Assembly: GCA_007132225.1 (NCBI GenBank) | Contig: SLPB01000025.1 | Location: forward strand, 1 to 47,062 | Reading direction: 5' to 3' | Source of the DNA: Bacteroidales bacterium | GTDB taxonomy: Bacteria; Bacteroidota; Bacteroidia; Bacteroidales; PUMT01 | Length of the DNA: 47,062 bases | Shown here: positions 1-47,062 of the stretch, piece by piece | Layout of the letters: every line of letters starts with the position of its first letter | How positions within the stretch are numbered: the first letter of the stretch is position 1 | Made by a program: the position numbers and the translations under genes | Notes under the pieces: generated by a model | What the model saw: only the letters and a program-made list of their open reading frames with translations | What the model was told of the DNA's origin: nothing | Databases searched by the model: none

Positions 1-138
1 ATGAAACCCGCATCAGCCTTTGGCAGACAAAATAACATGAACAAACCATGCGGGTTCCATACGCTTGAAACACTGAATATGCATTAGGTGCAAAATATAA
101 TTCGTTGAATATTAAATTGATTAACCTGATTTGTACGT

Positions 139-1626
139 ATGAATCATCCTCTAAAAAGTCATAATATATATTTTTTCCTGAAAAGGAAAAGTCTATTAAT
201 CTGCATCAAAAAAGCAAAAGCCTTCCAGTGGTTTATATTTATAATAATGATATTAATTTTTACCTGTTGTATGAACTCAAAAAATAGAAATATGGATATC
301 TGGGAACGATTTGAAAAAATGAACGAAACACAAATTACATCCTATGAAAACGGACATTTTTTGAATCCAATCCAGTATTTCTCACCCGATGATAAGTGGA
401 TAGTCTATGACACCCGCAATGATGGCGGGCATATTGGCCAGACATGTTGTATTGAGCTGGTCAATACGTCGACTAAAGAAATAAAACTGCTTTATCGTGC
501 TCCAGGTCAAACAGTTCATGGACCGGGGGTCGGTGCTGCTACCTTTAGTCCGGTGAAAGATACAGCCCTGTTCATTCATGGATTGTTCAATTGTGATTCC
601 TTACGGCCATATGGTTTCACACGACGTACAGGTGTGGCAGTTGCTATGGACAACCCCGGTGAGCCAATATTCATGGATGCCAGAGATGTAACAGACCCTT
701 TTACCCCCGGAGCACTCAGGGGCGGGACACATGCTCATAGCTGGAGTGCAGACGGGGAGTGGATTAGCTTTACCTATAACGATGCCCTGATGGCTCAGCT
801 TGAAACCAGTGGTGATGAGAATATACAAGATCTCAGGGTTATTGGTGTGATGGCTCCTTTTGGCCCTGTTACCGTGAAAGACGATAGTGAAGGAGAAAAC
901 GTGGGTGGTGAAAAATTCACTGTTCTTGTTACCATGGTTACAGAAAATCCGGAACCGGGATCAGATCAGATTAACCGGGCCTATGAAGAAGGATGGGTGG
1001 GGTCTGAGGGATATGTCAAATCTGATCAGTCGAGACAAAAGCGTGCCCTGGCTTTTCTGGGTGATACAAAAGACAACAACGGAAATGTTTTGACAGAAGT
1101 GTTTATTGCCGATATACCTGATAACGTAACTCTTGAAGTTCCCGGTCAACCAATTGCTGGTACCGCTGCTTCCCGTCCCGCCCCTCCCTCCGGGACCTCT
1201 CAGCGCAGACTTACCTTTACCGGTGATAATAAATATCCTGGTGTGCAGGGGCCAAGGCACTGGGTCAGGTCGGCACCTGATGGATCAATGGTGTTTTTTT
1301 TGATGAAAGATGAAACCGGGAATGTTCAGATCTATGCTGTTTCACCCAACGGAGGAGAAATCAACCGGGTTACCAGGAACAATTTTTCTGTAGAAACTAC
1401 TTTCAGTATTTCTCCCGACGGCCGGTTCCTTGCCTTTGGCAACGGGGAAAGAGTCTTTGCGACCCTCATTGAAACTGGTGAAACCAGGCAAATTTCTCCA
1501 GGGCCCGCTGAAGGGATGACCGGTCTGGCATCAATTTACTGGTCAAACAACGGCAAGATGATAGGTTATAACCGTAAAGTTGCTGTTGGAGATACCAGTT
1601 ATTACCAGATTTTCCTTTTGAAATAA
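139..1626 (+). CDS. DUF3748 (YidR-like) beta-propeller lipoprotein
   Basis: The 495-residue product resembles E. coli YidR (DUF3748), a TolB-like beta-propeller family of unknown function. Family features include the GGTHAHSWS..FTYND segment (around residues 195-215), the APFGPV segment and the later PGSDQINRAYEEGWVG segment, which I recognise from YidR. YidR is roughly 415 residues; the excess lies at the N-terminus, where a hydrophobic stretch (about residues 31-43) ends in Cys-Cys, consistent with a lipoprotein signal. The ATG at 139 leaves an unusually long polar leader before that segment, so the true start could be further downstream. The gene stands alone, about 200 bp before the next gene on the same strand. 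Family assignment is fairly firm; exported location is inferred; no substrate can be given. Confidence 0.8.
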   Translation: MNHPLKSHNIYFFLKRKSLLICIKKAKAFQWFIFIIMILIFTCCMNSKNRNMDIWERFEKMNETQITSYENGHFLNPIQYFSPDDKWIVYDTRNDGGHIGQTCCIELVNTSTKEIKLLYRAPGQTVHGPGVGAATFSPVKDTALFIHGLFNCDSLRPYGFTRRTGVAVAMDNPGEPIFMDARDVTDPFTPGALRGGTHAHSWSADGEWISFTYNDALMAQLETSGDENIQDLRVIGVMAPFGPVTVKDDSEGENVGGEKFTVLVTMVTENPEPGSDQINRAYEEGWVGSEGYVKSDQSRQKRALAFLGDTKDNNGNVLTEVFIADIPDNVTLEVPGQPIAGTAASRPAPPSGTSQRRLTFTGDNKYPGVQGPRHWVRSAPDGSMVFFLMKDETGNVQIYAVSPNGGEINRVTRNNFSVETTFSISPDGRFLAFGNGERVFATLIETGETRQISPGPAEGMTGLASIYWSNNGKMIGYNRKVAVGDTSYYQIFLLK

Positions 1627-1825
1627 TGAATTGTCATGGTAAGATCTATCAGGCCAACTACTTAAATTAAATAGATGGATTCAATTTGTATTTTTTACTG
1701 GATACTTTATATGATATATTTATTACATGAAGTAATTACAGGTGATAATTGCACCATCCAAATTCCGGAAATAAGAGTTTCATTTTTTTAATCTTTATGG
1801 CACCGAATTCTTTAAATTATCAGTT

Positions 1826-3808
1826 ATGAAAAAAAATATCATCTTTTTGTTCACCTTTTGTATTTGCATGACAGGTCCGGGATCAATTTCAATCGGCCAG
1901 CAACTGGAAAGATTGTCATATAATAACCCGGGCCTGCTGGTTGATCTGGGGGTGGGGTTGTGGGCCTGGCCTCTTCCCATGGATTATAATGACAATGGCC
2001 TGACTGACATGGTGGTGGTATGTACAGACAAGCCCTACAATGGAGTATACTTTTTTGAAAATTCAGGTGATATGGATCCTGAAACAGACTTACCGGTTTT
2101 TCTGCCTTCCATACGGCTGGGTGATGCAGTCAATAACGCGAGCATATCCTATGTCAACGGTGAGCCGGTTGTAACAACACCTGGCAGGGTTTATCCTGAT
2201 TTTAAAAAAACGGCATTCGATAATCCTGTTAGCCTTCCTGCCCCGGAGGGAAGAGATCTTTATCCCGGAGATTCCCGTATCAGGGCCAATCAATGGAAAC
2301 TTTTTGATTATAATGGTAATAATGTGCAGGATCTGATGGTGGGCATAGGTCTCTGGGGAGAAAGGAACGCCAAAAATAGTAAATACTATGGATGGGATGA
2401 CGCCTATAATGAGAACGGGCAGTGGACGAATGGCCCCCTGCGTGGATATATCTATTTATTAGAGAATACGGGAAGCACTGATAATCCCGTTTACGATGAT
2501 CCCAGGCAGCTTGTAAACACCGATGGTGCCCCCGTAGAGGTCTACGGCCGCCCTTCACCCAATTTTGCTGATTTTACCGGTGATGGGAAAATTGATTTAA
2601 TTTGTGGTGAGTTTCGTGACGGGTTTACTTTTTTTAAAAATGTGGGTACCTCTAGCAACCCCCTTTATGCGCCGGGACGCCCTCTCACATATGGTGATAC
2701 AGAAATTCGCATGGATCTTTGTATGATAACTCCCGTAGCTTATGATTTCACGGGTAACGGCTGGCCTGACCTTGTGGTTGGAGATGAAGACGGCAGGGTA
2801 GCACTTGTTGAACATACTGGAGAGGTTACAGATGGAATGCCTGTATTTCTTCCCCCGCGTTATTTTCGTCAACAGGCAGACGATGTGAAATTTGGTGCCC
2901 TTGCCACCCCGGTTGGTGCTGACTGGAACGGAAATGGTCTTGATGATATAATGGTGGGTAATACTGCCGGGCACATTGCTTTTATAGAAAATCTTGGTGG
3001 TAATCCTGTTAAATGGGCTGCACCTAAGCTATTGGAGGCAGGAGGAGAAGTGATCCGTATCATGGCCGGACCAAACGGATCAATACAGGGCCCGGCTGAA
3101 GCTAAATGGGGCTATACCACCCTTACTGTGGCGGATTGGAATCATAATGGACTACCTGATCTGATCGTGAACTCTATCTGGGGCAAGGTTATCTGGTATG
3201 AAAATACAGGAACTCTTACCAGTCCGCAACTTGCCGCGGCTCAGGCCATAGAGGTTGAATGGGAGGGAGAGGTACCTAAACCTGCCTGGAACTGGTGGAA
3301 TCCTAAGGGCAATGCCCTGGTTACTCAGTGGCGTACAACCCCGGTGGCGGTGGACTGGACAGGCAATGGACTGACCGATTTGGTAATGCTTGATCACGAA
3401 GGCTACCTGGCTTTGTTCCGGCGTGAAAAGCGTGGTGATGAAACTGTTCTTCTTCCCGGTGAAAGAATCTTTCGACTTGAAGGGGAGGATGGACCCCTTC
3501 GGCTAAATGATCGCAGGGCGGGAGGAAGTGGCCGACGGAAAATTTATGTAGCGGACCTCGACGGTGATGGCAGGCCGGACCTTTTACTTAATAGTGAGAA
3601 TGCCAATTTCCTTCGGAACATTGGCGAGGAAGAAGGTTTTGTTATTTTCAGGGATAAGGGTCCTGTGGATGAGCGTTCTATTTCAGGACATTCCAGTAGT
3701 CCGTCCACAATAGATCTGGAGGGTGACGGAATTCGTGAATTACTTATTGGTGCAGAAGATGGCTTCCTGTATTATCGTGACAACCCTTATTTGAAACCTG
3801 ATGAATGA
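1826..3808 (+). CDS. Secreted VCBS/FG-GAP repeat beta-propeller protein
   Basis: This 660-residue protein begins with a Sec signal peptide (about residues 1-24). It carries at least nine repeats of the type D-x-N/D-x-N/D-G-x-x-D-hydrophobic, for example DYNDNGLTD, DFTGDGKID, DWNGNGLDD and DLDGDGRPD. These are the calcium-binding loops of FG-GAP/VCBS propeller blades and are spread over the whole length, so the protein is probably one extracellular propeller with no separate enzymatic domain. Such proteins usually bind ligands, surfaces or partner proteins; the specific role is unknown. No catalytic motif was seen. The last eight codons lie inside a perfect 26-bp inverted repeat (3784-3846), which is unusual. 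Confidence 0.85.
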   Translation: MKKNIIFLFTFCICMTGPGSISIGQQLERLSYNNPGLLVDLGVGLWAWPLPMDYNDNGLTDMVVVCTDKPYNGVYFFENSGDMDPETDLPVFLPSIRLGDAVNNASISYVNGEPVVTTPGRVYPDFKKTAFDNPVSLPAPEGRDLYPGDSRIRANQWKLFDYNGNNVQDLMVGIGLWGERNAKNSKYYGWDDAYNENGQWTNGPLRGYIYLLENTGSTDNPVYDDPRQLVNTDGAPVEVYGRPSPNFADFTGDGKIDLICGEFRDGFTFFKNVGTSSNPLYAPGRPLTYGDTEIRMDLCMITPVAYDFTGNGWPDLVVGDEDGRVALVEHTGEVTDGMPVFLPPRYFRQQADDVKFGALATPVGADWNGNGLDDIMVGNTAGHIAFIENLGGNPVKWAAPKLLEAGGEVIRIMAGPNGSIQGPAEAKWGYTTLTVADWNHNGLPDLIVNSIWGKVIWYENTGTLTSPQLAAAQAIEVEWEGEVPKPAWNWWNPKGNALVTQWRTTPVAVDWTGNGLTDLVMLDHEGYLALFRREKRGDETVLLPGERIFRLEGEDGPLRLNDRRAGGSGRRKIYVADLDGDGRPDLLLNSENANFLRNIGEEEGFVIFRDKGPVDERSISGHSSSPSTIDLEGDGIRELLIGAEDGFLYYRDNPYLKPDE

Positions 3809-3846
3809 TATAAGAGGGTAATCATTCATCAGGTTTCAAATAAGGG
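3784..3846. terminator. Perfect 26-bp inverted repeat spanning a stop codon
   Basis: Bases 3784-3809 are the exact reverse complement of 3821-3846, with an 11-base spacer. The left arm includes the last codons and the stop of the VCBS-repeat gene; the right arm lies in the 71-bp gap before the convergent small secreted-protein gene. As RNA it would form a very stable hairpin from either strand, so a bidirectional terminator or a 3'-end stabiliser is plausible. There is no strong U-tract straight after the right arm. The arm length and perfection exceed ordinary terminators and suggest a templated inverted duplication of the gene end. Confidence 0.7.
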
Positions 3847-3879
3847 GATATAAAAAAGTTATCATATTTGTAATTCAGG

Positions 3880-4263
3880 TTAATCTTCGGGAACTTCTTT
3901 TTTTGCAGAAAAAGGCAAATCTCCTTCGGGTGTCTTCACAAAGCCTTTTATTTCATTTTCCCTGAGCTTTGTAACAATGTTTAGCACATATCCCTGGGTG
4001 GTTATATCAAAAGTAAGATTTTCATCTTTCTGTTTAACATTCCTGATCAGGACCTCTGCTCCGTTTAAAAACTTCATTTTACCGGAAATAACATTATCCT
4101 CCTTAATTTCAAATAACATATCTCCCCGGCTGTATTCCCATGGCGCCTGACTAACAGTGAAATTCCATTTGCCAAGAAACTCATTATCAGCATTTGAAGT
4201 GTTTGCAGAAACCGAGAGACTCAGAAACAGTAAACCGAAAAGAGAAATAATAAAATTTTTCAT
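3880..4263 (-). CDS. Small secreted protein of unknown function
   Basis: This 127-residue protein has a clear Sec signal peptide (MKNFIISLFGLLFLSLSVSA) followed by a mature domain of about 105 residues. The mature part is rich in alternating beta-type segments and begins with FLGKWNFTVSQAP, as in small lipocalin-like or calycin-like extracytoplasmic domains. I cannot name the family with confidence. It converges on the VCBS-repeat gene, with the 26-bp inverted repeat in the gap. It is transcribed away from a 457-bp AT-rich intergenic region that probably contains its promoter. Being a real gene is supported by the signal peptide and coherent composition; function is unknown. Confidence 0.7.
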   Translation of the reverse strand: MKNFIISLFGLLFLSLSVSANTSNADNEFLGKWNFTVSQAPWEYSRGDMLFEIKEDNVISGKMKFLNGAEVLIRNVKQKDENLTFDITTQGYVLNIVTKLRENEIKGFVKTPEGDLPFSAKKEVPED

Positions 4264-4720
4264 AAGAGTGAGTTTTAATTAAATAATAAAAACAGAATGG
4301 AAATTAAAATGATAACTGACTATAATTAATACTTTTAAAAGCAAATTTTATAATATATGATACAAAACGCAAGTTTTATTTGTTCAGGTATTCTTAATCA
4401 TACAAGTTTAATGAATAAAATTTACCCACAGTCCGGATTATCTCCCTTTTATGATATTTTAACTACTGTTAACTCTTAATATTGTTTAATGTGGGACGTA
4501 TCGCGAAATTGCCTGCTGGCAGAGAAGTTAGATTTCATGTTTCATGGACAGGCATTTTACATAAATTTTTATGTAGTTTAAATTAATCAAGTTCAGGGGG
4601 TATGGGGATTTTTTTTTACGGCATTTTTTTAATAGATAATATTTTAATATGTTTACCTCCGGACTCCGGTTCTTATTATAACTTTTTTGAAAATTTAATT
4701 TTACTAACTATATATAATAA
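4264..4720. other. 457-bp AT-rich divergent intergenic region
   Basis: This region separates the minus-strand small secreted protein from the plus-strand BNR lipoprotein and should contain both promoters. It is AT-rich except for a segment around 4490-4560 of more balanced composition without an ORF. A short hairpin (TACATAA near 4558 and TTATGTA near 4569) and T-runs near 4610-4635 are visible. I found no perfect TAnnTTTG element, riboswitch or tRNA. Confidence 0.4.
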
Positions 4721-6088
4721 ATGAAGATGAGACTTTTAGAAATTGAAAAACCGGCATTTTCGGCAAACAGCTTATTTATATTCCTGTTGTTCATATCTTT
4801 TTCTTATTTTAATACTTCCTGTGGCCCTGCAGATGAAAGAACCCCGGTATCAGGGCCGTTATTTGAAACGGAAATAATATTTCCACCACAGGATGAGCAT
4901 GTTCACGGTTCTACCATTGTTGAGCTTCCAGATGGAGAGCTATTGACAGGCTGGTTCCAGGGCAGTGGCGAGCGTTGGGCTGATGATGTAAAGATTATGG
5001 GATCCCGTAAGAAAAGGGGAGAGAAGGAGTGGGGCGATCCTTTTGTTTTAGCCAATATGAAGGGGTTTCCGGACTGCAATCCTGTTTTGTTTTTGGATGG
5101 TAAAGACCGTCTCTGGCTCATGTGGATGACCATAATTGCAAACCAATGGGAAACGGCCCTTTTAAAGTACCGTATCAGCGAGGATTATATGGGCATGGAC
5201 GGCACTCCGGACTGGGACTGGCAGGAGGTTTTGATTCTTAAGCCCGGAGGTAAGACAGAGCGTGGAATTCAGCCTGATGATCCCTTTGTAGCCTCATTTG
5301 AACAGCAGGTTAATGATTATGCGGAATATATTAAATCTGATCCGGAGAAGAGCATTTACCTTGAGGTTTGGAATGAACGTGCAGAACGTATGCTTTCCCT
5401 TGCCCGCGGTGAGGATATGATGCGTCCCGGACGAGTGTATGAACAGGACGGGCAATATGATAGTGAGCAACTTGGTTATCCCTATTTCCGCAGGATGGGT
5501 TGGCAAACCGGAAACAAGCCATTTATAACTGAATCCGGACGTATGATTGTGCCCCTGTACTCCGATGGTTTCAGTATTTCTATTATGGCCTATACGGATG
5601 ATTGGGGTGAGACCTGGGAATCCAGCACTCCGCTGATTGGAAGTGGTAACATTCAACCGGCCATTGCGCAAAACCGTTCAGGTGAACTGGTGGCTTATAT
5701 GCGTGATAACGGTTTTCCGCCCAAGCGTTTACATATGAGCCGTTCTAAGGATGAGGGAGAAACATGGTCACCTGTAAGGGACTCAGAATTACATAATTCA
5801 GGTACATTATGTGATATTGTAACATTGGATAACGGGAACTGGGTATTGATTAACAATGATACTGAGACCGGGAGACACAGGTTAACAGTTTCTCTTTCTG
5901 AAGACGGAGGAGAAACCTGGCCCTGGAACAGAAGCATTGCAGATGACGAATCTTCGCGTTCCCATTACCCAGCCATAATAGTAGATGAAGATGGTCTCTT
6001 TCACGTTTCATACAGTTATTTCCAGGAGGATGGTCATAAAACAATTAAATATTCAGTATTTAATGAGGAGTGGTTAAGGGGACAGTAG
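4721..6088 (+). CDS. Sialidase-fold (BNR repeat) lipoprotein
   Basis: This 455-residue exported protein has a hydrophobic leader ending at Cys34 (FNTSC), fitting a lipoprotein. The body looks like the BNR_2 sialidase-like six-blade propeller. Three Asp-box motifs are visible: TDDWGETWES, SKDEGETWSP and SEDGGETWPW. An early HGSTIVELPDGELLTGWFQGS segment is typical of the first blade of this family. I do not see a classical FRIP motif, so true exo-alpha-sialidase activity is uncertain; related proteins act on other glycans or are uncharacterised. It overlaps the convergent metallophosphoesterase gene by 29 bp at the 3' end. A second BNR protein lies at 9387-10580. Confidence 0.82.
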   Translation: MKMRLLEIEKPAFSANSLFIFLLFISFSYFNTSCGPADERTPVSGPLFETEIIFPPQDEHVHGSTIVELPDGELLTGWFQGSGERWADDVKIMGSRKKRGEKEWGDPFVLANMKGFPDCNPVLFLDGKDRLWLMWMTIIANQWETALLKYRISEDYMGMDGTPDWDWQEVLILKPGGKTERGIQPDDPFVASFEQQVNDYAEYIKSDPEKSIYLEVWNERAERMLSLARGEDMMRPGRVYEQDGQYDSEQLGYPYFRRMGWQTGNKPFITESGRMIVPLYSDGFSISIMAYTDDWGETWESSTPLIGSGNIQPAIAQNRSGELVAYMRDNGFPPKRLHMSRSKDEGETWSPVRDSELHNSGTLCDIVTLDNGNWVLINNDTETGRHRLTVSLSEDGGETWPWNRSIADDESSRSHYPAIIVDEDGLFHVSYSYFQEDGHKTIKYSVFNEEWLRGQ

Positions 6089-7946
6089 CTGTCATTCCGT
6101 ACTTGTAATCAATCCACTGATTTTTGTTTAAATTAAATGAGAACCATTTTTCCTGATGGTGATCCCACTTGAATTTATGAATTGGATATGGTTCACTCCC
6201 GTTTTCAAAATTTACCATTTGCCGGGGATGGTAAGCTTCTACCTGGATCGCATCATTGGTGAGGGTTATTAAATTTATATGATAAGATTCGGCTCCCCCG
6301 AAATACTCACCCCCTTTTTCATTATCTGTAAACCAAAACCCGGCATTGCCACCACCTCTTCTGCCCGGGTCACGGCGGCCTGCCGCCCAGCCTCCATGGC
6401 CTATAGCTATCATTCCACCTGGTTCATAACTGATGTATTTTCCATTGTATTCCCAACCTGTTATTTCACCTGTATATTCATCTATTAAAGTGTTTACCGC
6501 ATAAAAATTATCTACGTATTCCTGGCTGAGATTTGATGTAATTGGCCAGCTGTTCGGTTCATAATAATTTTTCCTGATAAAGGTGTTTTCAGGCTGTTCA
6601 CCTGTTATTTTAAGGGGAACCGTTCTTGTGTATATATGATCGTGCCCCTCCTTGATCAGCCTGACGTTGTTTCTGTAAAGAACTGGAAGCCAGTTGTTCA
6701 GTATCTCCCTGTTCTTCAGACTCATATTGAGACGGACAGTCCCAAACAGTCCGCGATGCCATACCGGAAGGATGTTGGTATAGCGTTCACCGGCAGAAGG
6801 CCCTACATCTGGTTCAAGCAAGTTCTTCAGCCATATATCCTGACGAACATCAGAATGGTGTGTCTCAAACCACGGCCACTTTTCAGTGATAAGGTTTCCT
6901 TCCCAGTCCCTTAATCCCCTGTCCGGCTCTCCCTCCCAGTTCTGGCTGTTATCCAAACCAATAAGAAGAAGGTAGTCTGAAAAACCCAGGCTTCCAAATC
7001 CGCCCTGACCAAAACCTTCCCTGACATGTTCAGTATCCATGTTGGGATGACCGGGGTTGAACTCACTGAAGAAACCTTCACTTTTATATGGCCAATGGAA
7101 CAGTAATTCCATCCAGTTAGCTGCTATAAACTCCGGGTAACCCGGTTCAGCCATTCCTGTATTAACACAGGCCGGCCAACGGATGTGATTACGGTGACCA
7201 GTTTCATGATTACCCAAAACACTCAGGTGGGGAATTATCAGGTTTTTGAAATGCTTACCGTCAATTTCGTCTTCATAGATAAAGTAACCATCATAAATGC
7301 CATATAATATATCCAGGTACAATGCCCACCGGTCTGCATTTTCCTGTGATGCTATTCCTTCGTCACCGACAAAATCACCTGCAGCAATAAACATATCGGG
7401 TTTAATCGCAGCAACCATTTTGGCGTTGTCATGGGCTTGCTGTCTCCAGGCCGGGGACTGGTGGTCAGCTGTCATTACTATCCTGACGGGCCTTTCATCC
7501 AGGGAGGCAGGCATGGTCATTAAGTGAAAAATCTCTCCCCCCTCACGTACCTTGAATTGATATACAGAGCCTGGCTGAAGATCTGTCAGAATAACCCGGT
7601 TTATAAGTTCTTCACGGTACCAGAACTCCGTGGATTTACCTTCCGCTGAATACCAGTCTGAGTAACGGGGATGAACCTTCCGGTACCGGAGTCTTGCATC
7701 CACCTCCGGGATCATTTCAGGCATTCTGTGCCAGTTGATAACCATCGCAGATGTAGCATCATAATTTTCGTCCGGAAATCCCTTGCTATTGGTTTCGGGA
7801 TCATAGATGCCCCTGTTGGTGCCATCAGCAAATTCAGTGTATACCCGGATAGCTTCATTCTGGCCTAATGGCTCATATCCGGGAGTGCAAGTAACAAAAA
7901 AAGAGGAAATTAAGAAAAGTAAACCTGATCTGATGACTTTAACCAT
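6060..7946 (-). CDS. Metallophosphoesterase, purple acid phosphatase-like lipoprotein
   Basis: This 628-residue protein carries the calcineurin-like metallophosphoesterase signature: Asp161-His162 (TADHQ), Gly190-Asp191 (AAGDF), Gly-Asn-His-Glu at 245-248 and GHDH at 434-437. About residues 30-150 form a fibronectin-like region as in purple acid phosphatases. The leader ends at Cys20 (FFVTC), which suggests a lipoprotein. Family members hydrolyse phosphomonoesters or phosphodiesters with a two-metal centre; the natural substrate here is unknown. The mature domain is longer than a minimal phosphoesterase because of large insertions. Its 3' end overlaps the BNR lipoprotein gene by 29 bp; its 5' side faces a divergent region holding a purine simple repeat. 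Confidence 0.85.
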   Translation of the reverse strand: MVKVIRSGLLFLISSFFVTCTPGYEPLGQNEAIRVYTEFADGTNRGIYDPETNSKGFPDENYDATSAMVINWHRMPEMIPEVDARLRYRKVHPRYSDWYSAEGKSTEFWYREELINRVILTDLQPGSVYQFKVREGGEIFHLMTMPASLDERPVRIVMTADHQSPAWRQQAHDNAKMVAAIKPDMFIAAGDFVGDEGIASQENADRWALYLDILYGIYDGYFIYEDEIDGKHFKNLIIPHLSVLGNHETGHRNHIRWPACVNTGMAEPGYPEFIAANWMELLFHWPYKSEGFFSEFNPGHPNMDTEHVREGFGQGGFGSLGFSDYLLLIGLDNSQNWEGEPDRGLRDWEGNLITEKWPWFETHHSDVRQDIWLKNLLEPDVGPSAGERYTNILPVWHRGLFGTVRLNMSLKNREILNNWLPVLYRNNVRLIKEGHDHIYTRTVPLKITGEQPENTFIRKNYYEPNSWPITSNLSQEYVDNFYAVNTLIDEYTGEITGWEYNGKYISYEPGGMIAIGHGGWAAGRRDPGRRGGGNAGFWFTDNEKGGEYFGGAESYHINLITLTNDAIQVEAYHPRQMVNFENGSEPYPIHKFKWDHHQEKWFSFNLNKNQWIDYKYGMTATVPLTTPH

Positions 7947-8310
7947 TGCGTTTTGTTTTTATGGTGAAGAGTGTTTTATAAAAAGAAAAAGAAAAAGAAA
8001 AAGTAAAAGAAAAGTAAAAGTAAAAGTAAAAAGTAAAAGAATTGTTTAATCTATTAAAAAATAAGTTCTCTCTATCAATGATTTTTAAATTCCGAAATCT
8101 TTTTATCTCTTAAGGTTAGGTTTATTATATTAAAAATACTGGAATACCTAAAATAATAAACCTGGATATGGAATAATATTTTTAAGGATTTTTCTATTAT
8201 ATTGCGGACTTAACTGTGTTTTTAACGAGAAAATCTGCAGCAAGAGATTGAAAGTATAAGAGATCCGGAGCACGGTTAAATATATTTGGTTAACCATAAA
8301 AATCAGTAAA
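7947..8310. promoter_or_regulatory. 364-bp divergent region with a TATATTTG box
   Basis: This lies between the minus-strand phosphoesterase and the plus-strand DapA-like lyase and should contain both promoters. A perfect TAnnTTTG -7-type box (TATATTTG) occurs at 8281-8288, which would give a short leader before the ATG at 8311. I found no matching TTG at the usual 19-21 base spacing, so the promoter call is weak. The part next to the phosphoesterase start is taken up by a purine simple repeat. Confidence 0.35.
7979..8040. repeat. AAAAG/AAAAAG purine simple repeat
   Basis: About 60 bases consist almost entirely of A with a G every 5-6 bases, at first as AAAAAG units and then as AAAAGT units. 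On the plus strand it is a polypurine tract directly upstream of the minus-strand phosphoesterase, in its 5' untranslated region or promoter. Slippage here could change spacing, but no coding frame is affected. Confidence 0.85.
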
Positions 8311-9240
8311 ATGCAAAAACCATTAAAATTACCGTTAACAGGGATAATTACACCCCTGGTAACTCCTTTACTTGATCATAATACACTTGATGTAAACGGT
8401 CTGGAGCGATTAATTGAACACACCATTTCCGGAGGGGTGAGTGGTCTGTTTATACTGGGTACTACAGGCGAATTCGCCAGTTTATCTTACAGCTTGCGTA
8501 TTGAAATGATAGAACGTACCTGCAAACTGGTTAAAGGGCGGGTACCAGTTTTGGCGGGTGTTACAGATTCTGCATTCCAGGAGAGCCTTAACCTTGCCCG
8601 AATAGCTGCCGATAACGGTGCAGATGCTGTTGTGCTTTCCCCGCCTTACTATTATAAAACAAGTCAGCCGGAGCTTTTGGAATACCTGACGCGGATTATG
8701 ATTCAGATGCCTTTGCCGCTTTTTATCTATAATATGCCGGTTCACACCAAGGTGATGATTGAACCGGAATCGGTGAAAGCAGCATCTGAAATACCTGGTA
8801 TTATTGGAATTAAGGATAGCTCGGCCAATCTTTCCTATTTTAACAATGTTCAGTATTTGCTAAAGGGAAACCCTGATTTCACTTTTATGGTCGGTCCCGA
8901 AGAATTGGTTCCCGAGTTTGTAATGCTGGGTGGACACGGTGGTGTTAATGGTGGGTCCAATATGTTTCCCAGGTTGTATGTTGAATTATACCATGCCTCG
9001 GTAAATCGTGATTTTGAAAAGATTCTCCCTCTACGGCAGAAGGTTCTGCAAATATGTGCCACAATATACAGTGTTGGTAATTACGGGTCAAGCTATCTGA
9101 AAGGGTTGAAATGTGCTCTCTCTGTCATGGGAATATGTGATGATTTCATGGCTGAGCCTTTTCATAAATTCAAGAAGCCCGAAAGAACAAAAATTGAGAA
9201 ATTGCTTGATGATTTAAACTATAAGGAACTTCTTAAATAA
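8311..9240 (+). CDS. DapA/KDG-aldolase family lyase
   Basis: This 309-residue enzyme is a class I aldolase of the DHDPS/N-acetylneuraminate lyase superfamily. The substrate loop GTTGE is at 50-54, the proton-relay Tyr is Tyr140 (in LFIYNMP), and the Schiff-base lysine is Lys168 (IGIKDSS). Members cleave or form 2-keto-3-deoxy acids with pyruvate. The GTTGE form is shared by DHDPS and KDG-type aldolases; sialic acid lyases more often have GSTGE. The setting (BNR proteins, RraA-like protein, hydroxyacid dehydrogenase) favours a catabolic 2-keto-3-deoxy-acid aldolase over lysine biosynthesis. N-acetylneuraminate lyase cannot be excluded. A hairpin with a T-run follows at 9262-9300. Confidence 0.82.
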   Translation: MQKPLKLPLTGIITPLVTPLLDHNTLDVNGLERLIEHTISGGVSGLFILGTTGEFASLSYSLRIEMIERTCKLVKGRVPVLAGVTDSAFQESLNLARIAADNGADAVVLSPPYYYKTSQPELLEYLTRIMIQMPLPLFIYNMPVHTKVMIEPESVKAASEIPGIIGIKDSSANLSYFNNVQYLLKGNPDFTFMVGPEELVPEFVMLGGHGGVNGGSNMFPRLYVELYHASVNRDFEKILPLRQKVLQICATIYSVGNYGSSYLKGLKCALSVMGICDDFMAEPFHKFKKPERTKIEKLLDDLNYKELLK

Positions 9241-9261
9241 ACGGAATAACAATTATACTTA

Positions 9262-9300
9262 TTAACCTGTAGTGATATCAATACAGGTTAACAGGATTTT
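9262..9300 (+). terminator. Hairpin terminator after the DapA-like gene
   Basis: TTAACCTGTA (9262-9271) and TACAGGTTAA (9282-9291) are perfect 10-bp arms around a 10-base loop. A T-run follows at 9296-9300. It sits 21 bp after the lyase stop and before the convergent BNR gene, which fits a rho-independent terminator, though the T-run is five bases from the stem. Confidence 0.55.
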
Positions 9301-9386
9301 TCTATAAGAGTACTGCTACCTGATTCTAAATAAATATATTTGCTTATATATAGAGGCTGAGATACATAAAAAAACAGCTATAATTG

Positions 9387-10580
9387 TTAATTGGACAGCG
9401 GGGGAGGATTCCATATTGTGGCTCCGATATAACGCTCAGGGCCGGTTTCTTTATCCATAAAATAGTACAGGACAACAATCTTTCCATCGGGCCTTTGTAC
9501 AACTCTTGGATAGCCAATATCCTGTCCCGAGCCATCATCGCGTAGAATATAATCGTCACTCCATGTGGTGCCATTATCGTTGCTGATCTTTGCCCGAATA
9601 TCACTGGTTGCTGTATTTCTATTAATTTCAGCTTCTGTGGCCCGGTATCCGTATATTAAACAAATCCTGCCATCCTGTAATTTTATCATGGCAGGTGGAT
9701 TACCTACTCCGGCACTTTCAACCGGATCGTTCAGGTAATTCCAGGTAAGGCCATCATCATCTGAGATGTATGCAGAAATAAATCTGTGTTTTCCTTCCCT
9801 CCGCCGGACTGTTACCAAAATTTCATTATCAGACAAACGGACTGATGCCGGCATAATGGAAAAGCCTTCCGGTTCAGCACCAATCCACGATACAAAATCC
9901 CATGTTTTTCCACCGTTAGTGGTTTTAACACACATGGGCCTACCTTCTCTGCCATCTGATTTAGCAGTGGTTATAAAGAGCATGCACTCGTCTTCACTGC
10001 TTACTATATAGTCGGTCCTGGCTGCCGTACCAGGAGTATTGAAATCAGGTAAAGCCCGGGGGCCTTTCCAGCTTTGTCCACGATCATAAGAGTACCAGTA
10101 ATAGCTTACACCACCATGAATACTTGTCATACGCGCAGTAAAAGCAAAATCCGGATGTTCAAAATTTATCACTTCCCTGTAATTAAGCAGTTCCTGCGGC
10201 TTTACATCTTTTCTCATTATTCCGTGCATACCACCATGGTTTGGAATTACCAGGTCCCCGGACCCGGTTTTCCCCGGATCTTCTATAGTCCAGGTTTCAC
10301 CACCATCAAGACTTCGTGCCAGCAAATGAAGCTCAGGTTTATCCCTGTCAATATTATGAAAGTCCGGGCCCAAATCTTTGTAAAACCCTTTTGCAAAACC
10401 TGCCAGAATTTCATTTTCCCATATCCATATGCCATGATTTGCCGGCCATCCGCCAAACATGCCAGCTTCGTAGTAAACCTTTACATGTTTGGTATCTTCT
10501 TTTTCAACCCCCTGGCCATAATGAATATTCGTTACAGAGGTAAGTGTTAAAACAGAAAGTAAAACCAAAAAAATTCTCAT
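9387..10580 (-). CDS. Secreted sialidase-fold (BNR/Asp-box) protein
   Basis: This 397-residue protein has a signal peptide (about residues 1-23). Five Asp boxes are visible: SLDGGETW (90-97), then SYDRGQSW, TTNGGKTW, SDDDGLTW and SNDNGTTW, spaced as in a six-blade sialidase-type propeller. Asp boxes stabilise the fold and are not catalytic. I did not identify a confident arginine triad or FRIP motif, so activity may be on glycans other than sialosides. It lies 56 bp downstream of the RraA-like gene on the same strand and is probably co-transcribed with it. That pairs an extracytoplasmic glycan-acting protein with a cytoplasmic 2-keto-acid enzyme. Confidence 0.82.
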   Translation of the reverse strand: MRIFLVLLSVLTLTSVTNIHYGQGVEKEDTKHVKVYYEAGMFGGWPANHGIWIWENEILAGFAKGFYKDLGPDFHNIDRDKPELHLLARSLDGGETWTIEDPGKTGSGDLVIPNHGGMHGIMRKDVKPQELLNYREVINFEHPDFAFTARMTSIHGGVSYYWYSYDRGQSWKGPRALPDFNTPGTAARTDYIVSSEDECMLFITTAKSDGREGRPMCVKTTNGGKTWDFVSWIGAEPEGFSIMPASVRLSDNEILVTVRRREGKHRFISAYISDDDGLTWNYLNDPVESAGVGNPPAMIKLQDGRICLIYGYRATEAEINRNTATSDIRAKISNDNGTTWSDDYILRDDGSGQDIGYPRVVQRPDGKIVVLYYFMDKETGPERYIGATIWNPPPLSN

Positions 10581-10636
10581 GATCTTTTATTGTAAGGGGT
10601 TAATCTGAAAATAAGATTATAAAGTGTTATTTAATA

Positions 10637-11371
10637 CTAACCTTTTTTACTGAATTTTAAAGCAGCGCGTTTCAGGAATTCCACCGATGCCTGGTTGAAG
10701 TCGGCAAGAATTTCCCGGTAGGTTTTGCCATGGGAATTACGGGCTGATTTTATAACTGTATTACATTCATTGGAATCCATAAAAATGGCAGCTTCCAGGA
10801 GCTTGTCCTGATCTTCGTCAGGTATAACAAGGAAGCCATGCTTATCGGCATGGATAAACTGACCCGGTAAAACCTTCCTGCCAAATACTTCTACCTCGCA
10901 GTTCCATCTTACAGGGGTACTCCAGGCATGCCCGACACATAATCCACGCGCAAGTGCCTTAAATCCGGCATTGTTCATCTCATCAATATCCCGGATGCCT
11001 CCATCGGTAATTGTACCAATGCAACCCAGGGCTTTATGTATATTGCTGTTTACTTCACCCCAAAAAGATCCGTAGATAACCGGTTTATCCTGATCCTGAA
11101 CAACTACAATTTTGGGGCCCTGAACAGATGCAATATATTCCCTGTATTCTTCCCATGCATCAGCATTGTTTTTATGCATTTTATTTCCCGGTTCAATCAC
11201 CAGGGTGACAGCATATCCCGCCATAGGACCCATGCCGGGCATAAAATCACTAACCGGTTCCAGGTTTATACCATCTCTTCCGGAATCTCTTTTTGTAATT
11301 TGCTCCCAGCCATTATAAATTGTAGGTGTATTCCACCTTTTTAATTCTAAAATTTCTGCATGAGTAATCAT
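10637..11371 (-). CDS. RraA/HMG-aldolase family protein
   Basis: This 244-residue protein belongs to the RraA-like superfamily, which includes HMG/CHA pyruvate aldolases, oxaloacetate decarboxylases and the RNase E inhibitor RraA. Visible motifs are GSFWGEV (101-107, with Glu106) and TDGGIRD (122-128, with Arg127-Asp128), matching the metal- and substrate-binding residues of the aldolase branch. It is longer than E. coli RraA (161 residues) because of both an N-terminal and a C-terminal extension. The context of sugar-acid-type enzymes favours a lyase or decarboxylase role over RNase regulation. It is probably the first gene of a two-gene operon with the BNR protein, and it diverges from the hydroxyacid dehydrogenase across about 100 bp. 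Confidence 0.8.
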   Translation of the reverse strand: MITHAEILELKRWNTPTIYNGWEQITKRDSGRDGINLEPVSDFMPGMGPMAGYAVTLVIEPGNKMHKNNADAWEEYREYIASVQGPKIVVVQDQDKPVIYGSFWGEVNSNIHKALGCIGTITDGGIRDIDEMNNAGFKALARGLCVGHAWSTPVRWNCEVEVFGRKVLPGQFIHADKHGFLVIPDEDQDKLLEAAIFMDSNECNTVIKSARNSHGKTYREILADFNQASVEFLKRAALKFSKKG

Positions 11372-11417
11372 TTGGCGGAGTATTAAATTTTCGGTTATTT
11401 TCCTACAGGATTGGATA

Positions 11418-11449
11418 TTGTGTTAAATGTTTTAAAAATAGTAAATTTG
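11418..11449 (+). promoter_or_regulatory. Bacteroidota-type promoter for the hydroxyacid dehydrogenase
   Basis: TTG at 11418-11420 is followed after 21 bases by TAAATTTG at 11442-11449. This fits the Bacteroidota -33/-7 consensus (TTTG-N19-21-TAnnTTTG). Transcription would begin near 11456, giving a leader of about 18 bases before the ATG at 11475. It lies in the 103-bp divergent gap with the RraA-like gene. Confidence 0.55.
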
Positions 11450-11474
11450 TGGGTAAATAGTAAACTCAATAGAC

Positions 11475-12437
11475 ATGAAAATAGTAGTATTGGACGGATA
11501 TACATTAAATCCGGGCGATTTGAGCTGGGATGGCTTTAAAGAGATTGGTGATTTGACTGTTTATGAAAGAACTCCTGATAACAAAATAATTGAAAGGGTA
11601 AAGGATGCAGAAATAGTTATTACCAACAAGACACTTCTTGGTGAGAATATTTTTAGCAGGCTGCCAAAATTGAAATATGTTGGTATTCTTGCAACAGGTT
11701 ATAATACGGTAGATATTGAAGCTGCCAGGAAGAGGGAAATTGTTGTAACCAATATCCCTGCTTATAGCACAAACTCGGTTGCCCAGATGACCTTTGCCTT
11801 ATTGCTCGAACTTTGTCTGCATGTGCAGAGGCACAGTGATTCGGTAAAGGCAGGCAAGTGGGCAGACTCTGTTGATTTTTGTTATTGGGACTATCCATTG
11901 ATTGAGCTTGCCGGGAAGACATTTGGCATAATTGGTTTTGGAAATATAGGTCAGAAAGTTGCTGATATTGCAACAGTTTTAGGAATGAAAATTCTGGGTG
12001 CTGACAATTTTCACTCTGACCAGTCACACAGAAATAATTTTAAATGGGCAGATATTCCCGAAATATTATCAGATTCGGATGTTATAAGTATACATGCACC
12101 ACTGACTTCTGAAACTAAAGGGTTAATAAATATGGGGAATTTGAAGCAAATGAAAAAGTCCTCTTTTCTTATAAATACCTCCCGTGGCCCGTTAGTTGTA
12201 GAGGAGGATCTTGCTGCTGCCTTAAACCAGGGAATTATAGCCGGCGCAGGATTGGATGTTCTGGCAGTCGAACCACCCACACATGATAATCCGCTATTTA
12301 AAGCAAAGAATTGCATTATTACACCTCACATTTCATGGGCAACAAAGGAGTCAAGGTCAAGATGTATGGCTATTGCAGTGAGTAACCTGAAATCATTTCT
12401 GGCAGGCAAAAATGTTAATGTGGTAAATAGCTTGTAA
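11475..12437 (+). CDS. D-2-hydroxyacid dehydrogenase (glycerate dehydrogenase type)
   Basis: This 320-residue NAD(P)-dependent dehydrogenase has the Rossmann motif GFGNIGQ (154-160) and the catalytic set Arg237 (NTSRGPL), Glu266 (AVEPP) and His285 (TPHISW). Length and motif spacing match the glycerate dehydrogenase/hydroxypyruvate reductase group. It interconverts a 2-keto acid and a D-2-hydroxy acid in the cytoplasm; hydroxypyruvate, glyoxylate or a sugar-derived keto acid are likely candidates. A good promoter precedes it. It diverges from the RraA-like/BNR pair, so the three may serve one catabolic route, but this is inference from proximity. Confidence 0.88.
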   Translation: MKIVVLDGYTLNPGDLSWDGFKEIGDLTVYERTPDNKIIERVKDAEIVITNKTLLGENIFSRLPKLKYVGILATGYNTVDIEAARKREIVVTNIPAYSTNSVAQMTFALLLELCLHVQRHSDSVKAGKWADSVDFCYWDYPLIELAGKTFGIIGFGNIGQKVADIATVLGMKILGADNFHSDQSHRNNFKWADIPEILSDSDVISIHAPLTSETKGLINMGNLKQMKKSSFLINTSRGPLVVEEDLAAALNQGIIAGAGLDVLAVEPPTHDNPLFKAKNCIITPHISWATKESRSRCMAIAVSNLKSFLAGKNVNVVNSL

Positions 12438-12650
12438 CCAGGGAGCAGAGGTGGAAGAAACAAGAATGTTTACTCCTGTTAAGGCCAAAATAAATACCGG
12501 GGCTAATAAACCCTGAAAATATACCAACATCCTCTGCCTGCTTGTTCTTTTTATCTCCAAATATTAAAAAAACTGATCAACAATTATTAAATTGCCGGAT
12601 ATTTTATGGTATATATTGTTTTTGCCAGTAACCAACTAAAATAAATAAAC

Positions 12651-14243
12651 ATGAAAATAAAATCATCCTGTATCCTTGTTTTGATATTCTTATTCGCCCA
12701 GGGATATGCCATGCATCATGAGATAAAAGCTGCAAATCAGTCAGTTAGCAAAGTAAAAGGCATTGTTTTTCATGACAGGTCAGGTGATGGATCCTATAAT
12801 CCCCGAAAAGATAAGCCACTGGAGGGAGTCGCTGTTTCCAACGGGCGCGAAATAGCGGTTTCTGACAAAAATGGCTATTATGAGCTTCCCTTAAGGGATA
12901 ATTCTGTGATATTTATAATAAAACCCTCGAACTGGATGGTGCCGGTCAGTGATGATCAGTTGCCCGAATTCTTTTACGTTCACAGTCCCACGGGTGCCAC
13001 CGGAACTAAATTCCAGGGCCTTCCCGCCACCGGTCACCTGCCGGAGTCGGTTAACTTTCCTCTCTACCCCAGTGATGAGCCTGATAGCTATAAAGTTGTT
13101 ATATTCGGTGATACCCAGCCTAGGAATGAACAGGAGATATACTATATTGCAAGGGATGCCCTGCCTGAATTAACCGGCATAAACGCTGCTTTTGGTGTGA
13201 CAATGGGAGACAATGTATTTGATGATCTTGACTTATTTGAACCTCTTACAAGTGTTATTTCAACCGTTGGTATCCCCTGGAGATATGTATTAGGTAATCA
13301 TGATATCGATTTTACCGGAAACAATAACACAGATGCACGCGGAGCCTGGTACCGCAAATTTGGTCCGTCATATTATTCTTTCAGCTACGGGCCGGCTCAT
13401 TATATTGTTCTTGACAACATAAGATGGATTGTTGAAGATGAGAAAAGATATTACCGGACCGGACTGGGAGCTGATCAGATGGAGTTTCTGCGTAACGAAA
13501 TAGCCAGACTGGATAATGACCAGTTAGTTGTTTTGTTGGCGCATATACCTTTTGCAGGTTCTACTGCCTGGGAGGATGAATCGGAGCAGCAGGCTTTTTA
13601 TGAAATTTTAGCCGGTCATCCCAATAGCTTATCCCTTGTTGCACATACCCACAGGCATTACCACCATTTTATTGGTGAAGATGAGGGTTTTCCGGGAGCT
13701 CAGCCCCACCACATGATAAGTGTGGGAACAGTTTGCGGTTCCTGGTGGACGGGCTCCCCTGATGAATACGGTATTCCTCACGCCATGATGTCTGATGGTA
13801 CCCCTACTTCCTACAACCTTTTGCATATTGACGGAGATGAATGGAAAATGAGTTTAAAGGCCACAAGAAGACCCGCCGACTTCCAGATGCATATCTATGT
13901 ACCTGAAGTTGTAACCCCCGGTGAGTCAGAAAACATGATGGTAGTTGCCAATATTTTTAACGCTTTGCCTTCTGCAGAGGTTGAGATGAAAATAGGGGAT
14001 GGTGGACAATGGATAAGAATGGAAAGGAACCAGCGTCATGACCCGGTGAGGATTGCTGTTATGAAAAGGGAGGAAATGCTTGGAGATGTACCCTGGAGGA
14101 ACCTGGGTAGTGAGCGGATTTCCGAACATATTTGGGAGGCGAGATCTGCCTCACGCCTTGAACCGGGTGCACATGTAATACATGTAAGAGCAAAAGATAA
14201 ATGGTGGGAATATGAAGGCAGGCAAATAATTTACGTACAATAG
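12651..14243 (+). CDS. Secreted calcineurin-like phosphoesterase (MetallophosN/C type)
   Basis: This 530-residue protein has a signal peptide (about 1-20) and three regions. Residues about 35-90 form a beta-sandwich N-terminal domain (GIVFHDRSGDG..NPRKDKPLEGV). The metallophosphoesterase core follows with Asp154 (FGDTQ), Gly186-Asp187 (MGDN), GNHD at 215-218, His298 (AHIPF) and His332/His334 (AHTHRH). The C-terminal about 130 residues match the MetallophosC beta domain. All metal ligands are present, so it should be active on phosphate mono- or diesters outside the cytoplasm. It differs in architecture from the phosphoesterase at 6060-7946. It is followed after 43 bp by the acyl-ACP thioesterase gene. 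Confidence 0.87.
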   Translation: MKIKSSCILVLIFLFAQGYAMHHEIKAANQSVSKVKGIVFHDRSGDGSYNPRKDKPLEGVAVSNGREIAVSDKNGYYELPLRDNSVIFIIKPSNWMVPVSDDQLPEFFYVHSPTGATGTKFQGLPATGHLPESVNFPLYPSDEPDSYKVVIFGDTQPRNEQEIYYIARDALPELTGINAAFGVTMGDNVFDDLDLFEPLTSVISTVGIPWRYVLGNHDIDFTGNNNTDARGAWYRKFGPSYYSFSYGPAHYIVLDNIRWIVEDEKRYYRTGLGADQMEFLRNEIARLDNDQLVVLLAHIPFAGSTAWEDESEQQAFYEILAGHPNSLSLVAHTHRHYHHFIGEDEGFPGAQPHHMISVGTVCGSWWTGSPDEYGIPHAMMSDGTPTSYNLLHIDGDEWKMSLKATRRPADFQMHIYVPEVVTPGESENMMVVANIFNALPSAEVEMKIGDGGQWIRMERNQRHDPVRIAVMKREEMLGDVPWRNLGSERISEHIWEARSASRLEPGAHVIHVRAKDKWWEYEGRQIIYVQ

Positions 14244-14286
14244 TTAATTAAAAAAATAGAATGTAAATAACTCTCATAAACAAAAT

Positions 14287-15036
14287 ATGAGTGAATTAAC
14301 TGAAATCAACCTTACTTTAAAATCTGATTATAAAGTCACTTCTGCCGACACTGATATGTTTGCCAGGTTACGTCCTGGTGCTGCAGTGAATTTCCTGATC
14401 CAGTCCGCCATTGATTCAGCCGACAAGCTTGGGTTTGGTTATGGAGGGATAAGGAACCAAAATCTTTACTGGGTGCTTAGCAGGATTACATTTGAGTTAT
14501 ACAGGCCGCTGAAATGGTATGAAAACGTTCAGGTTGAGACCTGGCCGAAAAATGTCGAAAGAATACTTTATTTAAGAGATTACCTGCTCCGGGACAGTGA
14601 CGAAAAAATTATAGGAAAGGCTACTTCGGGATGGCTTGCAATTGACCTCAAAACAAAACAACTTAAAAAGATTGATGGTGTTAATGCAGATTTTTTTGTC
14701 CATCTTAAAGATAAGCATGCATTTACTGAACCCCCGCAGAAGCTCTTTCCTGTCAGTGATGGAGAAAGTTTTGAAATAAGATCAGGGTATTTTGACATTG
14801 ACCTTAACGGACATGTAACAACCACCAGGTATGTCGACTGGATGATGGAAACTTTTTCTGTGGATTTCCACAGGGATAATTATCCTGCAAAAATTTCACT
14901 TAATATGATGAAGGAGATCATGCCTGGTGAGAATATCAGACTTACCCGATGCCGGAATGGTGATTCAGGGTATCTCTTTGAGGGTGCCAAGCTGGATAAC
15001 GGAGTTATTGCCTTCAGGGCTGCAGTTGATTTTTAA
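14287..15036 (+). CDS. Acyl-ACP thioesterase (FatA type)
   Basis: This 249-residue protein has the double hotdog architecture of acyl-[acyl carrier protein] thioesterases. The first hotdog starts with the DTDMFARLRPGAAVNFLIQSA segment; the second carries Asn174-Gly-His176 in DLNGHV, the usual catalytic Asn/His. After His176-Val the family normally has NN; here it is TT, a small deviation next to the active site. It would release free fatty acids from acyl-ACP in the cytoplasm. No signal peptide is present, in contrast to both neighbours. It is probably co-transcribed with the upstream phosphoesterase and perhaps with the propeller gene 110 bp downstream. Confidence 0.85.
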   Translation: MSELTEINLTLKSDYKVTSADTDMFARLRPGAAVNFLIQSAIDSADKLGFGYGGIRNQNLYWVLSRITFELYRPLKWYENVQVETWPKNVERILYLRDYLLRDSDEKIIGKATSGWLAIDLKTKQLKKIDGVNADFFVHLKDKHAFTEPPQKLFPVSDGESFEIRSGYFDIDLNGHVTTTRYVDWMMETFSVDFHRDNYPAKISLNMMKEIMPGENIRLTRCRNGDSGYLFEGAKLDNGVIAFRAAVDF

Positions 15037-15146
15037 AACAGAGAAAAAGGTAATTCACAAAAATAACAACCTGCGAATTCACCTGAAGAGAAAAAATACA
15101 TATTTCTTCGCATACTGATTTATAAACCATACTAAATTTGAAGATC

Positions 15147-18100
15147 ATGTTAAACAAACTGCGAACTCTTACCTGTTTTATACTGATATTAAGTTTTGTC
15201 CAATCAGATGCTCATGCAGTTACTATAGAATCAATACCTTCTGACCTGGGTGCAAGGGGCGGGGTATGTGTTATTATTGGCCTGGCAGATGATACTCAGC
15301 TGGCTGAAATATTACTTGCAAGCGGGCCCTGGGTGATTCACCTTCTTGATACCCGGTTAACAGAAGTTGAAGAGGCTCGCAATTATTTGCATAAACACGG
15401 ATTATACGGACGAATTGTGGTTGAGCACTGGAATAAAAACATTCTTCCTTATGCCGATAACATGGTAAACCTTATCATCGGACATGCTGATGAGATAACA
15501 GTTGACCCTGAAGAGTTGCTTCGTGTGCTGGCTCCCCATGGCAAAGCATTTATTTCGGATGGAGATAATCTTGAAATTGTTGATAAGCCAAGACCTTCGG
15601 AAATGGGGGACTGGACCCACCCGTGGCAGGATGCTGACGGTAGTCTTGCCTCCTCCGATCGCAGCCTGGAGGTTCCCAACACCTTCCAGTGGCTTGCCGG
15701 CCCCTCTTTTCCCCTTGCTGAACGTAAAAACAGTGCAGGTGTAATCCTGAGCAGCGGTGGACGGGTATTTTATATAACCCAGAATGTGCCCGAGAACATA
15801 GGCGGAGATGATCAGAATTATCTGGTTGCACGTGATGCTTTTAACGGAGTGGTTTTGTGGTCTGTACCCTGGAAGGGGCCAATCAGCCAGGGGCACCAGG
15901 ATGGATACCACGAAGCGATTGTTGTCGGCGAGGATCGCATATACGGTGCCCGCGAAGGTGAGATTGCTGTTTTTGATGCTGCCAGCGGAAGTGTTTTGAA
16001 AGTTTTCAAGATGGATGAAACTCCCGGCAAGATGATCCTGTCAGAGGGAGTTCTTGTGGCACAGGCACCCGGGGGATTAACCGGTTTTGACATTGACACA
16101 GGAACAAAGTTATGGCATGTTGCCGCTGATAATCCATGGGGTACGCTCGTCAGGGACGGACGTGCATTTTACCTTACAGCTTCCCGTGAGCTGGACGGAC
16201 GATGGAAACATGTGTTGCTGGCATCTGATCTGCACAGCGGCGCACCAATATGGGAGCAACAGGTTGAAAGTGAGTACGGGCGGCGTAATTCTGCAGTTCT
16301 GCGACTTAATTTTGCCGGGGATGGTATTGTCTGCCTTATTGAACGGACAGTGTTACGTGTTTTGTCCGCCGAAGACGGCCGGGAGCTGTGGAGACGTGAA
16401 TCAGAAGCAGAAGCTCGCGGTGGAGGATCAATGGATTCCCGGCAGGTTGGTCATTTCTTTGTGGATGGCAAACTGTGGATGCGGGCTGACCGCGCTCGTG
16501 ATGGCAGAATGGTGCCGGAAAAATGGCTTGCCCTTGATCCTTTAACCGGCAAGGTGCTTCGTGAGGTAAATGCTTCAGGACCGCAGGGTGTTATAAGCAA
16601 TGTTAATAAGGTAAGCTGCCAGCCGATTACGGCTACATCACGTTACGTTTTGGATGCACGTTTATCGACGATGTGGGATTTAGAAGAGGGGCAGAGGGAA
16701 GGTTTTAAGTTTGCACGCGGAGGGTGTCAGGTAGGTATGATACCTGCCAACGGCCTGGCATATGTTCCGCCAAATGCCTGCGGATGCCTCGAGGAGCAAT
16801 TGCGTGCCAATATGGCCCTGGTCCACAGTAAAGACCATGGCTTACACTCTTTTGTCCCCGATCCTGTAATATATGGTCCTGCATTCGGTATGGAACTGAA
16901 ATCTGAGGTTGATGATGATGTTTCATGGCCAATGTACCGTCGTGACGGTCGCCGGGGCGCCCATTTACCAGGAAGCATCTCACCTGACGTAAGTAAGCGC
17001 TGGAAAACGACCCTTGACCTGCGGGGAGGTGAAAAAGACCAGGAATGGCTTCTGCACTTTGGCCGCCCCCTGACGCCTCCGGTTGTTGCCGATGGACTGG
17101 TTGTTCTGGCCGAACCACAGACTCACCAGGTTATAGCCCTGGATGAAAAGACCGGCAATGAATTATGGCGTTATACTGCCGGAGGACGGATCACTGTACC
17201 TCCCACTTTGTATAGGGGACTGGCCTTGTTTGGTTCCCATGACGGATATGTTTACGCTCTCCGTTCCAGAGATGGAGTATTGGTTTGGCGCTGGCGGGCT
17301 GCACCATCAGACAGGCGTATCATGGCATACGGGCAACTTGAGTCCACCTGGCCTGTAGCGGGTGGTGTGCTGGTTCACGATGGACTGGCACTGGTGGTTG
17401 CCGGCAGGGCTACGGATGCAAGCGGTGGTTTGGTTGTACATGCTATTGAACCCGAGACCGGAGAGCTTCGGTGGACTAATCGCATAGATGATGCCCTATA
17501 TGGTAATTGCGATCCTCTGGTTACGGATGGTCAATATGTCTATTTGATGGATAAACGTATTGATGTTAAGACAGGAGAAATATTAAAATTGGACGGATTC
17601 AGTTATGGGGAGAGTGAGCGGGGAGGAGCTGCTGTTCAATACCCGGAAGGGATACGCTATCTTCGTGGTGGCAAGGCCGGAATGCTTGAAACTTCATGGA
17701 CACAGCTGGACATGGGATTGAGAAAGGCTCAGTTGACGTGGACATGGGGAGATACTGACGGTGAGATACTTTCTTTTACTGATGATACAGTCTATGCTTT
17801 TCAGATTAATTCAGGCGGACTTGATCATCGCGGACGTCAACGTATGTGGAGATCACCGGAGAGCAATGGTGGTGGAATTATTTTAGCCAGGATTGCAGAT
17901 GCGGATATCACCAGGTGGACTTACGAACTGCCTGTTCCGGCCCAGGTGGAGGCTATGCTTACTACACGGGAGTCCCTGTTTATCTCCGGACCGAATGATC
18001 GCTCAGTCCCTGGTGGAAGTGGATTTCTAAGTGCTATCTCCCGTGATGGGAATGGTGAACCCTCAACCATAACGCTGACTTCTGCACCGGTTCATGACGG

Positions 18101-18173
18101 CATAGCCGCTGCAAACGGCAATATTTTTGCTGTTTTACGGGATGGCAGCATCATTAGTCTGGGGGCAAAATAA
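15147..18173 (+). CDS. Secreted PQQ-like propeller with methyltransferase-like N-terminus
   Basis: This protein of about 1008 residues begins at the ATG at 15147; a TTG three codons upstream is also in frame. A Sec signal peptide is followed (about 30-140) by a region resembling a class I methyltransferase fold: GVCVIIGLADDTQLAEIL, then a HLLD strand end, then PYADNMVNLI and a PEELLRVLAPHGKAFI segment. The rest is a beta-propeller with about eight PQQ/Trp-docking-type repeats (D-x-x-G-x-x-L/I-W), such as NGVVLWSV, TGTKLWHV, DGRELWRR and TGNELWRY. A CGC motif lies near residue 550. PQQ binding is not shown; many such proteins bind no cofactor. Methyltransferase activity outside the cell is doubtful because SAM would be absent, so the domain may be a relic or bind another ligand. 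Confidence 0.8.
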   Translation: MLNKLRTLTCFILILSFVQSDAHAVTIESIPSDLGARGGVCVIIGLADDTQLAEILLASGPWVIHLLDTRLTEVEEARNYLHKHGLYGRIVVEHWNKNILPYADNMVNLIIGHADEITVDPEELLRVLAPHGKAFISDGDNLEIVDKPRPSEMGDWTHPWQDADGSLASSDRSLEVPNTFQWLAGPSFPLAERKNSAGVILSSGGRVFYITQNVPENIGGDDQNYLVARDAFNGVVLWSVPWKGPISQGHQDGYHEAIVVGEDRIYGAREGEIAVFDAASGSVLKVFKMDETPGKMILSEGVLVAQAPGGLTGFDIDTGTKLWHVAADNPWGTLVRDGRAFYLTASRELDGRWKHVLLASDLHSGAPIWEQQVESEYGRRNSAVLRLNFAGDGIVCLIERTVLRVLSAEDGRELWRRESEAEARGGGSMDSRQVGHFFVDGKLWMRADRARDGRMVPEKWLALDPLTGKVLREVNASGPQGVISNVNKVSCQPITATSRYVLDARLSTMWDLEEGQREGFKFARGGCQVGMIPANGLAYVPPNACGCLEEQLRANMALVHSKDHGLHSFVPDPVIYGPAFGMELKSEVDDDVSWPMYRRDGRRGAHLPGSISPDVSKRWKTTLDLRGGEKDQEWLLHFGRPLTPPVVADGLVVLAEPQTHQVIALDEKTGNELWRYTAGGRITVPPTLYRGLALFGSHDGYVYALRSRDGVLVWRWRAAPSDRRIMAYGQLESTWPVAGGVLVHDGLALVVAGRATDASGGLVVHAIEPETGELRWTNRIDDALYGNCDPLVTDGQYVYLMDKRIDVKTGEILKLDGFSYGESERGGAAVQYPEGIRYLRGGKAGMLETSWTQLDMGLRKAQLTWTWGDTDGEILSFTDDTVYAFQINSGGLDHRGRQRMWRSPESNGGGIILARIADADITRWTYELPVPAQVEAMLTTRESLFISGPNDRSVPGGSGFLSAISRDGNGEPSTITLTSAPVHDGIAAANGNIFAVLRDGSIISLGAK

Positions 18174-18244
18174 AATTACAGGGAGACCGCTGTTTCAAAA
18201 TGGTTATTACTATATTCAACACATCAGTTTTTGATTTCAAAGAG

Positions 18245-18277
18245 TCCGGCATACATAAAAGCAATATGTATGCCGGA
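18245..18277. terminator. 13-bp perfect hairpin after the PQQ-propeller gene
   Basis: TCCGGCATACATA (18245-18257) and TATGTATGCCGGA (18265-18277) are perfect arms around a 7-base loop. It lies 72 bp after the propeller stop in a convergent gap. There is no U-tract, so it may act as a 3'-end stabiliser or as a terminator with other factors. Confidence 0.5.
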
Positions 18278-18360
18278 TTCTAAATCAGCTTCAAATCTTT
18301 CTTTATTCAGTTCTGGTTCCTGCAACCGTCTTAAGTAATTATTAATTTAATAAATATGCG

Positions 18361-18394
18361 CCAGGCTGATGCCATCAGGCTGGTATCAGCCTGG
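18361..18394 (-). terminator. Hairpin overlapping the stop of the GH88-like gene
   Basis: CCAGGCTGAT (18361-18370) pairs with ATCAGCCTGG (18385-18394), and inner pairs extend the stem by about three. It covers the last codons and stop of the minus-strand GH88-like gene. Read on the minus strand it is followed by an AT-rich stretch, so it may terminate the four-gene operon. Confidence 0.5.
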
Positions 18395-19460
18395 TGTGTT
18401 CTTCCCCGAGATTTTCAAAAGCAGCTTCCATCATCAAAAAGAAAGCCTGACCTTCAGTCGACCTGCCGGGATCAGAATAGTCTGGAGATCCGGGAACACC
18501 CATAACATTGCCCAGGTCATCAATTTTTTCATATACTGCTTTACGGATATTTCCGGCCGTTTCAAGATAGTGCTCGTCAAGCCAGCCTGCATTAACACCT
18601 TTAAATATTGTATGGGCCACTCTCATAGCCAGACTGGTTTCCACAAAAGTGGAAGGATCATTTATAGTGTCATGAAACAGAAAATCTTCCCTTATATAAT
18701 TTAAGCATCCGTCCAGGTGTTTTCTGGTATAATCTTTCATCTCTTCTATTTCTGTGGCCATATTTCCCGGAAGGCGTTCAGTAAGCATGGCCATACCATT
18801 GAGAGCATGTGCATTTGCAAGGCCCCAGAGCTTTGGATTGGTGATTTCGTTCAAATCTGCGTTATAACGATAGGCAAACAATGATTCCTCTTCAATCCAC
18901 AGCTGTTCTCTTATGCCCCGGACCTGCTTTACGGCTTCTTCGGGATATCCTGCAAATGCAATAAAGGGAGCTCCCATGAATATTGTGTCTGCCCACAGTT
19001 CAGGTCCGTGATATGAATGATGAATATACCCCTTTTCAGTTCGCGGTGCCTTTTCAAATAGATACTTAATCATCCTGTCTGATGCTTTCTTTAATTCGGG
19101 GTCACCAAGAATTTCGTATGAACGCAAAACAGCTTCCAATGGGGTGGCTGAGTCGTTTATTCCTGCAGCAACACTTATCACTGCCAGTCGCCCGTCATCT
19201 CCCTGTCTGAGTACCGCCTCTTTGGCCATAAGGATCATCATTGTTTCATCGCCTGTTTCAACAAATGCCTGACAGGCGATTCCGTGTTCCCAGTTTTGCT
19301 TTTGTGTTGAAAGCATGACCATCATAACCTTTCTTCTTATGGGAGTATAAAAATCATCGTGATCAATCCCGGTATTACTTTTACAGGACATTGACAAAGA
19401 GGGAAGAAAAACTGCACTGCCAAGAAGGCCTGATTTCAATAGAAAGTCTCTTCTGATCAT
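18375..19460 (-). CDS. GH88/GH105-like unsaturated glycuronyl hydrolase
   Basis: This 361-residue protein matches the six-hairpin (alpha/alpha)6 family that removes delta-4,5-unsaturated uronic acids from oligosaccharides produced by polysaccharide lyases. Family-like segments are QNWEHGIACQAFVE (about 55-68), GPELWADTIFMGAPF with Asp158 in the position of the catalytic Asp of YteR-like enzymes, and STEGQAFFLMM near the end. The leader RRDFLLKSGLLGS is twin-arginine-like and is followed by Cys26, suggesting export or a lipoprotein. It is the last gene of a probable four-gene minus-strand operon, 96 bp after esterase B. That implies uronic-acid-containing substrates for the cluster, although no polysaccharide lyase is in the window. 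Confidence 0.78.
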   Translation of the reverse strand: MIRRDFLLKSGLLGSAVFLPSLSMSCKSNTGIDHDDFYTPIRRKVMMVMLSTQKQNWEHGIACQAFVETGDETMMILMAKEAVLRQGDDGRLAVISVAAGINDSATPLEAVLRSYEILGDPELKKASDRMIKYLFEKAPRTEKGYIHHSYHGPELWADTIFMGAPFIAFAGYPEEAVKQVRGIREQLWIEEESLFAYRYNADLNEITNPKLWGLANAHALNGMAMLTERLPGNMATEIEEMKDYTRKHLDGCLNYIREDFLFHDTINDPSTFVETSLAMRVAHTIFKGVNAGWLDEHYLETAGNIRKAVYEKIDDLGNVMGVPGSPDYSDPGRSTEGQAFFLMMEAAFENLGEEHTRLIPA

Positions 19461-19556
19461 AATTATAATAATTTATTTGGTATTTTAGGTTAGATTATAT
19501 TGCATCCATTTCGGGAAAAAATTCCATGCCTTAATTCTGGTAATTTAGATAATAGT

Positions 19557-21740
19557 TCAATCTTTTATCCACCTGGAAAAAAAGGTGTTCATATCCTCTC
19601 CCGACTCAATTATAAGAGATCGGGAAGCATTATTGTACCTGTAGGCATTTATTATTACCTCCATATCTTTTTCTATTTCTTCGGGGTTGTCAGATTCAGC
19701 CGCTGCATCATGAACGTTTACAAGCATAAGCTTTCTTGGAGCAATGGAGGCTGCCAGGTCAGGCAGGTCGTAGGCTTTAAGTGCCCCCGGCACGGCTCCG
19801 TGTATACTGGCCACATCATAAAACCTGTTCATGACAATGGAGCGGTAGGATGAGTAGGGCTCAATCAGGGCTACCCGTGAAACCGATGGGTTAAAAGCTG
19901 CTGCATGCAGCAGGTCAGGCGATATTTCTCCTTTTGCCAGGGCATAGATTTCATCTGTGTCATCCCTTTCTTCAAGGAGCATGGTAAGTCTAGAAATATC
20001 TCCCGCACGTATTCCTGTAATACTTCTTCCAATAAGCATTGACCCGAACCAAATATTATATGATATACCTTCAATAAAGGCATCACCCCTGAAGACTCCC
20101 GGTCCTGTTTCTCCGATTCCAACCAGATCGGGTGCAAGTACAGTAAAACCTTTATTAACGAACCATTCTGCTTCACCTCCCGGAGATGCCTCTTCGGCTT
20201 TGCCCGAGGGATGGAGATATATCAGTGCTTTGGAGTTAGGCTTGTCGGGTATCATTAAAAGGTAGGGGATAACGTAATCTCCTTCACCCTGAAGGAAATA
20301 TTTCTCGATCATATATCCATCTCTTTGTATGCGACCGGTAAACACGGGTTCTTTGATCTTCTCGGGAGCAATATAGCCGGAGAGTGCTTTTGCCTCACTT
20401 ACTGCAGCGGGAAGATGTGTTTTAAGGTCTTTCCTGGATTCCTCCAGTCCGGCTAAAAGTTTTTCAGAATCCTTGCGGTTAAGACTGAAAACGGTTTCCC
20501 CGTTCAGGGAGGTTGAAATTTGTCCTGTTGAAGTTACCCTTAATTCATCGTCAGAGAGTATCTCAACATCCTGATCACTAGCGTTCCCTGGATGATCAAG
20601 ATGTTTCTGGAAAAATGCATACATGGCCTCCCTGTTTTTTCTGGTTGACTCATGTCCGCCAATATCTTCAACCATACCAAAATTATCCGGTTTGCCGTAG
20701 GCTTTATAAATTACAGAAACTTCCCCTGCGGTTTCCCTGGCCCCCTGGATACTGAAAAAATCATTAGTTGTTGTTATCATCAGTGCCGGTTTTGGTGCCC
20801 GAACCGCAAGCAGGTCGGGATGATCTATTCCATGTTTGATTCCGTTATAGAGGTTTTGTTCTGCGTCCTGTGGACCAATGGACTGGAACAGCCTTGTGAA
20901 ATTTGTGATATATGCTTCGGGTGCAGCTGCATAAATGCGGTCATCTACAGCAGCGATATATGAAGACTGGGTACCGCCGCCGGAGCGGCCGGTGATACCT
21001 ATTCGGTCTGGATCTACCTCAGCTCTTGTAAGAAGATAATCAACAGCTCTTACACCATCCCATATCATATACCTGGCCTGGGAGCTTCCTGTTATAAAAG
21101 CCTGTGCACCGGGGTATGAGTGTTCCCTTGTCGGACCACCGACAACCGATCTGCCTGTTTCAGGATCATAATATTCGAGCCTCTCTCCCTGGCCGACCGG
21201 GTCAAATGCGAAGACGATAAAACCTTTTTTCACAAGGTTGGTAATTTTGTGCTGATAAGTTTTACTCCTGTAGCCTTCACTTGCATGTCCGCTGCAATAA
21301 ATAACGGCGGGCATTCTTGCATTAGCTGTTGTTTCCGGTATATACATTGAAGAGGTAACATAGAAACCTGGTTGCGATTCATAAATTATATGTTCAACCC
21401 TGAACCCGTCTTTTCTTATTGTTCTGGTAATCCTGGCATTTAAGGGGGTCTTTGCAGGGAAGGGACCAACTATATCAATCAACTTCTCTCTTACCCTATT
21501 TTGCCTTGTCTGCAAATCATTTAACAACGCTGTTCCGGAAACCTTCTCCCGGCGTTCTTCAAGTAATTGATAAGCCTGTCCTGAAATATACTTGTAAAGA
21601 GAGTTTTGAGCGTCAGAATGTTTGAGCCAGTAAGTGTTTCCACGCTGGATGACATTAAGGTCGTTCTGGGCACTTATGAGATTGCTGATAAGAAAAAAAG
21701 CAATCAACATTCTGAAACATAATTTTAAATACATAATCAT
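19557..21740 (-). CDS. Two-domain alpha/beta hydrolase (acetylxylan-esterase-like), copy B
   Basis: This 727-residue exported protein (signal peptide about 1-24) contains two alpha/beta-hydrolase domains. The first (about 90-400) has a nucleophile elbow GRSGG with Ser253, a likely acid Asp in TTNDFF and a likely His in GGHES, as in acetyl-xylan esterase/dienelactone-hydrolase-type enzymes. The second (about 480-727) keeps the fold (YLHPSGKAE, APDLVGIGE, LMLVNV), but where the elbow is expected it reads AKGEISPDLLHAAAF without a G-x-S-x-G, so it may be inactive. It is third in the probable operon, 78 bp after the isomerase-like gene. It is a paralog of 23480-25702, with a nearly identical C-terminal half. 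Confidence 0.8.
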   Translation of the reverse strand: MIMYLKLCFRMLIAFFLISNLISAQNDLNVIQRGNTYWLKHSDAQNSLYKYISGQAYQLLEERREKVSGTALLNDLQTRQNRVREKLIDIVGPFPAKTPLNARITRTIRKDGFRVEHIIYESQPGFYVTSSMYIPETTANARMPAVIYCSGHASEGYRSKTYQHKITNLVKKGFIVFAFDPVGQGERLEYYDPETGRSVVGGPTREHSYPGAQAFITGSSQARYMIWDGVRAVDYLLTRAEVDPDRIGITGRSGGGTQSSYIAAVDDRIYAAAPEAYITNFTRLFQSIGPQDAEQNLYNGIKHGIDHPDLLAVRAPKPALMITTTNDFFSIQGARETAGEVSVIYKAYGKPDNFGMVEDIGGHESTRKNREAMYAFFQKHLDHPGNASDQDVEILSDDELRVTSTGQISTSLNGETVFSLNRKDSEKLLAGLEESRKDLKTHLPAAVSEAKALSGYIAPEKIKEPVFTGRIQRDGYMIEKYFLQGEGDYVIPYLLMIPDKPNSKALIYLHPSGKAEEASPGGEAEWFVNKGFTVLAPDLVGIGETGPGVFRGDAFIEGISYNIWFGSMLIGRSITGIRAGDISRLTMLLEERDDTDEIYALAKGEISPDLLHAAAFNPSVSRVALIEPYSSYRSIVMNRFYDVASIHGAVPGALKAYDLPDLAASIAPRKLMLVNVHDAAAESDNPEEIEKDMEVIINAYRYNNASRSLIIESGEDMNTFFSRWIKD
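19634..20553 (-). repeat. Duplicated tract, copy B (C-terminal half of esterase)
   Basis: This stretch is nearly identical to 23556-24476 in the same orientation, in contrast with clearly diverged sequence on both sides. The upper limit coincides with the codons for the DDELRV segment; the lower limit lies about 25 codons before the stop. The pattern suggests recent gene conversion or unequal recombination between the two esterase genes. Confidence 0.75.
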
Positions 21741-21818
21741 TATTTTTAAAATATCCTGAATATAAAATCAACTTTTTGAAAATATTTTATAAATATGTGA
21801 AGTCCTCATGCAATTAAG

Positions 21819-23369
21819 TTATTTGTCTCTTTCTATAACATTAAGTCCCATTAATCTTCCTGCATCTTTAATTTGCTGTCTTAAGTCACCCAGTGTTGCA
21901 CAGTGATGAATCCCGTACAGGGAGGGGAAATGCTGATCCCTTACTTTTTTTATGTTATCCACTTTGGCAAATATTTTGGTTGTGCACATTACATTATCTA
22001 TATCTTCACCGCCAATATATATGGTACGACCGTTAACTATTTCACCCGTATGCATTCTTATTTCACCAATAAGGCTGTGTATCTCCCAGAAAGTAGCAGT
22101 TTCACCTACAGGCCATTCGGCTGTAATACCTGTTGAAGAACCGGGTTCTTCAGGCAGATCCCTGACAGGGCTTTCTGCATGAGTCCTTATAGTATAAGGG
22201 ATCCTGCGTTCATCACCCCAGGGATTAATCGGAATACCGCAATGAAGAACAATTTCAACTCCATTATCAATATCATACATCTGGTCGCCCAGCATACTTG
22301 GCCTGCCGGTCAGCTTGTAAGCCAAAATCTGGCTCATTAATATATCAGGGTAGTTCTGGCAAACAGCCTGTATTCCCCTGGTTTTAAATCCAAGCTCCAA
22401 ACCTAATCCAGGATTGAACTGATCTTCAATCCTGCCACTTCCGGTAACTGATCTGAGGTGAGTTGAGACTGCATTGCAATTGTATTTTTCCCTTAATTCA
22501 TCAAGAGCAAGATAACCCCTGGCTGATTTTATTATCTCCGATCTGGAAGCTTCTACTTTTTGTGCCCCGTTAATCCATTTATCTGCAATTTCTTCTGCTT
22601 TACCTATGCTTATGTTTTTATAAGTCTCGTAGAATTCCTGTGGTTCTACCCGGATAATTTCAGCACCGAATAATTCCCTGAAATTATTAATATAACGTTC
22701 GTTATGATCTGCGGGATAGGTCTGGTTAAAATCACCATGTTTATAATTTACCTGTCCTATCATTTCATCTTCACTTCGCGGTATCATCAATATCCTGGTT
22801 TCTCCAAGCTCTTTTACAACCTGTACAAGTTTAATCTTATACACAAGATCATTGAACATCGATGCTCTGACGTCCGGAGCACAAAGATTTCTTCTGTCCA
22901 GCTGTGCGGTGAGAATTTTTACATCCTTGTAGTTGGTTCCTCCCTCGAGTATGTTCTTGCCCTCGACTTTTACCTCTCCCGTATTAAAAATGTGATAGTG
23001 ATGACCACTCTGGAATTCCCAGAGATTGTATACAACTATTGTGGGCAATCCGGTAAAGGCCAGCCTGTAGTCACTATCTACCCTTCCTATTATCAGCACT
23101 CCATCATAACTATCCCTGTTACCTGATACCTCATTATATGCATCAGTAATTGTACCTTCGAATTCAATAAAATCTATTCCGATACATGATTTTTGAAGCT
23201 GATCAAGGACTTCATCATGAGTAGTAAAAGTTTCCGGAGCACCACCCGAACCGGTGCAGCCGCAGCCTCCGGAGGTGAAAATAGTAAACAGCCGTGTATT
23301 CGTATTTTGGGACATTGCAAACACGACAGGAAATGCAATTAACAAAATAAATAAGGATGCCTTTTTCAT
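21819..23369 (-). CDS. Exported L-fucose-isomerase-like protein
   Basis: This 516-residue protein resembles the L-fucose/L-arabinose isomerase-like superfamily (COG2407 type). Supporting segments are NPGLGLELGFKTRGIQAVC, then QILAYKLTGRPSMLGDQMY and EIVLHCGIPIN with His376-Cys377-Gly378. Two features are odd. It starts with a clear Sec signal peptide (MKKASLFILLIAFPVVFAMS), whereas sugar isomerases are cytoplasmic. The usual C-E-G-D active-site motif reads Cys337-Gln-Asn-Tyr-Pro-Asp342, so the catalytic Glu is replaced. A Cys/Gly-rich patch (SGGCGCTGSGG, 33-43) follows the leader. It lies between two paralogous esterase genes in one probable operon. Binding or a changed reaction on a sugar is more likely than classical isomerisation; function is unproven. 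Confidence 0.65.
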   Translation of the reverse strand: MKKASLFILLIAFPVVFAMSQNTNTRLFTIFTSGGCGCTGSGGAPETFTTHDEVLDQLQKSCIGIDFIEFEGTITDAYNEVSGNRDSYDGVLIIGRVDSDYRLAFTGLPTIVVYNLWEFQSGHHYHIFNTGEVKVEGKNILEGGTNYKDVKILTAQLDRRNLCAPDVRASMFNDLVYKIKLVQVVKELGETRILMIPRSEDEMIGQVNYKHGDFNQTYPADHNERYINNFRELFGAEIIRVEPQEFYETYKNISIGKAEEIADKWINGAQKVEASRSEIIKSARGYLALDELREKYNCNAVSTHLRSVTGSGRIEDQFNPGLGLELGFKTRGIQAVCQNYPDILMSQILAYKLTGRPSMLGDQMYDIDNGVEIVLHCGIPINPWGDERRIPYTIRTHAESPVRDLPEEPGSSTGITAEWPVGETATFWEIHSLIGEIRMHTGEIVNGRTIYIGGEDIDNVMCTTKIFAKVDNIKKVRDQHFPSLYGIHHCATLGDLRQQIKDAGRLMGLNVIERDK

Positions 23370-23479
23370 AGGAGTATTTTTTAATGGAAATTATCAGATA
23401 TTTAGCATATTAAGTTGATAACAATATTGATTAATAGATAAATATAATCTGATTTTTATAAAATAAACCTGAAACATTT

Positions 23480-25702
23480 TTAATCTTCTATCCATCTGTT
23501 AAAAAATACATCAAGGTCAGACCCTGATTCAATAATCAGCGATTCCCATGCGTTTTTGTACCTGTAGGCATTTCTTATTACTTCCATATCCTTTTCTATT
23601 TCTTCGGGGTTGTCAGATTCAGCCGCTGCATCACGAACGTTTACAAGCATCAGTTTCCTTGGAGCAATGGAAGCTGCCAGGTCAGGCAGGTCGTAGGCTT
23701 TAAGTGCCCCTGGCACGGCTCCGTGTATACTGGACGGATCATAAAACCTGTTCATGACAATGGAGCGGTAGGATGAGTAGGGCTCAATCAGGGCTATCCT
23801 TGAAACCAAGGGGTTGAAAGCTGAGGCATGCAGCAGGTCAGGTGATATTTCGCCTTTTGCCAGGGCATAGATTTCGTCTGTGTCATCCCTTTCTTCAAGC
23901 AACATGGTCAGTCTTGAAATATCTCCCGCGCGTATTCCTGTAATACTTCTTCCTATAAGCATTGACCCGAACCAAATATTATATGATATGCCTTCAATAT
24001 AGGCATCGCCTCTGAAAACTCCCGGTCCTGTTTCTCCGATTCCAACCATATCGGGTGCCAGTACAGTAAAACCTTTATTTACGAACCATTCTGCTTCACC
24101 TCCCGGAGATGCCTCTTCGGCTTTGCCCGAGGGATGGAGATATATCAGCGCTTTGGAATCAGACCTCTCGGGTATCATTAAAAGATAGGGGATAACATAA
24201 TCTCCTTCACCCTGAAGGAAATATTTCTCAATAATATATCCATCTCTTTGTATGCGACCGGTAAACACGGGTTCTTTGATCTTCTCGGGAGCAATATAGC
24301 CGGAGAGTGATTTTGCCTCACTTACCGCGGCGGGAAGATGTGTTTTAAGGTCTTTCCTGGATTCCTCCAGCCCGGCTAAAAGTTTTTCAGACTCTTTGCG
24401 GTTAAGACTGAAAACGGTTTCCCCGTTCAGGGAGGTTGATATTTGTCCGGTTGAAGTTACTCTTAATTCATCGTCAACCAGAAATTCCACCTCCTCTTCA
24501 ACAGGACTCCCCGGATGATCAAGGTGTTCCTGAAAAAATGCGTTCATAGCTTCCCTGTTTTTCCGGGTAGTTCCGTGACCTCCCATATCCTCGACCATAC
24601 TAAAATTATAGGGTTTTCCGTAAGCATTATATATTTCAGAAACTTCTCCGGCAGTTTGCCTGGCTCCATGAATGCTGAAAAAGTCTTCAGTTGTGGAAAG
24701 GATCAGGGAGGGCTTTGGCGCGCGTACAGTTAAATAATCTGCATGATCTATTCCCTGCTTAATTCCATTGAACAGGTTTTGCTCGGCGTCCTGGGGCCCT
24801 ATGGTTTGAAATAACCGGGTAAAATTGGTGATATAACATTGGTTTGCAACAGCTTTAATCCTGTCATCAAGTGCAGCAATATATGCAGCCTGGGTTCCTC
24901 CTCCCGAGCATCCGGTTATTCCAATCCGGTCAGGATCAACCTCATTCCTTGAAAGAAGATAGTCTACAGCCCTTACACCATCCCATGCCATGTATCCTGC
25001 CTGGGAGTTTCCTGTAATCAAAGCCTGTGCCCCGGGATAGGAATGCTCCCTGGTGGAACTGCCAACGATTGAACCACCTGTTTCCGGATCATAATATTCA
25101 AGTCTTTCGCCCTGTCCGACCGGGTCAAAGGCAAATACTATAAAACCTTTATTTACAAGGTTAAGTATTAATTTCTGGTAAGTTCCGGTTGGCGCCCTGT
25201 GCGCTATGGAGGTATGTCCGCTGCAGTATAATATTGCCGGTGTTTTATTATGTTCTGTTTTGTCTGGAAGGAATAATGAAGCTGTAACATAGAAATCCGG
25301 CCTGGACTCGAAGATGATATGTTCAATACTGTAGTTATCTTTAGTTATGGTCCTTGTTATTCTGGCGTTCAGTGCCGTTTTTTCAGGAAAAGGGCCAATG
25401 ATCTCCGTCAGCTTCATTTTTAGAAACTGCTGTCTTTCCTGCCAGCCGGTCAGTGTGTTGATTGCCGATATCTCATTTTCACGTTCTTCCAGCAGTTGAT
25501 ATGCCTGATTTGCAATATGCTGATAAAGTGAGTTTTGGGCGTCAGTATGTTTAAGCCAGTTCCCGCCCCTTAAATGAAGCACATCAAGATCGTCCTGGGC
25601 AAAGGCAAAATCAAGGGCGAAACTAAGTAGTAAAATCAGGCTGATTATTATTTTAGGAAGGAGTTTTATTGTATTTGGGTTTCTCCGGGGATAGTTTGTC
25701 AT
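23480..25702 (-). CDS. Two-domain alpha/beta hydrolase (acetylxylan-esterase-like), copy A
   Basis: This paralog of 19557-21740 has the same layout: an exported N-terminal alpha/beta hydrolase with elbow GCSGG (GITGCSGGGTQ), acid candidate Asp in TTEDFF and His in GGHGT, and a C-terminal hydrolase-like domain lacking a G-x-S-x-G elbow. I chose the ATG at 25702 (MTNYPRRN), which places a short basic region before the hydrophobic leader; an ATG nine codons upstream at 25729 is possible. Near the active site it differs from copy B (VANQCYITNF versus AAPEAYITNF), which may change specificity. It is the first gene of the probable operon, 110 bp before the isomerase-like gene, and diverges from the 812-residue putative glycosidase. 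Confidence 0.8.
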   Translation of the reverse strand: MTNYPRRNPNTIKLLPKIIISLILLLSFALDFAFAQDDLDVLHLRGGNWLKHTDAQNSLYQHIANQAYQLLEERENEISAINTLTGWQERQQFLKMKLTEIIGPFPEKTALNARITRTITKDNYSIEHIIFESRPDFYVTASLFLPDKTEHNKTPAILYCSGHTSIAHRAPTGTYQKLILNLVNKGFIVFAFDPVGQGERLEYYDPETGGSIVGSSTREHSYPGAQALITGNSQAGYMAWDGVRAVDYLLSRNEVDPDRIGITGCSGGGTQAAYIAALDDRIKAVANQCYITNFTRLFQTIGPQDAEQNLFNGIKQGIDHADYLTVRAPKPSLILSTTEDFFSIHGARQTAGEVSEIYNAYGKPYNFSMVEDMGGHGTTRKNREAMNAFFQEHLDHPGSPVEEEVEFLVDDELRVTSTGQISTSLNGETVFSLNRKESEKLLAGLEESRKDLKTHLPAAVSEAKSLSGYIAPEKIKEPVFTGRIQRDGYIIEKYFLQGEGDYVIPYLLMIPERSDSKALIYLHPSGKAEEASPGGEAEWFVNKGFTVLAPDMVGIGETGPGVFRGDAYIEGISYNIWFGSMLIGRSITGIRAGDISRLTMLLEERDDTDEIYALAKGEISPDLLHASAFNPLVSRIALIEPYSSYRSIVMNRFYDPSSIHGAVPGALKAYDLPDLAASIAPRKLMLVNVRDAAAESDNPEEIEKDMEVIRNAYRYKNAWESLIIESGSDLDVFFNRWIED
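23556..24476 (-). repeat. Duplicated tract, copy A (C-terminal half of esterase)
   Basis: This is the partner of 19634-20553, in direct orientation and about 3.9 kb apart. The two tracts differ at few positions by eye, mostly scattered, while the N-terminal coding halves are visibly more divergent. Recombination between them would delete the isomerase-like gene and yield one hybrid esterase. Confidence 0.75.
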
Positions 25703-25729
25703 GTTGTAATATCTTAAAAAACAAATCAT

Positions 25730-26073
25730 TAATTAAAAGTCTGAAATGGTGTGAAAAAAATAAGCCCGAAAATATTTTCTGTTTGAAAAATAGTGATAAT
25801 TTTTGAATCATCAATATTTTAACCGGTATATAAACTATATAACTGTTAGCAAAGGAATATACCAATCCCGCAGTTAACTGGCAATGTATTTTTCTGTTAT
25901 ATAAAATATAAACTCTGCAATGCTTTGGGATTTTACTTTATTACTAAAAATATCTATTTTTAGCGATTCATTGCAGTCCCTTTCATAAGTGCCTGAATAA
26001 AATCGAATCAGTATCCGGCGAGTGAATGAAGGACTAAACAGTATTTTCATAAGAAATATAAATTACAAATAAT
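25730..26073. promoter_or_regulatory. Divergent intergenic region, esterase operon and putative glycosidase
   Basis: About 344 AT-rich bases separate two divergent exported-enzyme genes and should hold both promoters. A palindrome CTAAAAAT (25944-25951) / ATTTTTAG (25956-25963) with a 4-base loop lies about 110 bp before the plus-strand start and could be an operator. No perfect TAnnTTTG box was found on either strand. No RNA gene was seen. Confidence 0.35.
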
Positions 26074-28512
26074 ATGATCAGTAAGCCAGGAAAACGAATA
26101 TTTTCAGTGTTTATCACTCTCTTGTTATTGACTTCATCTGTATCTGTGGCTTTTTCACAAATGCTTGATTTTTCGGGTTCAAAAATAGTCTGTTTTGAAA
26201 GCAGTGACCGGCATGTATTAAAATCCCTGGAAGTTTTGCAGGAAGAAATTGACAAAAGGAGCAATATTCTTTTACCTGTAAGCAGAAAATTGCCTTCGTC
26301 CGGTCATCCTGTTATTATGGTCGGGATTGAAGGGCAAATCCAGGAATTTCCCGAAAATTTTCAAAAAGTCATTGCAGGTTTATCTCCAATAGAAAGTGAG
26401 GGGTATAAAATTGTAGTTCTGAAAGAGTTTAATACAGCATTAATCGTTGGTTATGATGCACGTGGTGTATTATACGGAATAGGAAAAATGCTCCGCAAAA
26501 TGGAGATTCGTCCCGGACAGGTTCATTTGCCGGCCGATTTAAAAGTGGTTTCATCTCCGCAGTATCCAATCAGGGGGCACCAGCTGGGATATCGACCCAA
26601 AACCAATTCATATGATGCCTGGTCGCCTGAACAATTCGATAGCTATATACGTGATCTGGCCATTTTCGGAGCTAACAGCATTGAAATAGTTCCCCCGCGA
26701 ACCGATGATCTTTTCAGCAATATCCTTATGCCTCTTCCGGCAATTGAAATGATCGCCGAACAATCAAGAATATGTGATTCTTACGGAATGGATGTCTGGA
26801 TGTGGTATCCTAATATGGGGAGTGACTATTCACATCCCGATTCAATAGAATTTGAACTTGAGGAGCGCCATGAAGTTTTTAATGCAGTTCAGCGTCTTGA
26901 TGCTCTTTTTGTACCGGGTGGTGATCCGGGCTACCTGGAGCCTGATGTGCTGTTTGGCTGGCTCCATAAAGTAGCGGAAGTTCTGCATCAATATCATCCT
27001 GATGCAAAAATATGGGTTTCTCCACAGGTTTTCAGGCCATCGCAAAAATGGTTTGATGATTTTTACAGTCATGTTAACAAAGAATATCCCTGGTTTGGGG
27101 GAGTAGTTTTTGGGCCATGGATTAAAGCGCCTGTCTCCGAAATTCGTGATATCATTAATCCTGGCATACCTATTCGCCGTTACCCTGATATCACCCATAG
27201 TCTCAGCAGTCAATATCCGATACCTGAATGGGATCTGGCCTATGCCATTACCCTTGGTCGGGAATGTATAAATCCCCGGCCAAATGATCAGAAAATAATT
27301 CATAATGCCCTGGATGAATATGCTCAGGGAAGTATTAGTTATTCTGAAGGAACAAATGATGATGTCAATAAATTCATCTGGAGCGATCAGGACTGGGAAG
27401 CCGGGGCTTCTGTTATTGAAACACTGCGGGATTATGCCCGGTTTTTCATTGGCCCCGATTATACAGAGTCAGTTGCTCAGGGATTAATGGCACAGGAGAG
27501 GAATGTTACGGGCCCGCTGCTTATAAACAAGGGCGTGATGAACACCCTTTATCAGTGGCAGGACATGGAAAAAAATGCTTCTGATGAGGTTCTTAGCAAC
27601 TTTCGGTTTCAAATGGGGTTGCTCAGGGCATACTATGATGCTTACATTTACCAGCGATTGATATATGAAACGGAACTGGAAAGGAAATCTATTGAGATAT
27701 TATCGGGAGCAGCAAATGAAGGTTCAAAGGCCTCCATTGAAAAAGCAAGGGAAACTTTGTCCCGGGCATGGGATAATCCGGTGAGGCCCGAACTTAGAAA
27801 ACGGTGTTACGATCTGGCTGACTCGTTGTTTAGAAGTATAGGTGCGCAGCTTACAGTTGAAAAACATCATGCCGCAAGGGGACGCGGTAACTTCATTGAC
27901 AATATAGATTTTCCCCTAAACAATTCACCATGGTTGCTTGAGCAATTTTCAGCAATAGAAGAACTTGCTGATGAAACTCAGCGCCTGCGTGAAATTGAGA
28001 AAGTGGTAAAACGAGATAATCCCGGGCCAGGAGGCTTTTACGATAATTTTGGGTCGCCACTTTCTATGGACCGGGTTAAATCTGATGTCAGTATTGAAGA
28101 AGATCCGGGAAGCCTTATTTCACCGAGGGTCAGCTTTGGCGCGGGGATTTACGGTACAGAGTGGGTTCACGTAATAAGACCGGTAGCCCTGGACGGACGG
28201 GCTGCCCCAATCTCATGGATGAACCAGATAAACACATTGTACGATCAGCCCCTGGAAATTGTTTATGAAAACCTGGATCCTCAAGGTTCATACACTATAA
28301 GAGTTTCGTATACCGGCCGCTTTCGCTCAAGAATGAAATTATATGCCAACGATATTGTGGTACATGATTTTATTGAAACCGGCACCCTGCCATTTCATGA
28401 ATTTCAGGTGCCTTCCGAAGCACTATCTACCGGCAAAGTCGTTTTTAAATGGACCTGCGGTGAATGGGAACGTGGTTCACAGGTTTCGGAAATATGGCTG
28501 ATAAAAAACTGA
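26074..28512 (+). CDS. Putative secreted glycoside hydrolase, family not recognised
   Basis: This 812-residue protein has a signal peptide (about 1-28). Residues about 30-165 resemble the small alpha/beta domain preceding the barrel in GH20, GH67 and GH84-type enzymes (YKIVVLKEFNTALIVGYDA, then GVLYGIGKMLRKM). Residues about 168-470 look like a TIM-barrel: YPIRGHQLGYRP, GANSIEIVPPRTDD, YGMDVWMWYPNMG, DALFVPGGDPG, AKIWVSPQVF and GSISYSEGTNDDVNKFIW. Acidic residues at strand ends are candidate catalytic residues but I cannot assign them. A helical region follows, and the last about 150 residues resemble a beta-sandwich carbohydrate-binding module (SYTIRVSYTGRFRSRMKLYANDIVVHDF). It diverges from the esterase/isomerase/GH88 operon, suggesting a shared substrate. 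Confidence 0.6.
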   Translation: MISKPGKRIFSVFITLLLLTSSVSVAFSQMLDFSGSKIVCFESSDRHVLKSLEVLQEEIDKRSNILLPVSRKLPSSGHPVIMVGIEGQIQEFPENFQKVIAGLSPIESEGYKIVVLKEFNTALIVGYDARGVLYGIGKMLRKMEIRPGQVHLPADLKVVSSPQYPIRGHQLGYRPKTNSYDAWSPEQFDSYIRDLAIFGANSIEIVPPRTDDLFSNILMPLPAIEMIAEQSRICDSYGMDVWMWYPNMGSDYSHPDSIEFELEERHEVFNAVQRLDALFVPGGDPGYLEPDVLFGWLHKVAEVLHQYHPDAKIWVSPQVFRPSQKWFDDFYSHVNKEYPWFGGVVFGPWIKAPVSEIRDIINPGIPIRRYPDITHSLSSQYPIPEWDLAYAITLGRECINPRPNDQKIIHNALDEYAQGSISYSEGTNDDVNKFIWSDQDWEAGASVIETLRDYARFFIGPDYTESVAQGLMAQERNVTGPLLINKGVMNTLYQWQDMEKNASDEVLSNFRFQMGLLRAYYDAYIYQRLIYETELERKSIEILSGAANEGSKASIEKARETLSRAWDNPVRPELRKRCYDLADSLFRSIGAQLTVEKHHAARGRGNFIDNIDFPLNNSPWLLEQFSAIEELADETQRLREIEKVVKRDNPGPGGFYDNFGSPLSMDRVKSDVSIEEDPGSLISPRVSFGAGIYGTEWVHVIRPVALDGRAAPISWMNQINTLYDQPLEIVYENLDPQGSYTIRVSYTGRFRSRMKLYANDIVVHDFIETGTLPFHEFQVPSEALSTGKVVFKWTCGEWERGSQVSEIWLIKN

Positions 28513-28602
28513 TCAGACAGCTCTCAGGATAATAGCCGGATCATATTGTCAATTCACTAATAACGGCAGCACGGTTAAATGCCCGGTTACAGGGTTAAGT
28601 TT

Positions 28603-30972
28603 TCATGCGGGGTAAGCTATTTTGAGAACTTCATCAAAATAGTCAATAAAATGTGCGTTAACCCCGTCTTTCAGGTATCCGGGTAGTTCGTCAAAATCTT
28701 TTTTGTTTTCAGAAGGAAATATCAGCTCAAAGATTTTAACCCTGCGGGCGGCTATTGTTTTTTCCTTCACACCGCCTATTGGCAATACTCTTCCTGTTAA
28801 TGTAAGCTCTCCCGTCATGGCCAGTTCCTTTTTAACTCCTTTGTTTCTGGCCAGGGAATAGAGGGCCAGTGCTATGGTGATACCCGCAGAAGGACCATCT
28901 TTTGGAGTAGCTCCTGCGGGTACATGAAGATGAATGAAATTATTTTCAAAATAATCCTGGAATGATTTGTCATTATTGCCCAGGGACCGCACATATGAGT
29001 AAGCAATGTCAACTGATTCCTGCATTACTTTTCCAAGTTGCCCTGTTTGCTTAATACCGCCTGATTTGGTTTTAACCCCTGATGCCTCAATGTAAAGGGT
29101 TGTCCCTCCCATGGCGGTATACGCAAGTCCCAGTGTGACACCGGGTATTGGCTTTTTGTATAATTCCTCTTTGGTAAAAAGGGGCTGCCCGATAAAGTCA
29201 GTAAGGTTATTCTGGGTTATATTTATTTTTTTTATGCTGTTTTTTGCCTGCTCAAGGGTCACCTTTCGCATTATTTTCTTTATGTGGTTCTCCATATTTC
29301 TTACTCCTGCTTCCCTTGCGTACCCATCGGCAATTTTTGCCAGTGCCTTATCAGTAATATTTACTTCTGATGCTTTAAGACCATGTTCATTACGTTGTTT
29401 GGGAATAAGGAACCGTTTTGATATTTCAATCTTCTCTTCCAGGATATACCCGGAAAGCTTGATTAATTCCATTCTGTCAAGCAAGGGACGGGGGATGGTA
29501 TCGGTTACATTGGCCGTTGTTACAAAAAGTATATTTGAAAGATCAAAGCGCACATCCAGGTAATGATCCAGAAACTGGGAGTTCTGTTCAGGATCCAGAA
29601 CCTCAAGAAGTGCTGCTGCAGGATCGCCCTGGAAGCTGATACCCACTTTATCTATCTCATCAAGCATAATCACCGGATTGGAAACTTCGGTTCGTTTCAG
29701 GCTCTGGATAAACTTTCCGGGCATTGCCCCAATATAGGTGCGCCGGTGCCCTTTTATCTCGGCTTCATCACGCATACCGCCCAGGGAAAATCTGTAAAAT
29801 TTTCTGCCCATGGAATCTGCAATGGATTTTCCTATCGATGTTTTTCCTACCCCGGGAGGACCAACCAGGCATATAATACTGCCTGATACTTTGCCCCGTT
29901 TTATTATAGTGCTGATAAATTCAAGTATTCTCTGTTTAACATCATCCAGTCCATAATGTTGTTCATTAAGGATCCTGGCGGCTTCGACAAGGTCATGACT
30001 CTCTTCGGAAAATACTCCCCAGGGCAAGTCCGTAAGCCAGTTCAGATAGGACCGTGTAACCTGGAATTCAGGTGATGCACTTTCAATGGTTTTTAGCTTA
30101 TCCAGCTCTTCTTTAACGACTTTTTCAGCTTCTTGGGTTAGGTTAAGATGTTTAATTTTGTTTTGAATAGCTTCTATTTCAGCAGCCTTTCCTTCCTTTT
30201 CCAGGCCAAGTTCCTTCTTGATTATCTTAAGTTGTTCACGGAGAAAGAATTCACGCTGTTGTTTGGATATTTTTTCTTCAATTTGTTTTTGGATATCCTG
30301 TTGCAGCTGACTAAGTTCAATCTCTTCCTTTAAAAGCAAAAGAAGTTTGTTGCTTCGCTCAAAAAGATCCTTGGCCTCCAGTACTTCCTGTAATCTGTGA
30401 CCGTCAGCAGTAAGGAATGAAGCAACAAGGTCCATCAACAAACCGGGCTTTTCCATACCTACCTGCGATAAAGCCAGTTTTATCTGTTCCTGGAACATGG
30501 GGTTCAGCTGTATAAGTTCCTTTACTGAGTTTATTACTGCAAGTGTGTAGGCCTTTAATTCCTGAGTGGGGCTCTCTTTTTCCTCATAATCATACTGAAC
30601 CTGCCAGAAAGGCTGATTGGCTCTTATTATATCCTTTATCTTTTGAAAACGAGAAGCTGCCTGGGCCAGGAACTGGATAATATCCCCTTCTCTCTTAATT
30701 ATTTTTATGATTTTAAGAAGGGTGCCGGTTTTGTGCATATCAGATTTCAATATGTTTTCCTTATTGATCTCCTTTGCCAGGGAAACACCGATGAATTTTT
30801 TATTATGTTTATATGAAAATTCAACCTTGTCGGCCATCTGCTTGCTGTTAAACTCAATGGGAAGGGTAAGGCCCGGAAAGATTGGCTTGTTTTCGAGTGG
30901 TAAAACAATAATATTATCGGGAAATACTTCCGATACAAGAACAAGTCCGCTGGTGTCAGAGTTATTATTCAT
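28603..30972 (-). CDS. lon: ATP-dependent Lon protease
   Basis: This 789-residue protein has the full LonA architecture: N-terminal substrate-binding domain (about 20-215), coiled coil (about 215-300), AAA+ module with Walker A GPPGVGKTS (371-379) and Walker B-type IMLDEID, and the C-terminal protease domain with catalytic Ser695 (PKDGPSAG) and Lys738 (PIGGVKEK). It degrades misfolded and regulatory proteins in the cytoplasm using ATP. It stands alone between the putative glycosidase, which converges on it, and the macro-domain gene, which diverges. Its length is usual for the family and all catalytic residues are intact. The 507-bp upstream region is long, but no clear heat-shock promoter was recognised. 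Confidence 0.96.
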   Translation of the reverse strand: MNNNSDTSGLVLVSEVFPDNIIVLPLENKPIFPGLTLPIEFNSKQMADKVEFSYKHNKKFIGVSLAKEINKENILKSDMHKTGTLLKIIKIIKREGDIIQFLAQAASRFQKIKDIIRANQPFWQVQYDYEEKESPTQELKAYTLAVINSVKELIQLNPMFQEQIKLALSQVGMEKPGLLMDLVASFLTADGHRLQEVLEAKDLFERSNKLLLLLKEEIELSQLQQDIQKQIEEKISKQQREFFLREQLKIIKKELGLEKEGKAAEIEAIQNKIKHLNLTQEAEKVVKEELDKLKTIESASPEFQVTRSYLNWLTDLPWGVFSEESHDLVEAARILNEQHYGLDDVKQRILEFISTIIKRGKVSGSIICLVGPPGVGKTSIGKSIADSMGRKFYRFSLGGMRDEAEIKGHRRTYIGAMPGKFIQSLKRTEVSNPVIMLDEIDKVGISFQGDPAAALLEVLDPEQNSQFLDHYLDVRFDLSNILFVTTANVTDTIPRPLLDRMELIKLSGYILEEKIEISKRFLIPKQRNEHGLKASEVNITDKALAKIADGYAREAGVRNMENHIKKIMRKVTLEQAKNSIKKINITQNNLTDFIGQPLFTKEELYKKPIPGVTLGLAYTAMGGTTLYIEASGVKTKSGGIKQTGQLGKVMQESVDIAYSYVRSLGNNDKSFQDYFENNFIHLHVPAGATPKDGPSAGITIALALYSLARNKGVKKELAMTGELTLTGRVLPIGGVKEKTIAARRVKIFELIFPSENKKDFDELPGYLKDGVNAHFIDYFDEVLKIAYPA

Positions 30973-31479
30973 AGGTAATCAGGTTATTTATATTCGTTGG
31001 TATAAGAATGGTTTTTTACTAATGTGATATTAATGTTATTATACTGATACTTGACGGCTGTAATGAAACGGTTAATGTAATTTTCAAATACTGTACCAAC
31101 TTACTTATAAAAATATTTTATGGATACATTAGTGAAAACAGTTTTTAGTTGAAATTTTTTGACATACATCAATAGCTACTTCAATTATTTGCCTGACAGT
31201 GGTTACAACAGATTGGAATATCTTAACTTTTTAATCAGGATGTTTTTAAATGTTTATAAGTTTAAAAACAAAGCAATGGTAAGGAAGAAATAATTATGTG
31301 ATGTTGTTGAAAAAGTCCGCATTATGCAGTGTAAAAATGTGGACAATTTATAACGTTTATTTCTTCCCGGCAGGTTAAGTTTTTCCTGAACAAATAACCG
31401 GGTCATTTGTTGCAGAGAATGGAAATGGAAATGAATATTTAATAATAACATATTATAAAAATCATAACAAGGGTCAATT
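30973..31479. other. 507-bp divergent intergenic region between lon and the macro-domain gene
   Basis: This AT-rich stretch should hold the promoters of lon (minus) and the macro-domain gene (plus). I saw only very short open frames without support, no tRNA and no strong hairpin. No perfect TAnnTTTG box in a suitable position was found on either strand. Confidence 0.4.
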
Positions 31480-32007
31480 ATGGAAAAATCGATATCCGGG
31501 GTAAAGATAGAGTTAACCAGCGGTGATATTGCTTCACAACCTGATACAGATACCATAGTAAATGCTGCAAATGCCTGGCTCAGGACAGGTGGCGGGGTTG
31601 CCGGTGCCATTCACCGTGCTGCAGGCCCCGGGCTGGAGGAGGAATGCCGTCCGCTCGCACCCATAAAGCCGGGCGAGGCTGTAATTACCGGGGCACACAA
31701 TTTACCGAACATCCATGTAATTCATTGCCTGGGGCCTGTTTACGGCCGTGACAAGCCTGAGGCGGAACTTCTCCGTAACTGTTACCGTAATGCCCTTAAA
31801 CTGGCAGATAAACACAAAATTGAATCAATAGCTTTTCCCTCTGTTTCCACCGGAGCTTTTGGATATCCTGTGGAGGAGGCTGCAAAAGTTTCATTAAAAA
31901 CAATAAAGGCGACTATTCCTGAACTTGGGAATGTGAAAAAAATAAAGATGGTTCTCTTTAGTAAAACCGATCTGGAGATTTTCAAGCGACAATTATCTGT
32001 ATTATGA
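31480..32007 (+). CDS. Macro-domain protein (ADP-ribose binding, MacroD type)
   Basis: This 175-residue protein is a single macro domain. The ligand-binding hallmark VNAANAWLRTGGGVAGAIH occurs near residues 26-45, and a FPSVSTGAFGYP loop (about 108-119) contacts the distal ribose. This pattern fits the MacroD/YmdB group, which binds ADP-ribose and removes ADP-ribosyl or O-acetyl groups from proteins and metabolites. It acts in the cytoplasm; no signal peptide is present. It is transcribed divergently from lon and convergently with the kinase fusion. No ADP-ribosyltransferase or NAD-consuming partner was seen nearby, so a role in a dedicated toxin or defence system is not supported by this window. 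Confidence 0.9.
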   Translation: MEKSISGVKIELTSGDIASQPDTDTIVNAANAWLRTGGGVAGAIHRAAGPGLEEECRPLAPIKPGEAVITGAHNLPNIHVIHCLGPVYGRDKPEAELLRNCYRNALKLADKHKIESIAFPSVSTGAFGYPVEEAAKVSLKTIKATIPELGNVKKIKMVLFSKTDLEIFKRQLSVL

Positions 32008-32141
32008 CCGGAGTTTTTCCTGCAAGCCCTGATTTCTCTTTGTCAGCAAGCCAAATAACGGTGGGTCCCCGTTTAAGGAGAGTTGTTGATTGTTGTACGG
32101 CACACTTAAAATAGTTGTTACTAACCGGGCTCTTTGGATGC

Positions 32142-35102
32142 TTACTGTTTGGAAAAGTTATGCAACCGCTGTGCCAGCAGAGAAACTGATCCAAACCGGC
32201 TAAGTTTTAATCCAACTGCTTTGCCACCTGAGTGAATCTCCACGAACTCTTTAACAGGAGAGATTCCGAAACGACGGTAAAAGGCTATACGAATGAACTG
32301 CTTAATATCTTCAGGATCAATTTTTTGAGTATCAATATGAACCTGAAAGTAATCGCCCTGGCCTGCAGCATTTACGCGCACTGCTACGCAGTCTTCTCCA
32401 AAAGCCCTTTTAAGCATTGACCCGGCAAGATCTATAAGTGCAAGTCCCCTGAAAAAGTTTGATCCTTCAAGTTGGTTAAATTCAGACGCCATATTATTTG
32501 AAAGTGAATCATTATCCAGTCCTTTGTTAAAGTTGAATGGTGTTGCTCCAAAATTATCCATCCATAGATTCATGAGTTCGGGTCCTTTAATATTTTTTTC
32601 CCATTCAAATTCTTTTTCCATTTCCTCACGGGAAGGGAGGTTTTCATATGGTATGTAAAAGCTGCAATCGCCAAGCTGGGATAAAGTTACTGATTCTATC
32701 CAATGGTCAGGGTTGTGGATGAGAAAAAAGTTTTTTGCTACTTCCCCGAAAAGATATGCAAGTATTGCCCTGAGGGGCACACCTTCCTCCTTAACTACCA
32801 GGCCAGGGGATACGGTTCTTTTCAGGATTGGATCTCTCCAGCCTTCAAAAAGCAGTTTGATTGTAGCATCTGTTTTATGACCGGCATTTCCTCTGTCAAG
32901 TTTAGTATACTCCATTAACTGTTCAATGTACCATTCCCGTTTTGCGGTCACCTCTTGCATTAATTCTTCCTTTTTAATCAGGATTGGTGTTTTAAGCAAT
33001 ACTGAACAAATCCATTTTTTGTTGTCGTTACTTAGCAGACCATCAGCAACAAGATCTTCTTCAATTAACTTAAAGAAATCGGTTTCCAGGGGTAATTGCA
33101 ACAAAATGGCTGAAATTTCAGCTGCTTTTCCGGTCATTTTGCGAAATTCCATTGTAGTGAGAGGTCCGGAATTCTCCAGGTTTCCATAAGCTCCGCATGA
33201 CCAGCGCCATGCATCACGATCCCGCTCAACACTATAGGGAAATATGATCTGTATCCTGTCATGGGGTATTGGATAGGATCCTATGATACGATAGTTGTCT
33301 TTTGGATTAGAAGAAATCAAAGTTCCTTTTCCTGCTATCCCCTTTTGTTCGGTAGCCTGATCCAATGATCCTGCCCTGACACCGGTACCATATTCTGCCT
33401 GGCATGCCAGATGCACCAGAAGATCCGGGGGTATGCCAATGTTGAAAAGTGAGTTAATTGCATTTTTTGTTGCTACTGTCACTGCCGATGAGCTTGAAAA
33501 ACCTCCCTGAGGAATATTGCCGGTTGATACCATTCTTAAACCACGGAAATTTTTTTTCCCCAGGTGTTCCTCCACCTTTATTCCCAGGTTTCCTGTGCGT
33601 AAAGTACGAAGGGATGCTATTGAATTGCCAACAAGCGCAAAAGGTCTTCTCAGGTTGCTTGAAGCCCACAGGGAAGGAGGGGGCATGGGTAATCCGCCGT
33701 CTCGTCTAACTTCCAGTTCTTTTTCACTGAAATAGCCCAGTGACAGGAGTAAGCCTTCACTCATACTGGTGCCAAATTTTTCATATTCGTAAATGTCTGA
33801 TATCTCTTCACCGGGATACATCATACTATTATCAGCCGGCACAAAGTTTATGCTTTCACGGTACCGGGGATTCATCGGCAACAGATGTATCCTGCCATCA
33901 TCTGCTTCCTGCAATATCACCACAATTTGCTCTTCCCCCGAAACATCACCTGCTCCTATGGGCATTTGCCAGGCAGGCCCATAAAACCTTACAACATCAG
34001 GGTGCATGAAAGCAATTCGCAGCCGTCCCCCGGAAATACCAATCCCGATAGCACGATCAGGATCAAACCCGAGCTTTTCATTCTGAATCATTTCTGTCAG
34101 ATCATCCAATTGCCTCGCTATTGATGCAATTTGTCCTGCCGGTCTGTTTTCAATTATAGTTCCTGCAACCTCCTCCACTTCTATTTCATCCGGAACCATC
34201 AATCCCCTGTTGGAGGCAAGAATTCCTTCAAGCTGTGCCAGGTCAATGGGCTGAGTTACATCAGAACAGAGAAGATCGTACTCAGGAAGATTAACCCTTG
34301 TGGTTATGGTTCTCACTTCTCCTCCTTCCTTGCTGATTAATTCAATGATATCAGTAAGATAAAACTGGTTTTGTGCATTTATGTTTGTCAGGTCCTGCAG
34401 ATACCGGTGTAAGGTCACTGCCCGGACTGCATAGAGCGGGCAGTTCCCTTCAGTCATATTTATCAGGGCTTGCCTGGTCATTTCATCCTTTATTTCACCT
34501 ATCTCCCTTTCTTCAATAATGCGCATCACCCTGCCCTTTTCATCTCTTAATATGCGTCCTTTCCCCCTGTTTTTAGGTGGTTCATAGATTGCAGTCAGGA
34601 ATGTGATATCTGCTTCACGGGAATCAAAAAAGTGGGTTTTCCAGAGATTCCTGAATACTGAGGATGGTACAACCCTGTCACCCATTGTAATAATCAGCAA
34701 TGGATTGTTTTCCAGTATTCCGGGAACACTTAATGATTCAAATGCTGCAAATGCAGTTCCGCCGGTTGGGTTATCAGATAATACATATATGTTATCACTT
34801 CCCAGGGCAGTTGACACTTCATTGTGACGGTACCCAACAACACATATTGATGGTGAGGGGGTGAATCTGTGAAAAGCATCGATAGAATGCCGGGCCAGTG
34901 GAGTCCCGTTAACTGACTGAATGCATTTGGGTTCTGTGCCAAACCTTGTGCCTTTTCCGGCTACAAGATTTATCAGGACCGGTGAATCACTATTTATGCC
35001 GTTATAAAAAGCAAGGCTTTCAGGATTGATAAGTTTACCTCGGTCAAGCTTGGCAGTGTTTTTAAGAAGATGCCCGTTTGCCGGCATATCCGGGTGGTTC
35101 AT
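32142..35102 (-). CDS. Bifunctional sugar nucleotidyltransferase/GHMP kinase fusion
   Basis: This 986-residue cytoplasmic protein has two enzyme modules. Residues about 40-300 form a GlmU/RmlA-like nucleotidyltransferase with the nucleotide-binding loop AGKGTRFG (48-55), Lys59 after Pro58 and a metal-ligand candidate Asp142 (TMGDR). Residues about 355-986 form a GHMP-superfamily kinase with the phosphate loop PQGGFSSSSA (531-540), a GVRAGSLDQATE segment like the galactokinase substrate region, and a C-terminal GHMP-type domain. Together they could phosphorylate a sugar at C1 and convert it to an NDP-sugar, a salvage pathway analogous to Bacteroides Fkp (L-fucose). The order is the same as in Fkp, but the motifs differ: the N-terminus is GlmU-like and the kinase loop lacks Fkp's GLGTSS form. 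The sugar is unknown. Confidence 0.78.
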   Translation of the reverse strand: MNHPDMPANGHLLKNTAKLDRGKLINPESLAFYNGINSDSPVLINLVAGKGTRFGTEPKCIQSVNGTPLARHSIDAFHRFTPSPSICVVGYRHNEVSTALGSDNIYVLSDNPTGGTAFAAFESLSVPGILENNPLLIITMGDRVVPSSVFRNLWKTHFFDSREADITFLTAIYEPPKNRGKGRILRDEKGRVMRIIEEREIGEIKDEMTRQALINMTEGNCPLYAVRAVTLHRYLQDLTNINAQNQFYLTDIIELISKEGGEVRTITTRVNLPEYDLLCSDVTQPIDLAQLEGILASNRGLMVPDEIEVEEVAGTIIENRPAGQIASIARQLDDLTEMIQNEKLGFDPDRAIGIGISGGRLRIAFMHPDVVRFYGPAWQMPIGAGDVSGEEQIVVILQEADDGRIHLLPMNPRYRESINFVPADNSMMYPGEEISDIYEYEKFGTSMSEGLLLSLGYFSEKELEVRRDGGLPMPPPSLWASSNLRRPFALVGNSIASLRTLRTGNLGIKVEEHLGKKNFRGLRMVSTGNIPQGGFSSSSAVTVATKNAINSLFNIGIPPDLLVHLACQAEYGTGVRAGSLDQATEQKGIAGKGTLISSNPKDNYRIIGSYPIPHDRIQIIFPYSVERDRDAWRWSCGAYGNLENSGPLTTMEFRKMTGKAAEISAILLQLPLETDFFKLIEEDLVADGLLSNDNKKWICSVLLKTPILIKKEELMQEVTAKREWYIEQLMEYTKLDRGNAGHKTDATIKLLFEGWRDPILKRTVSPGLVVKEEGVPLRAILAYLFGEVAKNFFLIHNPDHWIESVTLSQLGDCSFYIPYENLPSREEMEKEFEWEKNIKGPELMNLWMDNFGATPFNFNKGLDNDSLSNNMASEFNQLEGSNFFRGLALIDLAGSMLKRAFGEDCVAVRVNAAGQGDYFQVHIDTQKIDPEDIKQFIRIAFYRRFGISPVKEFVEIHSGGKAVGLKLSRFGSVSLLAQRLHNFSKQ

Positions 35103-35452
35103 TATAATTAATTTTGAATGGTAAGGTATGTAAAATAAATAAATAATTGGAAGATCGAAAATATTATTTAAGTATTCAGGAAAAAATAAACTTTTAGTAA
35201 AAAAATAAAAAAAATCATTATCTTTGTAGCATATTTTAAAAATTAATATTCATAATAAGAATTCTTCCCGGTAAAATTTCCCCTGACTTACAATTACTTT
35301 CCGGTAATACAAATTAAACAGAAACCTTAGAACTTAATCCAGGATATTACAACCGTTTAAAGAAGGGTTAATATTTATTTTTAAAATTATTAAGCATAAC
35401 TATTTATATTTTTTTTAAAGTAAGAAAAATCAACAAACAACAAATAACAATT
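35103..35452 (+). promoter_or_regulatory. Long leader region upstream of the cold-shock gene
   Basis: This 350-bp AT-rich region lies between the divergent kinase fusion and the cold-shock gene. A perfect TAnnTTTG box (TATCTTTG) lies at 35219-35226, with no convincing TTG at the right distance upstream. If used, the transcript would have a leader of about 220 bases, similar in scale to the thermosensing leaders of cspA mRNAs. The leader has A-rich sequence next to the start codon and no Shine-Dalgarno sequence. Confidence 0.4.
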
Positions 35453-35647
35453 ATGAAAAAAGGTATTGTAAAATTTTTTAACAACTCCAAGGGTTTTGGA
35501 TTCATTAAACCCGATGATTCAAACGAGGATATTTTTGTTCACGAGAGCGGACTTATTCATGAGATACATGAAGATGATAAGGTTAAATTCGAGGTTGAAC
35601 AGGGTAAGAAAGGATTGAACGCTGTAAATGTTGAAGTTATAGATTAA
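35453..35647 (+). CDS. Cold-shock domain protein
   Basis: This 64-residue protein is a single cold-shock (OB-fold) domain. The RNA-binding motifs are RNP1 (KGFGFIKP, about 14-21) and RNP2 (DIFVHES, about 28-34); length and layout fit the CspA family. It binds single-stranded RNA or DNA and acts as an RNA chaperone at low temperature or during growth transitions. It is a monocistronic gene with a long A/T-rich upstream region and a perfect inverted-repeat terminator 14 bp after the stop, which suggests a discrete, highly expressed transcript. Which Csp paralog it is cannot be told from this window. Confidence 0.95.
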   Translation: MKKGIVKFFNNSKGFGFIKPDDSNEDIFVHESGLIHEIHEDDKVKFEVEQGKKGLNAVNVEVID

Positions 35648-35660
35648 CATTTCAGTAAAC

Positions 35661-35709
35661 TATATTATAAAAAGAGCCACTCTGTCAGAGTGGCTCTTTT
35701 TATAATATA
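35661..35709. terminator. Perfect 24-bp inverted-repeat terminator after the cold-shock gene
   Basis: Bases 35661-35684 are the exact reverse complement of 35686-35709 with one central base. The GC-rich core (AGAGCCACTCTG and its complement) is flanked by A-runs and T-runs, so both strands show a hairpin followed by Ts. This is a strong rho-independent terminator, potentially bidirectional. Confidence 0.88.
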
Positions 35710-35883
35710 CATTTAGTACCATTTGCATTGCTCTTGGGGAGAGGCTGGTGGGCTATGATGAAAAGTTTTATATTTGCCGGATATTTAAAACTTTTTTGAC
35801 GATAGTTTTAAATGTATTATTTAAATTAATAATAATACATGTGCATACTTTAGATAGGCACCTAAATTTCCAGTTCAGACCAG

Positions 35884-36840
35884 ATGAAACTTGATAAATT
35901 TGTACTGATACTTATTGGTTGCGTAATCCTTGCCTGGATTTTACCCCGGTCAGCTGCTGATCTTACCTATATAATCCTTAAACATATAAGCACGATAGGA
36001 ATCGGTTTCATCTTTTTTTTCTACGGCTTAAGACTTAGTGCTGAAAAAATATTGCCTGGCCTGGGGAACTGGCGGTTGCACCTGCTTGTGCAATTAACCA
36101 CGTTTGTTTTATTTCCTTTGATTATCCTGGCGTTTTATCCACTTATTCAAAACCAGCATCATGAGATATTATGGCTGGGATTGTTATTTCTTGCTGCACT
36201 GCCTTCCACGGTTTCTTTTTCAGTTATTATGACCTCAATCGGCAAGGGGAATATCCCGGCTTCAATTTTCAACGCCAGCATTTCAGGTATTGTTGGCATT
36301 ATTGTGACCCCTATGTGGATGGGCCTGTTCCTTCAGCAAACAGCTGCGGACTTTAATTTTTCGGAAATATACCAGAGGCTTGTCCTGCAGATAATATTTC
36401 CGGTTACCATTGGCCTGCTTCTCCAACCCAGATGGCATTCATATGTAATTAAATACAGCAAAGAGCTGAGTATATTTGACAAGTCGGTCATACTGATCAT
36501 TGTATACAACAACTTTGCAAGGTCTTTTGGTGACTCGGTCTTCAGTTCTGTGAAGACATTTGACATGGTTTTTCTCACCTTATTTATATTTGCACTGTTG
36601 TTTATTGTTTTTGGTATTGTATATCTTCTTACCGGATTATTGAAATTTACAAGAGAAGACAGGATTACAGCCCTTTTTTGCGGATCAACAAAATCCCTTG
36701 TTCATGGCAGCGTTTTTGCCGGGGTGCTTTTTACTGATTTCACTTTCACCGGGATAATACTCCTGCCACTGATGCTTTTTCATGCTTTGCAGATTTTTGT
36801 AATAAGCATCATAGCTGACCGCTTTGGCAGGGAGTATTAG
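35884..36840 (+). CDS. Bile acid:sodium symporter-like (SBF_like) transporter
   Basis: This 318-residue membrane protein shows about nine to ten hydrophobic helices. Characteristic segments include FFFYGLRLSAEKI after helix 2 and ALPSTVSFSVIMTSIGKGNIPASIFNASISGIVGIIVTP with the discontinuous-helix pattern of the SBF/BASS superfamily. It is closest in feel to the SBF_like (YfeH) branch, whose substrates are mostly unknown; organic anion import with sodium is the family expectation. Near the C-terminus the segment FCGSTKSLVHGSVFAGVLF is also typical. It sits alone, 84 bp before the GDSL lipoprotein gene on the same strand. A TATATTTG box at 35769-35776 may belong to its promoter, but the partner element is missing. 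Confidence 0.85.
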   Translation: MKLDKFVLILIGCVILAWILPRSAADLTYIILKHISTIGIGFIFFFYGLRLSAEKILPGLGNWRLHLLVQLTTFVLFPLIILAFYPLIQNQHHEILWLGLLFLAALPSTVSFSVIMTSIGKGNIPASIFNASISGIVGIIVTPMWMGLFLQQTAADFNFSEIYQRLVLQIIFPVTIGLLLQPRWHSYVIKYSKELSIFDKSVILIIVYNNFARSFGDSVFSSVKTFDMVFLTLFIFALLFIVFGIVYLLTGLLKFTREDRITALFCGSTKSLVHGSVFAGVLFTDFTFTGIILLPLMLFHALQIFVISIIADRFGREY

Positions 36841-36924
36841 GTAAAAACTATTTGATGACTTTTTAGAATTAAACAAAAGCCAGGATATAATTGTTTTAAT
36901 TGCTTAACTGTATTTATTAATCCA

Positions 36925-37662
36925 ATGTACTTCAGGGTCCCAATATTTTTTCTTGGTTTACTTTTCATATATTTTGGTTTGTCCTGTACTAAGGAAAACC
37001 AAAGTGATTTTATTCCCCAAAGAAGGGATCTGCGATATCTTGCTCTTGGTGATTCCTATACAATAGGACAGGGTGTTCCGGAAAATGAAAGATGGCCTGT
37101 TTTGCTTGCTGATTCCCTGACTAATTCCGGTGTTATAATGGATGATCCCCGGATTATTGCACGTACCGGCTGGACCACATCCGATCTGGAATCAGCTATT
37201 TTTGAGATATACCCGGAGGAATCCTTTAAGGAGGGTTATTTCAATGATTCTTTTGATCTTGTATCTCTGCTTATCGGGGTCAATAATCAATACAGGGGAA
37301 TATCAGAAGAATCTGCATTAGATATCTACCGAAAGGAGTTTGCCGACCTGCTTCAATTGGCGATAGATTTTACAAAAGGCAATGCGGGAAGGGTTTTTGT
37401 AGTTTCAATACCTGATTACAGTGTTACACCTTTTGTATCAGAAAATTTCAAAGTCAGAATATCTGATGAGATTGATCAGTACAATGAAATCAACCGGGAA
37501 ATTGCCTCTGAATTCAACGTTAAATATTTTAATATAACACCCATTTCCCGTCTTGCATCAGATGATCAGCAACTTCTTGCTTCAGATCAGCTTCATCCTT
37601 CCGGAATAATGTACAGGCTGTGGGTAGATCTTATGATTGAGGATATCATGAAAATGCTTTGA
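36925..37662 (+). CDS. SGNH/GDSL-family hydrolase lipoprotein
   Basis: This 245-residue protein has a lipoprotein-type leader ending at Cys21 (YFGLSC). The SGNH fold is shown by block I LALGDSYTIGQG with nucleophile Ser44, the block III-type IGVNNQ with Asn120, and the C-terminal block V DQLHPSG carrying the Asp-x-x-His pair. All catalytic residues are therefore present. Family members are esterases, lipases or carbohydrate O-acetyl esterases. It would act in the periplasm or at the outer membrane; the substrate is unknown. It follows the SBF-like transporter by 84 bp and may be co-transcribed, and it converges on the HelD-like gene. Confidence 0.87.
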   Translation: MYFRVPIFFLGLLFIYFGLSCTKENQSDFIPQRRDLRYLALGDSYTIGQGVPENERWPVLLADSLTNSGVIMDDPRIIARTGWTTSDLESAIFEIYPEESFKEGYFNDSFDLVSLLIGVNNQYRGISEESALDIYRKEFADLLQLAIDFTKGNAGRVFVVSIPDYSVTPFVSENFKVRISDEIDQYNEINREIASEFNVKYFNITPISRLASDDQQLLASDQLHPSGIMYRLWVDLMIEDIMKML

Positions 37663-37744
37663 ACTAAATTTTAAGTCCGGGCAATTTTCCAAAATCCCCA
37701 TATTTTACCATATGTGTCTATTTTTCATATCCTGCAGAACTAAT

Positions 37745-39805
37745 CTAAGTATCATTATTAATAAATCCTGAAAGTTTGGCATCATAGGTAATACTAAGCT
37801 TATGCATAGCCCTTGTACAGGCAATATAAAGCATTTTTTTGTCAGTTTCGGTATTATAATTGCTTTCTGAAACAAAAGGAACTGTAACCTGATCAAATTC
37901 CAGACCCTTTGACATATGTGCGGTTGTGATTATCACTCCGTTTATAAATGCCACACTTTCAGTATTTAAAAGGTATACTCCGGCAGTGTGATCTTTGAGT
38001 ACTGCAAACAGGTTGTCAGCCTGCTTTTGGGTTTTACAGATAATTCCCATTGAATTGTACGCCGAGTTTCTAAAATTGCCTATTATTTTTTTTATTTCCT
38101 CTATCTCTGCCTCCTTTTTAGTGAACCCTTTTACCACTGGTTCTTCTCCATGTCTTTCAACAGGAATAAGCTCATCATTCCTGGAAATATTCTGTGCAAA
38201 GTTAGTGATCTCAAATGTGGAACGGTAACTTTTTAAAAGCCTTACCTGGTCAGCATTAATTAAAACCTTTTCTATGTCAGTGGCGGAGGATGAGCTGTAT
38301 GGATTAACCGACTGGTTGGTGTCGCCGAGGATTGTTTTTTTGCAGGGAAATATCCTGGAAAGTACTGCATACTGTACAGGTGTGTAATCCTGCATTTCAT
38401 CAATTAAGAGATGTTTTACCTTGTCATTTGTTATAATTCCTTCAAGCCGTATTTTAAGGTATATCATAGGATATACATCTGAATATTCGAGTCCGCCGCG
38501 GGTGTTTTTATATAATCCGGGTTCGTTTAACCAGTTATAGAAGTTTTTGTACAGATCACGCAGATTGCTGATTTTTAGCATTTTTTTGATATCGGCCTCT
38601 ATTTTATTTACATCTGCGGCATTAAGTTCACTCTTGTGCGTTGTTCTGAGAAATTCAGCTACCTGCCCGGCCATAACAGAAAACCTTTTTAGCAGGGGAA
38701 CGCGGCTAAAAGCCTGGTACTTCTGTGCAATAAATGTATACGGAACATAATACCTGCCCACCTTCAGGTCATTTGGGACAAATAGCTCATTTTCAATATA
38801 TATGACGTACCTGTTTAACTTGTTAACAAGCTCATGAGAAGCCTTGAAGCTTATGCGGCAGATGAAATCCCTGTCTTTTCCCTCAATCACCCTGGCAACC
38901 TGGTCAAAGAATGTCTGAAACCTGTATTTTTTGTCAAGCAATTGCCGGCCAAGCTCTTCCATGCCCGTTTCAACAATCTTCTCTTCTCCCAGCTCAGGCA
39001 GTACATTTGAAATATAATCGGCAAAAACCTTATTGGGTGAAATGATGAGTATATCTTTTGAGGATATGGTCTCTTTATATTTATAAAGAAGATAAGCTAC
39101 ACGGTGCAAGGCAATTGATGTTTTGCCCGATCCTGCAACTCCCTGAATAATTAACGCATGAGAAGTATCATTCCGGATTATTTTATTCTGATCCCTCTGG
39201 ATGGTTGCCACAATGTCTTTCATTTTTTCATCAGTAGCCCTGCTAAGTTCCTGCTGAAGTATGTCATCATGGATATTGAGTGAACTTTCGATCATGAATT
39301 CCATTTTTCCCTGCCTTATACGGTATTGCCTTTTAATATTAATAACCCCGGCTATTATTCCTGAAGGTGACTCAAAAGAAGCTTCTCCCAGTTCAAAATC
39401 ATAAAACAGTCCGGAGACAGGAGCTCTCCAGTCGTGAATCAGATTGGTGTTTTGTGAAAAATCAAAGAAGGAGTGAATGCCTATATATACCGGAATTCTT
39501 TCGTTGCTGCCTTCTTCGGTAAAATCGATCCTGCCAAAATAGGGAGAAGAGAGTAATTTCTGAAGCCTTCGCTTTTTCGCCGCGGCCGATTCACCAGTAA
39601 GCGCGGTTTGCCATATAGACTGTCTCATAGAGACTTTTTCTGCATGGTCCATTCCGGCACGGTTTTCCCATAGATAATCCTTGTATTCCTGAATATCCTT
39701 TGAATGAGAATTAATATTTCCTTCTGTGTTGTTTATTTCATTCAGGAGATTTTGCTTTATTTTTTCAAGGTATTTTCGTTCTTCTTTTTCGTTTTTATTG
39801 AACAT
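37745..39805 (-). CDS. HelD-like superfamily 1 helicase / RNA polymerase-associated ATPase
   Basis: This 686-residue protein has an N-terminal coiled coil (about 1-45), the HelD-type signature IHDWRAPVSGLFYDFE (about 123-138), Walker A GVAGSGKTS (222-230), Walker B-type LLIDEMQDYTP and C-terminal helicase motifs (TTAHMSKGLEFDQV, CTRAMHKL). This is the layout of HelD, which uses ATP to remove stalled RNA polymerase from DNA, with the coiled coil entering the secondary channel. Helicase IV-like DNA repair is an alternative, but the N-terminal coiled coil and DWR motif favour HelD. It is monocistronic, with its promoter in the 124-bp gap shared with the end of the GT2 gene. Confidence 0.85.
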   Translation of the reverse strand: MFNKNEKEERKYLEKIKQNLLNEINNTEGNINSHSKDIQEYKDYLWENRAGMDHAEKVSMRQSIWQTALTGESAAAKKRRLQKLLSSPYFGRIDFTEEGSNERIPVYIGIHSFFDFSQNTNLIHDWRAPVSGLFYDFELGEASFESPSGIIAGVINIKRQYRIRQGKMEFMIESSLNIHDDILQQELSRATDEKMKDIVATIQRDQNKIIRNDTSHALIIQGVAGSGKTSIALHRVAYLLYKYKETISSKDILIISPNKVFADYISNVLPELGEEKIVETGMEELGRQLLDKKYRFQTFFDQVARVIEGKDRDFICRISFKASHELVNKLNRYVIYIENELFVPNDLKVGRYYVPYTFIAQKYQAFSRVPLLKRFSVMAGQVAEFLRTTHKSELNAADVNKIEADIKKMLKISNLRDLYKNFYNWLNEPGLYKNTRGGLEYSDVYPMIYLKIRLEGIITNDKVKHLLIDEMQDYTPVQYAVLSRIFPCKKTILGDTNQSVNPYSSSSATDIEKVLINADQVRLLKSYRSTFEITNFAQNISRNDELIPVERHGEEPVVKGFTKKEAEIEEIKKIIGNFRNSAYNSMGIICKTQKQADNLFAVLKDHTAGVYLLNTESVAFINGVIITTAHMSKGLEFDQVTVPFVSESNYNTETDKKMLYIACTRAMHKLSITYDAKLSGFINNDT

Positions 39806-39929
39806 AGTAGAATATTATGATGTGTGAATCTTGCGCCATATAATTTTGAATCTTCAAATTAAGGATTGTTGAATAGAGAGACAAAAATTTATTTTTATAT
39901 AACGGATGCAAAACTGTTGATTTTTTTCT

Positions 39930-40955
39930 TTATCCTGCAAGAATGAAATCGCGGCCTTCAACGAAACCAAGAGCACCGAAGTGATCTTTTATGGCTTTTC
40001 CGACTCCTCTTTTTGAGATCAGGTTTAGTATAAAGTACTTTTTTGGATCTGTCAGTTCCCGGTGGGGAATAAAATTGACGGAGGGTGTGGCTATTGGTCT
40101 GACATCGGTGAATCCATATATATTAACTGCAAGTTCCGAGAGCTGCTTCGCTTTCCGTATTATGTTTTTGCTGGTGCCGCAGACAATGATCTTTTTTTCA
40201 TCAACTATATTATTATTAAGCCAGCGGGCCAGATATTCATACCTGATATTCAGGAAGGCATCGATGGAATAATTTTTATGAGTCCGCGTCAGCCTTTCAC
40301 TATGATCATTCCATTGCAAAAGTGGCCTGGGGATTTTATAAAATCTGACTCCTTTTTCAAACCAGCGAAGCCAGAGCTCATAATCCTCCGGCATATTTCC
40401 CGTGTTATAATATCCATAAAGATTTATCAGTTCTTTCCGGAACATTATTGTTGGCTGGGCCAGGGGTGATTCTATAAAACGGGATAAATAATGCTCCCTG
40501 TGAGTGATAATACTGTTTTGCCATTCAACATAAATTGAAAATCCCTCACTGTTTCCAATATCGGAATTAAATATAGTTTGTGTTGCTACTGCACCGGTTT
40601 CAGGATTGGCAACCATATATGCCACCTGCTTATGCAATCTTTCAGGCAGAGAAATATCATCCGCATCCATCCTGGCAACAAGATCTGACTTTGCGTGGCA
40701 AAGGCCTGTGTTCATTGCATGGGCGACGGACTGAACAGGTTCATAAATCTGTTTTATCCTGTGATCTGCTTTAGTATACCAGTCAGCAACAGCTGCAGAG
40801 ATTTCACATGCATTATTGTTTATAAGGATCAGCTCCCAGTCCCTGAAGTCTTGCTTAATAATACTTCTAATAGCATCTTCAAGCTTACTGCCCGGACATG
40901 AAAAAGGCAGAATTACGGAAACGCCGGGCCTGTATGTTTTTGAAAAAGTCTTCAA
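39930..40955 (-). CDS. Glycosyltransferase family 2 with a C-terminal Rossmann-like region
   Basis: This 341-residue protein starts with a GT-A fold: VSVILPF (about 12-18), IIKQDFRDWELILINN, and the metal-binding DADD at 97-100 (ARMDADD), followed by EDYELWLRW, the usual catalytic ED. It would transfer a sugar from an NDP-sugar to a glycan or lipid acceptor in the cytoplasm. About residues 255-341 form an extra region beginning IIVCGTSKNI and resembling a small nucleotide-binding fold. The start is a TTG at 40955; no in-frame ATG lies between the upstream stop and the GT2 core. A TATTTTTG box (minus strand, 40968-40961) lies immediately upstream. It diverges from the Nudix gene; no surface-polysaccharide cluster is visible around it. 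Confidence 0.85.
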   Translation of the reverse strand: MKTFSKTYRPGVSVILPFSCPGSKLEDAIRSIIKQDFRDWELILINNNACEISAAVADWYTKADHRIKQIYEPVQSVAHAMNTGLCHAKSDLVARMDADDISLPERLHKQVAYMVANPETGAVATQTIFNSDIGNSEGFSIYVEWQNSIITHREHYLSRFIESPLAQPTIMFRKELINLYGYYNTGNMPEDYELWLRWFEKGVRFYKIPRPLLQWNDHSERLTRTHKNYSIDAFLNIRYEYLARWLNNNIVDEKKIIVCGTSKNIIRKAKQLSELAVNIYGFTDVRPIATPSVNFIPHRELTDPKKYFILNLISKRGVGKAIKDHFGALGFVEGRDFILAG

Positions 40956-41039
40956 GTCTGCAAAAATATTAATTAACTTTGATTTCTTATTATATTATGA
41001 TGAAAGTCCGAATTGTTTTAAACCAGATAAAATAATTCT

Positions 41040-41594
41040 ATGAACCAGTATTGTTATGAATATCCTCGCCCGGCAGTAAGTGCAGATTGTGTGCTTTTAG
41101 GATTTGATGGTGAAGATTTAAATGTTTTGCTTATTGAGCGTGGTCAGGAGCCATTCAAGGGCAGATGGGCATTTCCAGGAGGGTTCCTGAATATGGACGA
41201 GACAACTTTACAATGCGCTTACCGGGAATTAAGGGAAGAGACAGGAATAGATGGTTTGTATCTCGAACAGCTGGGGTCATTTAGCGGGGTGGACCGTGAT
41301 CCCCGGGGAAGAATAATCACCGTTGCTTATCTGGCACTTATACAAATGGCAGATAATGATCCCGTAGCTGGCGATGATGCAGCTAATGCCAGGTGGTTTA
41401 AATTAAAGGATATTCCAGAGCTGGCATTTGATCATGATCTCCTGCTGAGGACAGCTGTCGGGAGACTAAAAAAAGGACTAAAAGTAGACCGTGATACCTT
41501 TATGGCCGGAGCAATTGACTCCTTTGGTCCCGAACTTGAAAAACTAACCTTAGTTGTATCTGACCTAAGTTATGATTATTACCCGCCGGAATAG
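41040..41594 (+). CDS. Nudix hydrolase (ADP-ribose pyrophosphatase-like)
   Basis: This 184-residue protein carries a perfect Nudix box at 48-70 (Gly48, Glu54, Arg62-Glu63, Glu66-Glu67, Gly69). The preceding LLIERGQEPFKGRWAFPGG segment is typical of the ADP-ribose pyrophosphatase/NrtR-like group. Activity should be Mg-dependent hydrolysis of a nucleoside diphosphate linked to another group. The C-terminal about 50 residues are too short for the winged helix of the NrtR NAD regulator, so an enzyme is more likely than a repressor. It is divergent from the GT2 gene and ends 34 bp from the convergent DUF4197 gene. Confidence 0.9.
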   Translation: MNQYCYEYPRPAVSADCVLLGFDGEDLNVLLIERGQEPFKGRWAFPGGFLNMDETTLQCAYRELREETGIDGLYLEQLGSFSGVDRDPRGRIITVAYLALIQMADNDPVAGDDAANARWFKLKDIPELAFDHDLLLRTAVGRLKKGLKVDRDTFMAGAIDSFGPELEKLTLVVSDLSYDYYPPE

Positions 41595-41628
41595 GGTATC
41601 GGAGGGTATTTATTGAAAGTTAAAGGTA

Positions 41629-42372
41629 TCAGGATTCCCCGAAAACCCTTTTCAGCAGATCAGTTACCCTTGCAGCCGGGTCAGTCCTTATCTTTTCCTC
41701 CTCCTGTGCCAGTTTTAGGAAAAGTCCCTCTAGTGCCATATTTGTCAGATACTGGTCCAGTTCAACATTAACAGGTTTCAGGTCAGAAATACGGCCAACA
41801 GCAGAATTGGCAACCCTGTTCCACTGAGTAGTAAGGGTGTTCCAGGATTCACTGGCGGAAATATTCCCAACGACCGGTTTATCTGTTGAACTTTTTATTT
41901 TGGGCTGGTACAGGTTGAAAAGTTCACTGCGGGTATGCAAACTCAGATATCTGGTCGCAGCATCATTTTCACCCCTTAAAATAGCAAATCCGTCGCTTAG
42001 GGTCATGTTGCGGACTGCAGCGGCGAATATTGGTGCCGCCTCTTTTGCAGCATCTTCTGCTGCCCTGTTGATGCTGAGTATTATATCTTCCACAAGCTTC
42101 TCTCCTCCCGGAATGAGCGAAAGATTATCTGTGATTATTTGCGCCTCGGGTGGCAGCATTATCCTGACCGCCTGGTCACGGTAATATCCGTCATTTGCTG
42201 ACAAACCGGCTGCGGCCGAGTTTGAGCCGATAATCAGCGCCTGCCTCAGTCCGTCAACAACCTCCTGGTTGGTAAGGGGGCGCGGAGACTCAAGGTGCTC
42301 AGTCAGTTGCTTTAATTCGGTACATCCTGCAATTGCAAGTATCAGTGCAAACGGGAAAATTCTTTTTATCAT
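41629..42372 (-). CDS. DUF4197 lipoprotein
   Basis: This 247-residue protein has a lipoprotein leader (lipobox AIAG before Cys17) and the helical DUF4197 pattern, including LTNQEVVDGLRQAL, a YYRDQAVRIMLPPEAQ segment and an AAEDAAKEAAPIFAAAVRNM helix. The family is widespread in Proteobacteria and Bacteroidota and has no known function; members are periplasmic. It lies 12 bp downstream of a 37-codon lipoprotein-like ORF and may share its transcript. It converges on the Nudix gene. Family assignment is confident; no role can be given. Confidence 0.87.
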   Translation of the reverse strand: MIKRIFPFALILAIAGCTELKQLTEHLESPRPLTNQEVVDGLRQALIIGSNSAAAGLSANDGYYRDQAVRIMLPPEAQIITDNLSLIPGGEKLVEDIILSINRAAEDAAKEAAPIFAAAVRNMTLSDGFAILRGENDAATRYLSLHTRSELFNLYQPKIKSSTDKPVVGNISASESWNTLTTQWNRVANSAVGRISDLKPVNVELDQYLTNMALEGLFLKLAQEEEKIRTDPAARVTDLLKRVFGES

Positions 42373-42384
42373 CTTTTTTGATTA

Positions 42385-42498
42385 TTAAGGTTTACCAAAA
42401 CAGTACTGTTTATGTTTCTTATCCTTTGATGCTAAATGACTCAGGGGAGAACAGGAAATGGTGATGCTGATAATTGCCAGGATAAAGCATCTCTTCAT
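42385..42498 (-). CDS. Small lipoprotein-like ORF (37 codons)
   Basis: On the minus strand an ATG at 42498 opens a 37-residue frame with a basic start (MKR), a hydrophobic core (CFILAIISITIS) and Cys16, followed by a short polar tail (SPLSHLASKDKKHKQYCFGKP). This is a good lipoprotein signal sequence with a 22-residue mature part. It ends 12 bp before the DUF4197 lipoprotein start. It may be a real small lipoprotein or a remnant. Support is the signal pattern and the tight same-strand spacing only. Confidence 0.4.
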   Translation of the reverse strand: MKRCFILAIISITISCSPLSHLASKDKKHKQYCFGKP

Positions 42499-42661
42499 AA
42501 GAGATTATTTAAATGGATAAATATAGATAAAAAGTTTCGATTCATGGATGAACAAAAGTGATATGCACCGGCGGGCCCCTTTATTGATGAAACGGTCAAC
42601 AAATAAAGGATGTTTTTGTTAAACAGGTAAATGGTAAGCAAGGAACTGAATTTCAAAAATT

Positions 42662-44689
42662 ATGGATAACAGCCGGCACAAGGCCAATCATTTGCGTGGA
42701 CAAACAAGTCCCTATCTTTTGCAGCATCTATATAATCCGGTGGACTGGTACGCATGGGGAGAAGAGGCTCTTGAAAAAGCCATCAGAGAAGATAAGCCAA
42801 TTATTTTGAGCATAGGTTATTCTGCATGCCACTGGTGTCATGTCATGGAAGATGAAAGCTTTCAGGATCAGGAAATAGCAGAGTTAATGAATCATAACTT
42901 TGTTTGTATAAAGGTAGACAGGGAAGAGCGCCCGGACATTGATCATATGTACATGACCGCTGTTCAGCTTCTTACCAGGCAGGGGGGATGGCCGCTTAAC
43001 TGCTTTGCCCTTCCTGATACCAAACCTTTCTGGGGCGGAACCTATTTTAGAAAAGATCAGTGGAAAAGTATTCTGCAGCAGGTAGCATATCTCTACCAGG
43101 ACCGGAGGAATGACCTGGTAACCCAGGCGGAACAGCTTATAGAAGGAATAGTATCTTCAAACTTCATTGAGGCTTCCGGGAAAAAAGAGTCGTTTCGTGA
43201 GTCAGATGCCCTTGCAGTGTTCAGCAATGTAATGAAATATATGGACAGGGAAAAGGGAGGTGTATCCGGCGCTCCCAAATTTCCACTGCCGGTTAACATG
43301 GAGTTTTTACTGGATTATTACTATCACAGCGGAAATGAAACTGCTCTGGAACAAGTAGATCTGACTCTTGAAAAAATGGCTATGGGAGGCATTTATGATC
43401 AGATTGGGGGTGGATTTGCCCGTTATTCAACCGATGATATATGGAAGGTGCCACATTTTGAAAAGATGCTTTATGATAACGGACAGCTTGTATCGGTATA
43501 TTCAAAAGCATGGAAAACGAAAAAAAAACTTCTTTTTAAAGATGTGGTTTACCAGACCATTGACTTTCTTGAACGAGAGCTTACTTCTCCGGAGGGAACC
43601 TTCTATTCAGCACTGGATGCTGACAGTGAAGGAGAGGAGGGTAAGTTCTATGTTTGGGATGAGACTTTAGTTGATCAGATAACCGGGAATGATGCCCCGT
43701 TAATTAGAGATTACTACCAGATTGGTAATAGCGGACACTGGGAGAATGGTAAAAATATTCTTTTACGCAACGAAACTGATGAAGATTTTGCGCACAGGAT
43801 CAATATACCGGTTAAGCAACTCCGGGAGATTGTACGCCGTGCAAACAGGAAACTGATGGATGTCCGCTCAAAACGGGTTCGTCCCGGCCTTGACAATAAG
43901 GTGATAATCTCATGGAATGCTTTAATGATATCGGGGCTGGCAGATGCATTCGCAGCTTTTAGCAAGGATTCCTTTGTTGAAACAGCAAGGCGGACTGCAG
44001 ATTTTATTATAAGTAATGCTGTTTCCCCGGAAGGAAAAATATACCGCACCCTTCGTGGGGATAAGCCTTTTATTGACGGATTCCTTGAAGATTATGCATT
44101 ATTTATTCAGAGTCTTATAAAGCTTTATGAAGTTACAGCTGAATCCCGGTATCTGCTGACTGCAAAAAAACTTACAGGCTATGTAATTGAGAATTTCTCA
44201 GTGCCCGGCTCTGCCCTGTTTTCATTTTCACCAAATGACAGTGAAGAACTCAAAGCTCCATATTATGAGTTGACAGATAACGTTATCCCATCATCTAACA
44301 GCGTTATGGCATCAAACCTTTTTTACCTGGCCACATATTTTGAAAACCGGGAACTGGATGCTCATAGCCTTCAAATGCTGGGAGACATGAAAACGAATCT
44401 GATAAGTCAGAGCATAAGTTATTCCAACTGGGGCCGGCTTCTCCTGCAAAGAGCATATTATTCATACCTGATGGTGATTACCGGTCCGGCTGCCGAACAT
44501 AAATTAAAAGAGATTAATTCATTTTTTATTCCTGCAGTCAGGGTTGCCGCATCCTCTTCTGAAAATACCGACATCCCTGTTTTCAGGGAAAGGTACAAAG
44601 AGGGAGAGACATGGTTTTACGTATGTTCATCGGGTCATTGCAACAGGCCGGTAAGTGACCTTCACCTTGCCCTTGAGCAGATTAAGTAA
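42662..44689 (+). CDS. DUF255 thioredoxin-domain protein (YyaL/SSP411-like)
   Basis: This 675-residue protein matches the YyaL/spermatogenesis-associated-20 family. The N-terminal thioredoxin-like domain (DUF255) has [13 protein letters not shown] and the redox motif Cys56-His-Trp-Cys59 ([14 protein letters not shown]), followed by an (alpha/alpha)6-type C-terminal domain like N-acylglucosamine epimerase or cellobiose epimerase folds ([28 protein letters not shown]). Length agrees with the family. The biochemical role is unsettled; thiol-disulfide chemistry linked to a sugar-like substrate is suggested by the architecture. No signal peptide is present. It stands alone on the plus strand before the GH3-family gene. 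Confidence 0.93.
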
Positions 44690-44816
44690 ACAGGTCCATA
44701 TTATGGCATTTTCATAATGTTCTGACTTATTAGGATTATAAAACAAAAATAAACCTTCATTAATAAGTTTATTTTTACCAAATTTGCATTACAATATGAT
44801 GATAATATAAAATACG

Positions 44817-46346
44817 ATGGCAATTATTGGAGAAATCATAAAAAAAGCAATTGAACTTTCTCATAACGTAATCGATAACCCTGATCCCACTGAAGCACAA
44901 AAAAAAGTCCTGAAAGACTTATTGGAAAAAGCCAAAAACACATCATTCGGCAAAACTTATAAATTCAGGAATATATTATCTCATAATGACCATCATAAGG
45001 CTTTTGTCTCTTCTGTTCCTTTTCATGACTATGACAGGATATACCAGCAGTGGTGGAAGGATGTATATCAGGGTAAGCCTGATATTACCTGGCCGGGCAA
45101 ACCTGAATTTTTTGCACTCAGCAGTGGCACTACCAGTAAATCAAAGTCAATCCCCGTATCCGATGATATGCTTGTGTCAATCAGAAATGCAGGCATAAAA
45201 CAGGTTTTAAGCCTGGCAGAGTTTGATATGAAGCCAGACTTTTTTGAGAAAGAGATTCTTATGCTGGGAAGCAGTACCCGGCTAAAAAGGGTAAGAGATC
45301 ATCTTGAGGGAGAAATCAGCGGCATTTCAGCTTATAACATACCACTGTGGTTCAGGTTATTTTATAAACCCGGACCGGAAATATCAGCAATAGAGGATTG
45401 GGATGAAAGGGTCAGGCAAATAGCCATAAAAGCTCCTGAATGGGATATAGGTGGTTTATCAGGAATTCCCTCGTGGATTGAACTGATGCTGAAAAAAGTA
45501 ATCGAGCACAACAAGATAAAAAATATTCATGAAATATGGCCCAACCTTGAAGTATATACATCGGGGGGGATAAGCTTTGATCCATACAAAAAAAGTTTCC
45601 AGAAGATCCTGGGCCGCCCAATTATAGTGCTTGACACCTACCTTGCCTCAGAGGGGTACCTTGCCACACAGCTCAATAAAGAGAGTGATTCGATGACTTT
45701 GCTGACTGATAACGGTATATATTTTGAGTTTGTTCAGTTAAAACCGGAAAACATAAATGATGACGGTTCAGTTGCAGAAGGGGCCGAATCCATTACCATT
45801 GATGAAGTTGAAGAGAATGTTGATTACATTGTTATCATAAGTACGAATGCGGGTGCATGGAGATACATGATAGGCGATACCATTAAATTCACCAATAAAG
45901 AGAAAGTTGAAATTAAAATAACGGGCAGAACAAAGTATTATCTGAATGTTGTCGGATCGCAGCTCTCGGAACACCATATGATCACTGCCATGAAAAAGCT
46001 GGAGGAAGATTACAATACCGATATCCTTGAATTCACTGTAGCTGCCATCAGGAAAGGTGAGGACTATATTCACCGGTGGTACATGGGTTGTAAAGATGAC
46101 CGGAGTATTGACTCCGGGGAGTTAGCTGAGAAGCTTGATGGAATATTGCAAAACTTAAATAAAAACTACAAAGTTGCCCGCACCAAAGCGCTAAAAGATC
46201 CCGAAGCAAAATTAATACCCGTGAAATTATTTTATAACTGGATAGAAGCAAGGCAAAAAAAAGGCGGACAGACGAAGGTTCCCAAAGTGATGAAAGAAGA
46301 TGAGTTTAAGGATTTTGAAGATTTTGTGAGCAGACGGCCGGGATGA
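44817..46346 (+). CDS. GH3-family acyl-adenylating / acyl-amido synthetase-like protein
   Basis: This 509-residue protein belongs to the GH3 auxin-responsive-promoter family of the ANL adenylating superfamily. The phosphate loop SSGTTSKSKSIPVS lies at 102-115, and DTYLASEGYLATQ and a YMIGDTIKF segment mark the later ATP/substrate motifs. Plant GH3 enzymes conjugate amino acids to hormones such as auxin or jasmonate; bacterial members are common in Bacteroidota and are mostly uncharacterised. It would activate a carboxylic acid with ATP and couple it to an amine in the cytoplasm. No signal peptide is present. It lies 127 bp after the DUF255 gene and 142 bp before the Gfo/Idh gene. Confidence 0.92.
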   Translation: MAIIGEIIKKAIELSHNVIDNPDPTEAQKKVLKDLLEKAKNTSFGKTYKFRNILSHNDHHKAFVSSVPFHDYDRIYQQWWKDVYQGKPDITWPGKPEFFALSSGTTSKSKSIPVSDDMLVSIRNAGIKQVLSLAEFDMKPDFFEKEILMLGSSTRLKRVRDHLEGEISGISAYNIPLWFRLFYKPGPEISAIEDWDERVRQIAIKAPEWDIGGLSGIPSWIELMLKKVIEHNKIKNIHEIWPNLEVYTSGGISFDPYKKSFQKILGRPIIVLDTYLASEGYLATQLNKESDSMTLLTDNGIYFEFVQLKPENINDDGSVAEGAESITIDEVEENVDYIVIISTNAGAWRYMIGDTIKFTNKEKVEIKITGRTKYYLNVVGSQLSEHHMITAMKKLEEDYNTDILEFTVAAIRKGEDYIHRWYMGCKDDRSIDSGELAEKLDGILQNLNKNYKVARTKALKDPEAKLIPVKLFYNWIEARQKKGGQTKVPKVMKEDEFKDFEDFVSRRPG

Positions 46347-46488
46347 AATTGCAAATAATGAGATCCGGGATTTCAGGACCCTGGAAACACGAATTGACGG
46401 TATTACAGAAGTAGATCAGGCAAAGCTTTGCTGTTTAGTCCCAATTAATTTTTTATCAGAAAAATCCCAAATAATAAATCAATAAATT

Positions 46489-47062
46489 ATGAGAAGAAGA
46501 GCATTTTTAAAAAACACTGCAGCCACTGTTGCCGGATCGATTGTTGCTCCCACCGTTGTTCCCTCCACTGTATTTGGCAAAGATGCACCGAGTAATAAAA
46601 TTAATATAGGCCAGATTGGATGCGGCCGTATGGGACGTTCAGATGTTAACGGCACTATTAAGTTCGATCAGTCACGTTTTGTTGCCGTATGTGATGTTGA
46701 CAGCAAGCGCATGGCAGATGGCAGGGAGATGATTGAAAGATATTATAACAATAAAAAGGGTAGTTCAGGGTATGTTGATGTTAAGATGTATGACGATTAC
46801 AGGGAGATGCTTCTTAACCGGGATATTGATGCAGTGATTATCAGCACTCCCGACCACTGGCACGAGCAGCCGGCGATGGAAGCCGCTCTTGCGGGCAAGG
46901 ATATATATTTACAGAAGCCCAATTCGCTTACAGTTGCAGCCGGCCGGCAGATGAGTGATGTTGTTCAAAGGCAGGGAGTGATACTACAGGTTGGAACTCA
47001 GCAAAGGTCATCAGAGCAGTTTCGTGTTGCAGCTGAGCTTGTTCGCAATGGCCGTATCGGGA
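46489..47062 (+). CDS. Gfo/Idh/MocA family oxidoreductase, exported (5' part only)
   Basis: The frame opens at the ATG at 46489 and runs off the window after 191 codons. The leader MRRRAFLKNTAATVAG is a twin-arginine-type signal. It is followed by a Rossmann start INIGQIGCGRMG, a second strand ending VAVCDVD, and the family motif TPDHWHEQPAMEAALAGKDIYLQKP, in which the normal E-K-P reads Q-K-P. Exported Gfo/Idh proteins with Tat leaders are typical of Bacteroidota and Planctomycetota and act on sugars or glycosides with a tightly bound NAD(P). The substrate is unknown; the C-terminal domain is outside the window. Confidence 0.9.
   Translation, partial: MRRRAFLKNTAATVAGSIVAPTVVPSTVFGKDAPSNKINIGQIGCGRMGRSDVNGTIKFDQSRFVAVCDVDSKRMADGREMIERYYNNKKGSSGYVDVKMYDDYREMLLNRDIDAVIISTPDHWHEQPAMEAALAGKDIYLQKPNSLTVAAGRQMSDVVQRQGVILQVGTQQRSSEQFRVAAELVRNGRIG

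Follow-up and report, generated by a model that had tools for sequence, protein, structure and literature searches.

The window, the whole stretch of 47,062 nucleotides analyzed here, carries on its minus strand an open reading frame that runs from an ATG at 23369 to a stop ending at 21819 and encodes 516 residues. Its product (21819..23369, minus strand) is assigned below to the L-arabinose isomerase superfamily (AraA/COG2407, the name COG2407 being our assumption and also that of the initial annotation), with Gln338 and Tyr340 replacing the motif Glu and Asp and with a predicted Sec-type leader. The minus-strand translation bears out the residues that had been read at two sites: residues 337-342 are C337-Q338-N339-Y340-P341-D342 (22344..22361, minus strand), a rewritten CE-x-D motif, and residues 376-378 are H376-C377-G378. 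The N-terminus of the protein is MKKASLFILLIAFPVVFAMSQ. GCGCTGSGG, near the N-terminus (residues 35-43; 23241..23267, minus strand), is specific to the clade: all 10 orthologs have it, and none of the 31 other rows in the family set does. A DNA pattern encoding CGCTGSGG has a single occurrence in the genome. Promoter-like sites numbered 21 against 20.4 in shuffled sequences, and terminator-like sites 12 against 7.3 (standard deviation 2.9).

The gene lies in a run of four co-directional genes on the minus strand, with gaps of 110, 78 and 96 bp. EstA (23480..25729), 110 bp upstream, is an α/β-hydrolase (PF12715/AXE1) with a GCSGG sequence. EstB (19557..21740), 78 bp downstream, belongs to the same family and has GRSGG. 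The last gene, 96 bp past EstB, encodes a GH88/GH105-like protein (18375..19460) with a Tat-type leader (MIRRDFLLKSG). All three neighbors have leader-like N-termini. EstB and EstA share 78% identity over 729 residues and flank the gene on both sides, as if a local duplication had placed a copy on either side of it. By sequence, the best solved relative of EstA is 6goc (E 4.1e-10), which we take to be BT1017. This entry code occurs in the available text of a paper on BT1017, a pectin methylesterase (PMC7939467). In the window, no transporter or sensor family was found among the annotated genes directly beside the gene. Two further genes were observed. The first (26074-28512), divergent from the four-gene run, encodes an 812-residue protein with a leader-like N-terminus, a sub-threshold match to the GH67 N-terminal domain only and no PDB match; the second (32142-35102, minus strand) encodes a protein of 986 residues in which an N-terminal part resembling NTP-transferases is joined to a part resembling GHMP kinases.

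The neighborhood is not fixed across the orthologs. Of the 10 loci, four (window, G010, G002 and G007) have a GH88-like gene downstream of the ortholog, and three have an EstA/B-like gene beside it (window, G010 and G007, where it is cut by the contig end). Neither kind of gene was found in the sequence surrounding the G012, G009, L016 and L017 copies. The L016 copy has as neighbors a sulfatase and a DUF1080-type 3-keto-disaccharide hydrolase domain, the L017 copy is followed 6 bp on by a Gfo/Idh/MocA gene, and the G006 copy has a GH42/DUF4832-type gene upstream and a contig end 203 bp downstream. The L018 locus was unusable for this comparison. This context points to glycans being broken down outside the cytoplasm, perhaps ones rich in uronic acids.

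Homology to the arabinose isomerase superfamily

Searched directly, the window protein gave no usable Pfam, NCBIfam or PDB match, and no Fucose_iso Pfam domain was found in it. A weak match to a T6SS phospholipase domain of Pfam, which at 13.3 bits lay under the cut-off of 27 (E 0.052), was dropped. The protein's own search did reach eight distant proteins with the CE-x-D motif. Compared with these eight by hhalign, the ortholog profile aligned over 298 columns (about residues 167-515) with a probability of 99.9 and an E value of 3e-36; compared with A7, an alignment of 28 relatives from which L014 and L059 were left out, it gave a probability of 99.9 and an E value of 3.8e-31. With these matches, the family placement proposed in the initial annotation stands.

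The relatives in turn lead to known enzymes. Their profile matches AraA structures (best E 2.4e-7; 96.7 with hhalign), and it matches FucI structures solely over the stretch upstream of the motif (best E 2.4e-4). One relative, L010, scores above the Pfam AraA_central cut-off (36.0 against 24). The NCBIfam model for sulfoquinovose isomerase, NF048012, is matched by 22 of the 28 relatives at E ≤0.01, with a score far under the cut-off in one case shown (53.7 against 700 bits). The ortholog profile alone has no significant match to AraA or FucI (hhalign probabilities of 1.1 and 0.3) and matched no relevant PDB chain; 0 of 10 orthologs match NF048012 at E values up to 1, and no NCBIfam isomerase model was matched. 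The tie to known enzymes is therefore stepwise. At the level of sequence profiles, these results establish homology to the AraA/COG2407 superfamily over the central and C-terminal regions of the protein. AF2 models, each built on a 4-row alignment, have a mean pLDDT of 38.1 at full length and 36.3 for residues 165-516.

Distribution and selection

Orthologs are present in six genus mates among the 60 genomes nearest to that of the window (its own included), with 63-67% identity, and within the genus in 7 of 13 genomes (again including its own). In an order-wide sample of 393 genomes, at least four had a match at E 1e-30, each belonging to the genus and one being the window's own; in a phylum-wide sample of 395, its own genome alone was among the matches listed at E 1e-12. 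Scoring in both samples covered at most three candidates from each genome, so that rarer copies may be missed. A pattern scan of contigs from 84,980 species, which can detect only close relatives, turned up three loci: two in Bacteroidales MAGs and one in a record labeled Deltaproteobacteria. No relatives were found among the viral contigs scanned. The nine other orthologs are 62-75% identical to the window protein.

The Deltaproteobacteria-labeled copy (L018:946-2496) matches the orthologs to about residue 445 and continues in the same frame as a Cys-rich sequence unlike them. Judged from its sequence, it is a chimeric gene or lies on a chimeric contig.

In a tree of 39 rows, from which L018 and L059 were left out, the ortholog clade has a support of 100/100 and a stem length of 1.65, and its sister group is without resolution. 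The open reading frame is present at 10 of 10 loci. The dN/dS ratio is 0.08-0.115 in 10 pairs with dS below 1, all among five genus mates; in pairs with the window gene, dS is saturated (1.4-4.3), at ratios of 0.05-0.15. Codons 337-342 vary only synonymously among the 10 orthologs. These values indicate purifying selection on the ortholog clade, and together with the synonymous variation they argue that the unusual motif is being preserved and does not stem from an error in sequencing.

The rewritten active site

For a comparison by column, we aligned the 10 orthologs, 29 distinct relatives and E. coli AraA (40 rows). The L059 row, a truncated copy of L037, was excluded from the counts; the gene that L059 was meant to represent, viewed separately as a thirtieth relative, has CESD and a Tat-type leader. 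L024 was also excluded, its match being confined to the Tat-leader end, with no CE-x-D motif. Column 338 is Gln in 10 of 10 orthologs, whereas all 29 relatives, like AraA (Glu306), have Glu there, which argues that the substitution did not arise by chance. Column 340 is Tyr in all 10 orthologs and Asp in all 29 relatives and AraA (Asp308). No Glu was found at the motif in any of the 10 orthologs.

The initial annotation had claimed the loss of a catalytic Glu, as is found here, and had taken Asp342 as the motif Asp. The latter would imply a two-residue insertion in the motif, which we rejected: both hhalign and MAFFT align orthologs and relatives there without a gap. It is therefore Tyr340 that occupies the place of the motif Asp, and two acids have been lost.

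His376 (22242..22244, minus strand), the equivalent of AraA His350 by alignment through the relatives, is His in 40 of 40 rows. The Cys that follows it, previously thought to be kept along with it as part of His-Cys-Gly, is not: among the orthologs residue 377 is Cys in five and Ser in five. His488 (21906..21908, minus strand), the C-terminal His, corresponds to AraA His450 by hhalign or to the adjoining His449 by MAFFT and is present in 29 of 29 relatives, AraA and 9 of 10 orthologs, the exception being L018, chimeric in this region. By alignment, then, H376 and H488 fill the columns of the active-site histidines H350 and H450 of AraA. All 10 orthologs have His397 and Glu399, which are shared by 26 and 27, respectively, of the 29 relatives. 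Asp366 is invariant in the orthologs, as is Asp362, a position that is Asn in 23 and Asp in 6 of the 29 relatives. The clade also has invariant polar residues of its own: H304, Q338, N339, Y340 and D342.

According to the accessible text of two papers, proton transfer is carried out by Glu306 and Glu333 in AraA (PMC11172353) and by Glu337 and Asp361 in FucI, where Glu337, Asp361 and His528 are also the Mn ligands (PMC6894278). With both motif acids replaced, the classical mechanism cannot run unchanged in the window protein. The column of AraA Glu333 holds Gly or Ala in the orthologs, the next column being Asp362. It holds no acid in the 29 relatives either, and the mechanism of the relatives themselves is therefore uncertain.

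Leader and export

Residues 1-20 of the window protein (23310..23369, minus strand) form a predicted Sec-type signal peptide, likely cut before Gln21, as judged by hydropathy and an AxA-like pattern. In the sequence MKKASLFILLIAFPVVFAMS-Q21, two Lys are followed by a hydrophobic core and a small-x-small pattern preceding Gln21. The core and the small-x-small pattern recur at equal position in 10 of 10 orthologs, in line with the Sec leader noted in the initial annotation; the ten keep both the leader pattern and the substitution, the check that the annotation had proposed for homologs. The protein thus appears to be exported through the Sec pathway.

The initial annotation also held that an isomerase of this kind would be unexpected outside the cytoplasm. 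This view is weakened by the relatives, since Tat-type (twin-arginine) leaders are present, by pattern, in 13 of the 29 aligned relatives and absent from 16, and those 13, of the same order, retain CE-x-D. Export in itself is therefore not unusual. Two such relatives, L031:8114-9691 and L032:4039-5649, both with CESD, are encoded in the window's own genome, and the former adjoins a gene for a xylose-isomerase-like TIM barrel. The peculiarity of the window protein, as read from the alignments, is the combination of a Sec-type leader with a rewritten site. Tat substrates cross the membrane folded, often with a cofactor, and Sec substrates cross unfolded. The Sec leader may be linked to a loss of metal loading in the cytoplasm. 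No paper on an exported member of the superfamily appeared among titles and abstract openings in the open-access literature, and one may still exist.

Discussion

We propose that the window protein descends from the AraA/COG2407 superfamily, is exported by the Sec pathway and no longer carries out the classical ketol isomerization, which depends on Glu and a metal. The mature protein would work in the periplasm, where it would keep the old sugar pocket with a changed chemistry and act on, or tightly bind, a sugar or sugar acid released by the neighboring α/β-hydrolases and the GH88/GH105-like protein. Taken as a whole, this picture of a repurposed sugar-handling protein supplied by its neighbors has, in our estimation, an even chance of being right. 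Its parts differ in strength. The replacement of both motif acids very probably reflects a changed function and makes the classical Glu-based reaction unlikely, even if a carboxylate from elsewhere may reach into the place of the Glu. The substrate, taken from the neighbor genes, is a guess.

The earlier suggestion of either a binding protein or a new reaction stands. Of these, we lean somewhat toward a changed enzymatic reaction over pure binding, since next to the residues it has retained the clade carries invariant polar ones of its own, unlike a site in decay. A more specific form of this idea would be a periplasmic enzyme class derived from ketol isomerases by the change of Glu/Asp to Gln/Tyr and the addition of an N-terminal GCGCTGSGG loop, acting on a modified sugar or a sugar acid through a reaction not described so far. 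We put this forward tentatively, as a possibility that falls short of an even prospect.

Binding without catalysis has to be weighed against it. A catalytically dead protein could use the isomerase pocket only to hold a sugar in the periplasm and serve as a carrier, a sensor or an inhibitor. Such a role would agree with the export leader and with the neutralization of both acids throughout the orthologs, and Gln and Tyr frequently hydrogen-bond sugars. However, H376, H488, D362, H397 and E399 have been kept, arguably beyond the needs of a binder, and the annotated genes directly adjoining include no transporter or sensor family. We consider a pseudoenzyme a possible but rather unlikely explanation.

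It is more doubtful still that the protein remains a ketol isomerase, with Gln338 binding the metal and D362, D366, H376 and others moving protons. The candidate residues are in place, with Asp362 and Asp366 invariant and His376 and His488 (9 of 10) retained in the orthologs, but the lost Glu is Glu in every relative aligned and in AraA, and it is a proton-transfer residue of both AraA and FucI in the available text of the mechanistic papers (PMC11172353; PMC6894278). An unrelated protein with a coincidental motif, or a drifting pseudogene, would fit the lack of direct Pfam, NCBIfam and PDB matches and of a confident AF2 fold on 4-row alignments, yet is most improbable given the 298-column profile alignment, the open frame at every locus and the low dN/dS where measurable.

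If the repurposed, Sec-exported protein that we favor is real, it would represent a clear-cut switch within a thoroughly studied superfamily of isomerases, in which both motif acids were replaced in one clade and then frozen, and the switched protein was sent to the periplasm. It would also point to sugar chemistry taking place beyond the cytoplasm in Bacteroidales that are known mainly from MAGs, among which the relatives with an export leader are sizeable in number. Exchanging Gln/Tyr and Glu/Asp in either direction would be a direct test of the role of those acids.

Comparison with known systems places the protein at some distance from each. E. coli AraA (PDB 4f2d/2ajt) belongs to the same superfamily through the CE-x-D relatives and has His at both histidine columns; it differs in having Glu306 and Asp308 where the window protein has Gln338 and Tyr340, and the direct profile match is insignificant. 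AraA works in the cytoplasm. FucI is a more distant relation, seen through the relatives' profile match upstream of the motif, and the ortholog profile does not match it significantly. SftI (NF048012) and leaderless COG2407-like proteins resemble the window protein by way of the A7 relatives, which are homologous to it; unlike SftI, it lacks CE-x-D and has a Sec-type leader, and none of its orthologs match the model. The Tat-leader relatives such as L031 and L032 are of the same superfamily and probably exported likewise, but they have a twin-arginine leader, an intact CE-x-D motif and no GCGCTGSGG, in contrast to the Sec-type leader of the window protein.
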